From the NCBI RefSeq assembly GCF_001614315.2, contig NZ_LVEG02000011.1, positions 124,001 through 188,000 on the forward strand: 64,000 bases of DNA. The letters are read 5' to 3'. This document shows positions 1-64,000 of this stretch, one piece after another. The position numbers were made by a program, and so were the translations under genes. The notes beneath the pieces were generated by a model. It saw only the letters and a list, made by a program, of their open reading frames with translations, did not search any database and had not been told where the DNA came from. Position 1 is the first letter of the stretch; each line of letters begins with the position of its first letter. This DNA is from Halofilum ochraceum. GTDB lineage: Bacteria; Pseudomonadota; Gammaproteobacteria; XJ16; Halofilaceae.

Positions 1-37
1 TACCGGCGAAAACCATCCAGCGTTCCGAGCTGCTCAT
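1..37 (-). CDS. N-terminus of an unidentified protein, cut by the window edge
   Basis: Twelve codons are visible on the minus strand, reading MSSSERWMVFAG, before the window ends. The ATG at 37-35 is preceded by a good ribosome-binding site (GAAGGAG on the minus strand, 44-50) with a 6-base gap, which is the main reason to call a gene. Too little is visible to assign a family; the start of a hydrophobic stretch (WMVFAG) would fit a membrane protein, but that is a guess. Confidence 0.45.
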   Translation of the reverse strand, partial: MSSSERWMVFAG

Positions 38-297
38 GCGGGGCTCCTTCGGTTACGGTGCGGTCCGTGTCGCGCCTGATGCGGCTATAGCAGCGACCGG
101 CGCCCGTGGATCATCGCGGGGCGGTAGCCTAAAATGATACGCGATCCATGCCGGCCACAGGGGATCCACGGAACCGGGTCGCCCCGCGCGCCCGACAGCC
201 TTGCCCGGCTGGTCTCCCGGCCGTCCCCGCGTCCGGGCATTGCAGCGTCGATGCCGGTACGGGTTGGCGGCACCCATTCAACCGCCGGAAGAACATC

Positions 298-501
298 ATG
301 AAGCGATTCGGTATCCGCAAGACGCTCGCGCCGGACCATCCGCGGCGGCAGTCGCATCTACTGGGCGACGACTGGGAGGCCTTCGAGTGGTACGAGGACG
401 AACGCGACCGCGATGCCGCGCTGAAGGAAATGCAGCGCGAGCACCTGTATTCGCGCCGTGGCGACGTGCCGCGCCTCGTACTGGAGCGGGTCGACCGCTG
501 A
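298..501 (+). CDS. Small charged protein of unknown function (67 aa)
   Basis: I do not recognise this protein. It starts MKRFGIRKTLAPDH, is rich in Arg, Asp and Glu, and has no membrane segment or cysteine, so it should be a soluble cytoplasmic protein. The central part is strongly acidic and aromatic (DDWEAFEWYEDERDRD), the end basic. The ATG at 298 was chosen because a GGAAGA ribosome-binding site lies just upstream; the same frame is open further upstream, but that part looks like random high-GC coding. It is followed at once by the DUF423 gene, whose likely ribosome-binding site begins at its stop codon, so the two are probably co-transcribed and translationally coupled. Confidence 0.55.
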   Translation: MKRFGIRKTLAPDHPRRQSHLLGDDWEAFEWYEDERDRDAALKEMQREHLYSRRGDVPRLVLERVDR

Positions 502-517
502 GGCGGTCGCTGCGGCT

Positions 518-898
518 TTGATCCGCTGGGCCTTCATCGCCGCCGGCATATCGGGCCTGCTCGCGGTCGCAATCGGGGCCTTTGGCGCCCATGCCCTGCG
601 CGACGCGCTGGGCGCCGATATGCGGGCGGTGTTCGAAACGGCCGGGCACTATCATTTCGTTCACACCCTGGCGTTGCTTCTGGTGGCCATTGCGCCGGCC
701 GCCGGTCTCCCGCGCGCGCCGCTGGTCCTGGCCGGCCTCGCATGGTCGTTCGGCATCGTCGTCTTCAGCGGCTCCCTGTATCTCCTCGCGATCACCGGTA
801 TCGGCTGGCTGGGAGCGGTCACGCCGATCGGAGGCGTCGCCTTCCTCCTCGGCTGGGGTGCGGTCATTGTCGGCGGCTGCTATAGGGAGAGCCGATGA
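518..898 (+). CDS. DUF423 family small inner-membrane protein
   Basis: This is a hydrophobic protein of about 126 residues with four predicted membrane segments, the usual size and shape of the DUF423 (YgdD/TMEM256-like) family. The family hallmarks are visible: an N-terminal segment ending [10 protein letters not shown], then [16 protein letters not shown], then a C-terminal pair of hydrophobic helices with a TPIGG turn. The function of the family is not established. No ATG fits the family N-terminus; I chose TTG at 518 because the protein then begins [12 protein letters not shown] like family members, with GAGGCGG at 500-506 as ribosome-binding site. A longer frame from 458 would overlap the upstream gene. 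Its stop overlaps the next start (ATGA at 895-898), so it is coupled to the SDR gene. Confidence 0.8.
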
Positions 899-1683
899 AC
901 ACGAACAATCATGCCGTGCGCGAGAGGCGCGGCACTGCGGCCGGGCTCGCCGGGCGACTGGTGCTTGTGACCGGCGCCGCCCATGGCATCGGGGCGGCGA
1001 TCGCGACCACCCTGGTCCGTCACGGCATGCACGTGCTCGCCACGGACATCGACCACGTTGGTCTGGAGCGCCTGCATCACGAGGTCTCGAGCGAGGCGCT
1101 CGAGGTGCGCGTCATGGACGTCACCGACGCGGCTCAGGTGACACGGACCATCCACGAAGCGGTCGAGCATTTCGGTACGCTGCACGGGCTGGTCAACAAC
1201 GCAGCGATCGCCAACCCCGAAAATGGCCCCATCGAGGACCTCGACCCCGCCGAATGGGAGCGCCGCCTGCGGACCAATCTCACCGGCGCGTTCCATTGTG
1301 TCCGTGCCGCGGTCCCGTATCTGCGGCTGGCCGGCGGCGCCATCATCAACATCGCGTCGACCCGCGCTCATCAGTCCGAAGCCCATACCGAGGCCTATGC
1401 GGCCAGCAAGGGTGGACTGGTCGCACTGACGCACGCCCTCGCCGTCAGCCTCGGCCCCGCCATCCGCGTGAATGCCGTCAGTCCCGGCTGGATCGCCCAG
1501 CCCCAGGATCGGCTCGATCTGAGCGCAGAAGACCACGACCAGCATCCCGTCGGTCGGGTCGGGCGGCCGGAGGACGTCGCCGAACTCGTCGCCTGGCTCT
1601 TGTCGGATGCGGCCGGATTCGTCACCGGGCAGGAATGGACGGTCGACGGGGGCATGACCCGGCGCATGATCTACGCCGAATGA
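895..1683 (+). CDS. SDR family NAD(P)-dependent oxidoreductase
   Basis: A 262-residue classical short-chain dehydrogenase/reductase with a Rossmann fold. The cofactor motif TGAAHGIG is at residues 26-33, the NNA motif follows strand 4 ([13 protein letters not shown]), and the catalytic YxxxK is YAASK with Tyr about 168 and Lys about 172. The aspartate after strand 2 (LATDID) suggests NAD(H) rather than NADP(H) preference. The C-terminus [13 protein letters not shown] is typical of the family. The substrate cannot be told from sequence. It overlaps the DUF423 gene upstream by 4 bases and the ParS-like gene downstream by 4 bases, so the three form a translationally coupled operon. The N-terminus is about 18 residues longer than a minimal SDR. 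Confidence 0.9.
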
Positions 1684-2108
1684 ACCGTAACGCCCCGCCA
1701 GCGGCGGCCCCTTCGGATGCGGGCGGGCAGGGGCGGGCGGGTCGCGCGGAGACCGCGCTCCTGCGCGCCGTGCTGCACATCCTGTTTGGCGTGTGGGGGC
1801 TGAGTGTGCGCGAGGTCGCCCCCATTCTCGGCGGGGTGCCCCTGCGCACGCTGTTTCACTGGCGCGAGCACCCCGAAATCGCCGCCATCGACACCGTGCT
1901 GCGCCACCGACTGTCCAGTCTGCTGGCGCTGCACAAGGCGCTGCGCCGGATCCATCCGGATGCGGCCGGACAGCGCGAGTGGCTGCGTGCGCCCGATACC
2001 GACGGGCGCACGCCAGTGGAGCTGCTGACCGATGGTCGTACCCGCGACATCCGCTTCCTGCGCGACCGTGCGCGCAGCGGGACGCATGAGGATGAGGGCG
2101 CGCGCTAA
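1680..2108 (+). CDS. MbcA/ParS/Xre antitoxin-like protein without a visible toxin partner
   Basis: A 142-residue protein with an N-terminal helical region (about residues 25-60, [20 protein letters not shown] looks helix-turn-helix-like) and a C-terminal stretch matching the Xre/MbcA/ParS toxin-binding domain: [22 protein letters not shown], compare the family pattern W-L-x-x-P-x(3-6)-G-x-T-P-x-E-L-L. Such proteins are normally the antitoxins of RES-domain toxins (ParT/MbcT). Here no RES protein is encoded next to it; instead its ATG overlaps the stop of the SDR gene (ATGA), so it is co-translated with a metabolic enzyme. It may be an orphan regulator. The family assignment rests on motif recognition only. 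Confidence 0.65.
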
Positions 2109-2261
2109 CGCACGCATGGCCCACTGGCGCTTGAGCGGAAGCCCTACCGCTTCGGGGCGGCGCTGCTATGCTTGAAGAAGGCTCCACCGGTGATGGGAAG
2201 ATGACGTCTGTTCTCCCGGATACGGCGCGGAACCGGGCGTTGCATTCGAGGCACAATCCGT

Positions 2262-3167
2262 ATGTCCGATCCGATTCCCGTGGCAGGGTACGACGCGATC
2301 TTTCGAGGGGCATTCGAGGAGAGCGCGGTCGAGTCGGCGATCCTCGATCGGTCGGGCCGCATCGTGGCCGTAAACCGCGCCTGGCGTGAATTCGCCGCGG
2401 CCAATGGCGGGGATCCTGCCGGCTATCTCGACTGGAACTATCTCGACGCGTGCCGATGCGATGAGCCCGGGATGGATGTCCTTCGCGAGTCGCTTGGCGG
2501 CGTATTCGAGGGTCGCAGCCCCGTGTTCGAGCATGAGTACCCGTGTCCGTCCCCGCGGCGCCACCGCTGGTTCGCCCTGCGCGCCCAGGGGTATCTCAGC
2601 GATGGGGCGCCGATGGCGCTGGTTACGCACACCGAGATTTCGCGCCGCTACATCGCCGAGCGCCGGGCGGATCGCGATTCGCTGACGGGGCTGCTCAACC
2701 GGCGCGCGTTCGGTGAGCGCCTGCGTCAGGCGCTGGCGCGCGCGGAACGCGGGGAAGGCGTCGGACACCGCGGCGCCGTACTGTTCGTCGATCTCGATGC
2801 CTTCAAACGCGTCAACGACACCGCCGGGCACGATACCGGCGACGTCGTGCTGCGCGCCATCGGCGAACGCCTGCGGCGTGAGTTGCGCACCGTTGACGCC
2901 GTGGCCCGGATCGGCGGCGACGAGTTCGTGCTGCTGGCCGAGGACTGCGACACCGCCGGTGCCTGGCGCCTGGCCGAACGCGTGCGCCGGATCGTCGCGT
3001 GGCCGGTGCGGGCCCGCGGCGAGACCCACCCGGTCACCTGCAGCGTCGGCATCAGCTTCTTCCCCGAAGACGGGTTCACCGCCGCCCGGTTGATCCGCGC
3101 GGCGGATCAGGTCATGTACCGGGCCAAACGCGAGGGCGGTCAGCCCATCCGTTCTACCCGGGATTGA
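2262..3167 (+). CDS. PAS-GGDEF sensor diguanylate cyclase
   Basis: A 301-residue cytoplasmic signalling protein that should make cyclic di-GMP from two GTP. Residues about 20-125 form a PAS-like sensor domain (ESAILDRSGRIVAVNRAWREF is the usual PAS strand-helix start). The GGDEF domain follows (RDSLTGLLNRRAF at about 137) with an intact active-site GGDEF at residues 218-222. The inhibitory I-site RxxD (RTVD) lies exactly five residues before it, so product inhibition is expected. There is no transmembrane helix, so the signal is probably intracellular or diffusible. It stands alone; the gaps on both sides are about 100-150 bases. The ligand of the PAS domain cannot be read from sequence. Confidence 0.9.
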   Translation: MSDPIPVAGYDAIFRGAFEESAVESAILDRSGRIVAVNRAWREFAAANGGDPAGYLDWNYLDACRCDEPGMDVLRESLGGVFEGRSPVFEHEYPCPSPRRHRWFALRAQGYLSDGAPMALVTHTEISRRYIAERRADRDSLTGLLNRRAFGERLRQALARAERGEGVGHRGAVLFVDLDAFKRVNDTAGHDTGDVVLRAIGERLRRELRTVDAVARIGGDEFVLLAEDCDTAGAWRLAERVRRIVAWPVRARGETHPVTCSVGISFFPEDGFTAARLIRAADQVMYRAKREGGQPIRSTRD

Positions 3168-3271
3168 TCGCCGGGCGTTGCGCCCGCCGCCGGGAAGCGG
3201 CACGCTCCCGGCTCCGGCTGCCGGGCCCGTTCCCGGCTGCACTGTTCCCGAACGACTGACCCGAATCCCGT

Positions 3272-4450
3272 ATGGACACCTTTGACACAGTCATCGCCGG
3301 TGGCGGTGCAGCGGGCCTGATGTGCGCGATCGAGGCGGGGCGGCGCGGCCGGCGCGTGCTCGTGCTTGAACGCGCGGAGCGCTGCGGCAAGAAAATCCTC
3401 ATGTCGGGCGGCGGGCGCTGCAACTTCACCAACCTCTATGTCGAGCCGGAACGGTACCTCTCGGCCAATCCGCATTTCCACAAATCCGCACTCGCGCGGT
3501 ACACCCAGTGGGATTTCATCGCGCTGGTCGAGGCGCACGGTATCGCCTACCACGAAAAGGAACTCGGACAGCTTTTCTGCGATGGGTCCTCGAAGCAGAT
3601 CGTCGCGATGCTGCTGGACGAGTGCGAGCGGGTTGGCGTGCGTATCGAGGTCCGCAGCGAGGTGGAGCGCATCGAGCGCACGGCCCCGGGCTTCAAGCTC
3701 GAAACCACGCTCGGGCCGATGCGCTGCGAATCGCTCGTGATCGCCAGCGGCGGACTCTCCATCCCGAAAATGGGGGCGACCGGTTTCGGCTATCGCATCG
3801 CCCGTCGGTTCGGCCATGAGGTCCTGCCGACCCGGGCGGGACTGGTCCCGTTGACCCTCGACAGCGAGACGCTCGCTGCCTTCCGTGAACTCAAGGGCGT
3901 CTCTCTGCCCGTGACCGCCGCCTGCGAGCGACGCGGATTCGCTGCGGGCATGCTCTTCACGCACCGCGGGATCAGTGGCCCGGCCATCCTGCAGGTCTCG
4001 TCCTACTGGGAGCCCGGTGAAGCGGTCACGGTCGACCTGCTCCCCGGTCTCGACGCACCGGCGTGGTTGCTGGAGATGAAGACCGGGCGCCCGGACAGCG
4101 AGCTCCATAACGTGCTCGCCACGCGCCTGCCGAAACGCCTTGCCCAGCGCCTGTGCGACCTCATGTCGCTCGGTGGTCCGGTCCGCCATCTGCGGGACCG
4201 CGATCTCAACGCCCTGGGGCAGCGCCTCAACGCGTGGGCTTTCCTGCCCGAAGACACCGAGGGATACCGGACGGCGGAAGTGACGCTCGGCGGTGTGAGT
4301 ACCGATGAATTGTCGTCGAGCACCATGGAATCGAAGAAGATTCCGGGGCTGTACTTCATCGGCGAAGCGGTGGACGTCACCGGGCACCTCGGCGGCTACA
4401 ACTTCCAGTGGGCCTGGGCCTCGGGCCATGCGGCGGGACAGGTGGTCTGA
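3272..4450 (+). CDS. BaiN/YhiN (HI0933) family FAD-dependent oxidoreductase
   Basis: A 392-residue flavoprotein. The N-terminal dinucleotide-binding motif (DTVIAGGGAAGLMCAIEA, residues 4-21) is followed by the family signature CGKKILMSGGGRCNFTN at about residues 35-52, with two cysteines, which marks the HI0933/YhiN group rather than other FAD reductases. The C-terminal FAD motif is also present (GLYFIGEAVDVTGHLGGYNFQWAWASG). The length is as usual for the family. The physiological substrate of YhiN-type proteins is not firmly known; the distantly related BaiN was described as a bile-acid dehydratase, which need not apply here. It is monocistronic, with about 100 bases to the diguanylate cyclase gene upstream. 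Confidence 0.9.
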   Translation: MDTFDTVIAGGGAAGLMCAIEAGRRGRRVLVLERAERCGKKILMSGGGRCNFTNLYVEPERYLSANPHFHKSALARYTQWDFIALVEAHGIAYHEKELGQLFCDGSSKQIVAMLLDECERVGVRIEVRSEVERIERTAPGFKLETTLGPMRCESLVIASGGLSIPKMGATGFGYRIARRFGHEVLPTRAGLVPLTLDSETLAAFRELKGVSLPVTAACERRGFAAGMLFTHRGISGPAILQVSSYWEPGEAVTVDLLPGLDAPAWLLEMKTGRPDSELHNVLATRLPKRLAQRLCDLMSLGGPVRHLRDRDLNALGQRLNAWAFLPEDTEGYRTAEVTLGGVSTDELSSSTMESKKIPGLYFIGEAVDVTGHLGGYNFQWAWASGHAAGQVV

Positions 4451-4658
4451 TAGACGCCTGGTGTCCGGGAGAGGGCATGTGCGCGCCTGCTCCCGCAGTG
4501 ATCGCCCGATTCTTATTTACAACGTAGCCCCCAAACGGGTGACGACCCGCGTTTGCGGTTTCGCGATCGTTGGGCCCGCGGATTGCTCACCGGTGGACAC
4601 AGTCCGCCTCGGAGTGATCCCGACTACGACGACGATAATGCCATATGGGGGAACAGCC

Positions 4659-5573
4659 ATGCGCCGCACAATCCCGTTTGCAGCCATCGGACTCCTGATG
4701 TCGACTCCAGCCGGAGCGGCTTCGGTGCCTAATACTTTTTCCAGCGGTGACCCGGCCGTCGCCGCGGACGTCAACGCCAACTTCAGTGCGCTGATCAGTG
4801 ATATCGAGGCCGTGGAGAACTCGGTCCAGAATGCCACCTCGACGGCGTTCAGCAACTACTCAATGGGGCCTTCTGCCAGCGGGGCCCTGGGCGAGCGCAA
4901 CGTGACCGTTTTGGCCGTGGAAGGGAACAACTGTTATGTGGCCAGGGGGTGGTTCACCAATCCCGGGGACGTCACGGTTGAGACCGCCAGCAGCGGCACT
5001 GTAACGCCTGATGAGGTATTCGTATTCCAGTACGTCTGCGGGGATACCAGCGAGGTGACCTACGAGCAGGAATATGTCTATGCCATCCCGTCATCGGGTG
5101 GGTTCGACCAGGCCCATGGCGCCGAGATCAACGAGGATGAAGACGGCGACGGGGCATTCGAAACAGAGCAGGCATGGGACTATCGCTCGACGTTCGTGAG
5201 CAATCCATTGACGAACGCGCAGCTTGTCAGCAGTAACGAACTCTTCTTCAACGCTTCCGGCGAACTCCAGGCCTCGGGCAACTTCACACGCGTGGTCAGC
5301 GAGCTTGGACAACCGCTGACCGTGAACGGCGAGACATTCCAAAACGTCGTGGTCGAGAATTTCCTCGGCTTCGAGCGCTTGCGTTTCAAGGCCGAAGGGA
5401 TCGGTACGGTCCTCACACTGACCGGAGGCGCCATTAGCGATCCGCTTTTCAATAGCGAGCAAAGTCGTCGCGGGGCCATTTTCTATCGTGTAGACGGCCA
5501 GACCAGCGGCGATCTCAGCGGCACGCCCTTCGCGACCAGCGGGCTCCTGATCAACCAGTGGTTCCAGCAGTAA
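4659..5573 (+). CDS. Exported protein of unknown function (304 aa)
   Basis: The protein starts MRRTIPFAAIGLLMSTPAGAASV, a clear Sec signal peptide with an AGA-A cleavage site near residue 21. The mature start, NTFSSGDPAVAADVNANFSAL, is a short motif seen at the N-terminus of many exported or tail-fibre-like proteins, followed by a short coiled-coil-like stretch. The rest is polar, Ser/Thr/Asn-rich and predicted beta, with an acidic stretch INEDEDGDGAFETEQAW. Two cysteines (NNCY and QYVCGD) could form a disulfide. The start is fixed by a GGGGGAA ribosome-binding site at 4647-4653 and the signal peptide; the open frame further upstream has no meaning. The next gene, 58 bases downstream in the same direction, encodes an acidic calcium-binding-repeat lipoprotein. 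I do not recognise a family with a known role. Confidence 0.7.
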   Translation: MRRTIPFAAIGLLMSTPAGAASVPNTFSSGDPAVAADVNANFSALISDIEAVENSVQNATSTAFSNYSMGPSASGALGERNVTVLAVEGNNCYVARGWFTNPGDVTVETASSGTVTPDEVFVFQYVCGDTSEVTYEQEYVYAIPSSGGFDQAHGAEINEDEDGDGAFETEQAWDYRSTFVSNPLTNAQLVSSNELFFNASGELQASGNFTRVVSELGQPLTVNGETFQNVVVENFLGFERLRFKAEGIGTVLTLTGGAISDPLFNSEQSRRGAIFYRVDGQTSGDLSGTPFATSGLLINQWFQQ

Positions 5574-5631
5574 GCGGAATCGCCGGTTATCGGGTTGATC
5601 CGCAACACGCGTCTTACGCGAAGGGGGAATC

Positions 5632-7335
5632 ATGGATATCAGAAAACTACCGATGGCTGCGGCCATCGCGTTCCTGCTGACCGCCTGTGGCGGCGGTGGC
5701 AGCGGCGGTGGCAGTGGCGGTTCGGGCGATGGTGGTGACGATAACGGTGGTGACGACACGTCGACCACATCGGTGTCGGGCGCCTCCACCAAGGGACCGC
5801 TGCAGAACGCCGAGGTCGAGGTGTTCGCACTGGACCCGTCCGCCGCCGATGGCAAGGGTGAGGCCCTTGCACAGGGCGAAACCAATGACCAGGCCCAGGT
5901 GACCGGGCTGGAATTGGCGGATGACACGACCGGGCAGTTGCTGATCGAGTTCCGCGCCGTTGACGAGACCACCGACCTCACGACGGGTGAAGCGCCGATC
6001 ATCGGCCGGTTGACCACCGTTCGCTCGGCCGAATCGGTGATCGAGGACAGCGAGCGCGTGTTCGCCACGCCGCTGACGAGCATGGCCGTCCGGATCGCAT
6101 TGGCCAATATCGATACCGCCGACTTCGGTGGGAATGATGACGGCACCATCACCGATGCGGAGGTCGACAACGCCTTGTCCGCGGCCCAGCGACGAGTGCG
6201 GAGCATGTTCGGTTTCGGTCTGCTCGACGGTGTCGATCTGTTTACGACACCACCGCTGTTGCTGGCGGGAGAGACCGACGATCGGCAGGACGTTGTCGCG
6301 AAGTACCGGACCGCCGTCGAAGGTGTCGGAGCCCTGTCGCAGCGGATCGCCGAAGACATCGACGAGGCGAACGGTGAGGATGAGGGCACCACATCCGCGG
6401 ATGCCGCCTTCGAGGCACTGGCGGACGATGCCAGTGATGGCGCGGTGGACGGCAATAATGCCAGCGGCGATTCGATCGATACCTACGGCACCGCCGGTGC
6501 GGCGGCCACCTCGAGTACGGTCGAAAACACGGATCCGCAGACCCTGCCGATCCCGAACGACCCTGATGGGCGCACCGTCGCCGATACCAAAGATATCGTT
6601 CGTGAAGAAAAGGACGCTACCGGTAACGACTCCGCCGACGATTCGAGCGTCGACGAGACCGACACCACAACCGAGCCCGGGGATTCAGTGTCGGATATCG
6701 ATGGCGACGGTACGCCCGATTCGAGTGACGACGATATCGATGGTGACGGCGTCGACAACGATCAAGACGCCTTCCCACTCGATCCTGACGAGACCCTCGA
6801 TACCGATGGCGATGGCATCGGCAACAATGCCGATCGTGACGACGACGGCGATGGGGTGCTCGATACGACCGAGATGGTGGACGATGGCAGTGGAACGCTG
6901 GTGGATGTCGATACCGACAATGATGGGAAGGTTGATCGTCTGGATCTCGACTCCGATGACGACGGTATCCCGGACGCTGAAGAGGCCGTGGACGTCAACG
7001 ACGACGGTTTCCGGGAGGATATCGACACCGATGGCAATGGTACGCCCAACCGTCGCGATGCCGATTCCGACGGCGATGGCGTCGACGACAGTGTTGAAGG
7101 CACCGAAGATACCAACAACAGTGGTATTCCCGACTTCCGTGACCCGGAAAACGATACCGACGGTGACGGTGTAAGCAACATCGAAGAGACCGAAGACCTC
7201 GGTACGGACCCACAGGATCCGGACACTGACGGGGACGGCGTCGATGACGGAGAGGATGACTTCCCGACCGATCCCGATGCCGACACGGCCGCAGTCTGGG
7301 ACGACTTCAACTGGGGCGATGCAGTCTGGCAGTGA
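5632..7335 (+). CDS. Lipoprotein with thrombospondin type-3-like calcium-binding repeats
   Basis: A 567-residue, very acidic exported protein. The N-terminus [19 protein letters not shown] is a lipoprotein signal with Cys19 in the lipobox LTAC, followed by a glycine-serine linker. Residues about 45-120 ([21 protein letters not shown]) look like a carboxypeptidase-regulatory-type beta domain. A helical region follows (about 165-260). From about residue 355 to 550 there is a run of DxDGDGxxD repeats typical of thrombospondin type-3 modules, each with Asp side chains to bind calcium. The C-terminus is aromatic ([12 protein letters not shown]). It probably sits on the outer membrane and needs calcium to fold. 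The Asp-rich codons give false Ser/Thr-rich open frames on the other strand. The function is unknown; it is likely co-expressed with the exported protein upstream. Confidence 0.8.
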
Positions 7336-7459
7336 TGCCAGGCTGTAGCCGAGTCCGTCTCGGGAGTGTCGGGGGCGGGAGCAGGGACGCTCCCGTCCAG
7401 TCTTTGATTTTCTTGAAGCCGGTCGTACCCTGCACGGGTGACTGCTGTCCCCATAAGCA

Positions 7460-8686
7460 ATGGGGTGCGGGGGGAGGATGCCTGACGGCGACCCTGATCG
7501 CGGTTTCCTTGCCGAAGCTGTCGGCAATATCTATGACGCGGCGATCGATCCCGCTACGTGGGAAGTGTTTCTCGAACATCTGGCCTGCCGACTGGATGCC
7601 GAATCCGCCTCGTTGCGCGTGATCGACGAAGAGGAATCGTCTGTTCGCGCCAGTGTGGATTACAATCTGGAATCCGGGTTTCGTGACGCCTATCGCAGTT
7701 ATTACGTCAGTACTGATGTCTATCTCGAGGCGTTTCGGAGTTGCCGGCAAAGCTATGTCGCGACCGGTGAGCAGATCCTCAATGGTCGTGACATCCGCGA
7801 TACCGAATTCTTCACGGGTTACCTCCAGCCGAGAGAATCCTGGTTTATGTGTGGTGGTGTGGTCGTTCGCGACGACCCGCTGATCATCTTGATAAGCCTG
7901 GAAAGGTCACCATCGGCGGGCCCTTTCTCGGACGCGGATGCGAGTCTGCTTCGACTCCTTGTTCCCCATATACGGCGTGCGACCCGGATAGGGCATATGC
8001 TCACGGCCCGCGAACAGCAGGCGACTGTTGCGGGCAAGGCACTTGAATCGCTATCCGTCGGTATCGTTTTGCTTGATGACAGCTACGCTATACGGCATGC
8101 GAACAGAAGGGCGGAGCGCATGCTTGACCGGAATAGCGGGATCAAGCGGGTGAACGGGCGACTTACGGCTTCCAATCCCGCGGATGCCGTTCATCTGCGC
8201 GATCTGCTTGCGGCCATGAGTATCTATGGCCGCGAAAGGCAATGGTCGGACCCGGATGCAATACTCCTGTCTGCCGTGAAGGGTGAGCCGCAGTGGTTAC
8301 TGGTCGCCCGTCCGGTATTGTCGCGCCAGCCGCACGTTCTGACGTGCTCCTCCCCAATAACGTCAGCCGTATTTATCAGCAGTCTCGCCGATGCGGGATT
8401 CCTCGATCGCGACGTGCTGATGACACTCTACGCGCTCACCGAGACGGAGGCGTGGCTGGCATGTGAGCTTGCATGCGGTCAGGATCTGAATGGTCTTTCG
8501 AACGCCTGGGGAATTTCGCGCGAAACCCTGCGGACACATCTCAAACGCGTACTTTCCAAAACCAACACGCGAAAACAGGTCGATCTCGTGCGCCTGCTCA
8601 CGGGGAAACCATGGAACCTGGGATGCGGCGCGGATGGAAGAGGCGAGCTGCAGGAAGAGAGGCAGGATCAGGGCAATTGGGATTGA
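7460..8686 (+). CDS. LuxR-type transcriptional regulator with N-terminal sensor region
   Basis: A 408-residue regulator. The C-terminal part (about residues 335-395) is a LuxR/FixJ helix-turn-helix: LTETEAWLACELACG, then LSNAWGISRETLRTHLKRVLSKTNTRKQVDLVRLL. The first 320 residues match the layout of a group of LuxR regulators with a GAF/PAS-like sensor region (AVGNIYDAAIDPATWEVFLEHL is their usual start). A PAS-like core, GIVLLDDSYAIRHANRRAERML, lies at about 195-216. There is no receiver domain, so it probably binds a ligand. Two in-frame starts are possible, ATG 7460 and ATG 7478; the purine-rich GGGGGGAGG lies directly before 7478 and is too close to serve it well. It follows the lipoprotein gene by 124 bases and may control it. 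Confidence 0.85.
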   Translation: MGCGGRMPDGDPDRGFLAEAVGNIYDAAIDPATWEVFLEHLACRLDAESASLRVIDEEESSVRASVDYNLESGFRDAYRSYYVSTDVYLEAFRSCRQSYVATGEQILNGRDIRDTEFFTGYLQPRESWFMCGGVVVRDDPLIILISLERSPSAGPFSDADASLLRLLVPHIRRATRIGHMLTAREQQATVAGKALESLSVGIVLLDDSYAIRHANRRAERMLDRNSGIKRVNGRLTASNPADAVHLRDLLAAMSIYGRERQWSDPDAILLSAVKGEPQWLLVARPVLSRQPHVLTCSSPITSAVFISSLADAGFLDRDVLMTLYALTETEAWLACELACGQDLNGLSNAWGISRETLRTHLKRVLSKTNTRKQVDLVRLLTGKPWNLGCGADGRGELQEERQDQGNWD

Positions 8687-9151
8687 ACGCCCGCAGCTGC
8701 GGCGCGCCCCGACGACGCCAAGCCTCGGGTTATCCGGACGGGTGGCCGGCCTGATCTTCTGCCGGATGCGCGTGTGTTCACCACCTCATGATCATGCCCC
8801 CCGGGTGTCGTTCGCGTGGATGGTCTGGGATAGGACGAGCAAGGGTGACGGCCTTGATCGGGTGGATGAACTTTTGCCAGCCGGAATCCGATCTGATGTA
8901 ATCTGTTCGCTACACTGAACGGTGCGTGGCCTGCTCAAGCCGGCATCCGTGTATGGATAGGCAGGGATGCGGACGACCACCGTAAATCAACATGCCGACC
9001 CCGTGTTCATACAGATGCCCGGGTGCCGTCACGCACTGGATGCCGTATGAGAACCCTGTTTTCGTGGACCGATTGCGGGTCGTTCTTCGCGAGGCTCGTA
9101 CCTCGGGGCGCCGCCGCCAAACGCCGCATCCATCGCAATCCGGGCTAGGCG
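8687..9151 (+). other. 465-base gap without a convincing gene
   Basis: Reading both strands I see no frame with a ribosome-binding site, family motif or sensible composition; the open frames here are overlaps of real genes or random high-GC frames. A promoter for the amidase should lie here, but I cannot point to convincing -35 and -10 boxes. Confidence 0.5.
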
Positions 9152-10576
9152 ATGGCCAAAGCGAACGGGCAGCCGCGCAGCGCGGTGATGATTGCCGCTG
9201 AGGTACGCGCGGGTACGCTACGGCCCTCGGCACTGGTCAAACGCGCGCTTGCCCGCATGACCGAGATCGCCGGGCTCAATGCCTTTGTGCTCGTGGATCA
9301 CGAAGGCGCCCGCTCTGCCGGGGTCGATTCGGATGCCCGTGCGGCGGCGGGTCATGCCGGCCCCCTCGAAGGTGTCCCCATCGCGATCAAGGACTTCACC
9401 CCGACCCGCGGGCACCTGACCACGCGGGGGTCCTGGAGCACGGGCGATCACGTTCCCGATGCCGACCCGGTCATCGTCCGGCGTCTGAAGGCGGCGGGCG
9501 CGGTCATCATCGGTAAAACGACCACACCCGAGTTCGCTTACTCCAGTTACACGCACAGTCCGCGCTGGGGCGTCACGCGCAATCCGCATGATCCGCAGCG
9601 CACGCCGGGCGGCTCCTCCGGCGGCTCCGCCTGCGCCGTCGCCACCGGTTGCGTGCCGCTGGCGGAGGGGACGGATATGGGCGGTTCCGTGCGGATTCCC
9701 GCGGCGCTGTCCGGCGTAGTCGGGTTGAAACCGAGCCTGGGCCGGATCCCGATGGACATCCTCCCGACCGTGTTCGACAACATCTCGCATTTCGGGCCGC
9801 TGGCCAGCTGTGTCGATGATGCCGCGTTGTTCCTCTCGGTCACCCAGGGCCCCGACGACGCCGACATCCAGTCGCAGCCGCATCCCGAGCCGATAGAAGT
9901 CCCCGTTCAGCCCGCCGTCGAAGGACTGCGCTTCGCCCTGTCGACCGATCTCGGCTACTACGCCGTCGATCCCGAAGTCGCCGCGCGCGTCGAGGCGGCC
10001 GCGGAAGCCCTCGAGCGGCGCGGTGCGCATGTCGAGCGCGTCGACCCGCCCTGGTCGCGGAAGATCAACGACACTTGGCTGGAGATCTGGGGCGTCACGC
10101 TCGCCGCCGCCTGGGGGGAAAGTCTGCCCGCGTTTCGTGACCGGATGGACCCCAATGTGGTCGCCTTGATCGAAGGCGCGCGCGACATGCGCGCCATCGA
10201 CTTCAAGCGGATCGAGAACTACCGCACCCAGCTCTGGCGCGAACTGCGCGCGATCCTCGCTGGACATGATGCGTTGCTCACGCCCACCTGCGCGAACGTC
10301 GCCCCCGGCCTCGACACCGCCGACAAGGATTTCGAAGTCGATCTCCCCGATGGCCGCTTCGCCGGCCTGGACATGTGCTGCCCGTTCAATCTCGTTCCGC
10401 AGTGTCCGGCGATCTCCGTCCCGATCGGGACTGCGCACGGCCTGCCGGTGGGGCTGCAGATCGTCGGCCAGCGTTTCGCCGACCAGCAGGTGCTGCAGAT
10501 CGCAAAGGCCGTCGAGCTGGACCACGGCCCGGCCGTGCTCGACGCCGGCAACCCGGTGCTCAGCCGCACGTACTGA
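9152..10576 (+). CDS. Amidase signature family amidohydrolase
   Basis: A 474-residue cytoplasmic enzyme of the amidase signature family, which hydrolyses amide bonds with a Ser-cisSer-Lys triad. The catalytic lysine is in GVPIAIKDF (about residue 80). The Gly/Ser-rich signature PGGSSGGSACAVATG and the following GTDMGGSVRIPAALSGVVGLKP supply the two serines. The length is normal. The C-terminal part (CCPFNLVPQCPAISVPIG, then LPVGLQIVGQRFADQQVL) is as in GatA-like amidases, but no GatB or GatC neighbour is present, so this is a stand-alone amidase. Substrates of this family range from aliphatic and aryl amides to peptide amides and cannot be predicted here. Confidence 0.92.
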   Translation: MAKANGQPRSAVMIAAEVRAGTLRPSALVKRALARMTEIAGLNAFVLVDHEGARSAGVDSDARAAAGHAGPLEGVPIAIKDFTPTRGHLTTRGSWSTGDHVPDADPVIVRRLKAAGAVIIGKTTTPEFAYSSYTHSPRWGVTRNPHDPQRTPGGSSGGSACAVATGCVPLAEGTDMGGSVRIPAALSGVVGLKPSLGRIPMDILPTVFDNISHFGPLASCVDDAALFLSVTQGPDDADIQSQPHPEPIEVPVQPAVEGLRFALSTDLGYYAVDPEVAARVEAAAEALERRGAHVERVDPPWSRKINDTWLEIWGVTLAAAWGESLPAFRDRMDPNVVALIEGARDMRAIDFKRIENYRTQLWRELRAILAGHDALLTPTCANVAPGLDTADKDFEVDLPDGRFAGLDMCCPFNLVPQCPAISVPIGTAHGLPVGLQIVGQRFADQQVLQIAKAVELDHGPAVLDAGNPVLSRTY

Positions 10577-10721
10577 CGTCTCGGTCGTCCGTCTCCGTCT
10601 CCAAACCCGGGTGCCCCGGCAGCCCCGAGTGTGTCGCTCCGTGGTGCTATGGCGTGGATCGCTGCTCCGGCGTTAGGCTCGCCGTGACACTTCCCTGAGT
10701 CGAGTGGAAATGGGGATTGCG

Positions 10722-11282
10722 ATGACACGAAGCGTGAGGATTCTCTCCGTGGCGGTCCTGGCGATCCTGTTGGGCGCCTGCGCCGCCGTGAAATCCGGCA
10801 AGAGCCCGATTCCCGAGGTCGAGGGCAAGACCGTTCACACCCAACTGAATTTCTGGGTCCTGGAGGGCGAGCACGAGACCACGAACTATCACATGGGCTC
10901 GATGATACCGGTGAACGCCGAAGTCCGGATCGTCGATACGACCGGGACCACGATCACTGGCGAGGTCGTCGACAACGGGCGGCGGTTCGCGATCATCAAT
11001 GTCGCTGAATACAGCAAAGAAGATATCGAGGGCATCTATAACCGGTATTTCGACGGCAGCCCCCGGGATCTCGGCCGCTTCCGCGCCGCCGAACAAGAGG
11101 CGATCAAGGCCGGTGAAATCGAGAAGGGGATGAGCAAGGACGCGGTACTCGTCGCCCGCGGGTACCCGCCGGCGCACCGCACGGCGTCCACCGAGATGAA
11201 CAGCTGGCGTTACTGGAAGGGTCGGCACAACACCATGGTGGTCCGCTTCGAGAACGGTCGGGTCGCATCGATCACGGAGTGA
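10722..11282 (+). CDS. Small lipoprotein with SmpA/BamE-like C-terminus (intact copy)
   Basis: A 186-residue lipoprotein: signal MTRSVRILSVAVLAILLGAC with lipobox LGAC (Cys20). The body contains the repeated sense of a SmpA/OmlA-like domain at the C-terminus (EKGMSKDAVLVARGYPPAH, then SWRYWKGRHNTMVVRFENG), a fold that often mediates contacts at the outer membrane. A near-identical plan, with about half the residues conserved, is found in the broken copy at 12161-12709, so this is one of a duplicated pair. I chose ATG 10722 over GTG 10704 and ATG 10710 because the signal peptide then starts properly. It ends 36 bases before a perfect hairpin that also faces the convergent gene pair. Confidence 0.75.
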   Translation: MTRSVRILSVAVLAILLGACAAVKSGKSPIPEVEGKTVHTQLNFWVLEGEHETTNYHMGSMIPVNAEVRIVDTTGTTITGEVVDNGRRFAIINVAEYSKEDIEGIYNRYFDGSPRDLGRFRAAEQEAIKAGEIEKGMSKDAVLVARGYPPAHRTASTEMNSWRYWKGRHNTMVVRFENGRVASITE

Positions 11283-11317
11283 ATGGCGGGGATCCGTCAG
11301 CGGATCCAGGCGTGGAA

Positions 11318-11345
11318 CAGGGTGGCCGGGCCCCCGGCCACCCTG
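11318..11345. terminator. Perfect 13-bp hairpin between convergent genes
   Basis: An inverted repeat with arms 11318-11330 (CAGGGTGGCCGGG) and 11333-11345 and a 2-base loop lies between the stop of the lipoprotein gene (11282) and the stop of the small minus-strand gene (11346). Position and strength suggest a bidirectional transcription end, though neither side has a clear T-run. Confidence 0.5.
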
Positions 11346-11510
11346 CTATCGCAGGAACTTCCACAGGCCGCGTTTCAGGACCGATCCGCCGACCCGGCGA
11401 GCCACCTGACGTCCGGCGCCGCCCTTGCGGAACTGCTTGCCCGCCGCCCGGCCGAGCCGATAGAACATCCGGTGACGGGCCCGCGCCTTCTCGGGATCTT
11501 CGTCAGCCAT
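11346..11510 (-). CDS. Very small basic protein (54 aa), coupled to the gene upstream
   Basis: The minus strand encodes a basic protein (MADEDPEKARARHRMFYRLG, ending in GLWKFLR) of 54 residues with many Arg and Lys and no cysteine. It starts inside the last codons of the 152-aa gene (8-base overlap, 11503-11510), so translation is probably coupled. It ends directly at the strong hairpin 11318-11345. A charged, amphipathic, Arg-rich helix would fit a nucleic-acid- or membrane-associated protein, but I do not recognise a family. Support is the coupling, the fitting end at the hairpin and the sensible composition. Confidence 0.5.
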   Translation of the reverse strand: MADEDPEKARARHRMFYRLGRAAGKQFRKGGAGRQVARRVGGSVLKRGLWKFLR

Positions 11511-11961
11511 GGTCCCTGTCGCCCGCTACCGTCTCCACGTACTCCTCCTCAGGTTCCATGGATTCTCCCTCGGCGTGCGACGCATCGGCCGTCGTGGTCT
11601 CCGGTTCTTCGGCACCCGGTTCCGTGTCCGCGTCGCGCGCCGCCGGCGCCGCTGCGGCCGGATCGAGCCGGTAGGAAGCCTCCCGGCCCTCGGCATCCTC
11701 GCACTCGACATCCGTCGGTCCGAGCAGATACTTCGCCAGCGTCGCCAACTGCCGGTGCAGCCAGTTCACACGACGTGCATCCACACTGGGCGACTCGAAC
11801 CGGATCGTCGCCCGCGCGACGCCATTCTCATCCGCCGCCGAGCGGCTGACGGCCTCACGGCCGAACCCGTCCTCGATCACCATCAGGATCGCATCCACGG
11901 CGGGGTTGTCCTGCTCGAACCGGATCTCGACGCTGAGCCGGAACTGTTCACGGTTTGCCAC
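11503..11961 (-). CDS. Uncharacterised protein with acidic C-terminal tail (152 aa)
   Basis: A soluble protein starting MANREQFRLSVEIRFEQDNPA. Residues 1-100 look like a compact alpha/beta domain (VDAILMVIEDGFG, then VNWLHRQLATLAKYLLGP); the last 50 residues are Ala/Glu/Pro/Thr-rich, strongly acidic and probably disordered. I do not recognise a family. It is the first gene of a two-gene minus-strand unit with the 54-aa protein, with which it overlaps by 8 bases, and this unit sits between the two copies of the duplicated lipoprotein. The acidic tail next to a basic small partner suggests that the two products could bind each other; this is inference. Confidence 0.65.
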   Translation of the reverse strand: MANREQFRLSVEIRFEQDNPAVDAILMVIEDGFGREAVSRSAADENGVARATIRFESPSVDARRVNWLHRQLATLAKYLLGPTDVECEDAEGREASYRLDPAAAAPAARDADTEPGAEEPETTTADASHAEGESMEPEEEYVETVAGDRDHG

Positions 11962-12160
11962 GCATGCGCCTCCGAAATCGCGATGTACAGACTGTACCGT
12001 AACCGGGCCGGCAGCGTCCCGTCCTGGAATGGCCGACCCGATCCGGTACTATGGGCCGCCGGACCGCCGCCGCCCGATGACGCGCGCGGCGTGCGCCCGG
12101 ATACTGGGCGGTATCGCCGGCCCGCGGACCACGGAACCCCAATAACAAGAGGAGAACCCG

Positions 12161-12709
12161 ATGACCCCGCGCATCGCGAAAACCCTGTGGCTCGCCGCCA
12201 CCTTTCTGCTCCTGACCGCCTGCGCCTTCAGCCCGATCCGGGAATTCGAAGGGGAGACGCTCTACACCCAGCGCAATCTCTGGGTCACCGACGGCGTGCA
12301 CGAAACGACCAACTACCGCGTCGACTTCATGATCCCGGTCAACACCCGTGTGCGCATCGGCGACACCAACGACCGCGTGATCAAGGTCTCCGTGCCCGAG
12401 ACCGGAGAACGCTTCCGGATCATCAATATGCCCCAGTACACGGACTAGGACATCACGGGCATATTCCATCGCTACTTCGCCGATCAGCGACAGGACCTCG
12501 ACGCGTTCAGCGCCGACGAACGCGCGGCGATCGAATCCGGCGAACTCGAGCGCGGCATGAGCAAGGACGCGTTGCTGATCGCCCGTGGCTTCCCGCCCGC
12601 GCACGAGACCCCGTCGATCCGTATGGACGAGTGGCGATACTGGAAGAGCGGCAACGATACCCGCGTGGTGCGTTTCGACGGTGACCGGGTGTCGGAGGTC
12701 ATCGACTAG
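12161..12709 (+). pseudogene. Second copy of the small lipoprotein, interrupted by an in-frame TAG
   Basis: The frame starts MTPRIAKTLWLAATFLLLTAC (lipobox Cys21) after a good ribosome-binding site (AAGAGGAG) and runs 95 codons to a TAG at 12446-12448. The same frame continues to 12709 with DITGIFHRYFADQRQD, ERGMSKDALLIARGFPPAHE and WRYWKSGNDTRVVRF, matching the intact copy at 10722-11282 almost position by position. At the stop, the intact copy has Glu in YSKEDIEGIYNRYF, so a single GAG to TAG change explains it. There is no frameshift and no other damage, so the lesion is recent, or the codon is suppressed. As read, it makes a 95-residue lipoprotein lacking the SmpA-like end. Confidence 0.8.
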
Positions 12710-12831
12710 GATTCGGGGGGCGTAGCGCCGGGCATGATCGGAATCCGCGCCCCGGGACGCAGGCGCCCCGGGCGCTGAGCGCCTTCACGGCACTGGCAAG
12801 GGCGGGCGACATCACCTATCGTGCCGGGATC

Positions 12832-14913
12832 ATGTCCGAGGCCACCCCCCGCTCCCGGGACCCCTTCGCCACGCTGAACGCCGCGCAGCGCGCCGCCATC
12901 GAGTACGGCATGGATGCGCTGCGTGCCGGTGAGGCGCCTGGGCCCCTGCTGGTGATCGCGGGCGCCGGCTCCGGCAAGACGCGCACGCTGACCGCTCGCG
13001 TCGCGAACCTGATCCTCAACGGCGCCGACCCGCGCCGCATCCTCCTGCTGACCTTCACGCGGCGCGCGGCCCGCGAGATGACGCGCCGCGCGCAGGCCCT
13101 GATCGCCGACGCGACCGCTTCCGGCGGCGCGGGCGAGACCGAACTCGACTGGTCCGGCACCTTCCACGCGACCGGCCAGCGCCTGCTGCGCCTCCACGCC
13201 CGGCAGCTCGGGCTCTCGCCCGATTTCACGGTACTCGATCGCTCGGACGCCGAGGATCTGCTCGACATCGTGCGCAACGATCTCGAGCTCGGGCAGCGTG
13301 GACGGCGCTTCCCGCGCAAGGGCGCCTGCCTGTCGATCTACTCGCTGGCGGTCAACGCACGCCAGCCGCTCGAACAGGTGCTCAAGCGGCAATTCCCGCA
13401 GTACGGGGACTACGAGGAGGAACTCAAGCGCCTGTTCGCGGGCTACGTCGACGCGAAGCAGCAGCGCGACCTGCTCGATTACGACGATCTCCTGCTGTAC
13501 TGGGCCGAGGCGCTGCGTGCACCGCAGATCGCCGAAGACATGCGGCGGCGCTTCGATCACATTCTGGTCGATGAGTACCAGGACACGAACGCCGTGCAGG
13601 AGGACATCCTCCTCGGCCTTGCACCATCCGGCGCGGGGCTGACCGCCGTCGGCGACGACGCACAGTCGATCTATGCCTTCCGCGCCGCGACGATCGAGAA
13701 CATCCTGCAGTTCCCGTCGCGCTTTCCGCGAGCGGTAGAGGTCGTGCGCCTGGAGGAGAACTACCGCTCCACGCAGCCGATCCTCGCCGCGGCCAACGCC
13801 GTTATCGCGCACTCGCCGCGACGCTACCAGAAAGAACTCTGGTCACGACGCACGGGCGGTGGGCGGCCCATGCTGGTCACGGTCGAAGACGACCGCGCCC
13901 AGGTGGATCATATCGTTCGAGAGATACTCGTCCGGCTAGAGGAGGGCGTCGACCTCAAGCGCCAGGCCGTGCTGATGCGCGCCGGCTGGCACTCGGGGTC
14001 GCTCGAGATCGAACTCACCCGCCGCAACATCCCCTTCGTGAAGTACGGCGGACTCAAGTTTCTCGAGGCCGCGCACGTCAAAGATACGGTGGCGGTCCTG
14101 CGCTGGGCGGAGAACCCGCGCGACCAGGTGGCCGGCTTCCGCGCGCTCCAGATCCTGCCGGGCATCGGCCCGGGCAATGCCCGCCGGGCACTGACCGAGG
14201 TCGATCGCGGCGGCCCGCTGGCTGAGGCCCTGCAGCGTTTCCGGGCGCCCGCGAATGCACGCGACGAGGTCGCCGCCCTGGCGGAACTGATGGCCGCGCT
14301 GACGGACGCCAGAACCGACTGGAGCACGCAACCCAACCTCGCGCGACGCTGGTACGCACGCCATCTCGAACGCCTGTACGACAACCCGCAGCCGCGCGAA
14401 CGCGACCTCGAACAGTTCGAACGCATCGCCCAGACCTACCCGAGCCGCGGGCGCTTCCTGGGCGAGGTCGCACTCGATCCGCCCGAGGCCGCCAGCGACG
14501 ACGCTGGAGCCCCGCTGATCGACGATGACTATCTCATCCTCTCCACGATCCACTCAGCAAAAGGACAGGAGTACCACGCCGTCTACCTCATGAACGTCGT
14601 CGACGGCTGCATCCCCTCGGACATGGCGACCGGCTCGGAAGAGGAGATCGAGGAGGAACGCCGCCCGCTCTACGTCGCCATGACACGGGCGCGCGACCAC
14701 CTGCACCTGCTGGTCCCGCACCGCTTCTACCGCACCGCCCAGCGCCGCCATGGCGATGCGTATGTTACCGCCGCCGTCAGTCGATTCCTGCCCGAATCGA
14801 TCAATGACCACTTCGAGCGATGTGCGGAAGGTGGAGCGCGAGCGGAGACGGAATCAGCCGCGACGGGTGCAACCGTCGATCTCAAGTCGACTATGCGCGA
14901 TATGTGGCGGTGA
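12832..14913 (+). CDS. UvrD/Rep-family superfamily 1A DNA helicase
   Basis: A 693-residue ATP-dependent 3'-5' DNA helicase. Motifs in order: Q-motif region FATLNAAQRAAIEYG, Walker A GAGSGKTRT (residues 44-52), motif Ia TFTRRAAREMTRRA, Walker B/motif II VDEYQDTN, motif III GDDAQSIYAFR, motif IV LEENYRSTQPIL, motif V STIHSAKGQEYHAVY, motif VI YVAMTRARDHLHL. It is shorter than E. coli UvrD (720) and somewhat divergent, so it may be a UvrD-like accessory helicase rather than UvrD itself. The start at 12832 gives a normal N-terminus. It stands alone, followed by the tRNA-Ile on the other strand. Confidence 0.9.
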   Translation: MSEATPRSRDPFATLNAAQRAAIEYGMDALRAGEAPGPLLVIAGAGSGKTRTLTARVANLILNGADPRRILLLTFTRRAAREMTRRAQALIADATASGGAGETELDWSGTFHATGQRLLRLHARQLGLSPDFTVLDRSDAEDLLDIVRNDLELGQRGRRFPRKGACLSIYSLAVNARQPLEQVLKRQFPQYGDYEEELKRLFAGYVDAKQQRDLLDYDDLLLYWAEALRAPQIAEDMRRRFDHILVDEYQDTNAVQEDILLGLAPSGAGLTAVGDDAQSIYAFRAATIENILQFPSRFPRAVEVVRLEENYRSTQPILAAANAVIAHSPRRYQKELWSRRTGGGRPMLVTVEDDRAQVDHIVREILVRLEEGVDLKRQAVLMRAGWHSGSLEIELTRRNIPFVKYGGLKFLEAAHVKDTVAVLRWAENPRDQVAGFRALQILPGIGPGNARRALTEVDRGGPLAEALQRFRAPANARDEVAALAELMAALTDARTDWSTQPNLARRWYARHLERLYDNPQPRERDLEQFERIAQTYPSRGRFLGEVALDPPEAASDDAGAPLIDDDYLILSTIHSAKGQEYHAVYLMNVVDGCIPSDMATGSEEEIEEERRPLYVAMTRARDHLHLLVPHRFYRTAQRRHGDAYVTAAVSRFLPESINDHFERCAEGGARAETESAATGATVDLKSTMRDMWR

Positions 14914-14980
14914 CGGTCGGGCGCAGGGGAATACCCGGACAGCTTCCCCGACGCGGTGCGGGCATCAGCTTGTGGATTAA

Positions 14981-15056
14981 TGGTAGGCCCGGCTGGATTC
15001 GAACCAGCGACCAAGGAATTATGAGTTCCCTGCTCTAACCACTGAGCTACGGGCCC
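14981..15056 (-). tRNA. tRNA-Ile with CAU anticodon (lysidine type)
   Basis: A 76-base tRNA on the minus strand with CCA encoded (14981-14983). The acceptor stem GGGCCCG pairs with CGGGCCT, the D-arm is GCTCAGTGGTTAGAGC and the T-arm CTGGTTCGAATCCAG. The anticodon loop is CTCATAA, anticodon CAT. The D-arm, variable region TTGGTCG and anticodon loop closely resemble E. coli ileX/ileY, not elongator or initiator tRNA-Met, so the C34 is expected to be modified to lysidine by TilS so that it reads AUA. Confidence 0.88.
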
Positions 15057-15328
15057 GGCGGGGGTGGTCGGGCCCTGCGGCCCCGGTGCCTGTCCGGGCG
15101 GTCGGCGTCGGCCGCGTGTCGCGGCGGCGCCCGGGTCCGGCGCAGGCCCCGCGTACTATAGCGGCGGCGGTGGGGCGACGTCACGGGTTGCGGGCAGGTG
15201 GTCGGTGGTTACCGTCTGTCGGATGGGGGCGCGGCGCCGTAGAGGGCGTCGCGATCGCTGCCTACACTCCGCTGAGGACGCCATTCCCAGGCGCCGGAGG
15301 CGCCGCCAATCCTCTGTGGAGGGCTGCG

Positions 15329-15748
15329 ATGGAACCGACCTGGATTCTCGTGGCCGACAGCGCCCGTGCCCGCCTGTTCAGGGTGGACCGCCCGCGGGGC
15401 CCGCTGGCCGAGCATTCCGATTACACCAACCCCGCCGACCGCCTGCGCGAGCAGGATCTCGAGACCGATGCCCCCGGCCGCGGCGGCCACTACGCCATGG
15501 GGGGCGACACCGGCACCAAGGCCCATTACGCCGACCGCTTCGCCAAGCAGATCGCCGATGTGCTCCGCAAGGGGCGAGCCGGCGGTAAGTTCGCTCGCCT
15601 GTATGTGCTGGCGGCGCCGAATTTCCTGGGCGCGCTGCGCCACGTGATGGATCCGCCCACGGCCAACTGTGTCGTGGCGAGTTATGCCAAGGACGTCGTC
15701 CGCGAGCAGCCGGAAGGCATCCGTGCGCATCTCCCGTACCGTCTGTGA
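15329..15748 (+). CDS. Host attachment family protein, copy 1
   Basis: A 139-residue protein of the host attachment family (Pfam PF10116 type, baeRF-like), starting MEPTWILVADSARARLFRVD. The family core is clear: an N-terminal alpha/beta unit (WILVADSARARLF), FAKQIADVLRKGRAGGKFARLYVLAAPNFLGALR in the middle and a C-terminal helix. The name comes from a rhizobial attachment mutant; the fold resembles bacterial RNase/release-factor-like domains, and the actual role in free-living bacteria is not established. The ATG 15329 follows GGAGGG; the long upstream frame is not coding. The next gene (15916-16350) is a paralogue in the same direction, 167 bases away, so this is a tandem duplication. Confidence 0.85.
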   Translation: MEPTWILVADSARARLFRVDRPRGPLAEHSDYTNPADRLREQDLETDAPGRGGHYAMGGDTGTKAHYADRFAKQIADVLRKGRAGGKFARLYVLAAPNFLGALRHVMDPPTANCVVASYAKDVVREQPEGIRAHLPYRL

Positions 15749-15915
15749 GGTGGCTTTCGGTCCCCGGCCGGCGGTGTCCGGCCGGGGTGTTTTGCCCGTG
15801 TCCCGCTGCCTTGTTTGCGCTGATGGCGCCGTGGCGGCGTGGCGGCGTGGCTCTTGTCGAAGCGGCGCACGGTTACCACTGTGGTGATGGATCGGACGAG
15901 TGGATGGAGATGGCG

Positions 15916-16350
15916 ATGGAGTCAACGTGGATCCTGATCGCTGATGCCGCCCGGGCGCGGCAGTTTCGGGTGGAGCGCCCGCGGGGGCCGCTGATTGAAG
16001 AGGCGGACCTGGTGCACCCGGAGGAGCGGCTGTCGGAGGGCAAACTCGGCGCGGATGATCCCGGGCGTGTCCGGGGGCCCGGCGGTCAACAGCATGCACT
16101 CGGTGGCGAAGACGGCAAGCATGAGAACGAGGCGCGGCGCTTCGCTGCCGAGGTCGCCGACTTCCTGCGCAAGGCGCGAGAGGAAGACCGTTTCCGGAGG
16201 CTGTATCTGGCGGCATCGCCGCATTTCCTCGGCGCGTTGCGCCAGGAGCTCGATGCCGATACGGCCGCGCGGATCGTGGAGACGTGGGACAAGGATTTCG
16301 TGGGGATGCGCGCGGATGAGATCCGGAAGCATCTGCCGGAGCGGTTGTAG
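15916..16350 (+). CDS. Host attachment family protein, copy 2
   Basis: A 144-residue paralogue of the preceding gene, starting MESTWILIADAARARQFRVE. Shared blocks are WILxADxARARxFRVxRPRGPL, FAxEVADFLRKAREEDRFRRLYLAASPHFLGALR and a closing EIRKHLPERL. It differs by an acidic, glycine-rich insertion after residue 40 (GRVRGPGGQQHALGGEDG). Three in-frame ATGs exist at 15904, 15910 and 15916; I chose 15916 from alignment with copy 1 and the GGAG at 15907-15910. About half of the residues are shared between the copies, so the duplication is old. A REP sequence follows at 16404. Confidence 0.85.
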   Translation: MESTWILIADAARARQFRVERPRGPLIEEADLVHPEERLSEGKLGADDPGRVRGPGGQQHALGGEDGKHENEARRFAAEVADFLRKAREEDRFRRLYLAASPHFLGALRQELDADTAARIVETWDKDFVGMRADEIRKHLPERL

Positions 16351-16403
16351 CCCTCTGTTGTCGGTTCCCGGTACCGATTGGTCGCCTGCCGCATATCGTG
16401 GCG

Positions 16404-16428
16404 GTTCGCGGGCAAGCTCGCTCCTACA
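16404..16428 (-). repeat. GTAG-type REP sequence overlapping the glgA stop codon
   Basis: On the minus strand this reads GTAGGAGCGAGCTTGCCCGC and onward, the same unit as the two inverted copies in 57887-58027. The 5' GTAG followed by an imperfect hairpin is the form known for REP sequences mobilised by RAYT transposases. Its TAG serves as the glgA stop codon (16424-16426). Confidence 0.75.
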
Positions 16429-17891
16429 GGTATGGGGGGAGGTAGCGGTGGCGGGCGTTCAGGGTGTCGCGGTAGAGGGTGCGGTAGGCGCCGGCGCTGC
16501 GCGCCCACCCGGAATTGCGGCGCATGGCATGGTCTACGAGGGTGCGCCAGGTATCCGGTTGCGCGAAGCAGTCGCAGGCGCGTTGGACGGTCTCGCCGAG
16601 CAGGTCCGCGTCGTCGGCGTCGAACTGGAATCCGGTCGCGGTGCCGTCCGCCAGGGTGGTGCGGTCGGTGTCGACCACGGTCTCGGCGAGGCCCCCGGTG
16701 CGCCGGACGATCGGGATGGTGCCGTAGCGCATCGCGTTGAGCTGGGAGAGGCCGCAGGGCTCGAAGCGTGAGGGCATCAGCAGCATGTCGGCGCCGCCGT
16801 AGATGCGATGCGCGAAGGCCTCGTCGAAGTCGAATCGCGCGTACACGCGGTCGGGCCGCGCCTTGCTGGCCCGCCGGAGTGCGTTCCGCAGCACCGGGTC
16901 GCCGCTGCCGAGGACGATCACCACGGCGGGCTGGGCGATGATGCGTGCCAGTGCGTCGACCAGCAGATCCACGCCTTTCTGTTCCGCCAGCCGCCCGATG
17001 TAGGCGATGACCGGCATCGTCTCCTCGGCCTGCAGGCCGGTCTCGCGCAACAGGGCGCTGCGTGCCTCGCGTTTCCCTTCCGGTTGGTCGGCGTCGTACG
17101 GCGCGGGCAGCGCCGGGTCCCGGGCCGGGTTCCAGCGATGGGTGTCGATGCCGTTCGCGATACCGACCAGATCCGCGCCACGCCACGCCAGCAGGCCCTC
17201 GAGCCCGGCCCCGAATGCCGGGGTCGTAATCTCGCGCGCGTAGGTCTCGCTCACCGTCGTCACCCGGTCGGCGAAGCCGATGCCGCCCTTGATGAACGAC
17301 ATGCGCCCGTCGAACTCGAGAGCCTCCCAGTGGTCCAGCCAGCCGGGCAGGCCGAGCGCATGGCGCGTGGCGAGCGGGAACAGGCCCTGATAGGCCAGGT
17401 TGTGGATGGTGAATACGGTCGCGGCGGGTACGCGCGCGAGCTGCATGTGCACCGGCACCATGCCGGTGTGCCAGTCGTGCGCGTGCACGATGTCGGGGCG
17501 CCAGTCGAGCCCCAGGGTGTCGTCGGCGATCGCCGTGGCCACCCGGGCGAATTCGTCGAAGCGTTCGGCGTTGTCCGGCCAGGGAACGCCCTGCGGATCG
17601 TCGTAGGGGTTGCCGGCGCGGCGCCGGAACGCTGCTGTCTCGTAGAGCCAGATGCGGCAGCCCCCGGGCAGGCGGGTCTCGAGCAGGCGCGCGTCGGGCC
17701 ATTCGGCGATGGTGTCGAGGCGGGCGGTCGCGCGGGCGCGCTCGATCGCCCCGCCGTAGCCGGGCATGAGGATGCGGACGTCTTCGCCGAGCGTGTGCAG
17801 GGCATCAGGCAGGGCGCCGGCCACGTCGGCGAGGCCGCCGGTCTTGATCAGCGGCTGGACTTCCGCGGCCACGTGCAGGACACGATGGTGG

Positions 17892-17899
<8 letters not shown>
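16424..17899 (-). CDS. glgA: Glycogen synthase
   Basis: A 491-residue GT5-type, ADP-glucose-dependent glycogen synthase that elongates alpha-1,4-glucan chains in the cytoplasm. The ADP-glucose-binding motif KTGGLADVAGALP is at residues 20-32 and the C-terminal GT-B signature PSRFEPCGLSQLNAMRYGT is present, followed by RRTGGLAETV. Length and start (MSDHHRVLHVAAEVQPLIKTGG) are normal. It lies downstream of glgB on the same strand with an 8-base overlap, so the two are translationally coupled. The last codons (PPYL) end in a TAG that belongs to a REP sequence, so the natural C-terminus may have been altered by the REP insertion, although the length is within the family range. Confidence 0.96.
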
Positions 17900-20090
<2,191 letters not shown>

Positions 20091-20160
20091 AGTGCGTGCG
20101 GCGCACTTGTGAAACTTTGCCCTTGCATGGAGGCGTGTGGGAGGGCCGCGGCGTACAGGC

Positions 20161-20335
20161 GATCTCTCGCCAAGACGCCAAGCACGCCAAGCAAAGACAA
20201 AAACTGGGAACCCGCCTCGTTACGCTGGCCGAGCGCGAATGAGCGTGATGGTCGAATCCGGTCTGGACCTCAGAAAAGCCACTTTCCGATTTTGATTTTT
20301 CTTTCTTGGCGCGCTTGGCGTCTTGGCGAGAGATC
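20161..20335. repeat. Inverted-arm element A (CGCCAAG type) between glgB and glgC
   Basis: A 31-base left arm (20161-20191) and right arm (20305-20335) are inverted copies with one mismatch. Each arm contains three CGCCAAG 7-mers spaced 1 and 2 bases apart. The 113-base interior has no gene and no GTAG REP. The glgC promoter side lies just beyond the right arm. Confidence 0.85.
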
Positions 20336-20429
20336 GGTTTTTTGAGCCGAATACCCAGCCACGCATGGGCGCCACCTGCGCTGTCAGCTATGCTCGGAGC
20401 GGGAGCGTGACATCGCCCGGAGGGAGAGT

Positions 20430-21713
20430 ATGTGGCCGCGTAAGCCGGAGCGTTTCGTCAGCCGTATCACGCGGGAGACCCTGGCGCTGGTATTGGCCGG
20501 TGGGCGGGGAACCCGGCTTGGCGGTCTGACGACCGATCGGGTCAAGCCCGCGGTGCCATTCGGTGGCAAATTCCGGATCATCGATTTCGCGCTGTCGAAC
20601 TGCGTGAACTCCGGTATTCGCCAGATCGGCGTGCTGACCCAGTACATGGCGCATGAACTCATCCAGCACGTACAGCACGGCTGGGGGTTCTTCCGGGGTG
20701 AGTTCGGCGAGTTCGTCGAACTGCTGCCGGCGCAGCAGCGGGTCGGGGAGATCTGGTATCGGGGGACCGCCGATGCCGTGTACCAGAACGCCGACATCGT
20801 CGAGATGCACGATCCGGAGTACGTGCTCGTGCTGGGCGGTGATCATGTCTACAAGATGGACTACGGCACGATGCTCGGCTTCCATGTCGAACACGAAGCC
20901 GACGTCACCGTCGGCTGCATGCCGGTTCCGCGTGAGCAGGCGACCGGTTTCGGCGTACTGGATGTCGATGACAACGGTCGCGTAAACGGTTTCGTCGAGA
21001 AGCCCGTCGACCCGCCGCCCATGCCGGGGCAGCCCGATATGGCGCTGGCGTCGATGGGGATCTACATCTTCCGCACGGAATGGCTGCTGGAGCGCCTGCG
21101 GGAGGACGCGCTCGATGAGACCTCGGCCCATGATTTCGGGCGCGATATTCTCCCGGCCGCCGTCGCGGCGGGCTGCGAAGTGTATGGTTTCCCCTTCCGC
21201 GATCCCGCCGAGGACAAACCCGGTTACTGGCGCGATGTCGGCGACATCGATTCCTACTGGTCGGCCAATCTCGAACTCATCGGCGTGACGCCGGAACTGA
21301 ATCTCTATGATCAGGAATGGCCGATCTGGACCTACCAGGAACAGTGGCCGCCCGCCAAGTTCGTGTTCGACGAGGATGGACGTCGTGGCATGGCGATCGA
21401 TTCCATGCTCTCCGGCGGCTGCATCGTCGCCGGTGCCAGCGTCCGCCACTCGCTGCTGTTCACCAACGTATGGGTCGACGAACACTCGACCGTTGATGAT
21501 GCCCTCGCACTGCCCAATGTCCGCATCGGCCGTAATTGCCGGATTCGTCGGGCGATTATCGACGCCAACTGCCGGATCGAAGACGGCACGGTCATCGGCG
21601 AGGATCCCGTGGCCGATGCCGAGCGTTTCCATGTCAGCCGTGGCGGCGTTGTCCTCGTGACGCGGGAGCATCTCGGCCAGGATCGGCGGCGCCGACGCCC
21701 GCGCCACGCCTGA
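20430..21713 (+). CDS. glgC: Glucose-1-phosphate adenylyltransferase
   Basis: A 427-residue ADP-glucose pyrophosphorylase, the committing and usually allosterically controlled step of glycogen synthesis (glucose-1-phosphate + ATP to ADP-glucose + PPi). The pyrophosphorylase motif LALVLAGGRGTRLGGLTTDRVKPAVPFGGKFRIIDF covers residues 10-45; further motifs are VLVLGGDHVYKMDYG, FVEKP (glucose-1-P binding) and SMGIYIF. The C-terminal left-handed beta-helix (ALPNVRIGRNCRIRRAIIDANCRI) is complete. A GGAGGGAG ribosome-binding site sits before ATG 20430. It leads a plus-strand group with the GH57 enzyme, a membrane protein and malQ. Confidence 0.96.
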   Translation: MWPRKPERFVSRITRETLALVLAGGRGTRLGGLTTDRVKPAVPFGGKFRIIDFALSNCVNSGIRQIGVLTQYMAHELIQHVQHGWGFFRGEFGEFVELLPAQQRVGEIWYRGTADAVYQNADIVEMHDPEYVLVLGGDHVYKMDYGTMLGFHVEHEADVTVGCMPVPREQATGFGVLDVDDNGRVNGFVEKPVDPPPMPGQPDMALASMGIYIFRTEWLLERLREDALDETSAHDFGRDILPAAVAAGCEVYGFPFRDPAEDKPGYWRDVGDIDSYWSANLELIGVTPELNLYDQEWPIWTYQEQWPPAKFVFDEDGRRGMAIDSMLSGGCIVAGASVRHSLLFTNVWVDEHSTVDDALALPNVRIGRNCRIRRAIIDANCRIEDGTVIGEDPVADAERFHVSRGGVVLVTREHLGQDRRRRRPRHA

Positions 21714-21750
21714 CACCTGATCCTCTCCACCCGGGAAGACACCAACACCC

Positions 21751-23430
21751 ATGAGCGATGACACCCTCCGTGTGGTGCTGTGCTGGCACATGCATCAGCC
21801 CGAGTATCGCGATCCCCGTGACGGAACGTTCGTCGAGCCGTGGCTGCTGCTGCATGCGCTCAAGGACTACACCGACATGGCGGCCCATCTCGAGCGGATC
21901 CCGGGGGCGGTGAGTGTCGTCAACTTCTCGCCGCTGGTCCTCGACCAGCTCGAGGCGCTGGTGGATCAGCTGGATGCGCATTTCGATGGCGGTCCGCCGC
22001 CGGCCGATCCGCTCCTCGCGGCGCTGTGTCCCGACGGGATTCCACAGGACCAGGAAGGTCAGCAGGCACTGCTGAAGGCCTGCCTGCGTGCGCACCCCAT
22101 TCATATGGTCTCGCGCCACCCGCCGCTCGCCCGTCTGAGCGCGCTGGCACGCGCGTCGATCGAGCGCCCGGGGGCGGAGGTGTGGCTGGGCGAGTCCTTT
22201 CTCGAAGATCTTGTCGCCTGGTACATGCTGGCCTGGCTGGGTGAGAGCGTGGTCGACAGCGATCCGCGTGCGGCCCGTCTGCGTGAATGTACCGAGGGGC
22301 TCTCGCCGGATGATCGTCGCGAACTGCTGGAACTGGTTCGCGATACGTTGGCGGGCATCGTGCCGCGCTGGCGCGCCCTGGCGGAAAGTGGCCGGGTCGA
22401 GCTCGCCTGCAATCCCTACACCCATCCGATACTGCCGCTGCTGATCGATTTCGAGAGCGCGCAGGAAGCCCGGCCCGACACGGCTTTGCCGGCCGGCGAC
22501 GGTTATCCCGACGGGCTCGAACGCGCCCACTGGCATCTGGCTCGAGCCAAAGAGACGCACGCCGAGCGGTTCGGTCAGCCTCCGGCCGGCTGCTGGCCTT
22601 CGGAGGGCGGGGTGTCCGACGCGGCGCTCGACGCGATCGCCGATGCGGATTTCGCCTGGGCGGCAACCGGCCAGCAGGTCCTGCGCCACAGTCTCGGCGA
22701 CGATGAGCCCGCCGGTGACGCCGTCCATCGCCCCTACCGGACCGGTGAGCGGGGTCTGCCGACCTTCTTCCGCGACGACGCGCTCTCCGACCGGATCGGC
22801 TTCGTCTACCAGGACTGGCACGCCGACGACGCCGCCGCGGATTTCGTCGCGCATCTCGAGGCCATCGCCGACGATCCGGAAGCGGAGCCCGGTCGGGTCG
22901 TTTCGATCATCCTCGATGGCGAGAACGCCTGGGAGTATTACCCGGCGAACGGCTGGCACTTCCTGGAGGCACTCTACCGCATGCTGGATGAGCACCCACG
23001 GCTGCGTCTGTGCACGTTTACCGAGTGCGTGCACGAACACGGTGATGACATGCCGGTGCTGGATCATGTCGTCGCCGGCTCCTGGGTGTACGGTGACTTC
23101 AACACCTGGATCGGCGATCCACAGAAGAACAGCGCCTGGGAACTGCTGCTGCACGCCCGTGCGGCGGTCGACGAGGCCCTGGCCGACGGGGCCGAGCGTA
23201 CGGCCGATCTGGAACGGCGGCTCGCCGTCTGCGAGGGCTCGGACTGGTTCTGGTGGCCGGGGGAGTACAACCCGGAAGAGGCGGTCGCCTCCTTCGACGC
23301 CCTCTACCGGCGCCAGCTCGCCGGCCTCTACACTGCCGTCGGCCTCGACCCCCCCGAAGAACTCGCCCACGCCTTCGCCCACGGAAGCGGCCAGCCGGCG
23401 GCGGGTGGGGTGATGCGGGGTGGGAAGTGA
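21751..23430 (+). CDS. Glycoside hydrolase family 57 alpha-glucan enzyme
   Basis: A 559-residue GH57 protein, probably acting on alpha-glucan. The family starts with LRVVLCWHMHQPEYRD here (His-x-His-Q-P). The nucleophile is the Glu of GCWPSEGGVSDAAL and the acid/base Asp lies in ILDGENAWEYY; both are intact. GH57 contains alpha-amylases, amylopullulanases, 4-alpha-glucanotransferases and branching enzymes; the length and the DGENAWEYYP motif with a following C-terminal helical part resemble the alpha-amylase-like proteins found in glycogen loci of gammaproteobacteria, so a role in trimming or remodelling glycogen is likely. Without a signal peptide it is cytoplasmic. It starts 37 bases after glgC. 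Confidence 0.88.
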   Translation: MSDDTLRVVLCWHMHQPEYRDPRDGTFVEPWLLLHALKDYTDMAAHLERIPGAVSVVNFSPLVLDQLEALVDQLDAHFDGGPPPADPLLAALCPDGIPQDQEGQQALLKACLRAHPIHMVSRHPPLARLSALARASIERPGAEVWLGESFLEDLVAWYMLAWLGESVVDSDPRAARLRECTEGLSPDDRRELLELVRDTLAGIVPRWRALAESGRVELACNPYTHPILPLLIDFESAQEARPDTALPAGDGYPDGLERAHWHLARAKETHAERFGQPPAGCWPSEGGVSDAALDAIADADFAWAATGQQVLRHSLGDDEPAGDAVHRPYRTGERGLPTFFRDDALSDRIGFVYQDWHADDAAADFVAHLEAIADDPEAEPGRVVSIILDGENAWEYYPANGWHFLEALYRMLDEHPRLRLCTFTECVHEHGDDMPVLDHVVAGSWVYGDFNTWIGDPQKNSAWELLLHARAAVDEALADGAERTADLERRLAVCEGSDWFWWPGEYNPEEAVASFDALYRRQLAGLYTAVGLDPPEELAHAFAHGSGQPAAGGVMRGGK

Positions 23431-23615
23431 GGACTCAGGCGGCAGGGCCAAGGGCCAAGGGCCAAGGGCTGAGGAGGATGGTTGTTGTGGAAACGATTCG
23501 TAGGCCCGCTATACGACATCATCGCCATTTCGCCGGTTTTTCTTTTCTTTGCGTGCTCCGAGCCTCTGCGTGAGGCTGCTCTTTTGACTTCTGAATAGGC
23601 CTCGGGAATAACCCA
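23431..23615 (+). repeat. Gap with a 7-base tandem repeat and one lone arm
   Basis: GGGCCAA occurs three times in tandem at 23445-23465. At 23547-23574 there is a single right-type arm (CTTTGCGTGC, then CTCTGCGTGAGG), preceded by the GGTTTTTCTTTTC that also precedes other right arms in this window. No matching left arm is seen, so this looks like a decayed element. No gene fits here. Confidence 0.5.
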
Positions 23616-24023
23616 ATGATTCACCTGAAATCCTTTATCGCCGGCTTCCTCGCAACGCTGATTTTCCATCAGGGTCTGGTCGCACTGCTGTCCGCCACGG
23701 GCGTGATCGGTGCGAGTGCCTACAACCTGGCACCCACGGAGCCGCTGGGCGTCCCGGCGGTCATCTCGCTCGCGTTCTGGGGCGGCGTGTGGGGCATCGT
23801 GCTCTGGCTGCTGGTGCGGGCGAGCCACGGGCTCAAGCGCTGGGTCTGGGCCGCCGTCGTGGGAGCGATCGGGCCGACCGCGGTCGCCCTGCTGGTCGTG
23901 TTTCCGCTCAAGGGGATCGATGTCGGTCTCGGCATGGTGCCGGTCGGCATGGTCCTCAATGGTGTCTGGGGGCTGGGGACGCTGCTGCTTCTGAACGCGT
24001 TGCGCCGGATGGGATCGCGTTGA
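23616..24023 (+). CDS. Small integral membrane protein (135 aa)
   Basis: A hydrophobic protein starting MIHLKSFIAGFLATLIFHQG with four predicted membrane segments (about residues 5-25, 45-65, 75-100 and 105-130) and short basic loops (RASHGLKRW, ALRRMGSR), which places most loops in the cytoplasm. The His-Gln in the first helix is notable. Similar four-helix proteins occur widely in proteobacteria without known role; I cannot give a family with certainty. It sits inside the glycogen group between the GH57 gene and malQ, 185 bases after the former and 43 bases before the latter, but nothing in the sequence ties it to sugar metabolism. Confidence 0.7.
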   Translation: MIHLKSFIAGFLATLIFHQGLVALLSATGVIGASAYNLAPTEPLGVPAVISLAFWGGVWGIVLWLLVRASHGLKRWVWAAVVGAIGPTAVALLVVFPLKGIDVGLGMVPVGMVLNGVWGLGTLLLLNALRRMGSR

Positions 24024-24066
24024 TCGATCCTTCGGCGCGAGCGGAAACGATCGGTTCGCGAATCCG

Positions 24067-25449
24067 TTGAACGGCGACGGCGCATTCGATGAATCGGCCC
24101 TGGGGAATCGCTCCGCCGGCGTGCTGCTGCACCCGACCTCGCTGCCCGGGCCGGGCGCGAACGGGCGTCTCGACGCCTCGGCGTACCGTTTCGTCGACTG
24201 GCTCGCGGCGGCCGGTTTCCGCTACTGGCAGATGCTGCCGGTGGGGCCGGTCGATGAGGCGGATTGTCCCTACCAGCCGCCGTCGACCTGCGCCGGCGGA
24301 ACCCATCTGCTGGACCCATCCGATTGTCCGGAGCCTTCGGACGAAGCCCTGAACGCCTTCGTTGAGGTGGAAAGCGACTGGCTGGAGGACTGGGCGTTGT
24401 TCGCCGCCCTGCGCCGAGAGATCGGACGCCCATGGCCGGAATGGCCGGTCGGCGTGCGTGAACGGGCGGTGGATGCGCTCGCCGATGCCCGAGCCGAACT
24501 GGCCGGTGCGATCCATGCCGAGAAAGTGGCCCAGTGGCAGTTCGCGCGCCAGTGGCGGCGCCTGCGTGCGTACGCCCATGAGCGCGGCGTTGGCCTGTTC
24601 GGCGATGTGCCGATCTACTGCGCGCTCGACAGTGCCGACGTCTGGGCCGAGCCGCACCTGTTCGCCGTCGCTGCCGACGGCACGGTCACCGGTGAGGCCG
24701 GCGTCCCGCCGGACGCATTCTCCGATACCGGCCAGCACTGGGGGCAGCCACTGCACGACTGGGCGGCCCACGCGGCGGATGGCTGGCGCTGGTGGTGCCG
24801 GCGGCTGCGCGTGCAGGCGGGCTGTTTCGATCTGGTACGCATCGACCACTTCCGCGGCTTCGCCGCCGCATGGTCGATCCCGGCGGGGGCGGCCGACGCG
24901 CGCGAAGGGCGCTGGATCACGGGGCCCGGCCGGGAACCGTTCGACGCGATCCGCGCGCAGCTCGGTCATCTGCCGCTGGTGGCCGAGGACCTCGGCGTGA
25001 TCACCGACGATGTCCATGCGCTGCGCGACGCGCTCGGGCTACCCGGTATGCGCGTCCTGCAGTTCGCGTTCGACGACGGGCCGGAGAATCCGCATCGCCC
25101 GCACAATCACCCGGAATGGTGCGTGGCCTACACCGGCACCCATGACAACGACACGACACTGGGCTGGTGGCGCAGTCTCGACGAAGCCGCGCGCGATACG
25201 GTTCGAAGCGTGCTGGAAACGACCGGGGAGACCATGCCCGCGCCCCTGATCGATGCCGCCCTCGCATCACGCGCACGCCTCGCCATCATCCCGCTCCAGG
25301 ATCTGCTCGCCTTGGGCAACGAGGCCCGCATGAACGTCCCGGGCCGCCGCCACGGCAACTGGGTCTGGCGCTTCGAAGCGGATGACTTTACCCGGTCCGA
25401 TACCACCCAATGGCGGGCGCGCCTGGCCCGCTTTGGTCGGGTGGATTGA
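24067..25449 (+). CDS. malQ: 4-alpha-glucanotransferase (amylomaltase)
   Basis: A GH77 enzyme that transfers alpha-1,4-glucan segments between chains. About 460 residues, the size of the short, DpeI-like form. Family motifs: AGVLLHPTSLPGPG at the N-terminus, FRYWQMLPVGPVDEADCPYQ, the nucleophile Asp in VRIDHFRGFAAAW, the acid/base Glu in LVAEDLGVITDDV and the transition-state Asp in YTGTHDNDTTLGWW; all are intact. The start is uncertain: TTG 24067 fits the upstream gap, and a GTG inside (24120) would begin just at the conserved motif and seems too short. It works with glgP and the GH57 enzyme in glycogen turnover. Confidence 0.93.
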   Translation: MNGDGAFDESALGNRSAGVLLHPTSLPGPGANGRLDASAYRFVDWLAAAGFRYWQMLPVGPVDEADCPYQPPSTCAGGTHLLDPSDCPEPSDEALNAFVEVESDWLEDWALFAALRREIGRPWPEWPVGVRERAVDALADARAELAGAIHAEKVAQWQFARQWRRLRAYAHERGVGLFGDVPIYCALDSADVWAEPHLFAVAADGTVTGEAGVPPDAFSDTGQHWGQPLHDWAAHAADGWRWWCRRLRVQAGCFDLVRIDHFRGFAAAWSIPAGAADAREGRWITGPGREPFDAIRAQLGHLPLVAEDLGVITDDVHALRDALGLPGMRVLQFAFDDGPENPHRPHNHPEWCVAYTGTHDNDTTLGWWRSLDEAARDTVRSVLETTGETMPAPLIDAALASRARLAIIPLQDLLALGNEARMNVPGRRHGNWVWRFEADDFTRSDTTQWRARLARFGRVD

Positions 25450-25510
25450 ACCGAGACCCGGCCGACTCAGGGAAGCCCTGAACAAAACCAGGCAGCGCGT
25501 TGGGGACGGT

Positions 25511-25575
25511 GTAGGTCGGGCTTACAGCCCGACAGATCAAGGGGTGACGAGTGTCGGGCTGTAAGCCCGACCTAC
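25511..25575. repeat. REP pair (GTAGGTCGGGCT family), inverted
   Basis: A left unit at 25511-25533 (GTAGGTCGGGCTTACAGCCC and onward) and a right unit at 25553-25575 are perfect inverted copies except for the loop. Each contains an 8-bp hairpin. The outer GTAG/CTAC ends are those of REP sequences; the pair forms a REPIN. Confidence 0.8.
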
Positions 25576-25606
25576 AGGACCCCCCATAGTCAGAGGTCCG
25601 CCGGAA

Positions 25607-25738
25607 GTAGGCCGGCTTTGCGCGGTCCGTGGAGATGGATATCGGCGCGGGCATCTCACCGCGCAATGCCGGCATTCCCCGGCGGCGAATGGCGATGCAG
25701 AACGGGCGTGTTGGGGACGCCGGGCAAAGCCGGCCTAC
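25607..25738. repeat. REP pair (GTAGGCCGGCTTTG family), inverted
   Basis: GTAGGCCGGCTTTG at 25607-25620 faces CAAAGCCGGCCTAC at 25725-25738. This is the same family as the units at 25815-25829, 33206-33238 and 48106-48124. The 400-base malQ-glgP gap is filled with such units and shows no gene. Confidence 0.7.
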
Positions 25739-25814
25739 GCCTGCTGCCCTTACCGCTTCGCATCCCGGAAAAGCCGCGGCTTGGATAGGCGCACGCGCCG
25801 GCTGTTGCCTTCGG

Positions 25815-25829
25815 CAAAAGCCGGCCTAC
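25815..25829 (-). repeat. Single REP unit (GTAGGCCGGCTTTTG family)
   Basis: On the minus strand: GTAGGCCGGCTTTTG, followed by CCGAAGGCAA, which can fold back on the first part. It lies 25 bases after the end of glgP, where it may help terminate or protect the mRNA. Confidence 0.65.
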
Positions 25830-25853
25830 GGGGTCCTGCTCCGCCCTCCGCCT

Positions 25854-28412
25854 CTACAGCCAGGTCATCAACCCCATCTCGAAGGGATGTGCCAGGTCCT
25901 CGTGCCATGGATAGGCGCGCACGCGCATGTGCAGCAGCCCGTTCGGCAGATCGTCGAGTTCCAGTTCGAAGCGGGTTTCGTGACTCGCGTCCGGGGCGAG
26001 CGTGAACCGTTCGATGCGCGGCTCGGCGTCGGTGCCATCGTGTGACAGGTCGAGCACGCATTCCACGCGGATATCCTCGGCCGCCAGACCCCCGAGGTGT
26101 ACGGCGACCGCGAGCCGCACGGGTTCACTGGTGCGCGCGGCACCCGGTGGCGCTTCCGCCCAGTGCAGGCCGACACCGCGCCAGCGCTCGCGAATCCGGC
26201 GTTTCCACTCGCCCAGTGCCCGGGCGCGGGCGCCGTCTTTCGCGGCCAGCCGGCGGCCGTGTTCGGCCGCCGGGCGGTAGAGGCGGTGGGCGTATTCGAA
26301 CACCATGCGCTCGGCGTTGAAGCGCGGCAGGATGCTGGTGATCGAGGCGCGAGCCCGCGCGATCCAGTCCTCCGGTACACCGCCGTCGCCACTGAACCAG
26401 CTTGGGATCACCTCGTACTCGAGCAGATCCAGCAGTTCCTCGGCCTCGACGTCATCGCGTTCCTCGGGGTCGATGCCGACGGCGTGCGGTTCGACGGCCC
26501 AGCCGTTTTCTCCGTTGAAGCCTTCCGCCCACCAGCCGTCGAGCACGCTGAGGTTGAGTACGCCGTTGGCAGCCGCCTTCTGGCCCGATGTGCCGCTGGC
26601 CTCCATCGGGTACTCGGGGTTGTTCAGCCAGACGTCGACACCCGTGACCAGGCGTCGCGCCAGGGTCATGCCGTAGCCCTCGAGGAAGAACACGCGGTCG
26701 CGGAACGCCGGTTCGCTGCTGCGCTGGACGATTTCGTGAATGAGTCCCTGCCCGGGTTCGTCCTTCGGATGGGCCTTGCCGGCGAACAGGATGATGACCG
26801 GGCGCTCGGGATCGCCCAGCAGGCGTGCAAGGCGTTCCGGATCCCGGAACAGCAGCAGCGCGCGCTTATAGGTCGCGAACCGCCGTGCGAAGCCGATCAC
26901 GAGCGTCTGGGTGTTCTCCGGCGATAGCGCCTGCTGCATCGAGCGGATCCGCGCGCGGCTGACGTGGCGCCGCGTGTAATCCGCGGTCAGGCGCTCGGAG
27001 AGGGCCGTCATCAGATGCCCCTTGAGGAGCTGACGCACGGACCAGAAGCGTTGGCTCGGAATGGCGTCGATGCCCTCGCGCCAGAACGACTCGTCGCATA
27101 GATGACTGCGCCAGCCGGGAAGGGTGCCGTCGAACAGGTCGGCCCAGTCGCGCGCGAGGAAGGTCGGGATGTGGACCCCGTTGGTGACGTAGGTAATCGG
27201 ATTCTCGCTGGCCGGCACCTCCGGCCAGAGGTAACGCTCCATGGTCGCCGCGGTGTCGCCGTGGATCCGGCTGACGCCGTTGTGCCGCCGCGAGCCACGC
27301 AGAGCGAGGGCGGTCATGTTGAAGTGGCCTTCGTCCTGGGGGGAATCGCCGAGATCGAGGAACCGTTCGAGGCTGATGCCGAGCGCGTCCGTGTAGCCGC
27401 GGAAGTGCTTCGTCATCAGGTCGTGCGGGAACAGATCGTGGCCCGCCGGCACCGGCGTGTGCGTGGTGAACACCGTCGCCGCGGCGACCGCCTCGAGCGC
27501 GGCGTCGAAATCGAGACCGGCGGCGACCTGCTCGCGGCAGCGTTCGAGGATCGAGAACGCGGGGTGCCCCTCGTTGATGTGCCAGACGCTCGGGGCGAGG
27601 CCCAGGGCGCGCAGCGCGCGTACGCCGCCGATGCCGAGCACGATCTCCTGCGCGATCCGGGTGCCGGTATCGCCGCCGTACAGCTGATAGGTGATCGCGC
27701 GGTCATCGGTGGCGTTTTCGTCGAGTTCCGTGTCCAGCAGCAGGATGCGGACATGGCCGACCAGCGCCTGCCAGACGCGGACATGGACGTCGCGTTTCGG
27801 GAACGGAACCGTGATCCGCAGGTCGTTGCCGTCGGCGTCCCGCGCGGGCGTGATCGGTTCATCGGCCAGCTCGACCGGCAGGTAATGGGCCTGCTGCCAG
27901 CCCTCGGCGTCCACCGTCTGCGTGAAGTACCCCTGGCGGTACATCAGGCCCACGGCAGTGAAGGGCAGTCCGATGTCCGCGGCCGCCTTGCAGTGATCAC
28001 CGGCGAGGATGCCAAGCCCCCCGGAATAGAGATGCAGGCTCTCGTGCAGCCCATACTCCATGCAGAAATAGGCGATGGCGTCGGTGGCCGGATCCAAGCC
28101 ATCGACGCGTCGGATTTTCGGATTGGTCGCCTCGTGATACTGATCGAACGCCATCAGCGCGGCGTTGTACTCGGCGAGGAAGTCCGCGTCCTGGGCGAGC
28201 GCCTCGAACCGCTCCTGTGGCACGCGCCGGAGGAATACCTTCGGGTTATGGCCGCAGCGATCCCAGAGGTCGCTGTCGATGCGCCGGAACAGCCCGCGCA
28301 CGCGGCGGTCCCAGGAATAGATCAGGTTGCCGGACAGATCGTGCAGGCGCGCCAGCGCCTCCGGGATCACGGGCCGGACTTCGAGCGGGTAGCGGTTGCC
28401 CGCCATGGGCAT
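25854..28412 (-). CDS. glgP: Alpha-glucan (glycogen) phosphorylase
   Basis: An 852-residue GT35 phosphorylase that releases glucose-1-phosphate from glycogen with PLP as cofactor. The N-terminus ([33 protein letters not shown]) is that of the TIGR02094-type alpha-glucan phosphorylases, which differ from the E. coli MalP/GlgP type. Further motifs are [57 protein letters not shown], and the PLP-lysine region [26 protein letters not shown]-terminal beta domain of about 120 residues follows, as in this subgroup. The start may be the second Met (MAGNRYP, 28406), with GAGGAGATGCCC upstream. It stands alone, converging with malQ. Confidence 0.94.
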
Positions 28413-28527
28413 CTCCTCGGAATGGACGCGAGCCCCGGAAATCCGGGGCCCGCGTGTGATTTATAGCGCCAGCGCTGTCAGATTGCCACAGGCCGGGCGG
28501 GGAATTCTGGTCGGCAGTGCATTCGGG

Positions 28528-28903
28528 TTCTCGCCAAGGCGCCAAGAGCGCAGAGGTCGCGAAGGAAAAACGAAGGTATGGCGGTCGCGTGGTCGGACGA
28601 AGCCCGTAGGCGCGTTTTCGCCGAAGGCGAACGCGCGCATCGCTTGCACCGCACGGGATTCATCGTACTGTCCCGTGGCGGCCAGCGGCGCACGCTCCCG
28701 CAAAGCGCCGGAGCGCGGGGCACTCGGTCTGATGCGCGCGGGTACGCGTGTTGATCTGATCTCCGCCGCGGATGTGCGAGTGCGAGGATACAATCTTCGG
28801 GGCGCGCCGCGCGCATTCGAACGGCGCTCGTCCGCGCCGCCCGAAGACGCGCCTACAATGGTTTCCTTTGCGACTCTTGGCGCCCTCCGCGCCTTGGCGA
28901 GAA
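28528..28903. repeat. Inverted-arm element E (mixed CGCCAAG/CGCAGAG arms) carrying a REP pair
   Basis: Left arm 28528-28569 contains CGCCAAG twice, then CGCAGAG and CGCGAAG; right arm 28874-28903 ends GCGCCTTGGCGAGAA. Inside, GTAGGCGCGTTTTCGCC starts at 28606 and an inverted GCGCCTAC ends at 28855, so a REPIN is nested in the arm element. The rest of this 582-base gap (28413-28994) holds the rpoD terminator and no gene. Confidence 0.75.
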
Positions 28904-28936
28904 CCCAAACCCACGTCTACGCCGATCTCTCAAATG

Positions 28937-28972
28937 AAAAAAGCCGCACCCGGCGTCCGGATGCGGCCTTTT
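28937..28972 (-). terminator. Rho-independent terminator of rpoD
   Basis: On the minus strand, GGCCGCATCCGG pairs with CCGGGTGCGGC and is followed by TTTTTTC. It lies 22 bases past the rpoD stop. Confidence 0.9.
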
Positions 28973-28994
28973 CGCGTCGGCTTGTCCGCCGTCA

Positions 28995-30815
<1,821 letters not shown>

Positions 30816-31135
30816 AGTCTCCGGATGCCGGCAGGCATTTCACGCAGCGAAGGTAATCTTCCAGTATAACAGCCGATAGCCCGTTGTTCCAGACTACGGG
30901 CTGCCCGGGCGTGCGCCCCCGGCGGCTTGCTGTCAACCGCCGGGTAGGCGACAATCGCGCCTCGCCGCGTCTGGTCGCGGCGTGTCGGTACAGTTCGAAA
31001 AGCGGTCAATTACCGCCTTCGGCCTCACTGGAAAGTGGGGGTGGCGCCGTGGCTCTGCAAGGCCCGCGCCGCGTTTCCGCCACGCCGGCCCACGCCTGTC
31101 CTTATTAGATACGGCAACACCCCGGGAGTTCCAGT
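30816..31135. other. 320-base divergent region between rpoD and tkt
   Basis: No gene is seen. It must hold the promoters of rpoD (minus strand) and tkt (plus strand). A TATACT at about 30866-30871 on the minus strand could be the -10 of rpoD, but no good -35 lies at the right distance. Confidence 0.4.
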
Positions 31136-33154
31136 ATGCCCGCGCGTCGCGATCTCGCCAACGCCATCCGCGCGCTGTCCATGGACGCGGTACAGCAGGC
31201 CAATTCCGGCCACCCCGGCATGCCCATGGGCATGGCGGACATCGCCGAGGTGCTCTGGAACGACTATCTCCGGCATAACCCCGCCAATCCGGACTGGCCC
31301 GACCGTGACCGTTTCGTGCTGTCCAACGGTCACGGGTCGATGCTGCTGTACTCGCTGCTGCACCTGACCGGCTACGCGCTGCCGCTGGACGAGATCAAGC
31401 GCTTCCGCCAGCTGCACTCGATGACGCCCGGGCATCCCGAATACGGCTACACCCCCGGTGTCGAGACCACCACCGGCCCGCTCGGCCAGGGGCTGGCCAA
31501 CGCCGTCGGCATGGCGCTCGCCGAGAAGACTTTGGCGGCGCGCTTCAACCGCGATGGTCACGAGGTCATTGACCACTGGACGTACGCGTTCGCCGGCGAT
31601 GGCTGCCTGATGGAGGGCATTTCCCACGAGGCCTGCTCGCTGGCCGGGACGCTCGGCCTCGGTAAGCTGGTCGTGTTCTACGACGACAACGGGATCTCGA
31701 TCGACGGGCCGGTCGAGGGTTGGTTCACGGACGACACCCCGACCCGCTTCGCCGCCTACAACTGGCACGTCGTGCCCGATGTCGACGGCCACGACCCGGC
31801 GGCGGTGCGCGCCGCGATCGAGGCGGCCCGGGCCGAGACCGATCGGCCGTCCATCATCTGCTGCAAGACCGTGATCGGCTGGGGTTCGCCCAACAAGCAG
31901 GGCAAGGAGGAATCGCATGGTGCGGCGCTGGGCGATGACGAGATCGCCCTGGTGCGCGAGACCATCGGCTGGTCGCACGCGCCGTTCGAGGTCCCGGAAG
32001 AGATCTACGCCGGCTGGGATGCGCGGACGGCCGGAGCCGACCGCGAGGCCGACTGGAACGCCCGCATGGCCGCTTACCGCAAGGCCTGTCCGGAGCTGGC
32101 CGCGGAGCTGGATCGACGCCTGGCCGGTGAGCTGCCGGAGGGCTGGGCCGAGCATGCCGAGCAACTGCTCGAGCGCACCGACGAGGCGGCCGAGAAGGTC
32201 GCCACGCGCAAGGCCTCGCAGGCGGCGATCGGCGGTTTCGCCGATGCCCTGCCGGAACTGCTGGGCGGCTCGGCCGACCTGACCGGCTCGAACAACACCC
32301 GCTGGAAGGGCGCAACCGATATCGATCGACGCCACGCGGACGGCGGTTATCTGTATTACGGCGTGCGCGAGTTCGCCATGTCCGCGATCGTCAACGGCAT
32401 CGTTCTGCATGGCGGGTTCAAGCCGTTCGGCGGGACGTTCCTGATGTTCTCGGAGTACGCCCGCAACGCAGTCCGCATGTCCGCGTTGATGAAGATCCCG
32501 AGCATTTTCGTCTATACCCACGACTCGATCGGTCTCGGCGAGGACGGTCCGACGCACCAGGCGGTGGAGCAGCTCGCCACGTTGCGCCTGATTCCGCGCA
32601 TGGAAGTCTGGCGGCCCTGCGACGCGGTTGAGACCGTCGCCGCCTGGCGCCGCGCTCTGGAGCGGACCGACGGCCCGGTGGCGCTGGCCTTCTCGCGCCA
32701 GGGGCTGCCGCCGCAGCAGCGCGATGCGGACCAGAAGACGGCGATCGCCCGCGGCGGCTATGTGCTGGTGGATTGCGACGGCGAGCCGGACGTTACGCTG
32801 ATCGCGACCGGTTCCGAGGTGCACCTGGCGACGGGCGCCGCCGAGCGGCTGGCGGCGGATGGCATTCAGGCCCGCGTGGTCTCGATGCCCTGTCTTGATC
32901 GTTTCGAGGCGCAGGACCGCGCGTGGCAGGATGCCGTGCTGCCGCGCGGCGGCCGCCGGGTCGCGATCGAGGCCGGTGTGACCGGTGGCTGGCGGGGCGT
33001 GGTCGGCCCGGAGGGCGCCGTGGTCGGCATCGACACCTTCGGCGAGTCCGCGCCTTCCGGCGACGTGATGGCGCACTTCGGCTTCACCGTCGACCACGTC
33101 GTCGAGACCGCCCGTAATGTGGTCGGCGAGGCCCGGACGGCCGAGAACGCTTAA
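31136..33154 (+). CDS. tkt: Transketolase
   Basis: A 672-residue thiamine-diphosphate enzyme that moves two-carbon units between sugar phosphates in the pentose phosphate pathway and, if present, the Calvin cycle. Motifs: [23 protein letters not shown] at the start, the TPP/magnesium motif [33 protein letters not shown] (GDG-x(~26)-NN-like, here DDN), [10 protein letters not shown] and the pyrimidine-domain part [27 protein letters not shown] with the catalytic Glu. Length is typical. It heads a tkt-gap-pgk-pyk row, the arrangement also seen in autotrophs, but the gap holds an inverted-arm element (33161-33290), only 6 bases after its stop. Confidence 0.97.
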
Positions 33155-33160
33155 AAGCGG

Positions 33161-33290
33161 TCTCTCGCCAAGACGCCAAGTGCGCCAAGGAATGCAAAGT
33201 ACATCGTAGGCCGGCCTTGGCCGAAGGCCAATGCCGGCAGTTCGCGCCCGGTTTTTCTGTTCCTTGGCGCACTTGGCGTCTTGGCGAGAA
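33161..33290. repeat. Inverted-arm element B (CGCCAAG type) carrying a REP unit, between tkt and gap
   Basis: The arms 33161-33192 and 33260-33290 match over 30 bases without mismatch; each has three CGCCAAG 7-mers spaced 1 and 2 bases apart. Inside, GTAGGCCGGCCTTGGCC starts at 33206, a unit of the GTAGGCCGGC REP family. The right arm is preceded by GGTTTTTCTG, as in other copies. Confidence 0.9.
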
Positions 33291-33403
33291 CCCCAAAAAC
33301 ACGGGTCCATTGGCACCGAGCCGGATTCCGTGAATCAGATTCACTGCTAGCGGGGCACCGACGGGCGCCCCTGATTACCTGACACTCAGGAGGATAACTG
33401 GCC

Positions 33404-34414
33404 ATGGCCACGAAGGTTGCGATCAACGGCTACGGGCGTATCGGGCGCAATGTGCTGCGCTCGCTGTACGAGTACGGGCGGACCGACGAACTCCAGATCG
33501 TCGCCATCAACGATCTCGGCGATGCCGAGACCAACGCGCATCTGACCCGTTTTGATACCGCCCATGGGCGGTTCCCGGGCGAGGTGGCGGTGGAGCAGGA
33601 CGCGATGGTCGTCAACGGCGATCGCATCCGCGTCTGCGCCGAGCGCGATCCGTCGAAGCTGCCGTGGGGCGAGCTCGGCGTCGATGTCGTGCTGGAATGC
33701 ACCGGGCTGTTCACCGACGCCGACAAGGCGCGGGCCCATATCACCGCCGGCGCGAACAAGGTGCTGATCTCGGCGCCCGCCAAGGGCAATGTCGACGCGA
33801 CCGTGTGCTACGGCGTGAATCACGAGGTCCTGACGCAGGACATGACCGTGGTCTCCAACGCCTCCTGCACGACCAACTGCCTCGCGCCGCTGGTCAAGGC
33901 ACTGAACGAAACGGTGGGTGTGCGCTGCGGCCAGATGACGACGGTCCACAGCTACACCAACGACCAGGTGCTCACCGACGTCTATCACAGCGACCTGCGC
34001 CGCGCGCGCTCGGCGACGCATTCGATGATCCCGACCTCGACCGGCGCCGCCAAGGCCGTCGGCCTCGTGCTGCCGGAACTCGCCGGCAAGCTGCAGGGCT
34101 ACTCGGTTCGTGTCCCGACGATCAACGTATCGCTCGTGGACTTCAGCTTCATCGCCAACCGCGAGACCACGATCGAGGAGATCAACGAGGCCTGCCGCAA
34201 GGCGGCCGCGGGCCCGCTCAAGGGCGTGCTGGCCTACAACGATCAGCCGCTGGTATCGGTCGACTTCAACCATGACCCGGCGTCCTCGACCTTCGATTCG
34301 ACCCAGACGCTGGTGACCGACGGCACGCTGGTGAAGGCGGTCGCCTGGTACGACAACGAGTGGGGCTTCTCGAACCGCATGCTCGACGTCGCGATCGCCT
34401 GGGCGAAGAGCTGA
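33404..34414 (+). CDS. gap: Glyceraldehyde-3-phosphate dehydrogenase, type I
   Basis: A 336-residue phosphorylating GAPDH. The NAD-binding start [19 protein letters not shown], the catalytic cysteine in [13 protein letters not shown] (about residue 155) and [23 protein letters not shown] are as in the family; the closing [16 protein letters not shown] is complete. The [17 protein letters not shown] segment after the second strand resembles the variants found in proteobacteria with a Calvin cycle or a second, gluconeogenic GAPDH, so the cofactor preference may differ from E. coli GapA. Erythrose-4-phosphate dehydrogenase (Epd) is a less likely reading, since CTTNCLAPL is typical for GAPDH. The AGGAGG ribosome-binding site at 33388-33393 supports the start. 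It is followed by pgk after 10 bases. Confidence 0.95.
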
Positions 34415-34424
34415 GGAGCCGTCG

Positions 34425-35603
34425 ATGCTGCGCATGGAGGACATCGATCTCGCGGGCAAGCGGGTGCTCATCCGCGAGGACCTGAACTCGCCGGTCGCCG
34501 ACGGGCGCGTCACCAGCGATGAGCGCATCCAGGCGTCGCTGCCGACCATCCAGGCGGCCCTCGACGCCGGTGCCCGGGTGGCCGTGATGGCCCATCTCGG
34601 CCGGCCGAAGGAAGGTCAGCCCGACGATGCCTCCTCGCTGAAGCCGGTGGCCGATCACCTCTCGGCGCTGCTCGGCAAACCGGTCGAGCTGGTCCGCGAC
34701 TGGATCGACGGCCTGCCGGAAATCGAGCCGGGTCACATGGTCCTGTGCGAGAACGTGCGCTGGCTCGAGGGCGAGAAGGCCAACGATCCGGAGCTCGCCA
34801 AAAAGATGGCCGCCCTCTGCGACGTCTACGTCATGGATGCCTTCGGCGTGGCTCACCGCGCCCAGGCGTCGACGCACGGCGTGGCGGAGTATGCGCCGCT
34901 GGCATGCGCCGGCCCGCTGCTGTCGCGCGAGGTCGATACGCTCAAGCATGTGCTCGAGAACCCCCGCCGCCCGTTGACGGCGATCGTGGGCGGTTCCAAG
35001 GTCTCGACCAAGCTCGGCGTCCTCGACGCCCTGCTGGACAAGGTGGACCGCCTGATCGTCGGGGGCGGCATCGCCAACACCTTCATCGCGGCCGAGGGCC
35101 ACCCGGTCGGCAAGTCGCTCTACGAGCCGGAACTGGTGGAGTCCGCGAAGCGGCTCATCGCGAAGGCCGAGGAGCGGGGTGCGGCGATTCCGATTCCGAC
35201 CGAGGTGGTGGTGGCCCCCTATGCCCATTCGGACGCCCTGACGACGATCAAGCCGGTCGCCGATGTCAGCGACGATGACATGATCCTCGATGTCGGTCCC
35301 GAGACCCGGTCGCGCTACGCGGGCCTGCTCGAGGACGCCGGTACGATCTTCTGGAACGGCCCCGTGGGCATGTTCGAGATCGACCAGTTTGCCGGTGGCA
35401 CGCGCGCGCTCGCCGAAGCGATCGCGGCCTCCGGTGCCTATTCCATCGCCGGTGGCGGCGATACGCTTGCGGCCCTGCGCCAGTTCATGATGACCGACCG
35501 CATGGACTATATCTGTACGGGCGGGGGCGCATTCCTCGAGTTCGTCGAGCACGGGCATCTGCCCGCAGTGGATATCCTTGAACAGCGCGCCAACGACAAG
35601 TAA
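34425..35603 (+). CDS. pgk: Phosphoglycerate kinase
   Basis: A 392-residue glycolytic kinase (1,3-bisphosphoglycerate + ADP to 3-phosphoglycerate + ATP). The signature [13 protein letters not shown] (usual RVDFNVP, here RxDLNSP) is at residues 9-21, and [14 protein letters not shown], the nucleotide-binding [32 protein letters not shown] and [10 protein letters not shown] follow; the C-terminus GGGDTLAAL and [12 protein letters not shown]-like [11 protein letters not shown] is intact. Length is normal. GGAG at 34413-34416 is the ribosome-binding site. It overlaps the open frame upstream of pyk, and the three genes gap, pgk and pyk form one unit. Confidence 0.96.
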
Positions 35604-35649
35604 CACCAACCTTCCCGTCGAGCTCGATGAGCTCGGCCAGGGGCCGGTC

Positions 35650-37110
35650 ATGCGCCGTACCAAGATCGTCGCGACCCTCGGTCCCGCTTGTGACGGCCCC
35701 GATGTGCTCGAGCGCCTGATCGCCGGCGGCGTCGATGTCGTGCGTCTGAATTTCTCGCACGGCACGCACGACGAGCACCGGGAAAAGGCGCGACGGGTGC
35801 GGGAGATCGCGACGAATGCGGGGCGCGACGTCGCGATCCTCGGTGATCTGCAGGGGCCGAAGATCCGGATCGAGCGGTTCGCCGCCGGCGAGGTGGAGCT
35901 CGAGGACGGTGCGGCGTTTGCGCTCGACACGGCCCTCGGCCAGGACGACGGGGACGCAACCGCGGTCGGCGTCACCTACGCCGAATTACCCAACGACGTC
36001 CACGCCGGCGATACGCTCCTGCTCGACGATGGCCGCCTGGTGCTCCAGGTCGAGTCGGTCGAGGGCACGCGCATCCACACGCGGGTTAGCGTCGGCGGCA
36101 CCCTGTCGAACAACAAGGGCATCAACCGTCAGGGCGGCGGGTTGTCGGCGCCCGCGATCACGGACAAGGATCGCGAAGACATCGTCCTGGCGGCGGAACT
36201 CGACGTCGATTACCTGGCCGTTTCGTTCCCGCGCAGTGCCGAGGATCTGAACTTCGCGCGCCGGCTGTTCAAGGAGGCCGGCGGGCAGGGCGGGATCGTC
36301 GCCAAGATCGAGCGCGCCGAAGCACTGGAGGCGATCGACGAGATCTTTGCCGCGACCGATGCGGTGATGATCGCGCGCGGCGACCTCGGCGTCGAGATCG
36401 GTGATGCCGAACTGCCCGCGGTTCAGAAATCGCTGATCCGCTCCGCGCGCATGGCCAATCTGCCGGTGATTACCGCCACCCAGATGATGGAGTCGATGAT
36501 CACCAGTCCGCTGCCGACGCGGGCCGAGGTCTTCGACGTGGCCAATGCGGTGCTCGACGGCACCGACGCCGTGATGCTTTCGGCCGAGACCGCGTCCGGG
36601 GAGTACCCGGTCGAGGTGGTCGCATCCATGTCGCGAATCTGCCTGGGCGCGGAACGCCACACGGGATCCCGGGCCGGCGATCGACGCATGGAGGGTCAGT
36701 TCCAGCGCACCGATGAGGCCATCGCCATGGCCACGATGTACACGGCCAACCATCTCGGTCTGCGAGCGATCGCTGCACTCACCGAGTCCGGGGATACGAC
36801 GCTGTGGATGTCCCGGATCAGTTCCGGTATCCCCGTGTACGCACTGACGCGTCATGAGCGCACGCGTCGCAAGGTCAGTCTCTTCCGCGGCGTGTACCCG
36901 GTCCCCTATCCGGTCATCCAGGTCAATCCGGCCGAGGCCAACCAGGAGGCGATCGCCGTGCTGTTCGCGCGCGATGCGGTCGCGCCTGGCGACCGCGTGA
37001 TCGTGACCAAGGGTGACCTGATGGGTGTGCACGGCGGGACCAATTCGATGAAGATCATCGAGGTGGGCCCGGAGGGCAAAATCGACCTGCCGCCGGACAT
37101 TACCGAATAA
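35650..37110 (+). CDS. pyk: Pyruvate kinase
   Basis: A 486-residue enzyme making pyruvate and ATP from phosphoenolpyruvate. It starts MRRTKIVATLGPACDGP; the barrel motifs VVRLNFSHGTHDEH, GDLQGPKIR, the active-site signature GGIVAKIERAEALEAIDEI, MIARGDLGVEIG, and ITATQMMESMITSPLPTRAEVFDVANAVLDGTDAVMLSAETASGEYP are all present, as is the C-terminal allosteric domain ending DLMGVHGGTNSMKIIEV. I chose ATG 35650 over the TTG at 35578, which would overlap pgk, because family members begin with RRTKIVATLGP, and CCAGGGG at 35638-35644 can serve as ribosome-binding site. It closes the gap-pgk-pyk unit. Confidence 0.96.
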   Translation: MRRTKIVATLGPACDGPDVLERLIAGGVDVVRLNFSHGTHDEHREKARRVREIATNAGRDVAILGDLQGPKIRIERFAAGEVELEDGAAFALDTALGQDDGDATAVGVTYAELPNDVHAGDTLLLDDGRLVLQVESVEGTRIHTRVSVGGTLSNNKGINRQGGGLSAPAITDKDREDIVLAAELDVDYLAVSFPRSAEDLNFARRLFKEAGGQGGIVAKIERAEALEAIDEIFAATDAVMIARGDLGVEIGDAELPAVQKSLIRSARMANLPVITATQMMESMITSPLPTRAEVFDVANAVLDGTDAVMLSAETASGEYPVEVVASMSRICLGAERHTGSRAGDRRMEGQFQRTDEAIAMATMYTANHLGLRAIAALTESGDTTLWMSRISSGIPVYALTRHERTRRKVSLFRGVYPVPYPVIQVNPAEANQEAIAVLFARDAVAPGDRVIVTKGDLMGVHGGTNSMKIIEVGPEGKIDLPPDITE

Positions 37111-37189
37111 GCGAAGTCCGGCTGCCAGGTGCAGATGCCCAACAAGCGGCTAACTGCAATTATTCGCTTTTAATTTCCCCGAAAAGCCT

Positions 37190-37220
37190 TGATCTGCGTC
37201 GATCTGCCTCGATCTAGGTC
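37190..37220. repeat. Three-fold 10-base repeat at the end of bioD
   Basis: GATCTGCGTC, GATCTGCCTC and GATCTAGGTC follow one another at 37191-37220. On the minus strand this is a CGCAGAT-type 10-base period, the same plan as the CACGAAT arms at 61744. Its TAG (37214-37216 on the minus strand) is the stop codon of bioD. No opposing arm was found. Confidence 0.65.
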
Positions 37221-37894
37221 GTCGATTCAAAGTCTCGCACGACGATCTCGGCGAGCAGGTCCGCGGTCTCGCGGTCCTCGCGCCCGTGCGGGAACGGGAT
37301 TACGTTGCCGCCGAGGCGGCTGAGCAGATCGTCCCGATTGGCCATGTCGCCGCCGGCCTCCGGCTCGCGGGCGTTGAGCACGATGCCGGCAAGACGCAGG
37401 CCGCGCCGTTCGATCGCCTCGACCGTCAGCAGCGTGTGATTGATCGATCCGAGTCGGTCTTCGGCCACGACCAGCACGGGCAGGCCCAGCGCGAGGGCGA
37501 GGTCCGCGTTGAGGGCATCGCTCGCCAGCGGCGAGAGGAATCCGCCGGCCCCTTCGACGACGAAGAAGTCGGATTCGTTGCCGATCCGGACGGCGGCGAT
37601 CAGGTCATGCAGGGTCAACTGCATGCCCTCGAGATACGCCGCCCGTTCGGGGGAGAGTGCGTGCGCGAGCCGCATGGGCGTGACGGTCTCCAGCGTCTCG
37701 CGATGGCCCGCCGCGCGCGCGAGGGCGGCGCCGTCGGCGGGCTCGAGCTGGCCCGCGCGCCGGGCGCAACCCGACTCGACCGGTTTGCGTACGGCCACGG
37801 CGTGCCCGGCCCGGGCGAGCGCCCGGGTCAGCGCGCAGCCGACGACCGTTTTGCCGACCCCCGTATCGGTCCCCGTGATGAATACCCCATTCAT
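37214..37894 (-). CDS. bioD: Dethiobiotin synthetase
   Basis: A 226-residue ATP-dependent enzyme that closes the ureido ring of dethiobiotin from 7,8-diaminopelargonate and CO2, the step before BioB. The P-loop MNGVFITGTDTGVGKTVVGCAL (GTDTGVGKT, residues 7-15) and the catalytic lysine in VAVRKPVESGC are intact, as is the VVEGAGGFLSPL motif (magnesium-binding Glu). It is alone; no bioF, bioB or bioA is nearby, so the pathway is scattered. The stop codon lies in a short periodic repeat. It converges with pyk, 104 bases apart. Confidence 0.95.
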   Translation of the reverse strand: MNGVFITGTDTGVGKTVVGCALTRALARAGHAVAVRKPVESGCARRAGQLEPADGAALARAAGHRETLETVTPMRLAHALSPERAAYLEGMQLTLHDLIAAVRIGNESDFFVVEGAGGFLSPLASDALNADLALALGLPVLVVAEDRLGSINHTLLTVEAIERRGLRLAGIVLNAREPEAGGDMANRDDLLSRLGGNVIPFPHGREDRETADLLAEIVVRDFESTT

Positions 37895-38085
37895 GTCGGT
37901 TTCCCACTCACGATTTTCGTCATGTATCGCGCACTCGCTGGATACCGTTCCGCGAATTGCGCCGTCGCGCGCACGGCGGCGGGCGCGCGATCGCGTTGAC
38001 CCTGCTTATAACTTATAACCGCGGTTCTCGAAGTACGCTACTGCGGCGGTGGTCAAAAGCATGTTTGCCGTGCCCACCGGGGTCG

Positions 38086-38991
38086 TCATGGGCGATCAGG
38101 CGGCCCGGTCAAGCGGTCGACCGCTTCCCGGTACTTGTCGGCCGTTTCCCGTGCGATCGCGTCCGGTACCTCCGGTCCCGGGGCGGTTTTGTCCCAGTCC
38201 AGGGTCTCCAGCCAGTCGCGGATGAACTGCTTGTCGAATGACGGCGGGTTCTCGCCGGGACGCCAGCCGTCGGCGGGCCAGAAGCGCGAGGAGTCCGGCG
38301 TCAGCAGTTCGTCGATCAGCACCAGCTCGCCGTCGGGAGCGATCCCGAACTCGAACTTCGTGTCGGCGATGATCAGGCCGCGTTCGGCGGCGTACGCCGC
38401 CGCCTCGGCGTAGAGGCGCAGGCTCGCCGCCCGGATCCGCTCGGCGTATTCCGGACCGGCCAGCTCCGCCATGCGCCCAAGGTCGATGTTCTCGTCGTGA
38501 TCGCCGACGGACGCCTTCGTCGACGGGGTAAACATCGGCTCCGGCAGGCGATCGGCGCGCCGCAGGCCGTCGGGCAGTGGAATGCCGCCGATGCCGCCGG
38601 TGGCCTCGTAATCGCGGAGCCCCGAGCCGATCAGATAACCCCGCACGATCGCCTCGACCGGCAGCGGCTGCAGCCGGCGCGCGACGACCGCACGTCCCTC
38701 AACCTGCGCGCGTTCTTCGGCGTCCGGGAGGACCTCCGCGAGATCGACATCCAGCAGGTGATTGCCGATGACGTGCCCGAGCCGCCCGAACCAGAAATTG
38801 GACAGCGTCGTCAGCAGCCGCCCTTTGCCCGGGATCGGGGTGGGCAGGATCACGTCGAACGCGGACAGGCGGTCCGTGGCGACGATCAGCATGCGCTCGT
38901 CGTCGATGGCATAGAGTTCCCGGACCTTGCCGCTGTGCAGGTGCTCCAGCGATTCGATCCGCGGTCGGAAAAGCGAGTCTTCGGTCGGCAT
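38086..38991 (-). CDS. purC: SAICAR synthetase (phosphoribosylaminoimidazole-succinocarboxamide synthase)
   Basis: A 301-residue enzyme of purine synthesis joining aspartate to CAIR with ATP. It belongs to the longer (about 300 aa) form also found in yeast, not the 237-aa E. coli form. Motifs: HSGKVRELYAIDDERMLIVATDRLSAFDVILPTPIPGKGRLLT at the start, VARRLQPLPVEAIVRGYLIGSG, IIADTKFEFGIAPDGELVLIDELLTPDSSRFWPAD, and FDKQFIRDWLE. All are intact. It is transcribed alone and away from a Fur-box promoter (39076-39103) that faces the other way. The purE and purK genes lie 1.8 kb further right. Confidence 0.96.
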   Translation of the reverse strand: MPTEDSLFRPRIESLEHLHSGKVRELYAIDDERMLIVATDRLSAFDVILPTPIPGKGRLLTTLSNFWFGRLGHVIGNHLLDVDLAEVLPDAEERAQVEGRAVVARRLQPLPVEAIVRGYLIGSGLRDYEATGGIGGIPLPDGLRRADRLPEPMFTPSTKASVGDHDENIDLGRMAELAGPEYAERIRAASLRLYAEAAAYAAERGLIIADTKFEFGIAPDGELVLIDELLTPDSSRFWPADGWRPGENPPSFDKQFIRDWLETLDWDKTAPGPEVPDAIARETADKYREAVDRLTGPPDRP

Positions 38992-39075
38992 GGCGTGTGT
39001 GCAGGCTTTGTGGAGCGGCGATTGTCGACGTTCGCGGCGTCGGCGTCCATGGCCCGAAGCATCTCTATGCCTCTA

Positions 39076-39103
39076 TTGATATGCGAATGAGAATCGTTAT
39101 CAT
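39076..39103 (+). promoter_or_regulatory. Fur-box-covered sigma-70 promoter
   Basis: TTGATA (39076-39081) and TATCAT (39098-39103) are 16 bases apart, each 5 of 6 to consensus. The bases 39083-39101 match the 19-base Fur consensus GATAATGATAATCATTATC at 15 positions and fill the spacer. Iron-bound Fur should block this promoter. It faces the 78-aa gene at 39132. Confidence 0.8.
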
Positions 39104-39131
39104 TGGAATCTACTGGCAGGGAGGTGCGAGC

Positions 39132-39368
39132 ATGCTGACCGCGGAACCATCGTTCGATTCGCCGGCCGGCCGGACCGGTGCAGTGACAGAAGGGGCCGCA
39201 CGAAGGCGGGAGGTGCGGAGAACGCGTGATGGGCGCGGACGTGTCTCTCAAACGGCGCCTGGTGAATCCGGCTGGTGGTGCGCGGAAATGCGTTCGGTAC
39301 TGTGGGCGACACTCGGCACCGTGGCCTCTACCGCCCTGCTGCTGTTCGGGATGCCGGCACTTTTCTGA
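39132..39368 (+). CDS. Small protein with C-terminal membrane segment under a Fur-type promoter (78 aa)
   Basis: I do not recognise this protein. It begins MLTAEPSFDSPAGRTG, has an Arg-rich middle (ARRREVRRTRDGRGR) and ends with one clear membrane helix (MRSVLWATLGTVASTALLLF, residues about 53-72) and a short tail GMPALF. This suggests an inner-membrane protein with a basic cytoplasmic domain. ATG 39132 is preceded by GGGAGGTG with a proper gap. The promoter 30-55 bases upstream is overlaid by a strong Fur box, and the genes to the right are bacterioferritin and its ferredoxin, so an iron-starvation role is likely. The reading frame is otherwise unsupported by family knowledge. Confidence 0.6.
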   Translation: MLTAEPSFDSPAGRTGAVTEGAARRREVRRTRDGRGRVSQTAPGESGWWCAEMRSVLWATLGTVASTALLLFGMPALF

Positions 39369-39518
39369 TCGGTAATCGGCACTCGTGTCCCGGATTCCGC
39401 TGACGCTCCTTTCGGGCTACAGAGAGGCGCCATCAATGCGCATGGCCGTAGCCAGGATGCAGGCGAAGTCGGAATCCGGGAGCGCCCGCCCGAATGCCCG
39501 GAAACGTACGCCCGGAAC

Positions 39519-39983
39519 TTACGTCCAGTACTGGATGAAGTTCTCGCGGCCCATCGACTGCAGGCGCTCGAGCTGGGTGTCGAGCCAGTCGAGGTGTTCC
39601 TCTTCCTCGGCGAGCAGCGTGGAGAAGAGATCGCGCGTCGCGTAGTCCTGCACCTGCTCGCAGTAGCCGACCGCTTCGCGATACAGCTCAAGCGCGTCGA
39701 TCTCGATCTGGCGGTCGTTGCGGATGATCTCCTCGACGTTCTCGCCGATCAGGAGCTTGCCGAGATCCTGGAGATTGGGCAGGCCCTCGAGGAACAGGAT
39801 CCGCTTGATCAGCTTGTCCGCGTGCTGCATCTCCTCGATGGACTCGTTGTATTCCTTCTCGTTGTACTTCTCGAGTCCCCAGTCCTCGAGCATCCGGGCA
39901 TGCAGGAAGAATTGATTGATGGCCGTCAGCTCGTGCTTGAGCGCGCGGTTGAGATATTCGATGACTTTGGCATCACCCTGCAT
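39519..39983 (-). CDS. bfr: Bacterioferritin
   Basis: A 154-residue heme-containing iron-storage protein forming a 24-mer shell. The ferroxidase ligands are at their standard places: Glu18 (KHELTAINQFFLH), Glu51 and His54 (EEMQHADK), and the Glu/His of LAEEEEHLDWL (about 127 and 130). Met52, the heme ligand, is conserved, so this is a true heme-binding Bfr subunit. Length is near the usual 155-158. It lies downstream of bfd on the minus strand with a 112-base gap, which holds a perfect 15-base palindrome (40038-40052), so it may have its own control besides read-through from bfd. Confidence 0.97.
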   Translation of the reverse strand: MQGDAKVIEYLNRALKHELTAINQFFLHARMLEDWGLEKYNEKEYNESIEEMQHADKLIKRILFLEGLPNLQDLGKLLIGENVEEIIRNDRQIEIDALELYREAVGYCEQVQDYATRDLFSTLLAEEEEHLDWLDTQLERLQSMGRENFIQYWT

Positions 39984-40037
39984 GGTGGGGGTCCCCTGTG
40001 TTCGCGACGGAGGGCAGCCTGAAACGCTGCCGCGATT

Positions 40038-40052
40038 TAGACTGTGTCTAAT
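40038..40052. promoter_or_regulatory. 15-base palindrome upstream of bfr
   Basis: TTAGACTGTGTCTAA is a perfect 6-3-6 inverted repeat, 55-69 bases upstream of the bfr start. Its shape is that of a binding site for a dimeric regulator; which one cannot be told. Confidence 0.5.
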
Positions 40053-40095
40053 GGTAGCGCATAGCCCGGATACAGGCCAGTCACGAGGGCCGGGG

Positions 40096-40314
40096 TCAGG
40101 CGGGGACCGCGTCCGGCAGGATCACGCCCCTCGGCAGGGCGGGCAGTTCGGTCGCCATCGCCTCGGCCATCACCGAGCGGGCGTGCTGCTCGCAACGGCC
40201 ACAGCTGCGTGATACGCCGAGTTCGAAGCGGAGCTGCTCGAAGCTTACCGTTCCCCCGCGCACCGCGCGGCGAATCGCGTGATCGGTCACCGAGTTGCAG
40301 ATGCAGACGTACAT
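40096..40314 (-). CDS. bfd: Bacterioferritin-associated ferredoxin
   Basis: A 72-residue [2Fe-2S] protein of the BFD/NifU-like fold that reduces the iron core of bacterioferritin so that it can be released. The four cluster cysteines are Cys4, Cys6 (MYVCICN), Cys38 and Cys41 (SCGRC), the standard BFD pattern. The C-terminus is extended by about 10 residues (ALPRGVILPDAVPA). The ATG at 40314 gives the family start; the open frame further upstream is not coding. It leads a bfd-bfr unit. A 23-base palindrome that fits the 7-1-7 form of a Fur box lies 58-80 bases upstream, in line with iron repression known for bfd genes. Confidence 0.95.
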   Translation of the reverse strand: MYVCICNSVTDHAIRRAVRGGTVSFEQLRFELGVSRSCGRCEQHARSVMAEAMATELPALPRGVILPDAVPA

Positions 40315-40371
40315 GAATTGTGCCTCCGCGCGGTCAGGGGAATCGGCGGGACCGCAAATGCAGTGTACTTG

Positions 40372-40394
40372 CGGTTGCGAATGATTCGCAACCG
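40372..40394 (-). promoter_or_regulatory. 23-base palindrome, possible Fur box of bfd
   Basis: CGGTTGCGAAT, one central base, then ATTCGCAACCG: a perfect inverted repeat. The centre TGCGAATnATTCGCA agrees with the 7-1-7 Fur site TGATAATnATTATCA at 10 of 14 positions. It lies upstream of bfd on the minus strand. Confidence 0.6.
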
Positions 40395-40488
40395 AAAATT
40401 TCGATTCACCGGAATCCGCGCATATCGTGGCCCGAGCCGGCCAGCATTCATGCGGCGGAGAGACTTTGGCCGACGCGTCAAAACCGGG

Positions 40489-40655
40489 ATCACGCAGAGC
40501 CGCGGAGAGCGCGGAGGACGGCGGAACGGTGGCCCTGACGGGCAACCGGAGCCTGTATGCCATTAATTGTATTCCGGATGCCGGCGCAGATCTCCGGAAT
40601 CATCTGCATCAACAGCCGGCCGTTTTTCTCCCCGGCCTCCGCGGCTCTGCGTGAA
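40489..40655. repeat. Inverted-arm element G (CGCGGAG type)
   Basis: The left arm (about 40489-40517) reads TCACGCAGAGCCGCGGAG, then AGCGCGGAGG, i.e. three related 7-mers (CGCAGAG, CGCGGAG, CGCGGAG) spaced 1 and 2 bases apart; the right arm (40637-40655) is its inverted copy, one unit shorter. CGTTTTTCTC precedes the right arm. The bfd-purE gap (468 bases) shows no gene. Confidence 0.75.
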
Positions 40656-40782
40656 TCCGGTCTTCCGGCTTCTGGCCCCTTATCGCAGTCCGGAGCCGGG
40701 TCCAGTCTGGAATGGCGGGTAGCACGGCGCTGCCGCGTTCGCCATAATGCCCGGTTTTCCGCGGCCCAAGGGAGGGCACGCC

Positions 40783-41277
40783 ATGTCCCAGCCGAAAGTC
40801 GGCGTGGTCATGGGCAGCGACAGCGACTGGCCCGTCATGCGCCATGCGGTCGAACAGCTCGAAGGTTTCGGCGTGCCGGTCGAGGCGCGCGTCGTTTCCG
40901 CCCATCGGACGCCGGATCTCATGTTCGAGTATGCGGAGCAGGCCGCCGCGCGCGGTCTGCACTGCATCATCGCGGGCGCCGGCGGGGCTGCACACCTGCC
41001 CGGGATGCTCGCCGCCAAGACGACGGTCCCCGTACTCGGTGTGCCCGTCCCCTCGCGCTATCTCTCGGGGCAGGACTCGCTCTACTCGATCGTGCAGATG
41101 CCGAAGGGCGTGCCGGTGGCCACTTTCGCGATCGGCGAGTCGGGGGCCGCGAACGCCGGCCTGTTCGCGGCCGCGCTGATCGCCAACGGCGACCCGGCAC
41201 TCGCGCAACAGCTCGCGGACTTTCGCGAAAAGCAGCGCGACCGAGCGATGGCGATGCGCGTGCCGCCGGAGGAGTAA
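40783..41277 (+). CDS. purE: N5-carboxyaminoimidazole ribonucleotide mutase
   Basis: A 164-residue class I PurE that converts N5-CAIR to CAIR in purine synthesis. The active-site motif [14 protein letters not shown] is at residues 6-19, the catalytic His in [12 protein letters not shown], and the loop [30 protein letters not shown] is intact. ATG 40783 is preceded by AAGGGAGGG; the ATG at 40747 in the same frame is an unlikely start. It ends 5 bases before purK, the usual purEK pair, and the two products work in sequence. Confidence 0.97.
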
Positions 41278-41282
41278 ACGCG

Positions 41283-42428
41283 ATGGCTGCAGGCCGTCCG
41301 ATCATGCCGGGTTCCACGCTGGGGATGCTCGGTGGTGGCCAGCTCGGGCGTATGTTCACCGTCGCCGCCCGCACGATGGGATACCGGGTTCTCGTACTGG
41401 ATCCGGACCCGCTCAGCCCCGCGGGCGCGATGGCTGACGAGCACGTCCATGCCGGTTACCTCGACACCGCCGCGCTGGATCGGCTCGCCGGCGAATGTGA
41501 CGCGATCTCGACCGAATTCGAGAACGTGCCTGCCGAGGCGCTGGCACGGCTGACCCGGCACTGCATCGTCCGGCCCGCCGGCGAGGCCGTCGCGCCGACC
41601 CAGAACCGGCTGCGCGAAAAGGCCTTCTTCGATCGCCATGGTCTGCCGACCGTGCCCTGGGCCGAAGTCTCTTCGCCGGCCGATCTCAAGTCGGCACTGG
41701 CCGCCGTGGGGACGCCGTCGCTGCTGAAGCATGCCTCCGGGGGCTACGACGGCAAGGGCCAGGCACCGGTCGACTCGCCCGCGGCCGCGACCGACGCCTT
41801 CGCGTCGCTCGGCGAGGCCGAGTGCATCCTCGAACGCCGGGTGACGCTGGCGCGGGAACTCTCGGTCATCGTCTGTCGGGCGGCGGACGGTACGGTCGCG
41901 TGTTACCCGCCGGGCGAGAACGTACACGTCGACGGCATTCTCTCGACAACGGCGCTTCCGGCCGCGGTCGATGCCGCCATGGCCGAGCGCGCCCGGGCGG
42001 TGGCCGCCGCGACCGCCGAGGCGCTTGGTTATGTCGGGGTGCTCGGCGTCGAGCTGTTCGTGACCGGCGATGACGAGATCCTGGTGAACGAACTGGCGCC
42101 ACGGCCGCACAACTCGGGGCATTACACCCTGGACGCCGCCGCGACCACGCAGTTCGAGCAGCAGGTGCGCCTGCTCTGCGGGTTCACGCCGGGGCCCACC
42201 GATCTGCTGTCGCCGGTCGCGATGGTGAACCTCCTCGGCGACCTGTGGAACGACGGCGATCCCGACTGGTCGCGGGTCTTCGCAACGCCGGGCGCCTACC
42301 TGCATCTCTACGGTAAACGCGAACCGCGACCCGGGCGGAAGATGGGCCACATCAACGTGCTGGCGATGGACGCGGCCACTGCGCTCGAGCGCGCACGGGC
42401 ACTCCACGCCGAACTCGTCGGCGCCTGA
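41283..42428 (+). CDS. purK: N5-carboxyaminoimidazole ribonucleotide synthase
   Basis: A 381-residue ATP-grasp enzyme that makes N5-CAIR from AIR, bicarbonate and ATP, feeding PurE. The start PIMPGSTLGMLGGGQLGRMF carries the family motif GMLGGGQLGRM; the ATP-grasp parts LLKHASGGYDGKGQ, ECILERRVTLARELSVIVCR, and FVTGDDEILVNELAPRPHNSGHYTLDA follow, all intact. ATG 41283, 5 bases after the purE stop, is taken because the long upstream frame overlaps purE. The closing HINVLAMD is typical. It is likely co-transcribed with purE. Confidence 0.97.
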   Translation: MAAGRPIMPGSTLGMLGGGQLGRMFTVAARTMGYRVLVLDPDPLSPAGAMADEHVHAGYLDTAALDRLAGECDAISTEFENVPAEALARLTRHCIVRPAGEAVAPTQNRLREKAFFDRHGLPTVPWAEVSSPADLKSALAAVGTPSLLKHASGGYDGKGQAPVDSPAAATDAFASLGEAECILERRVTLARELSVIVCRAADGTVACYPPGENVHVDGILSTTALPAAVDAAMAERARAVAAATAEALGYVGVLGVELFVTGDDEILVNELAPRPHNSGHYTLDAAATTQFEQQVRLLCGFTPGPTDLLSPVAMVNLLGDLWNDGDPDWSRVFATPGAYLHLYGKREPRPGRKMGHINVLAMDAATALERARALHAELVGA

Positions 42429-42543
42429 GGGGCATCCGGATCGCCTGAACCCGGCGGCCGAGACCCGTCGGGGACTCGTCTGACCGGTCCTCGTCCAGGC
42501 TACCATGGGTGTTCCCGCCTGCCGCCGCCGGACGGAATCGACC

Positions 42544-43425
42544 ATGGACTACCTCCTTGAGGCCGACGGGCTGGTCAAGCACTACGGTGAGCTGCGCGCC
42601 GTCGATGGCGTGAGCTTCGGTCTGCAGCCGGGCGCCTGCTTCGGCCTGCTCGGGCCCAACGGGGCCGGCAAGACCACGACCGTGGAGATGCTCGAGGGGC
42701 TTACCGAACCCACGGACGGCACCATCCGTTTCCGCGGCGCGCCGCGTGGCGATACCTTTCGGGCCCGCGCCGGAATCCAGTTCCAGAAAACGGCGCTCCC
42801 CGACTACATGACCGCGCGCGAGGCACTCGAGCTGTTCGCCAGCCTCTATCCGCGCACGCTCGCCATCGACGAGCTGATCGGTCTGTGCGCGCTGGAGGGC
42901 TTCCTCGGCCAGTACTGCAACCGGATCTCCGGCGGCCAGCGCCAGCGCCTGCTGCTGGCGATCGCGCTGGTGAACGACCCGGATGTCGTTTTTCTCGATG
43001 AGCCCACCACCGGGCTGGATCCGCAGGCCCGCCGCAACTTCTGGTCATTGATCGAGCGGATCCGTACACGCGGCAAGACGGTTCTGCTCACCACGCATTA
43101 CATGGAAGAGGCCGCGCGTCTGTGCAGTGAGATCGCGATCGTCGACCACGGCCGGATCATTGCCCGCGGTGCGCCGGGGCAACTGCTGTCCGAGCATTTT
43201 GGTGAGACCGTGCTCGAACTGCCGCGCGCCGATCTCGGCGACGTGGCCGGGCTGCCGGCCACGGCTGTCGACGCCGGCGATCGCGTTGAGCTGCTGACCC
43301 ACGATGTCGCCGACACCATCGCCGCGCTTATCGAACGCGGGGTGCCGCTGGAGCGGCTGCGCATCCGCGAGCGGACGCTGGAGGATCTCTTCCTGGAACT
43401 CACCGGCCGGACGATGCGCGCATGA
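42544..43425 (+). CDS. ABC-2 type transporter, ATP-binding protein
   Basis: A 293-residue nucleotide-binding subunit of a DrrA/CcmA-like exporter. Walker A GPNGAGKTTT (residues about 39-48), signature ISGGQRQRL, Walker B VVFLDEPTTGLDP and the switch His in VLLTTHYMEEA are all present. The C-terminal 80 residues (HDVADTIAALIERGVPLERLRIRERTLEDLFLELTG) form the regulatory part common in this subgroup. It overlaps the permease gene by 4 bases (ATGA), so one NBD pairs with one permease type, working as a dimer of each. The substrate cannot be told; relatives export drugs, polysaccharides or lipids. ATG 42544 was chosen from the family start; no adjacent regulator was found. Confidence 0.92.
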   Translation: MDYLLEADGLVKHYGELRAVDGVSFGLQPGACFGLLGPNGAGKTTTVEMLEGLTEPTDGTIRFRGAPRGDTFRARAGIQFQKTALPDYMTAREALELFASLYPRTLAIDELIGLCALEGFLGQYCNRISGGQRQRLLLAIALVNDPDVVFLDEPTTGLDPQARRNFWSLIERIRTRGKTVLLTTHYMEEAARLCSEIAIVDHGRIIARGAPGQLLSEHFGETVLELPRADLGDVAGLPATAVDAGDRVELLTHDVADTIAALIERGVPLERLRIRERTLEDLFLELTGRTMRA

Positions 43426-44441
43426 TCGGTCCGCACCTCGATCTCCGCCGTATCGCGGCCGTTTTCGTCGCGCGCAATCGCGAGTTCTTCCGCGATCGGG
43501 CGACGCTGGCCTGGAGTGTGCTGCTGCCGGTCGCCATCGTGTTCGGTTTCGCCTTCGCCTTCTCGGGCAGCGCGCCCGAGCGCTACACCATCGGTGTGCT
43601 CGGCGATCCGGCGGTGGCCGAGCGTGCGCTGGGGATCGACCATGTCGAATACGCCCGCGTGCGTGACCGGTCGCGCGGTGTCGAGCAGGTGCGCCATCAC
43701 GAGCTCGACCTGTTGATCGATGCACGGGAGCGGCGCTACTGGGTCAGCGACGCGTCGCCGAAAGGCTATATGCTCGAACGTGTCCTGCGTGGCGTGAATG
43801 CCGACCAGCGTGCATACACCCGCCAGTCCGTGCCCGGGCGCGTGATCCGCTATGTCGACTGGCTGGTGCCGGGACTACTCGCGATGAACATGATGTTCAC
43901 GGCCCTGTTCGGGGTCGGCTTCGTGATCGTGCGGTATCGCAAGAACGGCGTGCTGAAACGCTTCAAGGCCACACCGCTGCGCCCGGCCGAATACCTGATC
44001 GCCCAGCTCGGCTCGCGCCTGATGATCATCGTCGTCATCACCAGCGCCATCTTTATCGGCAGCCACGCGATCCTCGATTTCCCGATCCACGGCAACCCGT
44101 TCGGTCTCCTGCTCGTCCTGGTCGCCGGCGGCATCTGCCTGATCGCCCTCGGCCTGATCGTCGCCGCACGGACCGCCAGCGAGGAACTGGCCGGCGGGCT
44201 CCTGAATCTGTTCACCTGGCCGATGATGTTCCTGTCCGGGGTTTGGTTCTCCGTCGAGGGTCTGCACCCCTGGCTGCAGATCGTCGCCCAGGGGCTACCG
44301 CTGACGCATGTCATCGACGCGGCGCGCGCCGTGATGATCGACGGTGCCGGTCTCGCCGCGATCGCGCCGCAGCTTGCACTGCTGCTGGCGATGGCGGCCG
44401 TGTTTCTCGCGATCGGTGCATCCATGTTCCGGTGGGAGTGA
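43422..44441 (+). CDS. ABC-2 type transporter, permease
   Basis: A 339-residue inner-membrane protein with an N-terminal helix (VLLPVAIVFGFAFAFSG, about residues 29-45), a periplasmic part of about 100 residues (to the helix at about residue 145) and five more helices. The ABC-2 membrane signature is LVPGLLAMNMMFTALFGVGFVIVRYRKNGVLKRFKATPLRPAEYLIAQ, followed by NLFTWPMMFLSGVWFSVEGLHPWLQ and QGLPLTHVIDAARAVMIDG. It belongs with the ATP-binding protein immediately upstream. A promoter for the next unit starts about 70 bases after its end. Confidence 0.9.
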   Translation: MIGPHLDLRRIAAVFVARNREFFRDRATLAWSVLLPVAIVFGFAFAFSGSAPERYTIGVLGDPAVAERALGIDHVEYARVRDRSRGVEQVRHHELDLLIDARERRYWVSDASPKGYMLERVLRGVNADQRAYTRQSVPGRVIRYVDWLVPGLLAMNMMFTALFGVGFVIVRYRKNGVLKRFKATPLRPAEYLIAQLGSRLMIIVVITSAIFIGSHAILDFPIHGNPFGLLLVLVAGGICLIALGLIVAARTASEELAGGLLNLFTWPMMFLSGVWFSVEGLHPWLQIVAQGLPLTHVIDAARAVMIDGAGLAAIAPQLALLLAMAAVFLAIGASMFRWE

Positions 44442-44508
44442 CCGTGTCGCGATGACCGCTGCCGCTTGCCCGTCGATGATGATGCCGTCACAAACGGGCC
44501 GATCCGAA

Positions 44509-44536
44509 TTGACCTGTACCGGCGGATCGGTACAGT
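44509..44536 (+). promoter_or_regulatory. Promoter with a palindrome filling its spacer, before protease module 1
   Basis: TTGACC (44509-44514) and TACAGT (44531-44536) are 16 bases apart. Between and into the -10 lies TGTACCG-N6-CGGTACA (44515-44534), a perfect 7-bp inverted repeat. A repressor bound there would block this promoter. Confidence 0.55.
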
Positions 44537-44582
44537 AAATCCTGCGGTCGCCGGGACGCGGCCACCCACCCGCGAGACGCGA

Positions 44583-45002
44583 ATGTTCCACCGTTATCTC
44601 CTCGTCTGCGCCGGTGCACTCGCCCTGAGCCTCGGTTGCAGCGCAGGCGCTACGCAGGCCGGGAAATCCGGTGACGCCACCATCGCCAGGCGCCTGCTCG
44701 ATCTGTTCCAGGGCGCTGCGGATCACGCCGAGCTGCGTCAACGGGCCCGGGCGGCCGGCGTGCAGACCGACGACTACGGCGTCCGCGTGGATATCCAGAC
44801 AGCGGGGCTGCGGTCCGATGACCGCGTCCGGTTCGAATTCGACGGGGTGCGATTGCATCACTTCTCGGTGAAATACGAACGCGTCGCCGCCAGCGTGCGG
44901 GATGTCGATGCACTGCATGCGCTGGCGGCGCTCTCCCCGGTCCGCGCGATCACCCCGGAATACGGCAGCGCCGGACGGAGCGACAACGGAGCTTCGCACT
45001 GA
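44583..45002 (+). CDS. Lipoprotein resembling the prodomain of the protease encoded next to it
   Basis: A 139-residue lipoprotein: signal MFHRYLLVCAGALALSLGC, lipobox Cys19. Residues about 60-125 can be aligned by eye without large gaps to residues about 62-130 of the downstream protease: GVRLHHFSVKYERVAASVRD here against GVRVIAMSRGHARATVAVSD there, then DALHALAALSPVRAITPEYG against ESLRRLAEMSGVRMVAQDFG. In the protease this part lies before the catalytic domain, where subtilisin prodomains sit. Its stop overlaps the protease start (TGATG at 45000-45004), so the two are made together. It may be a membrane-anchored chaperone or inhibitor of that protease. The promoter/palindrome at 44509-44536 lies just upstream. 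Confidence 0.7.
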   Translation: MFHRYLLVCAGALALSLGCSAGATQAGKSGDATIARRLLDLFQGAADHAELRQRARAAGVQTDDYGVRVDIQTAGLRSDDRVRFEFDGVRLHHFSVKYERVAASVRDVDALHALAALSPVRAITPEYGSAGRSDNGASH

Positions 45003-47383
45003 TGCGTTCGGGTCTCCCCATGACGACGGCCCTGCTGCTCGCCGTGCTCCTGCCGGGCGACGGCCTCGCCGCGGACGCGAAGGGCAAGGCGAAAGGCCAG
45101 AACACGCCACCCGGCGTCAGCCGCGGCATCCTGCAGCAGATGGAGACCGCCGGCGTCGCATGGCGCGGCGGCCGCGCGACGGATACGCGCGGCGAAGTGC
45201 GGGCCGACGTCATCCTCGATCCCGGCATGCCCGTTACACGGACCGATCTCGCGGCGGCGGGTGTCCGGGTGATCGCGATGTCGCGAGGGCACGCGCGCGC
45301 CACCGTTGCGGTATCCGATCGCGAGTCCCTGCGCCGTCTTGCCGAGATGTCCGGCGTGCGGATGGTCGCGCAGGACTTCGGCTACCGCCGGCGCGCCGGC
45401 CTGGTTCCGAGCCGGGCGGTGGAGGTCATGAACGTCGACGCCATCAATGGCAGTGACGGCAGCCGTGCGGACCTCGACGGCAGCGGGATCACCGTCGGCA
45501 TCCTGTCCGACAGCATGTCCCGTACCGAGGACAATTCCCCCGGGGATCCGGGGGTGGTCGATGAGGACACCACGTTCGATGGCAAGGATACCGGCAGCAC
45601 GGAAGCGAAGTCCTCGCCCGTTACCATGCGTGGCAGCCGGCCTCAGGACGACGGCGAACTCCCGGCAGAGGTCGAGATCCTGCGTGACGATGCATCCGGG
45701 GAATTGGTCGACGAGGGCGCCGCAATGGCGGAACTCATCCACGACATCGCGCCCGGCGCGGGTATCACGTTTCACACGGCGGTGGCCGGCGGTATCGCCG
45801 GGTTCGCCGATGCCATCGATACGCTGTGTGCGCCCGCAAGCGGCGTCGACGTCGTGGTCGACGACATCGGCTTTCTCGCCGAGCTGATGTACCAGCGCGA
45901 TCCGATCAGCCGCGCGGCCGAGGCATGCGTTGCCCGTGGGGTTCCGTTTTTCTCGGCGGCCGGCAACAGCGGCCAGCGCGCCTTTCGCGAGACGTATGAC
46001 GACCTGCTGGCCTCCGATGACGACGACGGTCGGGAGACCCTGTTTCCGCCCAGTGAACGGGATTTTCATGACTGGGCGGGCGGCAATCCGTATCTCGAAG
46101 TGGAGGTGCCGGCCGATTCGACGGCTACCGCCGTGCTGCAGTGGAACCAGCCGGCGTTGTCCGTGCCCGCGAACACCGGCAACGGTCCGCGCATCGACCT
46201 GGATCTGCTCGCATTCAGCGACCGCTCGCCATTCAGCGTGAACACCACGCTCAGCAGCGTGATCGACCAGAAGGCGGAGACCGCGCGGGACGGGCAGGAT
46301 CCGGTCGAAGTCGTGCGGCTCGACGGGGGGAGTGGCGGGCGCACATTCTATCTGGCCGTCGACCACTGGGCCGGGGCCCAGGACGAGATCCCGCAGGGTA
46401 GCGGCACGCGCCTGGAGTTCCGCCTCGTGTTCTATGAGAGCGGGCGGCGGTCCAGCACCATCCAGTACCTCGACACGATGGGCGGGCCTGATCCCGCGGC
46501 GACGATGTACGGCCACACGGTGGCCACGGGCGTATTCGGAGTGGGTGCGGTGCCGTGGTACGACGCGGGGCGGTATCTCGCTGCCCCCAACACCGGCCCG
46601 AGCGCCAGCCGGATCGATCCGCAGTCCTACACCGCGCTCGGCGGCGCGCTCGAACGGCATTTCCGCCCGGATGGCACCTTCCGGCGCGCCACCCAGGGCC
46701 CGCAGCCGGTCATCGCCGCGACCGATGGCAACAACACCTCGTTCTTCGGGACGCCATGGGATAACACCGGGCTCGAGGACGAAGGTGGCGAGGATGATAC
46801 CCACCCCAATTTCTTCGGCACCTCCGCCGCGGCCCCGAATGCCGCGGCCGTGGCCGCGCTCCTGCTCGAGGACGATGGCACGCTGACGCCGCCGGGCATC
46901 GCCGGCCGGCTCCAGGCCGCTGCAGTCGACGTGACGGGCCGCAACGCCGCTGTGGGCTGTGACGCCGTGACCGGCAGCGGCCTCGTGGATGCCGGTGCCG
47001 CGCTGCTTTCCGGGGATGCCCCACCACGCGCCGATGCCGGGCGGGATCGGTCCGTGGACGCCGGCGACACCGTGACGCTCGATGGCGGTGACAGCACCGA
47101 CAACAATTTCGTCGACAGCTACCGATGGCGCCAGGTCGCCGGTCCGCGGGTCGACCTGACCAGCCCGGCCGGCGCCCGGACCCGCTTCGACGCGCCCGCA
47201 AGGCCGTCGACGGTCGTCTTCGAATTGCGCGTCGGTGACGCCGCCTGTCTGTCGGATTCCGATCGCGTCACGGTGGAGGTGCAAAGCGACGGTGGCGGTG
47301 GCAGTGTCGGCGGGCCTTTGCTGCTGCTCGCGCTGCTGCTGGTTACTCGCGCCCGCATGCCCCCGCGATGCGGAGTAGAATGA
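45002..47383 (+). CDS. Exported subtilase-like serine protease with altered His site (module 1)
   Basis: A 793-residue exported protein: signal peptide (residues 1-23), prodomain-like part (about 62-130), peptidase S8-like domain (about 160-640), Ig/PKD-like domain (GDTVTLDGGDSTDNNFVDSYRWRQVAG) and a C-terminal GGGGSVGG, hydrophobic stretch, Arg end like GlyGly-CTERM. Asp170 (ITVGILSDSM), Asn322 (FFSAAGNSG) and Ser608 (FFGTSAAAPNAAA) match Asp, oxyanion Asn and Ser of subtilases. Where the HGT motif is expected, the sequence reads DEGAAMAELIHDIAPGA (residues 237-253), so Glu238 may replace the His, as in sedolisins, or His247 may serve. It overlaps the lipoprotein gene upstream; an outer-membrane barrel gene follows after 41 bases. 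Confidence 0.8.
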   Translation: MRSGLPMTTALLLAVLLPGDGLAADAKGKAKGQNTPPGVSRGILQQMETAGVAWRGGRATDTRGEVRADVILDPGMPVTRTDLAAAGVRVIAMSRGHARATVAVSDRESLRRLAEMSGVRMVAQDFGYRRRAGLVPSRAVEVMNVDAINGSDGSRADLDGSGITVGILSDSMSRTEDNSPGDPGVVDEDTTFDGKDTGSTEAKSSPVTMRGSRPQDDGELPAEVEILRDDASGELVDEGAAMAELIHDIAPGAGITFHTAVAGGIAGFADAIDTLCAPASGVDVVVDDIGFLAELMYQRDPISRAAEACVARGVPFFSAAGNSGQRAFRETYDDLLASDDDDGRETLFPPSERDFHDWAGGNPYLEVEVPADSTATAVLQWNQPALSVPANTGNGPRIDLDLLAFSDRSPFSVNTTLSSVIDQKAETARDGQDPVEVVRLDGGSGGRTFYLAVDHWAGAQDEIPQGSGTRLEFRLVFYESGRRSSTIQYLDTMGGPDPAATMYGHTVATGVFGVGAVPWYDAGRYLAAPNTGPSASRIDPQSYTALGGALERHFRPDGTFRRATQGPQPVIAATDGNNTSFFGTPWDNTGLEDEGGEDDTHPNFFGTSAAAPNAAAVAALLLEDDGTLTPPGIAGRLQAAAVDVTGRNAAVGCDAVTGSGLVDAGAALLSGDAPPRADAGRDRSVDAGDTVTLDGGDSTDNNFVDSYRWRQVAGPRVDLTSPAGARTRFDAPARPSTVVFELRVGDAACLSDSDRVTVEVQSDGGGGSVGGPLLLLALLLVTRARMPPRCGVE

Positions 47384-47424
47384 ATCGGTGAGCGACCGTC
47401 ACTGCACGGAAGGGAGCAAAAGGG

Positions 47425-48084
47425 ATGTCCAGTCGATTCGCACAGGTAGCGTTCCGGACCGTAGTCCTTGCGCTCGCCGGCGCGCTGGCCGTGCCCGCGG
47501 CCCAGGCCAGCCGGACCGGAGTGGATTTCCACTTCGGCACCCTTGGTCTCGGTCTCGGAATTGATGCCCAGGTCAGTCCATACACCGGTTTCCGGTTCGG
47601 ATTCAATCGCTTCAAGACCAGCAGTGACTGGGAAGAGGATGATCTCGATTACGAGGCTGGCATCGACTTCGATACGGTGCACGGACTCCTGGACTGGCAC
47701 CCGTTCGGGGGCAAGTTTCGCCTCACGGGGGGCGTCATGGCGACGGACCATCGCATCGATGCCGCGGCCGACGTGGAAATCGGCGACGAGATCGGTGACG
47801 GCCAGGCGTCGCGGAACGGCCGCCTCGAAGCCGAGGTCAAATTCGAGGAATGGACGCCCTATATCGGCACCGGCTGGGATTGGCGGTTCGATCGCAGCAA
47901 CCTGGAAATGACGCTCGATCTGGGCGTACTGGCCAGGGGCGATCCGGACGTCGAACTGCGCGAGACGAGCGATACCGGGGCCAGCCAGCAGGACCTGAAC
48001 GAGGCGGAAGACGAAATCGAAGACGAATGGTCGGACTACAATCTCTACCCGGTCGTCCAGTTCGGTCTTCTCTACCGGTTCTGA
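47425..48084 (+). CDS. Small outer-membrane beta-barrel protein
   Basis: A 219-residue protein with a Sec signal peptide (VVLALAGALAVPAAQAS, cleavage near residue 30) and alternating hydrophobic/polar strands throughout (VDFHFGTLGLGLGIDAQ, TPYIGTGWDWRFD, LYPVVQFGLLYRF). The last residue is Phe, the insertion signal for the BAM complex. Such patterns fit an 8-10-strand barrel. An acidic helix-like stretch DLNEAEDEIEDEWSDY precedes the last strand. A strong ribosome-binding site (GGAAGGGAG) is present. It may belong to the protease unit upstream (41 bases) and act at the outer membrane with it, for instance in export or anchoring; this is inference. No known family was recognised with certainty. 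Confidence 0.7.
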   Translation: MSSRFAQVAFRTVVLALAGALAVPAAQASRTGVDFHFGTLGLGLGIDAQVSPYTGFRFGFNRFKTSSDWEEDDLDYEAGIDFDTVHGLLDWHPFGGKFRLTGGVMATDHRIDAAADVEIGDEIGDGQASRNGRLEAEVKFEEWTPYIGTGWDWRFDRSNLEMTLDLGVLARGDPDVELRETSDTGASQQDLNEAEDEIEDEWSDYNLYPVVQFGLLYRF

Positions 48085-48105
48085 ACCGGTTTCCTCGTCC
48101 TCACC

Positions 48106-48124
48106 GTAGGCCGGCTTTTGCCGG
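48106..48124 (+). repeat. Single REP unit (GTAGGCCGGCTTTTG family)
   Basis: GTAGGCCGGCTTTTGCCGG starts 22 bases after the barrel gene; same family as 25607 and 33206. It stands alone here. Confidence 0.6.
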
Positions 48125-48328
48125 GATCCGGTCCGGCAGACCGGTACCTCCCTCATGCTTTGCGGCTCGCTGACCTCGAGGTCATCCATCCAGGCAGGCA
48201 ACAACAGCCGGCTTTCACTGCAGAGACAATCGTCAGGCCCCGCGAAACGGGCCCGCACAAGGCTTGTCGCCCGAGTTTGGGTCGGCTAGGCTCGCGCTGC
48301 CGTCACGCAGCCCATCCGGATCGCCGCC

Positions 48329-49012
48329 ATGTCCCTCCATGATGCCCTGATCGCCCCGTCCATCCTCGCCGCCGATTTTGCCCGCCTGGGCGAGGAGGTC
48401 GAGAACGTCCTCGCTGCCGGCGCCGATATGGTCCACTTCGACGTCATGGACAATCATTACGTCCCCAACCTGACCATCGGCCCGCTGGTCTGTGAGGCAC
48501 TGCGCAACTACGGAATCACGGCCCCGATCGACGTCCATCTGATGGTCAAACCCGTCGATCGCCTGATCCCGGATTTCGCCAGCGCCGGCGCCGACTGGAT
48601 CACGTTCCACCCGGAGGCGAGCGAGCACGTCGATCGCTCGCTGGCGCTCGCACGCGAACACGGCTGCAGGACAGGCCTCGTGTTCAACCCGGCGACCCCG
48701 CTCGACGTGCTGCGCTATGTCGCCGACAAGGTCGACATGGTCCTGCTGATGTCCGTCAATCCCGGCTTCGGCGGTCAGAAATTCATTCCCCGCACCCTCG
48801 ACAAACTGCGCGAGGCCCGCGCCCTGCTGGACGAACTCGGCAGCGACGCCCGCCTGGAAGTCGACGGCGGCATCAAGACCGCCAACATTGGCGAAGTCGC
48901 CGCCGCCGGCGCCGACACCTTCGTCGCCGGCTCCGCCATCTTCAGCGCGCCGGACTATGCCCAGGTGATCGGCGATATGCGCAACGCGATCGCCGAAGCC
49001 CGTAACGGCTAA
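48329..49012 (+). CDS. rpe: Ribulose-phosphate 3-epimerase
   Basis: A 227-residue TIM-barrel enzyme interconverting ribulose-5-phosphate and xylulose-5-phosphate. Motifs: [36 protein letters not shown] (metal-binding Asp and His), [61 protein letters not shown], all intact. It works with transketolase and RpiA found elsewhere in this window. In many gammaproteobacteria rpe is followed by gph and trpE; here gph comes 3.3 kb later because the second protease module stands between. The start ATG 48329 follows CGGATCGCCGCC with a weak ribosome-binding site. Confidence 0.97.
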
Positions 49013-49281
49013 TCTCGACCGGTATTTTCGACTCTCGTGGACGCTCGGGGATTTCAGGCAGGTTGTACTGCATGGTATGTTCACGACTATAGTCGCGTAG
49101 CGACTCCGGCTCGGTCTCCAGGTCCGCCTGAATCGCGGACCCCGGCCGACCGTGGCGTGGGTCCCTGGCAGCCAGGATGCGCTGCCCCCAGGAGGTGAAC
49201 CGCGCCACCGATTGCATCGAACGAGCGCGCCCGTCTTCCTGACGGTGCATTCCATGGACGGTCAAGCCACAGGGAGTGGAT

Positions 49282-49698
49282 ATGCCCGATATTTCCGTAA
49301 CTTCACGACTCATCCCCGCTACCCTGCTCCGTGCCGGATGCGCCGGACTGCTGTGCCTTCTCGTATCCACGGTGATGGCCTGCGCGACCGCGTCGGGCTC
49401 CGGGCAGGCGCCGGACGCCAGTGAGGCGGAGCGCGTCGAGGGCGAATACGTCGTGGAACTCGCCGGGCGCGACTCGGCTCGCGCGATGCTGGAGCAGGCC
49501 TTTGGCGACCATGGGCTCGAACGAATCGATGCCCTGGAGACGAATCGTGCGCTGTACCGGATTCGCCTGATCTCGGATCCGGGGCCGGATATCGTGCGGG
49601 AGTGGGTCGTCGGGGACGATGCGATCCTTAGGGTCGAGCCGAACTACCGCTATTCCAGTGACGACGCCACCGGCTTATCGGGCGATTTGAAGCCGTAA
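49282..49698 (+). CDS. Lipoprotein resembling the prodomain of the subtilase encoded next to it
   Basis: A 138-residue lipoprotein: long signal with lipobox VMAC, Cys34. Residues about 50-125 resemble the inhibitor-I9-like prodomain at residues about 60-140 of the subtilase that follows: GEYVVELAGRDSARAM, HGLERIDALETNRALYRIRL, and ILRVEPNYRYSSDD here against NEILVTFRNAAADQV, HGDSIGEAVDARPSMARVRI, and VAYAQPNYIYKAQ there. The xPNYxYx ending is the usual end of such prodomains. No protease domain is attached. It ends 181 bases before the subtilase, in the same direction, mirroring the arrangement at 44583-47383. AGGGAG at 49271-49276 supports ATG 49282; GTG 49276 is the other option. Confidence 0.72.
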   Translation: MPDISVTSRLIPATLLRAGCAGLLCLLVSTVMACATASGSGQAPDASEAERVEGEYVVELAGRDSARAMLEQAFGDHGLERIDALETNRALYRIRLISDPGPDIVREWVVGDDAILRVEPNYRYSSDDATGLSGDLKP

Positions 49699-49879
49699 CA
49701 GACCCGGGCAGTCGGGCGTGCTGCTGCATGCCGTTCACCGCCAGTCACCGCAGGCCCATCACAAAAAACGAGAACTTTCGTTGCGCTTCCGCGCGATTCG
49801 GGGGTGTATGTGCGCTCCCACGTGTCAGGCGCGAATGGACATCCCGCAACCAAGCGGGGAATCACAAGGAGGGAGAATA

Positions 49880-52186
49880 ATGGAATCAGTCAAAGCCATC
49901 GGCCATCCAGGTACCGGCGTCGCACTGGCGCTGCTGGTGGGCGTGATGCCATTGGCAGTGCACGGAAAAGCCAGCGGCGGCGCGGTGGCTTCGAGCTCTG
50001 CCCTCGGGGCGGCGGTTTCGCAGACGCAGATGTCGTCGGCAGATGGCCTCGGTGTGCCCGGTGTCGATTACGTTGAGAACGAAATACTCGTCACGTTCAG
50101 AAACGCCGCCGCCGATCAGGTCAGCCGACATGCCGTGCAGGCCCATGGTGACAGCATAGGGGAAGCCGTAGACGCGCGGCCGTCGATGGCCAGAGTCCGT
50201 ATCGGCGGCGGGGAGAGTGTCGCGGATGCGGTGAGGGCCTATCGCCACGATCCCAATGTCGCGTACGCACAGCCCAACTACATCTACAAGGCCCAGGCTA
50301 CGCCGAATGACCCGGACTACGGTGAGCTGTGGGGGCTTGAGAACAACGGTCAATTCGTGAATGGCACGGCCGGTACGGCGGGGCAGGATATCGATGCGGC
50401 TGCCGCCTGGGATCTGGCGACCGACTGCAGCAGCAAGCGTATTGCGGTTCTCGATACCGGAGTAAATTATGGTCATGCCGATCTTGCCGACAACATGTGG
50501 GACGGTGCGTCGAACAGCGGTCGAGATTTTGTCGGCGAAACCAACGATGACGATCCGTTGCCGGATGCAGGGCATCGCCATGGCACCCATGTGGCCGGAG
50601 TGATCGGCGCGGCAGGAGACAATTCCAGCGTGATGACCGGTGTCTGCTGGCAGGCCGAACTCATGAGTGTCCGGGTCCTGGGGGGTAATGGGCTGGGGGT
50701 CACGAGCGATATTATCGAAGGCGTCGACTACGCCGTGAATAATGGGGCAGATCTGATCAACATGAGCCTCGGCCAGGAGGAATTCGACCAGGTTCTGAAG
50801 GATTCCCTCGAAAATGCGCGCGCCAATGGTGTTCTCGTGATCGCAGCGGCGGGAAACGAAGGGGAAAATTCCAATCCGGCCAACGATCCGGTCTATCCAT
50901 GCAGCTTCGATCTCGACAACATCATCTGTGTCGCCGCGCTCGACCAGGATTACAGCCTCGCCGATTTTTCGAATTTCGGTGATACGGCGGTCGATGTGGG
51001 AGCGCCCGGCGTCAATATCCGCAGCGCAATCCCTGGCCCCCGCACGCTGGCGGACTTCGGGGACTGGGTTGGTAATGCTTCCTGGCGTACTGATTCCTTT
51101 TGCGAGCCTGGTGTCAAGATCCTGGTCAATCCGGTCGACTGGTGCGGCGGCGGAACATATACGAATAATCTCGATGCGCGCGCGTACGGGGAGTTCGATC
51201 TGACTGACAGTATCGCCGGCGGTTACACGTATTCCACCGAATACACGCTCGCCGGAAGCGACCTTCTCCAGGCTGCGCACAAAGCCGGTACCAGTCCGGG
51301 GGATCCCTTCGAAGACGGGGTGCTTGACGGTGAGGGCGAGGGTCCCATCGACTCGGATGGGGTCGTCACCGTTTCTGGCAGCATCGCGGATTGCGCTGGC
51401 ACGAACTGCAGTATCGGTTTCCGCCTGGCGACCGATGCAAGCGACGTCGCCAACGGGGTCGCGGTCGCGGGGCTCGTGGTGCGCAAAGTGGTGGATGACA
51501 CTGATGAAACGGGCTTCCTTTCCGGTACCTCGATGGCTACGCCTTATGTCACGGGCATCGCCGCTCTGGCATGGTCCGTGGCTCCCGACAAGGGTTATCG
51601 CGAAATCCGTGCCGCGGTGCTCGAAGGTGGTGACGATGTGATGGCGCTTGATGCCAATACGACGACCGGGCGGGCCGTGGATGCCCTGAAGGCGATCCGG
51701 GAGGCCAATGACCCACCGGTCGCGCAGAGTGAGTCCGCGATGACGGTGGAGAATACGCCGCTGGATGTATCGATTGCGGCCAGTGATCCCAATAACCATT
51801 CCCTCGATTACAGCGTGGCCACGTCGCCGTCCAGCGGTTCGCTGAACCTGTCAGGGAATACGGTCAGCTATACGCCTGATCCCGGTTTTATCGGCAGTGA
51901 CTCGTTTGCAATCGAAGTGGAGGACGGATTTGGCGGTACGGATGTCGCGACGGTGACTCTTGCGGTGGAGGCCGAGGTGACGGACGACGAGCCCGTAGAC
52001 GAGCCCGTAGAAGACGACGGTGATGCCGCTGGCGATGAAGGCGGTGGCAGCAGCGGCGGCGGAGGCGGTGGCGGTGCTGTCGGGGTGCACCTGCTGTATG
52101 CGCTGGTTCTCCTCGGGTTGTATCGGGCCATCGGGAGAGCGCGAGTCCGCAGAGGTGGATCGGCTGAGGATTCGCTGTCGCGCTAG
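49880..52186 (+). CDS. Exported subtilisin-like serine protease (module 2)
   Basis: A 768-residue S8 protease. Parts in order: signal peptide (residues 1-32), prodomain (about 60-140, ending VAYAQPNYIYKAQ), catalytic domain with Asp192 (RIAVLDTGVNYGH), His234 (HRHGTHVAGVIGAA), oxyanion Asn326 (VIAAAGNEGE) and Ser551 (FLSGTSMATPYVTG), all intact. About 180 residues rich in Cys, Asp and Gly are inserted before the Ser motif (FGDWVG to VVDDTDETG). A cadherin-like domain (NDPPVAQSESAMTVENTPLDV) follows, then an acidic linker, a poly-Gly run, a hydrophobic segment and an Arg-rich end, the plan of GlyGly-CTERM proteins. The start at 49880 follows AAGGAGGGAG. It interrupts the usual rpe-gph neighbourhood. 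Confidence 0.93.
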   Translation: MESVKAIGHPGTGVALALLVGVMPLAVHGKASGGAVASSSALGAAVSQTQMSSADGLGVPGVDYVENEILVTFRNAAADQVSRHAVQAHGDSIGEAVDARPSMARVRIGGGESVADAVRAYRHDPNVAYAQPNYIYKAQATPNDPDYGELWGLENNGQFVNGTAGTAGQDIDAAAAWDLATDCSSKRIAVLDTGVNYGHADLADNMWDGASNSGRDFVGETNDDDPLPDAGHRHGTHVAGVIGAAGDNSSVMTGVCWQAELMSVRVLGGNGLGVTSDIIEGVDYAVNNGADLINMSLGQEEFDQVLKDSLENARANGVLVIAAAGNEGENSNPANDPVYPCSFDLDNIICVAALDQDYSLADFSNFGDTAVDVGAPGVNIRSAIPGPRTLADFGDWVGNASWRTDSFCEPGVKILVNPVDWCGGGTYTNNLDARAYGEFDLTDSIAGGYTYSTEYTLAGSDLLQAAHKAGTSPGDPFEDGVLDGEGEGPIDSDGVVTVSGSIADCAGTNCSIGFRLATDASDVANGVAVAGLVVRKVVDDTDETGFLSGTSMATPYVTGIAALAWSVAPDKGYREIRAAVLEGGDDVMALDANTTTGRAVDALKAIREANDPPVAQSESAMTVENTPLDVSIAASDPNNHSLDYSVATSPSSGSLNLSGNTVSYTPDPGFIGSDSFAIEVEDGFGGTDVATVTLAVEAEVTDDEPVDEPVEDDGDAAGDEGGGSSGGGGGGGAVGVHLLYALVLLGLYRAIGRARVRRGGSAEDSLSR

Positions 52187-52332
52187 ACTCGCAGGCCGGT
52201 CCGCAACCTGATTGGATCGGGATGTGGTAGGGGCAGCGGTATCGTTGGCGGTTGGGGGCAGCAATGAAGCTCGGCTGTGGATCCTCCGTGTGAGCGCGTC
52301 CTACGCGGCGTTCAGGACAATGGGAGTTCGGT

Positions 52333-53004
52333 ATGGCTAAAGGCCTGTTGGTCGATCTTGACGGCACGCTGGTCGACAGTGTGCCGGAACTGGCAGTCGC
52401 CCTTGACCGCGTGCTGCGGGACCTCGGGTATGAACCCGCCGGTGCGGACCGCGTCAGGGATTGGGTCGGTGATGGTCTCGATTGCCTCATCCGGCGGGCG
52501 CTGATGGCGGCCCGGGACGAGGAATCCGACGACTCGAGCCTGCGCCGTGCGCGCGCGGATTTCGATACGGCCTACGCCGAGGTGCTGGGGACGATGGCGC
52601 CGCTGTATCCCGGCGTGGTGGAGGGCCTGGATGCCGTGCGGGCGGCCGGGTGGGCGATCGCGTGTATCACCAACAAAGCGCGTATATTCGCGGTGGGTCT
52701 GCTGGGGTCGATTGGCATCGCCGATCGTTTCGATACAGTGATCGCTGGCGACAGCGGTCACGGCACCAAGCCCGCGGCGGCGCCTCTGGAAGCGGCGGCG
52801 CGCAAGCTGGACGTGGCGATCGAGGATTGTGTGATGGTCGGCGACTCGGCGATTGATGTGGCAGCGGCCCGGGCGGCCGGTTGTCAGGCGTGGTGCGTGC
52901 GGACCGGTTACAACCGGGGCGCGCCGCTGGAGGACAGTGCTCCCGACCGCATCTTCGATCGCTTCGATGAACTTGCTGCGGCCGTGACCGCGGAGACGGC
53001 CTGA
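52333..53004 (+). CDS. gph: Phosphoglycolate phosphatase
   Basis: A 223-residue HAD-superfamily phosphatase removing 2-phosphoglycolate. Motif I LLVDLDGTLVDS (nucleophile and acid/base Asp, residues 6-17), motif II CITNKA, motif III GTKPAAAPLEAAARKL and motif IV VMVGDSAIDVAAARAAGC are intact, with a helical cap (residues 20-90) of the Gph type. Its place just before trpE, and normally just after rpe, is that of gph in gammaproteobacteria. GGAGTTCGGT is the probable ribosome-binding site. Phosphoglycolate arises from DNA repair and, in autotrophs, from Rubisco. Confidence 0.93.
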   Translation: MAKGLLVDLDGTLVDSVPELAVALDRVLRDLGYEPAGADRVRDWVGDGLDCLIRRALMAARDEESDDSSLRRARADFDTAYAEVLGTMAPLYPGVVEGLDAVRAAGWAIACITNKARIFAVGLLGSIGIADRFDTVIAGDSGHGTKPAAAPLEAAARKLDVAIEDCVMVGDSAIDVAAARAAGCQAWCVRTGYNRGAPLEDSAPDRIFDRFDELAAAVTAETA

Positions 53005-53191
53005 GTCGCTTGCCGGTTTCGCCGGTGACTGCTCCTGGTTGAATCGCTCCTGGGTGGCTGTTGGGTTTCCTTCGTCAACCCGAGCCACGGGGCTTTTCCA
53101 TCCTGACGCGTTCTGCATCCTGGCCAAAGATGATCAGCGCCGGGAAATAGCGGCGCGGTGACACAGCGGCTCACGGATCGGTTGGGCGCGC

Positions 53192-53220
53192 TTGACGGGA
53201 CGCGGGCGCCCCGTTTTAAT
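53192..53220 (+). promoter_or_regulatory. Sigma-70 promoter of the trp operon
   Basis: TTGACG (53192-53197) and TTTAAT (53215-53220) are 17 bases apart, each 5 of 6 to consensus, 137 bases before trpE. The leader shows no short frame with tandem Trp codons, so classical attenuation is not supported. The rest of the 352-base gph-trpE gap shows no gene. Confidence 0.7.
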
Positions 53221-53356
53221 GGCGTTTCGTTCTGCACGGCCGATATCATGGCGTTGGTGTCCAGCAACCGGAAAGGGTCGGCGCCGCATTCGCGGCGATG
53301 GTGGCGCGCGGGCTGAAGACCGAGCGCTGTACCGATATTTCCGGAGTTGACACCCC

Positions 53357-54856
53357 ATGACGCCAAAGCAGTTCCACGAATACGCCCGCGCGGGCTATAA
53401 CCGCATTCCGCTCTCCCGCGAGATCCTCGCGGATTTCGATACCCCGCTGTCCACCTGGTCGAAGCTCGTCGACGGCCCGTACTCGTATCTGTTCGAGTCC
53501 GTGCACGGCGGCGAGAAGTGGGGCCGTTACTCCGTCATCGGCCTGCCCTGTCGGACGGTCGTCCGGGTCGAGGAGCGGACCGTTACGGTGGCGACCGACG
53601 GCGAGGTGGTCGAGCAGGCGGAGGTGGCCGATCCACTGGCGTGGATCGAGGACTACCGCGCCCGTTTTCAGGTGCCGGATGTCGAGGGGCTGCCGCGCGT
53701 GCAGGGTGGTCTGGTCGGTTATTTCGGCTATGACACCATCCGTTACATCGAGCCACGTCTCGATGTGCCGCAGAACAAGCCGGATCCGCTCGGAACGCCC
53801 ACGATCCTGCTGATGCTGTCGGATGAAGTGGTCGTCTTCGACAACCTGCGCGGCACCGCCCGGTTCATCGTCTTCGTCGAGCCGACCGAGGAGGCTCGCG
53901 TCGCCGGCGAGACCCGGATCGACAACCTGATGAGCGATCTGCGCGGGCCGGGCACCGGTTATCCGACGCCGACACGCGCGTTCGACGTCTCGGAGAAGGA
54001 CTTCGTCTCCGGTTTCACCGAGGCGGGTTACAAGGATGCCGTCGAGCGCATCAAGCGCTACATCGTCGACGGCGACGTCATGCAGGTCGTGCCCTCCCAG
54101 CGCATGACGGTCCCGTTCGCGGCCCGCCCGATCGATCTGTACCGCGCCCTGCGCTGCCTCAATCCCTCGCCGTACATGTACCTGCTGGATTTCGACGATT
54201 TCCAGGTCGTCGGGGCATCGCCGGAGATCCTGACCCGGGTCGAGGACGGCGAGGTGACGGTCCGCCCGATCGCGGGTACCCGCCGGCGCGGCCGCGACGA
54301 CGCCGAGGACCGGGCGCTGGAGGCCGAGCTGCTCGCCGACCCGAAGGAACGGGCGGAGCACCTGATGCTGATCGACCTCGGCCGCAACGACGTCGGCCGG
54401 ATCGCGGAGATCGGCTCGGTTGAACTCACCGACAACATGACGGTGGAGCGCTATTCTCACGTAATGCACATCGTCTCCAACGTCGTCGGCCGGCTCCGGC
54501 CCGGACTGTCGGCGCTCGACGTGCTGCGGGCGACGTTCCCGGCGGGCACGCTGTCGGGTGCGCCGAAGATCCGCGCGCTCGAGATCATCGACGAACTCGA
54601 GCCGGTCCGGCGGGGTGTGTATTCCGGCGCGGTCGGCTATCTCGCGTGGTCCGGCGACATGGATACCGCCATCGCGATCCGCACCGCCGTGATCAAGGAC
54701 GGCGAACTCCACGTCCAGGCCGGCGGCGGCATCGTCCACGACTCCGAGCCGGACGCCGAATGGGAAGAGACCATGAACAAGGCCCGCGGCATGATCCGCG
54801 CGGTCGAACTCGCCGAGAAAGGACTCGATGCGGCGGATGGGGTTCCAGAGCGCTGA
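53357..54856 (+). CDS. trpE: Anthranilate synthase component I
   Basis: A 499-residue chorismate-using enzyme, first step of tryptophan synthesis, working with TrpG as amidotransferase. The N-terminal part has the feedback-binding region ([23 protein letters not shown]); the C-terminal catalytic part has [87 protein letters not shown] and [24 protein letters not shown]. All are intact, and the length is normal. Between it and trpG lies the arm-flanked element with the GxxExxY gene (54870-55328), which starts 14 bases after the trpE stop and lengthens the usual short trpE-trpG gap to about 500 bases. Confidence 0.97.
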
Positions 54857-54869
54857 CCTGAAAAATCGG

Positions 54870-55328
54870 TTTCTCGCCAAGACACCAAGCGCGCCAAGGA
54901 AGGCTGGTATGACGGACGATGAGATTGATCGTATCGTGGTCGATGCGGCGGTTGCCGTGCATCGCGAATTGGGACCGGGGCTATTGGAAACTGTCTATGA
55001 AGCGATTATGGCCCATGAGCTGCGTGAGCGTGGACTCGCCGTCGCGAGACAGGTCCCGGTGCCGTTGCGGTATCGTGGCGTCGATTTCGAAGAAGGCTTT
55101 CGAATGGACCTCTTGATCCAGTCCCGAGTGATCGTGGAAATGAAGTGCGTCGAGAGCCTGAATAATGCGCACAGAAAACAGTTGCTAACCTACCTCAGGC
55201 TAACGGGGCGGCGACTCGGATACCTTTTGAATTTTAACCGGGCGTTGATGAGAGAGGGCATCGTCCGCGTTGCAAATCGCGCGCAAGAAGCACCCTGAAT
55301 TCTTGGCGCGCTTGGCGTCTTGGCGAGA
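54870..55328 (+). mobile_element. Inverted-arm element C (CGCCAAG type) carrying a GxxExxY gene, inside the trp operon
   Basis: A 459-base element with arms at 54870-54901 and 55300-55328, inverted copies with two differences. The left arm has three 7-mers (CGCCAAG, CACCAAG, CGCCAAG), the right arm the same in reverse. The coding frame 54909-55298 fills the interior from arm to arm: it starts 7 bases after the left arm and its stop ends one base before the right arm. The same arms without a gene occur at 20161, 33161 and 57835. No target duplication is seen. Confidence 0.8.
54909..55298 (+). CDS. GxxExxY family protein, PD-(D/E)XK nuclease-like
   Basis: A 129-residue protein of the GxxExxY family (TIGR04256 type). 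The naming motif is Gly24-Leu-Leu-Glu27-Thr-Val-Tyr30 in HRELGPGLLETVYEAIM. The PD-(D/E)XK nuclease residues follow in order: Glu27, Asp67 (GFRMDLLI), Glu77-x-Lys79 (VIVEMKCVE), and Gln91 (HRKQLLTYL), so the active site looks complete. The role of the family is not known. The ribosome-binding site GGAAGG lies at the edge of the left repeat arm (54898-54903), and the stop ends one base before the right arm. It is read in the direction of the trp operon, so trp transcription should carry it. Codon use does not stand out from its surroundings by eye, apart from a lower GC content in parts of the frame. Confidence 0.85.
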   Translation: MTDDEIDRIVVDAAVAVHRELGPGLLETVYEAIMAHELRERGLAVARQVPVPLRYRGVDFEEGFRMDLLIQSRVIVEMKCVESLNNAHRKQLLTYLRLTGRRLGYLLNFNRALMREGIVRVANRAQEAP

Positions 55329-55358
55329 GATTGCCTTTTTAGGGCGAGGAAATCGACC

Positions 55359-55970
55359 ATGCTGGTAATGATCGACAACTACGACTCGTTCACCTGGAAC
55401 CTCGTCCAGTATCTGGGCGAGCTGGGTGCCGAGGTGGCGGTGTATCGTAACGACGAGCTGACCGTCGACGAACTCGACGCGCTGGAGCCGGAGCTGCTGA
55501 TGATCTCGCCCGGCCCGTGTACGCCCAATGAGGCGGGCATTTCGGTCGAATCGGTACTCCGCTTCGCCGGGCGCATCCCGATCCTGGGGGTCTGTCTCGG
55601 GCACCAGAGCATCGGCCAGGCGTTCGGCGGGCGGGTCGTGCACGCCCGCGAGATCATGCATGGCAAAACCTCGCTGATACACCACACGGGCGAGGGGGTG
55701 TTCACCGGTCTGCCCAACCCGTTCGAGGCGACGCGGTATCATTCGCTGGTGGTCGCGCGCGAGGGGCTGCCGGACTGCCTGGAGGTCACGGCGTGGACGG
55801 AACTGTCCGATGGCTCCATGGACGAGATCATGGGGCTGCGGCATCGTGAGCTGGCGATCGAGGGCGTGCAGTTCCACCCCGAGTCGATTCTCACCCGCAA
55901 CGGCCACGACCTGCTGCAGAACTTCCTCGGCCGCGCGGCCGAGCGGCAACCGGAGGAGGCGCCCGCATGA
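55359..55970 (+). CDS. trpG: Anthranilate synthase component II (glutamine amidotransferase)
   Basis: A 203-residue class I glutamine amidotransferase that supplies ammonia to TrpE. The start [23 protein letters not shown] is typical, the nucleophile Cys lies in [17 protein letters not shown] (about residue 80) and the catalytic His-x-Glu in [12 protein letters not shown]. The length is that of the stand-alone TrpG/PabA form. ATG 55359 follows GGCGAGGAAA; its ribosome-binding site lies about 20 bases beyond the end of the inserted element. It overlaps trpD by 4 bases (ATGA). Confidence 0.97.
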
Positions 55971-56983
55971 ATGTCCAGGAAGCCATCAAGGCCGTAACCG
56001 AGGGGCGTGACCTGAGCGCCGACGAGATGATCGCGGTCATGCGCCAGATCATGACCGGCGAGGCGACCGACGCCCAGATCGGCGGGTTCCTGATCGGGCT
56101 GCGCATGAAGGGCGAGACCGTCGACGAGGTGGTCGGCGCCGCCACCGTGATGCGCGAACTCTCCAGCCGGGTGACTGCGCACGTCGATCACCTGGTCGAT
56201 ACCTGCGGTACCGGCGGTGACGCGGCCGGCACGTTCAATATCTCGACCGCCGCCGCGCTGGTGGCCGCCGCGGGCGGCGCCAATGTGGCCAAGCACGGCA
56301 ACCGTTCGGTCTCCAGTGCCTCCGGCAGCGCCGACGTGCTCGAGGCCGCGGGCGTCAATCTGGACCTGACGCCGGCGGAGGTCGGTCAGTGCATCGAACG
56401 CGTCGGGATCGGGTTCCTGTTCGCGCCGGCCCATCACAAGGCCATGCGTTACGCCGTCGGCCCCCGCAAGGAAATGGCGGTCCGGACCCTGTTCAATGTC
56501 CTCGGGCCGCTGACGAACCCGGCCGGCGCGCCGAATCAGGTCATCGGCGTGTTCTCCGAGCACTGGGTGGAGCACCTTGCCCGTGTGCTGGGCGAACTCG
56601 GCAGCCGCCACGTCATGGTCGTGCACGCGGCCGACGGGCTCGATGAGATCAGCATCGGCGCGGAAACGAAGGTCGCCGAGTTCCGCGAGGGGGAGCTCTC
56701 GACATATACGATCAAGCCGGAGGATTTCGGCCTGGAACGGGCCAATATCGCCCGGATCCGGGTCGGTACGCGCGACGAGAGTCTGCGCATGGTCAAGTCG
56801 TGCCTCGACAATGAGGACGGCCCCGCACGCGACATCGTCGCCCTGAATGCCGGCGCCGCGATTTACGTCGCCGGCGCGGCGCCGACGCTGTACGAGGGAG
56901 TCGAGCAGGCCAGCAAGGCCATGGCGAACGGCTCTGCCCGGATCAATCTCGACGAGCTGGTGCGGGTGTCCAATGAGTTCTGA
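55967..56983 (+). CDS. trpD: Anthranilate phosphoribosyltransferase
   Basis: A 338-residue enzyme that adds a phosphoribosyl group to anthranilate. The start [51 protein letters not shown] is that of the family; the PRPP-binding motif [17 protein letters not shown] and the [19 protein letters not shown] motif are intact, as are [18 protein letters not shown] and the closing helices. It overlaps trpG by 4 and trpC by 11 bases, so the three are translationally coupled. Confidence 0.97.
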
Positions 56984-57803
56984 AACGCCGATCGCCGATA
57001 CCCCGGATATCCTCCGCCGCATCCTCGCGCGCAAGGTGGAGGAGATCGCGGCTGCCGCGGACCGGGAGCCGCTGTCGGCGCTCGCCCGGCGGGCGGCTGA
57101 AGCGGACGCCCCGCGGGGTCTGCGGGACGCACTCGCGCACCGCATCGAGGCCGGCGGTGCGGCCGTGATCGCGGAGGTGAAGAAAGCGAGTCCGAGCCGG
57201 GGCGTGCTTCGCGCCGATTTCGATCCGGCTGCGATCGGGCGCTCGTACGCGGCCGGCGGCGCCGCCGCGCTGTCGGTGCTGACCGATCGTGACTTCTTCC
57301 AGGGCGATCCGGCCCATCTGGCCGCCGCGCGCGAGTCCAGCGGCCTGCCGGTGCTGCGCAAGGACTTCGTGATCGATCCCTACCAGGTCTACGAGGCACG
57401 CGCGATGGGCGCGGATGCGATCCTGCTGATCGCCGCCGCGCTCGGCGATGCCGCGATGCGCGAACTGCGGGATCTGGCCGCCCACCTCGGCATGGATGCG
57501 CTGATCGAAGTCCATGACGCCGACGAGCTGGAGCGGGCACTCGCAATGGAACCGGACCTGGTCGGTATCAATAACCGTGATCTGCGCACTTTCGAGACCG
57601 ATGTCGCGACCACCACGCGGCTGCGCGAGCGGGTCCCCGCCGAGGTGCTGCTGGTGACGGAAAGCGGGATCCATACGGCCGACGACGTGGCCGGCATGCG
57701 GGCGAATGGCGTTCACGCCTTCCTGATAGGCGAGGCCTTCATGACCGCGCCCGATCCGGGCGCCCGCCTCGCGGAACTGTTCGGCGCGAATGCGTTTGGC
57801 TGA
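56973..57803 (+). CDS. trpC: Indole-3-glycerol phosphate synthase
   Basis: A 276-residue TIM-barrel enzyme making indole-3-glycerol phosphate. Motifs: [18 protein letters not shown] at the N-terminus, the phosphate/active-site parts [21 protein letters not shown] (catalytic Lys), [98 protein letters not shown]. It is the free-standing form without TrpF. ATG 56973 overlaps the trpD end. Element D begins 32 bases after its stop. Confidence 0.97.
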
Positions 57804-57834
57804 CCGCAGGGGTCTGCCAAGGCTCGTCAGAGGG

Positions 57835-58064
57835 TTCTCGCCAAGGCGCCAAGGTCGCCAAGGGACGCGAAGAAAGGGAAAAATCTGTAGGAGCGAGCTT
57901 GCTCGCGAATGTGCCCGCACTGCGCTAGGGGTTACAGAGAAGCCCCGCCGACACGGCGGTGGTCAGCGATGGCCATTGTTTCAGCCAACTGCCGTGCGAG
58001 CACTATCGCGAGCAAGCTCGCTCCTACAGGGCCTCGTTATTTCTTCCTTCGCGTCTTGGCGAGA
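57835..58064. repeat. Inverted-arm element D (CGCCAAG type) carrying a REP pair, after trpC
   Basis: The left arm from 57835 has CGCCAAG three times (spacers 1 and 2 bases) then CGCGAAG; the right arm (about 58041-58064) is a shorter inverted copy, CTTCGCGTCTTGGCGAGA. Inside, REP units GTAGGAGCGAGCTTGCTCGC at 57887 and its inverse ending CTCGCTCCTAC at 58027 form a REPIN. No gene lies in this 333-base gap. Confidence 0.85.
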
Positions 58065-58136
58065 CCCCCGAAGAAGGTGTGATGGAGCCCGTACGCAGGA
58101 TTGCGTGCAAAGACGGTACGGACCCGCAGCGCGCGT

Positions 58137-58775
58137 TCAGCGCGTCCCGTGCACCACCATGGTCTTGCCGTGGGCCTCGATCAGGCCGCCGTCCTCGAGA
58201 TCCTTGAGGACCCGCCCGACCATCTCGCGGGAGCAGCCGACGATCCGGGCGATTTCCTGGCGGGTGATTTTGATCTGCATGCCGTCCGGGTGCGTCATGG
58301 CATCCGGCTCATGGGCGAGATCCAGCAGCGTCCGGGCGACGCGGCCGGCGACGTCGAGGAAGGCGAGGTCGTGGACCTTGGCGCTGGTGCGGCGCAGGCG
58401 CTCGGCCATCTGGGCCGCGACCGCGAACAGCACGTCCGGCGTGTGCTGTGACATCGCGCGGAACTGGTCGTAGTCGGCCTCGGCAAGCGTGCACTCGGTG
58501 CGCGCGGTCACCCAGGCACTGCGCTGGGTGTCCTCGTCGAACATCCCCATCTCGCCGAAGAACTCGCCTTCGTTGAGGTACGCGAGGATGATTTCATGGC
58601 CCTCGGCATCCTCGATGCTGACGCTGACCGAGCCGCTCAGGATGTAATAGAGTACGTCCGACTTCGCCCCGCCCTGGATGATGGTGGCGCGCGCCGGATA
58701 CGAATGACGGTGGCTGTGCTCCAGCAGGACCGGCAGCCAGTCGGGTTCCGCCTTGCCTGGTGAGTGCAGTGCCAT
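58137..58775 (-). CDS. crp: CRP/Vfr-type cyclic AMP receptor protein
   Basis: A 212-residue global regulator of the CRP group. The cyclic-nucleotide domain covers residues 10-125 ([23 protein letters not shown], then [17 protein letters not shown] with the cAMP-contacting Glu, and the later [16 protein letters not shown]), and the winged helix-turn-helix is [30 protein letters not shown], very near E. coli CRP ([28 protein letters not shown]). The ATG at 58775 gives the usual length; an upstream TTG at 58817 would add 14 residues. It is divergent from an OsmC-like gene, the same pairing as crp/yhfA in E. coli. Confidence 0.95.
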
Positions 58776-58830
58776 GACCGGATTCTTGACCGCCTTTGCC
58801 TGACCTGTCAAAGACAATGGAGTAGGGAGT

Positions 58831-59250
58831 ATGCACGCGAGTATAACCTGGGAGGGCGAGGCCCGGTTCGTCGGGCGGACCGACAGCGGTCACTCGGTCG
58901 TCATGGATGGCCCGCCGGATGCCGGTGGGCGCAACCAGGGGCCACGCCCGATGGAGATGGTACTGCTCGGCCTCGGCGGCTGCAGTGCCTTCGACGTGGT
59001 GCACATCCTGCGGCGGTCGCGCCGGGCCGTGGCCGCCTGTCACGTCGAGATCGAGGCCGAGCGCGCGGCCGAGGATCCGAAGGTCTTTACCGCGATCCAC
59101 ATGCACTTCGTCGTCAGTGGCGACGAGCTCGGCGAAGACCGGATCGCGCGCGCCGTCGAACTGTCCGCGGAGAAATACTGCTCGGTCGCCCGGATGCTCG
59201 CCTCGACCGCGGTCATCACCCACGACTGGGAGCTGCGTCCCGAGACATGA
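58831..59250 (+). CDS. OsmC family protein (YhfA-like)
   Basis: A 139-residue OsmC/Ohr-fold protein. The two redox cysteines expected in the fold are present in [16 protein letters not shown] (about residue 51) and [12 protein letters not shown] (about residue 117). OsmC and Ohr reduce organic hydroperoxides with such a pair; the YhfA subgroup, placed next to crp as here, has no proven activity. The ATG 58831 follows GGAGTAGGGAG. It faces away from crp; the 55 bases between must hold both promoters, and the arrangement suggests control by CRP. Confidence 0.88.
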
Positions 59251-59508
59251 TTCCGTTGCGCCCGGTATCGTGGGGGTATGTCGCGTTCTGGTAGTATGGC
59301 CGGCTTCCCGTAGTGGTCGGGATACCGACCGGTGCCGCACTGGACCGCGCGAGCCGATCCCCCGGTTGCACGGGGCGTCGATCGACTGATGCGGTTGTCG
59401 CGGCAGGCCGGCGGTACCGCGTCGGGATTCGGGCCGGTGGCATGGGTCGCCGGGGTTTATGGTCGGTCGAAGGCGTCGCGCCGGGGACCCGCAGCCGGGG
59501 GCGTAATC

Positions 59509-60327
59509 TTGTCACAGACGCTCAAGCGCAATATCAGGCTTCACGGTTTCAACAACCTCACGAAGACGCTGAGCTTCAACATCCACGACATCTGCTATGC
59601 CCAGAGCGAGCAGCATCGCCGTGAATACATCGAATATATCGACGAGGAATACAACGCCGAGCGCCTGACCGGCATTCTCGAGGATGTCGCCGCCCTGATC
59701 GGCGCGAACGTCCTCAATGTCGCGCGCCAGAACTATGAGCCCCAGGGCGCCAGCGTCACGCTGCTGATCTCCGAGGAGCCAGTCGCCTCCGAGGGGATCT
59801 CGAACACGGAATCTCCCGGGCCGCTCCCGGAGGCCATCGCCGGCCACCTCGACAAGAGCCATATTACGGTTCACACCTATCCGGAGAGCCACCCGGATGG
59901 CGGCATCAGCACCTTCCGGGCGGATATCGACGTCTCGACCTGCGGTCGGATATCGCCGCTGAAGGCGCTGAACTACCTGATCCACAGTTTCGAGTCGGAT
60001 ATCGTGATCGTCGACTACCGCGTCCGGGGCTTTACCCGGGACGTGAAGGGCAAGAAGCACTTCATCGACCATAAGATCAACTCGATCCAGAACTATATGT
60101 CGCGCGATACCAAGGAGCGGTATCAGATGTTCGACGTCAACGTGTATCAGGAGAACCTCTTCCACACGAAGATGGTCCTGGGCGAATTCGATCTGAATGA
60201 TTACCTGTTTGGCGCCGGGAAGGAGGATCTGCCGCCTAAGGAACTGCGCAAGGTGGAGCAGCAGGTGCGGCGGGAGATGGCCGAGATCTTCTACGGGCGG
60301 AACCTCGGGCGCAGCCTCAAGCTCTAG
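59509..60327 (+). CDS. speD: S-adenosylmethionine decarboxylase proenzyme
   Basis: A 272-residue pyruvoyl enzyme of the E. coli type, giving decarboxylated SAM for spermidine synthesis. The match to E. coli SpeD is close: [21 protein letters not shown] at the start, [91 protein letters not shown]. The self-cleavage site is Lys-Ser in LDKSHI, whose Ser becomes the pyruvoyl group. The start is TTG 59509 by alignment; the 177 bases of open frame before it are not part of the family. speE is not adjacent. Confidence 0.95.
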
Positions 60328-60363
60328 GAGGCTGTCCGGGAAACCCAAAGCCTACTAAGCGCG

Positions 60364-60411
60364 CCCCCGGAGAAAAATCCGGGGGGCCGAGGCCCCCTCC
60401 GCAATCTTTTT
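60364..60411 (+). terminator. Probable terminator after speD
   Basis: CCCCCGGA (60364-60371) pairs with TCCGGGGG (60378-60385) over a GAAAAA loop, a second hairpin GGGGCC-GAG-GCCCC overlaps it, and TTTTT stands at 60407-60411. It lies 37 bases after the speD stop. The rest of the gap to rplM (60328-60691) shows no gene. Confidence 0.55.
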
Positions 60412-60602
60412 ATGGTTGTGTCTCGCGTCGCTGACGCGCTTATTGTTTATTGTTGTTGTTGTCCGTGCAGGCGCCGCCGGGGCGTGCCTGGTCATCCTCC
60501 CGACCCCGGTAGAGCCCGCCGGCCGGGAAGCGCCCCCCGGGGGGCGCTGAATGGCGCTTGTTGTAGCAAGCCTGCGGCGGGGATGCAAATCGTGGGGGGT
60601 GC

Positions 60603-60631
60603 TTGTATGGCGCGGCACTTCTGGGTAAAAT
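60603..60631 (+). promoter_or_regulatory. Possible rplM promoter
   Basis: TTGTAT (60603-60608) and TAAAAT (60626-60631) are 17 bases apart. The -35 is weak (3 of 6), the -10 good (5 of 6). It lies about 60 bases before rplM, room for an L13-type leader. Confidence 0.4.
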
Positions 60632-60691
60632 CGCGCCCCTTTCGGCGGGCCGGGACCCGGCGCCGCCCCGCAAGATCGTCCGGAGTCGTCG

Positions 60692-61120
60692 ATGAAGACC
60701 TTCAGCGCGAAGCCCGAGGAAGTCCGGCGGGACTGGTACGTGGTCGATGCCAGCGGCAAGACGCTGGGCCGGCTCGCGACCGAGATCGCCCGGCGCCTGC
60801 GCGGCAAGCATAAACCGGAATACACGCCGCACGTCGATACCGGCGACTACATCGTGGTCGTCAACGCCGACAAGGTGCGCGTCAGTGGCAACAAGGAAGC
60901 TGACAAGTACTACCATCGGTGGACCGGTTACGTCGGTAACCTGAAGTCCGAGCCGCTCAACAAGCTGCGCCAGCGCAAGCCGGAGCGCATCATCGAGTAC
61001 GCCGTCAAGGGGATGCTCCCGCGCAACCCGCTCGGCCGTTCGATGTTCCGCAAGCTCAAGGTCTATCCGGGCCCCGAGCACCGGCATCAGGCCCAGCAGC
61101 CGCAGCCGCTTGATATCTGA
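60692..61120 (+). CDS. rplM: 50S ribosomal protein L13
   Basis: A 142-residue large-subunit protein, equal in length to E. coli L13. The start [59 protein letters not shown] is that of the family, and the signature [21 protein letters not shown] is complete. GGAG before ATG 60692 supports the start. It is followed by rpsI after 32 bases, the standard pair in proteobacteria. Confidence 0.98.
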
Positions 61121-61152
61121 GCGTCACGGTCAGCCAACGAGGAATCAGCAGC

Positions 61153-61542
61153 ATGCAGCAGCAGTATTACGGCACGGGCCGTCGCAAAACCTCCAGCGCA
61201 CGCGTATTCATGCGCCCCGGCTCCGGTGACATCACCGTCAACGGTCGCCCGGTGGACGAATTCTTCGGCCGCGAGACGGCGCGCATGATCGTGCGCCAGC
61301 CCCTCGAGGCCGCTGAGGTCCAGAGCCGCTTCGACTTCCATATCACCGTCGAGGGCGGTGGTGGCAGCGGTCAGGCCGGCGCGATCCGCATGGGCGTCGC
61401 CCGCGCGCTCGTCTCCTACGAGGAAGACCTGCGGGGCGTGCTCCGTCAGGGCGGCTACCTGACGCGCGACGACCGCAAGGTCGAGCGGAAGAAGATCGGC
61501 CTGCGCAAGGCCCGCCGCGCGACCCAGTACTCCAAGCGCTGA
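61153..61542 (+). CDS. rpsI: 30S ribosomal protein S9
   Basis: A 129-residue small-subunit protein. Motifs: [34 protein letters not shown] at the start, [22 protein letters not shown], and the basic tail [19 protein letters not shown], whose last residues reach the P-site tRNA; all are intact. GAGGAATCAGCAGC is the ribosome-binding region. It is co-transcribed with rplM and ends 55 bases before a tRNA-Gln. Confidence 0.98.
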
Positions 61543-61597
61543 GGTCGCTCGGTTGCCCATGCCCTGCGAATTTTCGTAGGGTATGGGTCGAGACAAC

Positions 61598-61671
61598 TGG
61601 GGGATCGTCTAGCGGTAGGACTACGGACTCTGACTCCGTCAACCCAGGTTCGAATCCTGGTCCCCCAGCCA
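61598..61671 (+). tRNA. tRNA-Gln (CUG anticodon)
   Basis: A 74-base tRNA with encoded CCA. The acceptor stem TGGGGGA pairs with TCCCCCA, the anticodon loop is CTCTGAC (anticodon CTG), and the T-arm is CCAGGTTCGAATCCTGG. The weak first pair (T-A) and overall likeness to E. coli glnV support Gln. Confidence 0.93.
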
Positions 61672-61680
61672 TATCGCGAA

Positions 61681-61716
61681 AACGCCGCGCCCGGTCTGCC
61701 GGGCGCGGCGTTTTTC
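61681..61716 (+). terminator. Rho-independent terminator after tRNA-Gln
   Basis: AACGCCGCGCCCGG (61681-61694) pairs perfectly with CCGGGCGCGGCGTT over a TCTG loop and runs into TTTTT. It should end the rplM-rpsI-tRNA transcript. Confidence 0.92.
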
Positions 61717-61743
61717 GTTCGGGGGCCGGTGAAGGGAAGGCGG

Positions 61744-61982
61744 AACCACGAATGGACACGAATAAACACGAATGGTGATTGTGGCAGCTTCGATCGGGAT
61801 GGAGCTTCGCTGAGCGGGTTTCGCTACCGATGTGGTGGCGGCTGGAACGCAGGCGCGTTTTCGCCGAAGGCGAACGCGCGCGTTTGCTGCGCAAAAACGC
61901 GCCTACCGGGTCCTGGCGAAGCCCCTCAGGCGTGTCCTCGGCCCCGATCGCCATTCGTGTCCATTCGTGTTCATTCGTGGTT
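61744..61982. repeat. Inverted-arm element H (CACGAAT type) carrying a REP pair
   Basis: Arms 61744-61775 and 61951-61982 are 32-base inverted copies with three differences. Each has CACGAAT three times with a 10-base period. Inside, GCAGGCGCGTTTTCGCCGAA at 61849 and an inverted GCGCCTAC ending at 61906 form the REPIN family also found in element E. It ends 38 bases before the rpiA stop. No gene lies in the 349-base gap. Confidence 0.85.
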
Positions 61983-62020
61983 CCCGGTTTTTCTTTCGAT
62001 CGACCCATCGCACAAAGCGG

Positions 62021-62677
62021 TCAGCGGATACGTTCGATCCCGTCGGGCCCGGCGATGAGGATTTCGTCGGCGGGGCGCAGGGCGAAGATGCCGTTGCAGA
62101 CGACGCCGGGGATGTCATTGATGCGGCGCTCGGTCTCGATCGGTTCCATGATCTCGAGGTTGTGGACGTCGAGGATCACGTTGCCATTATCCGTCGTCAC
62201 GCCGCTGCGCAGTTCGGGCTGACCGCCGAGGCGGGTCAGTTGGCGCGCGACGAACGAGCGCGCCATCGGGATGACTTCCACCGGCAGCGGGAAGCTGCCG
62301 AGCCAGTCGACACGCTTGCTCTGGTCGACGATGCATACGAATCGGCGGCTGGCGCCGGCGACGATCTTCTCGCGCGTGAGCGCGCCGCCGCCGCCCTTGA
62401 TCAGGGCGCGGTGGACCGTGAACTCGTCGGCACCGTCCACGTACAGCGGCAGGTCGCCCGTGTCGTTGAGTTCGAGCACCGGGATCCGATATTTGCGCAG
62501 TCGCTCGGCGCTGGCCTCGGAACTGGCGACCGCACCCTCGATCCGGGCGGCCATGCCGGCCAGTGCATCGATGAAATGATTCACCGTCGAGCCGGTGCCG
62601 ACGCCGACGATCATGTCGTCGGTTACGAATTCCAGCGCGGCCTCGGCCGCCTGGCGTTTGGCATCGTCCTGGGACAT
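62021..62677 (-). CDS. rpiA: Ribose-5-phosphate isomerase A
   Basis: A 218-residue isomerase interconverting ribose-5-phosphate and ribulose-5-phosphate. Motifs: [71 protein letters not shown], and [11 protein letters not shown], with the catalytic Asp, Glu and Lys of DGADE and [11 protein letters not shown] intact; length is normal. ATG 62677 was taken for the family start ([15 protein letters not shown]). It is divergent from ilvA, as in many gammaproteobacteria, and with rpe and tkt completes the non-oxidative pentose phosphate interconversions seen in this window. Confidence 0.96.
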
Positions 62678-62783
62678 CGATCTAGTCTCCGCTGGCGGGT
62701 TAGTAAGTGTAGCCGTCACCCGTGGGGCAGCAAACCCCGCGACCCTGTTCAATTTCCATCCAGGTTGCTACCTTGGCGGACTT

Positions 62784-64000
62784 ATGGATAAGTACATCGA
62801 AAAAATCCTCTCCGCGCGCGTCTACGACGTCGCGATCGAATCGCCGCTCGAAGAAGCCCCGGCGCTCTCGCGCCGACTTGGCAACCGCATCATGCTCAAG
62901 CGCGAGGACATGCAAAGCATCTTCTCGTTCAAGCTGCGGGGTGCGTACAACAGGATCTGGCAGCTGAGCCGGCAGCAGAAACTCGAAGGCGTGACCTGTT
63001 CCTCGGCGGGCAACCACGCCCAGGGTGTCGCGCTGGCCGCGAAGAAGCTTGGTCTCAAGGCCATGATCGTGATGCCGCGCACGACCCCGCAGATCAAGGT
63101 CGATGCCGTGAAGGCATTGGGCGGGCGCGCGATCCTGCATGGCGATGCCTATGACGAGGCGTACGCGCATGCCCGCGAGATCGAGGAGGAACACGGCTAC
63201 CCGTTCATCCACCCCTACGACCACCCCGACACCATCGCCGGTCAGGGGACCGTCGGCATGGAACTCTGCCGTCAGTTCGGCGACGACCTCCATGCCGTGT
63301 TCGTGCCGGTCGGTGGTGGCGGCCTGATCACCGGCATCGCCGCGTTCATGAAGTACTTGCGGCCGGAGACGACGATCATCGGCGTGGAGCCGGAGGATGC
63401 CGCGTCGATGTCGGTCTCCCTCGAGCGCGGTCGCCGTACCCGCCTCAAGCACGTGGGGATCTTCGCCGACGGCGTCGCCGTGGCCTGTCCCGGTAAGGAG
63501 ACCTTCCGTCTCGCCCGCAAGTATGTCGATGAGATCGTCACCGTGACCACGGACGAGATCTGTGCGGCGATCAAGGACGTGTTCGGCGACACCCGGACGC
63601 TGACGGAGCCGGCCGGCGCGCTGGGCGTCGCCGGCATCAAGCGCTATGTCGAGCGCGAAGGGCTGACGGATGCCAATCTCATTCCCGTTATCTGCGGCGC
63701 CAACATCAATTTCGATCGTCTGCGCCATGTCGCCGAACGCGCGGAGCTGGGCGAGCACCGGGAAGTACTGTTCGCGGCCACGCTGCCCGAGCGCCCGGGC
63801 GCCTTCCGCAAATTCTGCAACGCGCTCGGCAAGCGCTCGGTCACGGAGTTCAATTACCGCTACGCCGACACCGATGAAGCGCATGTTTTCGTCGGCGTGC
63901 AGACCCGCGGCGGTGAAGACGAGCGCCAGGCGATTCTCGATGATCTGCGCGGGAAGGGCTATGAAATCCTCGACATGACCGATAACGAGATGGCGAAGCT
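62784..64000 (+). CDS. ilvA: Threonine ammonia-lyase, biosynthetic (partial, runs off the right edge)
   Basis: 405 codons are visible. The enzyme turns threonine into 2-oxobutanoate, the first step of isoleucine synthesis, with PLP. The PLP lysine is Lys50 in SIFSFKLRGAYN, the glycine loop VPVGGGGLITGIAAF and CSSAGNHAQGVALAAKKL are intact. From about residue 325 the ACT-like regulatory domain starts (REVLFAATLPERPGAFRKFCNALGKRSVTEFNYRYAD), which marks the isoleucine-controlled, biosynthetic form rather than TdcB. About 100 residues, including the second ACT part, should lie beyond the window. ATG 62784 was chosen from the family start. Confidence 0.96.
   Translation, partial: MDKYIEKILSARVYDVAIESPLEEAPALSRRLGNRIMLKREDMQSIFSFKLRGAYNRIWQLSRQQKLEGVTCSSAGNHAQGVALAAKKLGLKAMIVMPRTTPQIKVDAVKALGGRAILHGDAYDEAYAHAREIEEEHGYPFIHPYDHPDTIAGQGTVGMELCRQFGDDLHAVFVPVGGGGLITGIAAFMKYLRPETTIIGVEPEDAASMSVSLERGRRTRLKHVGIFADGVAVACPGKETFRLARKYVDEIVTVTTDEICAAIKDVFGDTRTLTEPAGALGVAGIKRYVEREGLTDANLIPVICGANINFDRLRHVAERAELGEHREVLFAATLPERPGAFRKFCNALGKRSVTEFNYRYADTDEAHVFVGVQTRGGEDERQAILDDLRGKGYEILDMTDNEMAK

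Follow-up and report, generated by a model that had tools for sequence, protein, structure and literature searches.

A subtilase prodomain encoded as a separate lipoprotein beside its protease in Halofilum ochraceum: a putative restraint at the membrane

Bacteria that export broad proteases must spare their own envelope, by means understood only in part, and a locus of Halofilum ochraceum raises this question in a particular form: what is the role of a lipoprotein that resembles the prodomain of the secreted protease encoded immediately after it, when that protease retains a prodomain of its own? The window, i.e. the whole stretch of 64,000 nucleotides analysed here, contains a lipoprotein gene of 139 aa (44583-45002, + strand) followed by the open reading frame of a secreted subtilase of 793 aa (45002-47383, +), designated protease 1; the pair is referred to as module 1. 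The genes overlap by one base in the sequence TGATG, the TGA stop of the lipoprotein ending, and the ATG of the protease starting, at 45002. The only promoter-like match in 44300-47700, a sigma-70-like one by consensus (TTGACC, 16 nt, TACAGT; 44509-44536, +), lies 47 nt 5' of the lipoprotein start, and both genes are probably carried on one transcript. In a congener, G001 (an Ectothiorhodospiraceae MAG by its deposited label), this pair is again joined by TGATG and comes after the same ABC permease gene. Between the two congeners the lipoprotein gene displays a dN of 0.42 and a dS of 1.22, which corresponds to purifying selection, and it is therefore a real, constrained gene.

The lipoprotein possesses a hydrophobic N-terminus ending in SLGC-S (signal peptide and lipobox, 44583-44639, +), where the lipobox Cys19 is followed by Ser, not Asp, at position +2. 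Among 17 aligned module-1 lipoproteins Met1 and this Cys are the only invariant residues, the latter being present in 17/17, and Asp at +2 occurs in 0/17. A lipoprotein devoid of Asp at +2 is sorted to the outer membrane, and by this rule the module-1 lipoproteins are predicted to go there. The family diverges fast, and the C-terminal tail varies in length, being nearly absent in one member (L081).

The lipoprotein is a gene product in its own right, not a portion of an enzyme precursor. Its residues 62-133 (44766-44981, +) form a prodomain-like domain homologous to the prodomain of its overlapping neighbour, located at residues 62-131 of protease 1 (45185-45394, +) by profile searches, hhalign and structure. 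The direct pairwise similarity is weak: BLASTP aligns lipoprotein residues 88-128 with protease residues 87-127 at an E-value of 9e-4 and 34% identity over 41 aa. When the lipoprotein of the window was compared to the whole G001 genome, its orthologue ranked first and the prodomain of the neighbouring protease second (E 8.8e-6). Three lipoproteins were then combined into a profile, whose search against 369 gammaproteobacterial genomes retrieved the protease prodomains of G001 (1.2e-11), G365 (4.8e-10), G211 (7.4e-7) and the window (2.3e-4), the last being the sole other match of the profile in that genome. Alignment of 18 lipoprotein domains with the prodomains using hhalign gave 98.8% (E 8e-17), and 98.6% when the set was restricted to prodomains without any lipoprotein row, against 0.2-2.4% in cross-family controls between module 1 and the second module described below. 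Chance similarity is ruled out by the whole-genome ranking, the profile-profile scores with their negative controls and the synteny. No relevant match, and none to a chaperone, was obtained in Pfam or NCBIfam for any of the 17 lipoproteins; the prodomain of protease 1 likewise has no prodomain match there (such as Inhibitor_I9), and a profile of the 17 lipoproteins searched against PDB sequences returned nothing relevant.

The AlphaFold model of the lipoprotein, made with the 17 aligned lipoproteins, has a mean pLDDT of 83, rising to 92-98 over residues 31-120. Its elements follow the order strand-helix-strand-strand-helix-strand (E67-73, H78-84, E89-95, E100-105, H108-115, E120-125). Subtilisin propeptides are the top Foldseek matches with a probability of 0.97, yet at E-values of 0.055 or worse. 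VIA-align gives Z-scores of 6-7.2 to the propeptides of PCSK9, subtilisin, Tk-subtilisin and fungal enzymes; POIA1, a stand-alone inhibitor, scores 6.0 and fervidolysin 5.1. NapD heads the list (Z 7.5); the propeptide fold is thus common to unrelated proteins and counts only alongside the sequence homology. The model of protease 1 displays the same propeptide arrangement at residues 66-124. An earlier note on this DNA had given the coordinates, lengths and TGATG junction correctly and had aligned the two proteins by eye. That alignment proved real, weak as it is between the two sequences and significant once relatives are included. The profile and AlphaFold checks which the note proposed returned a match and a propeptide fold, rather than no match or another fold. 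Homology, predicted fold and lipobox together bear out its central observation, namely that the prodomain exists in a second, lipid-anchored version, encoded upstream of a protease retaining its own.

In protease 1, a signal peptide and the prodomain are followed by a subtilase domain, then by a PKD domain and finally by a Gly-rich tail. The catalytic domain (residues 134-672; 45401-47017, +) is modelled as a subtilisin catalytic domain, with Z-scores against subtilisins of about 25-27. The alignment with pro-subtilisin E starts at model residue 41 (residue 64 of the protein, P0002) and extends over 322 residues, thereby covering both the prodomain and the catalytic domain. This S8 subtilisin fold with its prodomain is present, but without the Asp-His-Ser triad: the Asp lies in an SDS motif, Glu238 occupies the position of the catalytic His, and Asn322 and Ser605 are kept. 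Protease 1 is subtilase-like in fold and is not a canonical S8 member. With this Glu in place of His, the activity of protease 1 is not to be taken for granted, and the enzyme may be atypical or inactive. It belongs to a widespread subtilase subfamily with a DEGxAM motif (P0002 residues about 165-240 and 600-610; relatives L035-L089), which shares the Glu, the SDS motif and the retained Asn and Ser; the Glu is also found in relatives retrieved without that motif as search seed. Judging from these residues, the subfamily would combine the S8 fold with a catalytic centre recalling sedolisins, and a Ser-Glu-Asp mechanism is possible. Sedolisins are absent among the structural matches listed for protease 1, which is no argument against kinship.

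Downstream of the PKD domain (residues 679-760; 47036-47281, +; PF22352, E 6.5e-12), the tail of protease 1 (47294-47350, +) is Gly-rich, then displays a hydrophobic stretch and basic residues. It resembles a GlyGly-CTERM signal and scores 14.3 bits with TIGR03501, below the cut-off of 15.5. Genes for a rhombosortase (137 bits versus a cut-off of 84) and for the type II secretin GspD (586 bits) are present in the genome. One alternative reading is a lipoprotein exposed on the outer face of the outer membrane, which would retain the protease at the surface of the cell after export or position it there: the predicted destination of the lipoprotein is that membrane, and GlyGly-CTERM proteases such as VesB remain at the surface (PMC6219818). 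Rhombosortase processing, however, already provides an anchor, and surface exposure of a lipoprotein is not predictable from its sequence; such a docking role is considered unlikely.

The earlier note had proposed a search of genomes for the same two-gene overlap. A scan of genome contigs with protease 1 as a single query gave no matches, whereas an alignment of the proteases, used to scan the species genomes of GTDB, yielded 37 loci. Apart from the window, 17 loci of Gammaproteobacteria and Mariprofundaceae have the module-1 pair, with overlapping or closely spaced genes. The lipoprotein gene immediately precedes that of the protease in the Ectothiorhodospiraceae MAG, HTCC5015, Oleispira, an Oceanospirillaceae MAG, a Spongiibacteraceae MAG, seven Zhongshania, Litorivivens, Neomelitea, Spongiibacter thalassae and a Mariprofundaceae MAG. 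In Spongiibacter marinus it is also upstream, and its frame is interrupted by a stop codon in the record used (L058:4365-4847). The paired loci include cultured species (Zhongshania, Spongiibacter, Litorivivens and HTCC5015). The HTCC5015 protease frame (L036:3057-5442) is broken after about 500 codons; this and the S. marinus break reflect either sequencing errors or decay. In G179 the lipoprotein is present and the protease is cut by the contig end, and a matching lipoprotein ORF lies at a contig end in G535, a second genome of one family outside the class.

The lipoprotein is not required by all proteases of this kind, since a related protease of the congener G002 has no adjoining one; the same applies to L065. 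In the relatives from Sumerlaeota, Planctomycetota and Acidimicrobiia the protease is present and no lipoprotein was found upstream. A C-terminal membrane tail is carried by 16/17 proteases with a lipoprotein versus 1/15 without, an association confounded by phylogeny as most paired loci are gammaproteobacterial. Many paired proteases (L055, L057, L058, L061-L072, L081, L087) display a tail of another type than GlyGly-CTERM, with one hydrophobic stretch. The tail regions correspond to 45447-47380 of the window, and the hydrophobic tail of G002/L055 comes after a CFIATAAYGT motif.

A second lipoprotein/subtilase pair, module 2, is located 2 kb downstream of module 1 (49276-52186), between rpe-like (48329) and gph-like (52333) genes, and follows the same design with unrelated sequence. 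Its lipoprotein (49276-49698, +; 140 aa, VMAC-A lipobox) is a second prodomain twin by homology and hhalign. The subtilase (49718-52186, +; translation may in fact begin at the ATG at 49880) has the canonical Asp-His-Ser residues and a fervidolysin-type prodomain at residues 114-187 (50057-50278, +; PF22148, E 3.5e-11). Relatives of the lipoprotein were found in four other genomes (G037, G047, G187 and G242), immediately downstream of subtilases, whereas the window has it upstream. The module-2 lipoproteins match the prodomains of their own subtilase type (hhalign 93.3%, E 2.7e-7), not the module-1 family. A common origin of both modules was rejected, as no sequence relation exists between them (the 0.2-2.4% of the controls above). 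Two unrelated prodomain families therefore each possess a lipoprotein twin. The G047 lipoprotein ends in NYIYRSK, about where the prodomain of its own protease ends (NYIYRS); judged from these residues, the shared end would suit a product-like inhibitor.

Further observations concern the surroundings of module 2 and its genome. At loci of this type, a small fibronectin-III-like lipoprotein is encoded directly upstream of the subtilase (L015:7530-7958, L121:5127-5531 and L124:5327-5743, all on the - strand), and the operon may have three members there. A weak match of the module-2 lipoprotein in its own genome, at C4:249469, was rejected: it is a separate lipoprotein ORF in an ispE-prs-rplY-like cluster, which we take from this context to be LolB. 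A third subtilase of the genome (G000 contig C14, L005:4412-6403, -) consists of a short HGT-type subtilase domain with GSS in place of the GTS motif, followed by a metalloprotease-like stretch (ALAHELVHLL).

The relationship between the two proteins of module 1 was further assessed by comparing cognate and non-cognate pairs. A lipoprotein resembles its cognate prodomain more than it does non-cognate prodomains (p 5e-5 with 18 loci, p 7e-4 with the 12 non-redundant ones), and no excess of cognate similarity is seen in the Zhongshania and S. thalassae pairs. Partner identity is low in Zhongshania (10-18%), which together with the fast divergence of the family would suit a duplicated prodomain fragment that has kept its position while serving another role or drifting, out of contact with the protease. 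Such a fragment is very unlikely, since the linkage persists across orders and extends to a second class, another independent case exists, cognate similarity exceeds chance and the gene is under purifying selection. In the domain tree, the module-1 lipoproteins do not all fall in one clade (AU p 0.018). A single origin is thereby disfavoured, in a test of 77 columns that does not settle the matter, and the tree would fit repeated duplication or sequence exchange.

The conservation of the pair in many marine or saline bacteria suggests that the anchored copy restrains or escorts the protease in the envelope of its own cell. The reading that we favour, at about an even chance of being right, is that the lipoprotein is a periplasm-facing trans prodomain of the outer membrane which restrains the adjoining protease until export. 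We infer that it would bind the catalytic domain in trans, in the manner of a subtilase propeptide, so that any protease which is stray or has matured prematurely would stay inactive in the periplasm and at the outer membrane. The enzyme itself would fold on its own cis prodomain, be held by its GlyGly-CTERM-like tail, be processed by rhombosortase and leave through the type II system, escaping its tethered twin. This restraint is in line with the prodomain homology, propeptide fold and lipobox of the lipoprotein, the conserved pair and its cognate similarity, the membrane tails of the proteases, the rhombosortase and GspD of the genome, and the independent module-2 family beside a canonical subtilase. 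Against it stand the Glu at the catalytic His position, the variable lipoprotein tail, the relatives lacking a lipoprotein and the Zhongshania and S. thalassae pairs. Since L081 has almost no such tail, occupation of the active site by it cannot apply to the whole family. Should protease 1 not be a protease, the reading would fail for module 1, not for module 2.

A dedicated foldase or escort, in which the tethered prodomain aids folding of the catalytic domain or keeps the protease secretion-competent for the type II system, much as lipase foldases and CpaB serve their clients, is possible if doubtful. Subtilase propeptides are steric chaperones. Chaperones bound to the membrane and encoded beside their type II clients form a recognized class (PMC4713064), and a variable, sometimes missing tail suits a folded-domain role better than an active-site plug. 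Restraint is nevertheless modestly preferred on three grounds: the protease already carries a prodomain, relatives of it manage without the twin, and the lipoprotein signal, devoid of Asp at +2, points to the outer membrane, unlike the inner-membrane site of Lif and CpaB. The interpretation of the earlier note is borne out in part: the anchored prodomain-fold copy and the conserved pair are supported, and the tethered chaperone or inhibitor is putative and has to be qualified in view of the Glu substitution and the G002 protease without a lipoprotein. More broadly, and tentatively, bacteria would have repeatedly split the prodomain of an exported subtilase off as an outer-membrane lipoprotein restraining or escorting that very enzyme. 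This would have happened one or more times in either of two unrelated prodomain families, with one client bearing a Glu-based, sedolisin-like centre. A prodomain that acted in trans from the membrane would be a simple, protease-specific safety device.

Several known systems share part of this design. Lipase foldases (Lif/LipH) and CpaB are likewise membrane-tethered partners whose genes adjoin that of an exported enzyme. They differ in their N-terminal inner-membrane transmembrane helix and unrelated folds, and are no copies of a client domain (PMC4713064, PMC13381987). The lipoprotein is similarly encoded beside its client, and has a lipobox in place of the transmembrane anchor and no chaperone kinship. 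VesB is comparable to protease 1 as a secreted serine protease with a propeptide and a GlyGly-CTERM-type tail, the H. ochraceum genome also encoding rhombosortase and the type II system; it differs in being trypsin-like, and the available part of its description mentions no propeptide lipoprotein partner (PMC6219818). Spi of Streptococcus pyogenes is a propeptide analogue encoded beside the secreted protease SpeB, here too a bacterial one; unlike in the lipoprotein pair, the enzyme is a family C10 cysteine protease, the fold is another and Spi is said to act in the cytoplasm (cited in PMC2873492 and PMC3462683). The Bfi/Bti proteins of Bacteroides are small, several of them are predicted outer-membrane lipoproteins, and their genes lie beside C10 protease genes with which they are co-transcribed, self-protection having been proposed. 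They are staphostatin-like in contrast to the present lipoproteins, not propeptide homologues, and their targets are cysteine proteases (PMC2873492, PMC3462683).

The closest parallel is provided by the stand-alone propeptide-like inhibitors of subtilases established in fungi, yeast, plants and apicomplexans, for which MEROPS family I9 includes POIA1, yeast IB2, Arabidopsis SPI-1, Toxoplasma MIC5 and Plasmodium SUB1-ProM (PMC6993865). Free subtilase propeptides and these eukaryotic proteins inhibit subtilases tightly (PMC6993865, PMC10580911). As in the present pair, the propeptide fold is encoded by its own gene, and SUB1-ProM also adjoins subtilase genes. The I9 proteins are eukaryotic and none is described as lipid-anchored (PMC6993865), whereas a bacterial lipoprotein is found here, whose sequence still matches the prodomain of its own neighbour and whose inhibitory action is putative. 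No bacterial stand-alone subtilase propeptide, nor a lipoprotein version, was found in the literature searched, from which subscription papers are mostly missing. Stand-alone subtilase propeptides are therefore known, the published examples found being eukaryotic; new with respect to that literature, Pfam and NCBIfam is a subtilase prodomain in the form of a lipoprotein, beside a protease whose own prodomain resembles it. If the proposed role is correct, stand-alone subtilase propeptides would extend from eukaryotes to bacteria, where they would be given a fixed address.

Follow-up and report, generated by a model that had tools for sequence, protein, structure and literature searches.

In the window, that is, the whole 64,000-nucleotide stretch of the Halofilum ochraceum genome analysed here, rpe (48329-49012) and gph (52333-53004) flank a small gene and a subtilase gene; all four genes are on the forward strand, the names rpe and gph being assigned by reading. 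The small gene, denoted LP2 (49282..49698), encodes a predicted lipoprotein of 138 aa that contains a subtilase-propeptide-like domain; translation starts from the ATG at 49282 or from an alternative GTG at 49276, and the stop is at 49698. The coordinates that an earlier, sequence-only reading had given for LP2 and for the protease were confirmed by reading the ORFs. LP2 includes a lipobox-like stretch, STVMA-C, in which a pattern match predicts lipidation of Cys34 (codon 49381..49383), followed by Ala at position +2; the pattern applied to LP2 and its relatives is a lipobox pattern of the PROSITE type. The propeptide-like domain (49423..49659), with the predicted element order β-α-β-β-α-β, closes on PNYRY and encompasses a DPG motif (49576..49584) that is present in all seven members of the family described below. 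No credible match to LP2 was produced by searches of Pfam, NCBIfam and PDB sequences and, in the Pfam search, neither LP2 nor the six other lipoproteins of the family reached the gathering score of PF22148.

PF22148 ("Fervidolysin_NPro-like", hereafter NPro) is the model that recognizes the in-cis prodomain of the adjacent protease (50057..50278, residues 60-133; E 3.2e-11, 43.9 bits against a cut-off of 21). This partner protease (49880..52186, forward strand, ATG at 49880, 768 aa) is assigned to family S8 (PF00082, E 3.2e-47). Its catalytic domain comes in two parts, the first (50441..51025; Pfam and reading) with the DTGV and HGTH motifs and the last (51503..51622) with GTSMATP, and an insert domain located between GAPG and GTSMATP (51035..51511) marks the S8 subfamily to which the protease belongs. 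A Big_9 Ig-like domain (51707..51961, Pfam) is followed by a C-terminal tail (52040..52183) that, by reading, resembles GlyGly-CTERM, with a Gly run, a hydrophobic stretch and an Arg-rich end, and that did not match a GlyGly-CTERM model in the NCBIfam search. Rhombosortase (TIGR03902) scored above the cut-off in the genome from which the window was taken and, overall, in 5 of the 13 genomes tried.

A second module with the same layout and unrelated sequences (module 1) is found at lower coordinates. It consists of LP1 (44583..45002, forward strand), a lipoprotein related to Pro1, the prodomain encoded by the next gene, and of that gene itself, which encodes an S8-like protease (45002..47383, forward strand) and overlaps LP1 by one base. 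The search for LP1 matched 8 of 339 genomes, and an LP1-type pair was identified in four of the 339, including G002 (at the same place), G179 (where the contig ends after the protease start) and G211; the matches in G172, G197, G242 and G263 are outside the pair count.

Resemblance and descent of the lipoprotein domains

The sequence-only reading had held that each lipoprotein is closer to its own protease than to the other lipoprotein. This is borne out by a four-way comparison of the mature domains of LP1, LP2, Pro1 and Pro2 (the prodomain of the LP2 partner) with 1000 shuffles, in which only LP1-Pro1 (z 6.8; no shuffle as high) and LP2-Pro2 (z 4.1; 5 of 1000 shuffles equal or higher) exceeded the shuffled scores; the remaining pairs yielded z of 0.3 (LP1-LP2), 0.8 (LP1-Pro2), 0.4 (LP2-Pro1) and -1.3 (Pro1-Pro2). 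At the profile level, a one-to-one comparison of six lipoproteins of the LP2 family, with LP2 itself left out, against eight NPro prodomains gave a probability of 98.2 and an E value of 4.5e-14 over 76 columns, and in a search of 369 genomes with the lipoprotein profile, subtilase prodomains ranked behind the lipoproteins. The shuffle test and the profile-profile comparison rule out chance resemblance: LP2 is a propeptide-like domain encoded by its own gene, outside any protease, with profile homology to NPro prodomains. The likeness of LP2 to the prodomain of its partner, which had been described as I9-like, stands in the four-way comparison; the family name does not, the prodomain being of the NPro type and not Pfam's I9.

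Structure prediction for the single LP2 sequence produced the β-α-β-β-α-β order with a mean pLDDT of 70.5 and a pTM of 0.58, and refolding with a prodomain alignment, which is itself biased towards this result, retained the order of elements at pLDDT 76.8. HMA, ACT and RRM domains gave the best structural matches, and the PCSK1 prodomain was one among many at similar Z. The predicted fold appears to be generic ferredoxin-like, in non-specific agreement with the propeptide reading, and with neighbours of this kind the fold search was dropped as proof of a propeptide fold.

The closest relatives of LP2 are the other lipoproteins. LP2 scored z of 9.0-17.6 against the six other members of its family, up to 6.4 against unrelated NPro prodomains and 3.9 against the prodomain next door, which is not favoured over the unrelated ones. 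In a tree of 28 domains, built without the partial G242 prodomain and the miscut row u_L104, a branch with support of 95/93, recovered in 97% of the bootstrap trees, separates the seven lipoproteins from all other domains, and the prodomain from the window groups with other prodomains; several of the end branches are long. The DPG motif is found in 7 of 7 lipoproteins, in none of the 22 usable prodomain-like rows (23 including a miscut one) and in none of the 18 secretin (GspD) tails discussed below. LP2 has descended apart from the in-cis prodomain of its partner, and a recent self-duplication of that prodomain is ruled out by the z scores, the separate lipoprotein clade and the distribution of DPG. 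The idea that the module had been made independently, with LP2 as a copy of the cognate prodomain, is not supported, given that LP2 is nearer to lipoproteins from other bacterial families and that the lipoproteins form one clade. For LP1, the picture is less sharply divided: LP1 is closer to other LP1s (z 16-46) than to Pro1 (z 6.8), and LP1s generally, with the exception of the one in G179, are more alike among themselves than they are like their own prodomains, but in the LP1/Pro1 tree the two kinds are not fully separated. We consider the LP2 family, with its invariant DPG, to be undescribed; within the open-licence literature, no paper was found on this family or on a bacterial propeptide lipoprotein.

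The lipoprotein gene and the gene for the insert-type S8 protease are present or absent as a unit. Both are missing from the congeners G001 and G002, and rpe and gph are separated by 88 bp in G002, compared to 3320 bp in the window. GC3 is lower in the S8 gene (0.684) and in LP2 (0.763) than in gph, purK, rpe and trpE, which range from 0.768 to 0.868. The base composition and the absence from congeners are in keeping with transfer of the two genes as a unit.

The lipoprotein family and its pairing with one S8 subfamily

A survey of 369 genomes of the class, which gene order indicates to be Gammaproteobacteria, detected lipoproteins of the LP2 family in seven (G000, G037, G047, G123, G187, G242 and G311), spanning six bacterial families, with G047 and G187 in one genus. 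LP2 alone as the query, with the protease unused, matched 13 of the 369 genomes, six of which have a lipoprotein, that is, five new ones; by reading, the matches L040 and L043-L048 were dropped as unrelated frames, as was a second match in the own genome, L006. The lipoprotein profile matched 19 genomes, seven with a lipoprotein, adding G187; the matches in G010, G023, G066, G069, G170 and G368 were set aside as S8-type frames from their profile matches and reading (those of G010, G069, G170 and G368 being judged on part of the frame; in G066 the match is the second, C-terminal NPro), and the matches in G009, G126, G182, G204, G274 and G337 remain outside the lipoprotein count. The searches of the own order and family covered three genomes and that of the order of G047 covered two; plasmid records yielded one unrelated match. 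A lipobox-like Cys is present in six of the seven lipoproteins, none of the six with Asp at +2, and is missing in that of G123. The lipoproteins of G047, G311 and G187 end three residues past the PNxxY-type motif, judging by the sequence about where a processed propeptide would finish.

In all seven genomes, an S8 gene adjoins the lipoprotein gene, and all seven proteases belong to the same insert-type subfamily. The lipoprotein gene comes first in the window and in G123, and the order is reversed in the other five, with the S8 stop and the lipoprotein start overlapping by four bases in G242, G047, G311 and G187 and separated by nine bases in G037. A search with the insert domain alone matched 11 of the 369 genomes, with G145 dropped because, by reading, its match is not S8. 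The resulting 10 genomes with an insert-type S8 comprise the seven with a lipoprotein and three without (G003, G160 and G270, all of one family), although the insert profile was built on the lipoprotein-adjacent proteases and that of G003 and might favour such matches. Across the 369 genomes, co-occurrence of the lipoprotein and the insert-type S8 has a Fisher p of 7e-13, with kinship ignored. Among the matches listed in a scan with an S8 alignment, 0 of 80 generic S8 loci contained a lipoprotein of the LP2 family or the insert domain. That proteases of this kind would occur without lipoproteins as a rule, the outcome that would have spoken against a functional pair, is not the case for the insert subfamily (lipoprotein in 7 of 10) and is the case for S8 proteases at large, among the loci listed. 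The proposal that the pairing goes beyond chance is upheld by the seven lipoproteins, which were found without the protease and all adjoin S8, together with the LP1-type pairs; the LP2-S8 pairing is, very probably, real.

Such retention bears on whether LP2 could be a decayed prodomain duplicate with no function of its own. Low identity to any prodomain is what decay would produce; persistence in six families, an invariant motif, membership in a single clade and a constant position beside the same S8 subfamily make this explanation highly improbable.

The NPro domain is kept by all five partner proteases with a whole N-terminus (those of the window, G311, G123, G187 and G047), so that the lipoprotein is an extra, trans-acting copy rather than a split prodomain. 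The extra copy might primarily act as a chaperone in folding: a steric foldase, bound to the membrane, on which maturation of the protease depends. The adjacency of the two genes, with frequent overlap, would suit such a function, as would the example of Aeromonas sobria ORF2, which adjoins asp, is required for active ASP and fills the active site with its C-terminus, according to the portion of the source available (PMC5638518). However, ASP is propeptide-deficient, whereas the five partner proteases retain NPro, and G003, G160 and G270 have the protease without the lipoprotein, which implies that the lipoprotein is not indispensable. On this balance, a role mainly in folding appears unlikely.

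Propeptide domains at the secretin and a possible role of LP2

GspD scored above the cut-off in 13 of the 13 genomes tried, which lends weak support to type II secretion because GspD is common in this class. The strongest external pointer to a connection between propeptides and secretins comes from Nitrospirota, where 18 of 148 genomes encode GspD with a C-terminal NPro-type domain. In 17 of the 18, this domain scores above the Pfam cut-off for PF22148 and directly follows the Secretin domain; the remaining one (L096, also named G369) was identified by HMM alone, and GspD of a control genome, L244, has no NPro tail. In the fetched stretches around the 18 genes, a whole S8 gene was present in four (L096, L227, L233 and L235), a contig-edge S8 fragment in one (L229) and no S8 nearby in 13. 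In L096 (MAG JdFR-88), gspF and gspG of the type II secretion operon with the propeptide-tailed GspD flank, by reading, an S8 gene, and in L227 S8, CFI-box-CTERM and GspG form a single frame. Two other arrangements occur: G414, likewise from Nitrospirota, encodes a 130-aa NPro protein ahead of an S8 gene, and the S8 protease of G066 ends in a second NPro. The propeptide-tailed GspD is an apparently undescribed domain architecture; within the open-licence literature, no paper was found that describes a secretin bearing either a propeptide or an I9 domain.

In GspD, the C-terminal part lies next to the outer membrane on the periplasmic side, so that a lipoprotein and a secretin fusion would place the propeptide domain at the same spot. 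The LP2 domain could be above all a tether or docking subunit that holds the protease at the outer membrane or the secretin and inhibits it only secondarily; PrcB would be a parallel for the tethering. The Nitrospirota fusions, in which NPro is set beside the pore of the secretion system, are compatible with docking, and so is the absence of an own anchor tail from most of the partner proteases; in the available part of its description, PrcB is a lipoprotein of the prtP operon that PrtP requires and that accompanies PrtP at the surface (PMC8167434). Against this stand the GlyGly-like tails that the proteases of the window and of G123 already possess and the propeptide fold itself, which directs to the active site; we rate the tether as somewhat less probable even than the chaperone.

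The reading we cautiously prefer, from the sequence evidence, is that LP2 is a trans-propeptide, tethered to the outer membrane, by which the protease is inhibited up to its secretion. LP2 would be exported, receive its lipid and end up in the outer membrane, a location suggested by the lipobox and the non-Asp residue at +2, given the Lol rule, by which lipoproteins without Asp at +2 go to the outer membrane. Its domain would bind the S8 catalytic domain in trans and block it, as a second propeptide in addition to the in-cis one, for as long as the protease awaits type II secretion in the periplasm. Translocation would separate LP2 from the protease, which would gain its activity on the cell surface; there, the GlyGly-CTERM-like tail would anchor the protease of the window.

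The inhibitor reading draws on the pairing, the additional copy alongside a retained NPro, the C-termini near the presumed processing site, the lipobox-like Cys residues and the Nitrospirota arrangements. Two properties of LP2, the lack of the Pfam NPro signature and the distance from the prodomain of its own partner, were counted against an inhibitor. Also counted against it were the three genomes with the S8 subfamily but no lipoprotein, the generic fold match, the missing lipobox of G123, the 13 of 18 propeptide-tailed GspD loci without S8 nearby, the 5 of 13 genomes with rhombosortase above the cut-off and the lack of a GlyGly tail in most partner proteases.

A broader possibility, which we put forward tentatively and consider somewhat less likely than not to hold in full, is a general Gram-negative trans-propeptide safety system for subtilases secreted by the type II route, implemented either by a lipoprotein (LP1 or LP2) or by a GspD fusion; in either form, the propeptide domain would be stationed on the periplasmic side of the outer membrane and keep the protease from acting before its entry into the pore. 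When a subtilase folds in the periplasm ahead of type II secretion, how the Gram-negative cell itself escapes digestion is an open practical question, to which a membrane-tethered second propeptide, together with the propeptide-bearing secretins, offers a concrete, testable answer. The lipoproteins could double as selective subtilase inhibitors.

Comparison with known systems

By reading, the tail of the protease of the window is laid out like the tripartite one of VesB, a protease that rhombosortase processes and the type II system exports, and that is inactive until export; in the part of the VesB paper available, no trans-acting propeptide lipoprotein is described (PMC6219818). ORF2 of A. 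sobria, a partner encoded next to the ASP gene that both inhibits ASP and helps it fold (PMC5638518, available in part), resembles LP2 in being encoded beside a subtilase, the two being likened by description only. The partners differ: ASP, which the title of a work cited in that paper describes as propeptide-deficient, is without a propeptide of its own, whereas the S8 partner of LP2 has NPro. PrcB, of the Treponema denticola dentilisin, is another small lipoprotein tied to an S8 protease; the available part of its description reports no homologues outside oral Treponema and mentions no likeness to propeptides (PMC8167434).

At the domain level, PF22148 is common to the partner protease, the GspD tails and the stand-alone protein of G414, with the lipoproteins as profile relatives only.

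The stand-alone propeptides of MEROPS family I9 include the yeast protease B inhibitor, POIA1 and Arabidopsis SPI-1, and apicomplexans have SUB1-ProM and TgMIC5. LP2 is similar to these stand-alone subtilase propeptides in being a small propeptide-like protein with its own gene. Stand-alone propeptide inhibitors are known from fungi, plants and apicomplexans, and SUB1-ProM, which inhibits SUB1 and is encoded beside subtilases, provides a precedent for the inhibitor reading; those covered by the part of the source at hand, both I9 and SUB1-ProM, are eukaryotic, with no lipid anchor described (PMC6993865). As far as the accessible descriptions of SUB1-ProM, ORF2 and PrcB extend, none appears to combine a lipid anchor with a propeptide domain. 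LP2, in contrast to the stand-alone propeptides, is a predicted lipoprotein from a bacterium; it belongs to a different sequence family and may have a connection with type II secretion.

Propeptide-tailed secretins in Nitrospirota

Among 148 Nitrospirota genomes, 18 encode a type II secretion secretin, GspD, with a subtilase-propeptide domain (PF22148) at the C-terminus; 17 of these tails (loci L227-L243) score over the Pfam cut-off, and the remaining one (L096:12-2174) was recognized by HMM only. A whole S8 gene lies within the fetched stretch in four of the 18 genomes.

S8 proteases and their neighbors in other genomes

A single open frame (L227:11031-13823) joins an S8 protease to a CFI-box-CTERM and a GspG pseudopilin, and another S8 protease (L081:3701-6088) carries an NPro domain at each terminus, the C-terminal one following a CFI-box-CTERM. 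In six genomes, the insert-type S8, the subfamily that partners LP2-type lipoproteins, is directly preceded by a second small lipoprotein (L073:9533-9967, L077:5130-5534, L075:9830-10396, L078:3-410, L176:3622-4044, and L177:4020-4499). Judged by reading the sequences, this protein appears FN3-like; a Pfam scan of the L078 and L075 copies produced no match.

Module 1 and the adjacent gene

The pairing of the LP1 lipoprotein with an S8-like protease (module 1, 44583-47383) was found in 4 of 339 genomes, and the active-site region of this protease is unusual. Downstream lies an outer-membrane protein gene (47425-48084), with a similar gene in the equivalent position in one congener (G002); its product weakly matches CarO (E 5e-9).

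Follow-up and report, generated by a model that had tools for sequence, protein, structure and literature searches.

The window, a stretch of 64,000 nucleotides of the Halofilum ochraceum genome, contains a small gene of the GxxExxY (PDDEXK_3) family between trpE and trpG, enclosed by a pair of inverted-repeat arms. The features of this junction are the following.

53357 to 54856, forward strand: trpE, upstream neighbour of the GxxExxY gene
54857 to 54898, forward strand: left arm, with its core at 54872-54898 made of three units, TCTCGCCAAG-ACACCAAG-CGCGCCAAG
54909 to 55298, forward strand: GxxExxY / PDDEXK_3 gene found by profile matches, 129 aa, ATG at 54909 and TGA at 55298
55302 to 55343, forward strand: right arm, with its core at 55302-55328, reverse complement of the left arm
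55359 to 55970, forward strand: trpG, downstream neighbour of the GxxExxY gene

Profile searches matched the predicted protein to PF13366 (E=7.6e-41) and TIGR04256 (E=3.8e-40), and its bit scores lie far above the curated cut-offs (139.6 versus 22 and 136.9 versus 35, respectively), which places it in the family. The arm cores, 27 nt each, are complementary at 26 of 27 positions, and the extended arms (54857-54898 and 55302-55343) at 83% of 42. The arm score of this pair was 24.5, as compared with a maximum of 13 in 200 shuffles. The units of the left arm are CGCCAAG, CACCAAG, and CGCCAAG, and the right arm has CGCCAAG three times on the reverse strand. The PDDEXK_3 gene is the only gene between the arms, and no known transposase is found there. 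Thus, the element that the sequence-only reading had placed between trpE and trpG, with its gene inside, was borne out. The same reading had put the gene 7 nt after the left arm and 1 nt before the right arm; with the limits used here these distances are 10 and 3 nt, and the earlier values are correct only if the arms are lengthened by 2-3 nt.

The PD-(D/E)XK catalytic positions proposed for the protein (Glu27, Asp67, and Glu77-x-Lys79) are conserved, since 64 homologues show little or no variation at E27, D67, E77, and K79, and likewise at Q91 and Y95. The closest folds to the predicted structure (pLDDT 93.6, pTM 0.86) are Cas4 (4ic1, Z 9.3) and lambda-type exonucleases, with Hjc resolvases scoring lower. 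The family shares with these RecB-like PD-(D/E)XK enzymes both the fold and the motif order H..E..D..E-x-K..Q..Y, but differs in being a single domain of 120-130 aa encoded within repeat arms, for which no recombinase partner was seen. The Cas4 profile of PADLOC gave a weak match to the window protein (E=0.0064), and no convincing sequence relatives were found among solved structures. We regard the kinship to Cas4 and the exonucleases as a resemblance of predicted folds, of moderate strength. The gene is under purifying selection, with dN/dS of 0.085/0.77 = 0.11 in comparison with its ortholog in the congener G001.

A link to arms is not peculiar to this locus, and the alternative, that GxxExxY genes of other genomes lie apart from any such arms, does not hold. 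Among relatives found by profile search, arms lie no more than about 180 nt from each of the 13 full-length GxxExxY genes, and the left side nearly always reads CRC..A. toward the gene. When genome contigs were scanned, 80 GxxExxY loci were recovered from Chloroflexi, Cyanobacteria, Bacteroidota, Verrucomicrobia, Planctomycetes, Acidobacteria, Desulfobacterota, and other phyla. An arm score of at least 14 was obtained for 56 of these 80 loci, versus 0.5% of 2039 random segments. As a control set we used 905 other ORFs of 100-180 aa from the same loci. Comparable arms enclose the gene at 53 of 71 GxxExxY loci versus 9 of 905 control ORFs (odds ratio 293, p=3e-62), and at least three units per arm on both sides were present at 36 of the 71 loci versus a single control ORF in 905. 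About one quarter of the 71 loci have no clear arms. Most loci of another set, 30 in number and largely drawn from a single other family, have arms of like kind. The general arm design is three units of about 7 nt (CRCNNAR) spaced by 8-10 nt, and a nuclease gene between such three-unit inverted repeats is a general arrangement that spans many phyla.

Like arms without a gene had also been reported elsewhere in the window, and we confirmed six further elements there with the same or related arms (no strand is assigned to them).

20160 to 20336: gene-less CGCCAAG-type element; the same place in G001 has CGCGGAG-like arms
28522 to 28909: gene-less CGCCAAG-type element; the same place in G001 has different but matched arms
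33163 to 33289: gene-less CGCCAAG-type element with arms matching at 30/30
40480 to 40664: gene-less CGCGGAG-type element; the place in G001 is without such arms
57832 to 58067: gene-less arms of the CGCCAAG type around a REP-like pair (57885-58029)
61742 to 61984: gene-less CACGAAT-type element; the same place in G001 has CACAGAT arms and a partly conserved interior

The window genome as a whole (G000) has about 186 arms of the CRCNNAG x3 pattern, with a single match to the reversed control pattern. The CACRRAT x3 arms number 139 in this genome (control 0), 110 in G001, and none in G002. The same genome has just two genes of the family, and each main arm type encloses one of them. Gene-bearing and gene-less copies share their terminal inverted repeats, the interiors of CGCCAAG-type copies differ from one another, and the elements are mainly intergenic; a tblastn search of the gene-less elements of G000 found no GxxExxY gene remnants. 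Gene and copy types match within genomes: the second gene of G002 has CACGAAA arms, a type present only in G002 among 10 genomes, and arms of the CGCAGAT type, that of the G027 gene, number 10 in G027 and 2 in G040. In a hand tally of 299 genomes, at least ten arms were found in 29 of 58 genomes with the gene versus 10 of 241 without it. Arm-rich genomes lacking a GxxExxY match include G208 (141 arms) and G275 (38 arms, listed completeness 100%), and such exceptions show that arms can outlive the gene or be kept without it.

The CACGAAT-type elements show additional internal structure. Several of about 330 nt contain an inner arm pair (G000:C1:244850-245129 and 606061-606398; C3:6882-7201; C4:474771-475090; also in G001), whose CACAGAT or AAAAATG-like units stand at a constant distance of about 99 nt from each outer arm, and a conserved GGAGCTTCGCTG / CAGCGAAGCTCC pair lies between. 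Whole CACGAAT elements are duplicated in tandem at G000:C1:375853-376597 (L188) and 631531-632012 (L201), with offsets of about 396 and 251 nt; these duplicates are nearly identical and therefore probably recent. A Pseudomonas-like REP pair (TGTAGGAGCG..GCTTGC) is located within the arms of two separate elements, namely the one in the window at 57885-58029 and G001:C5 (reverse) 97672-97837. The nested arms and complementary outer flanks had suggested insertion into the loops of existing hairpins, an explanation that we rejected, as 27 CACGAAT elements lack complementarity of the outer flanks; it is seen in CGCCAAG elements only, because their arms simply extend further. No direct repeats were apparent in the listed flanks of these 27 elements, empty sites in relatives are too diverged for comparison, and we found neither an excision product nor a recent insertion with clean junctions.

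Comparison of orthologous places revealed occupied, empty, and decayed sites. Three congeners have an element at the trpE-trpG junction, one copy being split by a contig end, and the junction is without an element in G011, G003, and G014, so the gene is not kept in all relatives. In G016, the junction holds a distant GxxExxY gene (L014) that is not a sister in the tree. Since two non-sister elements thus occur here in different families, the junction may be an insertion hot spot. A locus in Nostocaceae is occupied in many genomes and has no arms in G376, G414, G435, and G387. Partial remains were identified in G398 (a short arm hairpin only) and G447 (arm remains), and in the cyanobacterium G389 the locus retains degraded arms together with the start of the coding sequence (MIENEITGLIT). 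Gene loss can therefore leave arms behind. Many GxxExxY loci are vertically inherited, and, unlike classic transposons, the family is nearly absent from mobile replicons (5 of 72,556 plasmids and 0 of 50,697 phages).

We analyzed co-variation of protein and arms in 104 proteins with readable arms. For unit base 2 (A or G), the best predictor is alignment column 154, corresponding to residue 125 of the window protein in its C-terminal tail; proteins with Leu at this position have CGC arms only (54 of 54). For unit base 5 (A or G), the best predictors are residues 7-8 in the N-terminal helix, and Lys or Arg at residue 8 pairs with A at base 5 in 38 of 40 cases. The window protein has R8 and A125. 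Pagel tests on a tree built from core columns only supported both associations (base 2 with residue 125, LR 49.2, p=5e-10; base 5 with residue 8, LR 33.5, p=9e-7), and the swapped base-residue pairs showed no co-variation (p 0.49 and 0.38). Residues 8 and 125 were chosen from about 112 columns and 4 bases, a correction that the p-value survives easily for residue 125 and moderately for residue 8. When 112 columns were compared, column 154 proved isolated for base 2 (next-best LR 16.9, median 5.5); for base 5, the highest-ranking columns cluster in the N-terminal helix. Parsimony requires 16 and 22 changes for unit bases 2 and 5, respectively, and the co-variation is thus not the effect of one clade. 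The last unit base (G or T) also tracks protein subfamily, but in a clade-bound manner.

The same correspondence is visible among close relatives. In Nostocaceae, AK or AR at residues 7-8 occurs with CGCAAAG units (12 cases) and SG or TG with CGCAGAG units (10 cases), without exception among the readable cases, and the switch takes place mostly at one syntenic orthologous locus. In the orthologous pair L015/L016, R8 goes with CACGAAT and Q8 with CACAGAT; the gene-less element at 61742, with its part-conserved interior, shows the same difference between the two species. Because protein and units change together in evolution, the GxxExxY protein very probably recognizes these repeats. Since orthologous loci switch arm sequence, an extra process such as conversion or replacement is needed.

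Several known systems share features with these elements. As in REPIN/BIME and RAYT (TnpA-REP), a genome has many short palindromic copies but only one or two genes for a cognate nuclease, and the system is mostly vertical, intergenic, and chromosomal. However, RAYT is an HUH/Y1 tyrosine transposase and GxxExxY a PD-(D/E)XK protein, whose arms consist of three tandem units, enclose the gene, and co-vary in type with the protein across phyla. The terminal repeats common to gene-less and gene-bearing copies recall MITEs and their autonomous IS elements; in contrast to these, the GxxExxY elements have no DDE, DEDD, serine, or tyrosine transposase, their arms are built of repeated units, CGCCAAG-type interiors vary between copies, and no target duplication was apparent in the listed flanks. 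Drosophila foldback (FB/NOF) elements have long inverted ends of short tandem repeats, a variable loop, and a gene in some copies only. The GxxExxY elements likewise have inverted ends of short tandem repeats and a variable middle, but they are bacterial and far smaller, and their protein is presumably unrelated. Among the known mobile-element families tested here, none matches this enzyme and arm design, though the pair works like REPIN/RAYT.

Heptamer repeats have been described in Xanthomonas and Nostoc (GGGAATC; PMC4692102) and in Beggiatoaceae (TAACTGA; PMC4679880) as short tandem 7-mers that are intergenic and sometimes form inverted pairs; their unit sequences differ from ours, and no protein was tied to them in these papers. 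They resemble the arms of another gene class in the same genomes, that of the four-helix-bundle genes (PF05635, 23S_rRNA_IVP; L149-L178), which lie between inverted arms of tandem units of about 7 nt, often G-rich and of other sequences, similar to the published GGGAATC and STRR heptamer repeats. An arm score of at least 14 was obtained for 26 of 30 such loci (for example, L167 at G000:C20:45712-46017), and these genes with their arms are a possible parallel system. In open-access full texts searched with the repeat sequences in both orientations, we found no description of the arms or of the association, and the repeat-and-nuclease element appears to be undescribed so far.

We propose that the element consists of two three-unit arms and one Cas4/RecB-like nuclease acting on its own arms and on gene-less copies, and assign this reading a probability of roughly 0.7. 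The nuclease would bind the units in cis and in trans, as a dimer or higher assembly on units of two arms, with base 5 read by the N-terminal helix (residue 8) and base 2 by the C-terminal tail (residue 125). It would then cut at or between the arms, and the excised or folded DNA would be repaired or copied, duplicating the element or its arms. As a result, elements would spread, be kept, and be homogenized, gene-less copies would be multiplied in trans, and a shift in nuclease specificity would lead to rewriting of the arms of the genome. Recognition is strongly supported, while direct binding, cleavage, and the movement and homogenization driven by it are steps that we infer. The minimal mobile unit of the sequence-only reading, arms plus nuclease with gene-less relatives, is supported by the arm link, the large excess of gene-less over gene-bearing copies, the remnant in G389, and the co-variation; for its movement part, neither target duplication nor excision was seen. 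Further points that count against our proposal are the arm-rich genomes in which no gene was detected, the loci lacking clear arms, the near absence from plasmids and phages together with vertical inheritance at many loci, and the change of arm sequence at orthologous loci.

Other explanations account for part of these observations. The system may have been domesticated, so that nuclease and arms serve the host, for example by processing cruciforms or by terminating replication or recombination where genes converge, and copies are kept by selection and not by selfish spread. Vertical inheritance at one locus across Nostocaceae, purifying selection on the gene, near absence from plasmids and phages, and the mostly intergenic location of the elements agree with this view; however, the sharply varying number of CACRRAT arms among congeners (139, 110, and 0), the empty sites in relatives, and the arms that outlast gene loss make it unlikely. 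That the arm elements owe their movement to another enzyme, with GxxExxY riding inside as a passenger, is very improbable. Many copies are indeed gene-less, a few genomes have arms but no gene, REPs are also found within arms, and four-helix-bundle genes lie inside unit arms of a different class, but a passenger would predict neither that two residues of the protein co-vary with two bases of the unit, as they do after correction for the tree, nor that gene and copy types match within genomes.

Two further explanations concern expression of the gene, and we consider both extremely unlikely. The arms are located where transcription occurs, as in the trp operon, and hairpins of this length around a gene would pair in RNA and might govern message decay, termination, or processing. 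Selection on RNA should favor G-U pairs, but on the gene strand of 84 gene-flanking arm pairs there are 78 G-U versus 88 A-C mismatches (p=0.48), indicating that the pairing is not kept for RNA, and the protein-arm code involves unit bases and not pairing. Alternatively, the protein might bind the arms solely as a regulator of the gene that encodes it, in the manner of toxin-antitoxin modules. Such operators would explain the co-variation and the position of the arms next to gene start and stop, but not the presence of arms at both ends and about 90 further pairs per genome.

Our proposal of a nuclease acting on its own repeats can be extended to an undescribed class of elements that spans many phyla: a small Cas4-like nuclease would read heptamers by a residue-to-base code, its cutting would move elements and rewrite arms, and the PF05635 genes would form a parallel second system; we put this wider view forward tentatively, at somewhat less than even odds. 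GxxExxY is a widespread family annotated as ‘function unknown’ and is now tied to a concrete target in DNA, of which a genome has dozens to hundreds of copies; the residue-to-base code is testable by binding assays and residue swaps. Such a system would account for a large group of inverted repeats found between genes, would add a mobile or maintenance system with an enzyme outside the known transposase families, and would offer a small, naturally varied sequence-reading nuclease.
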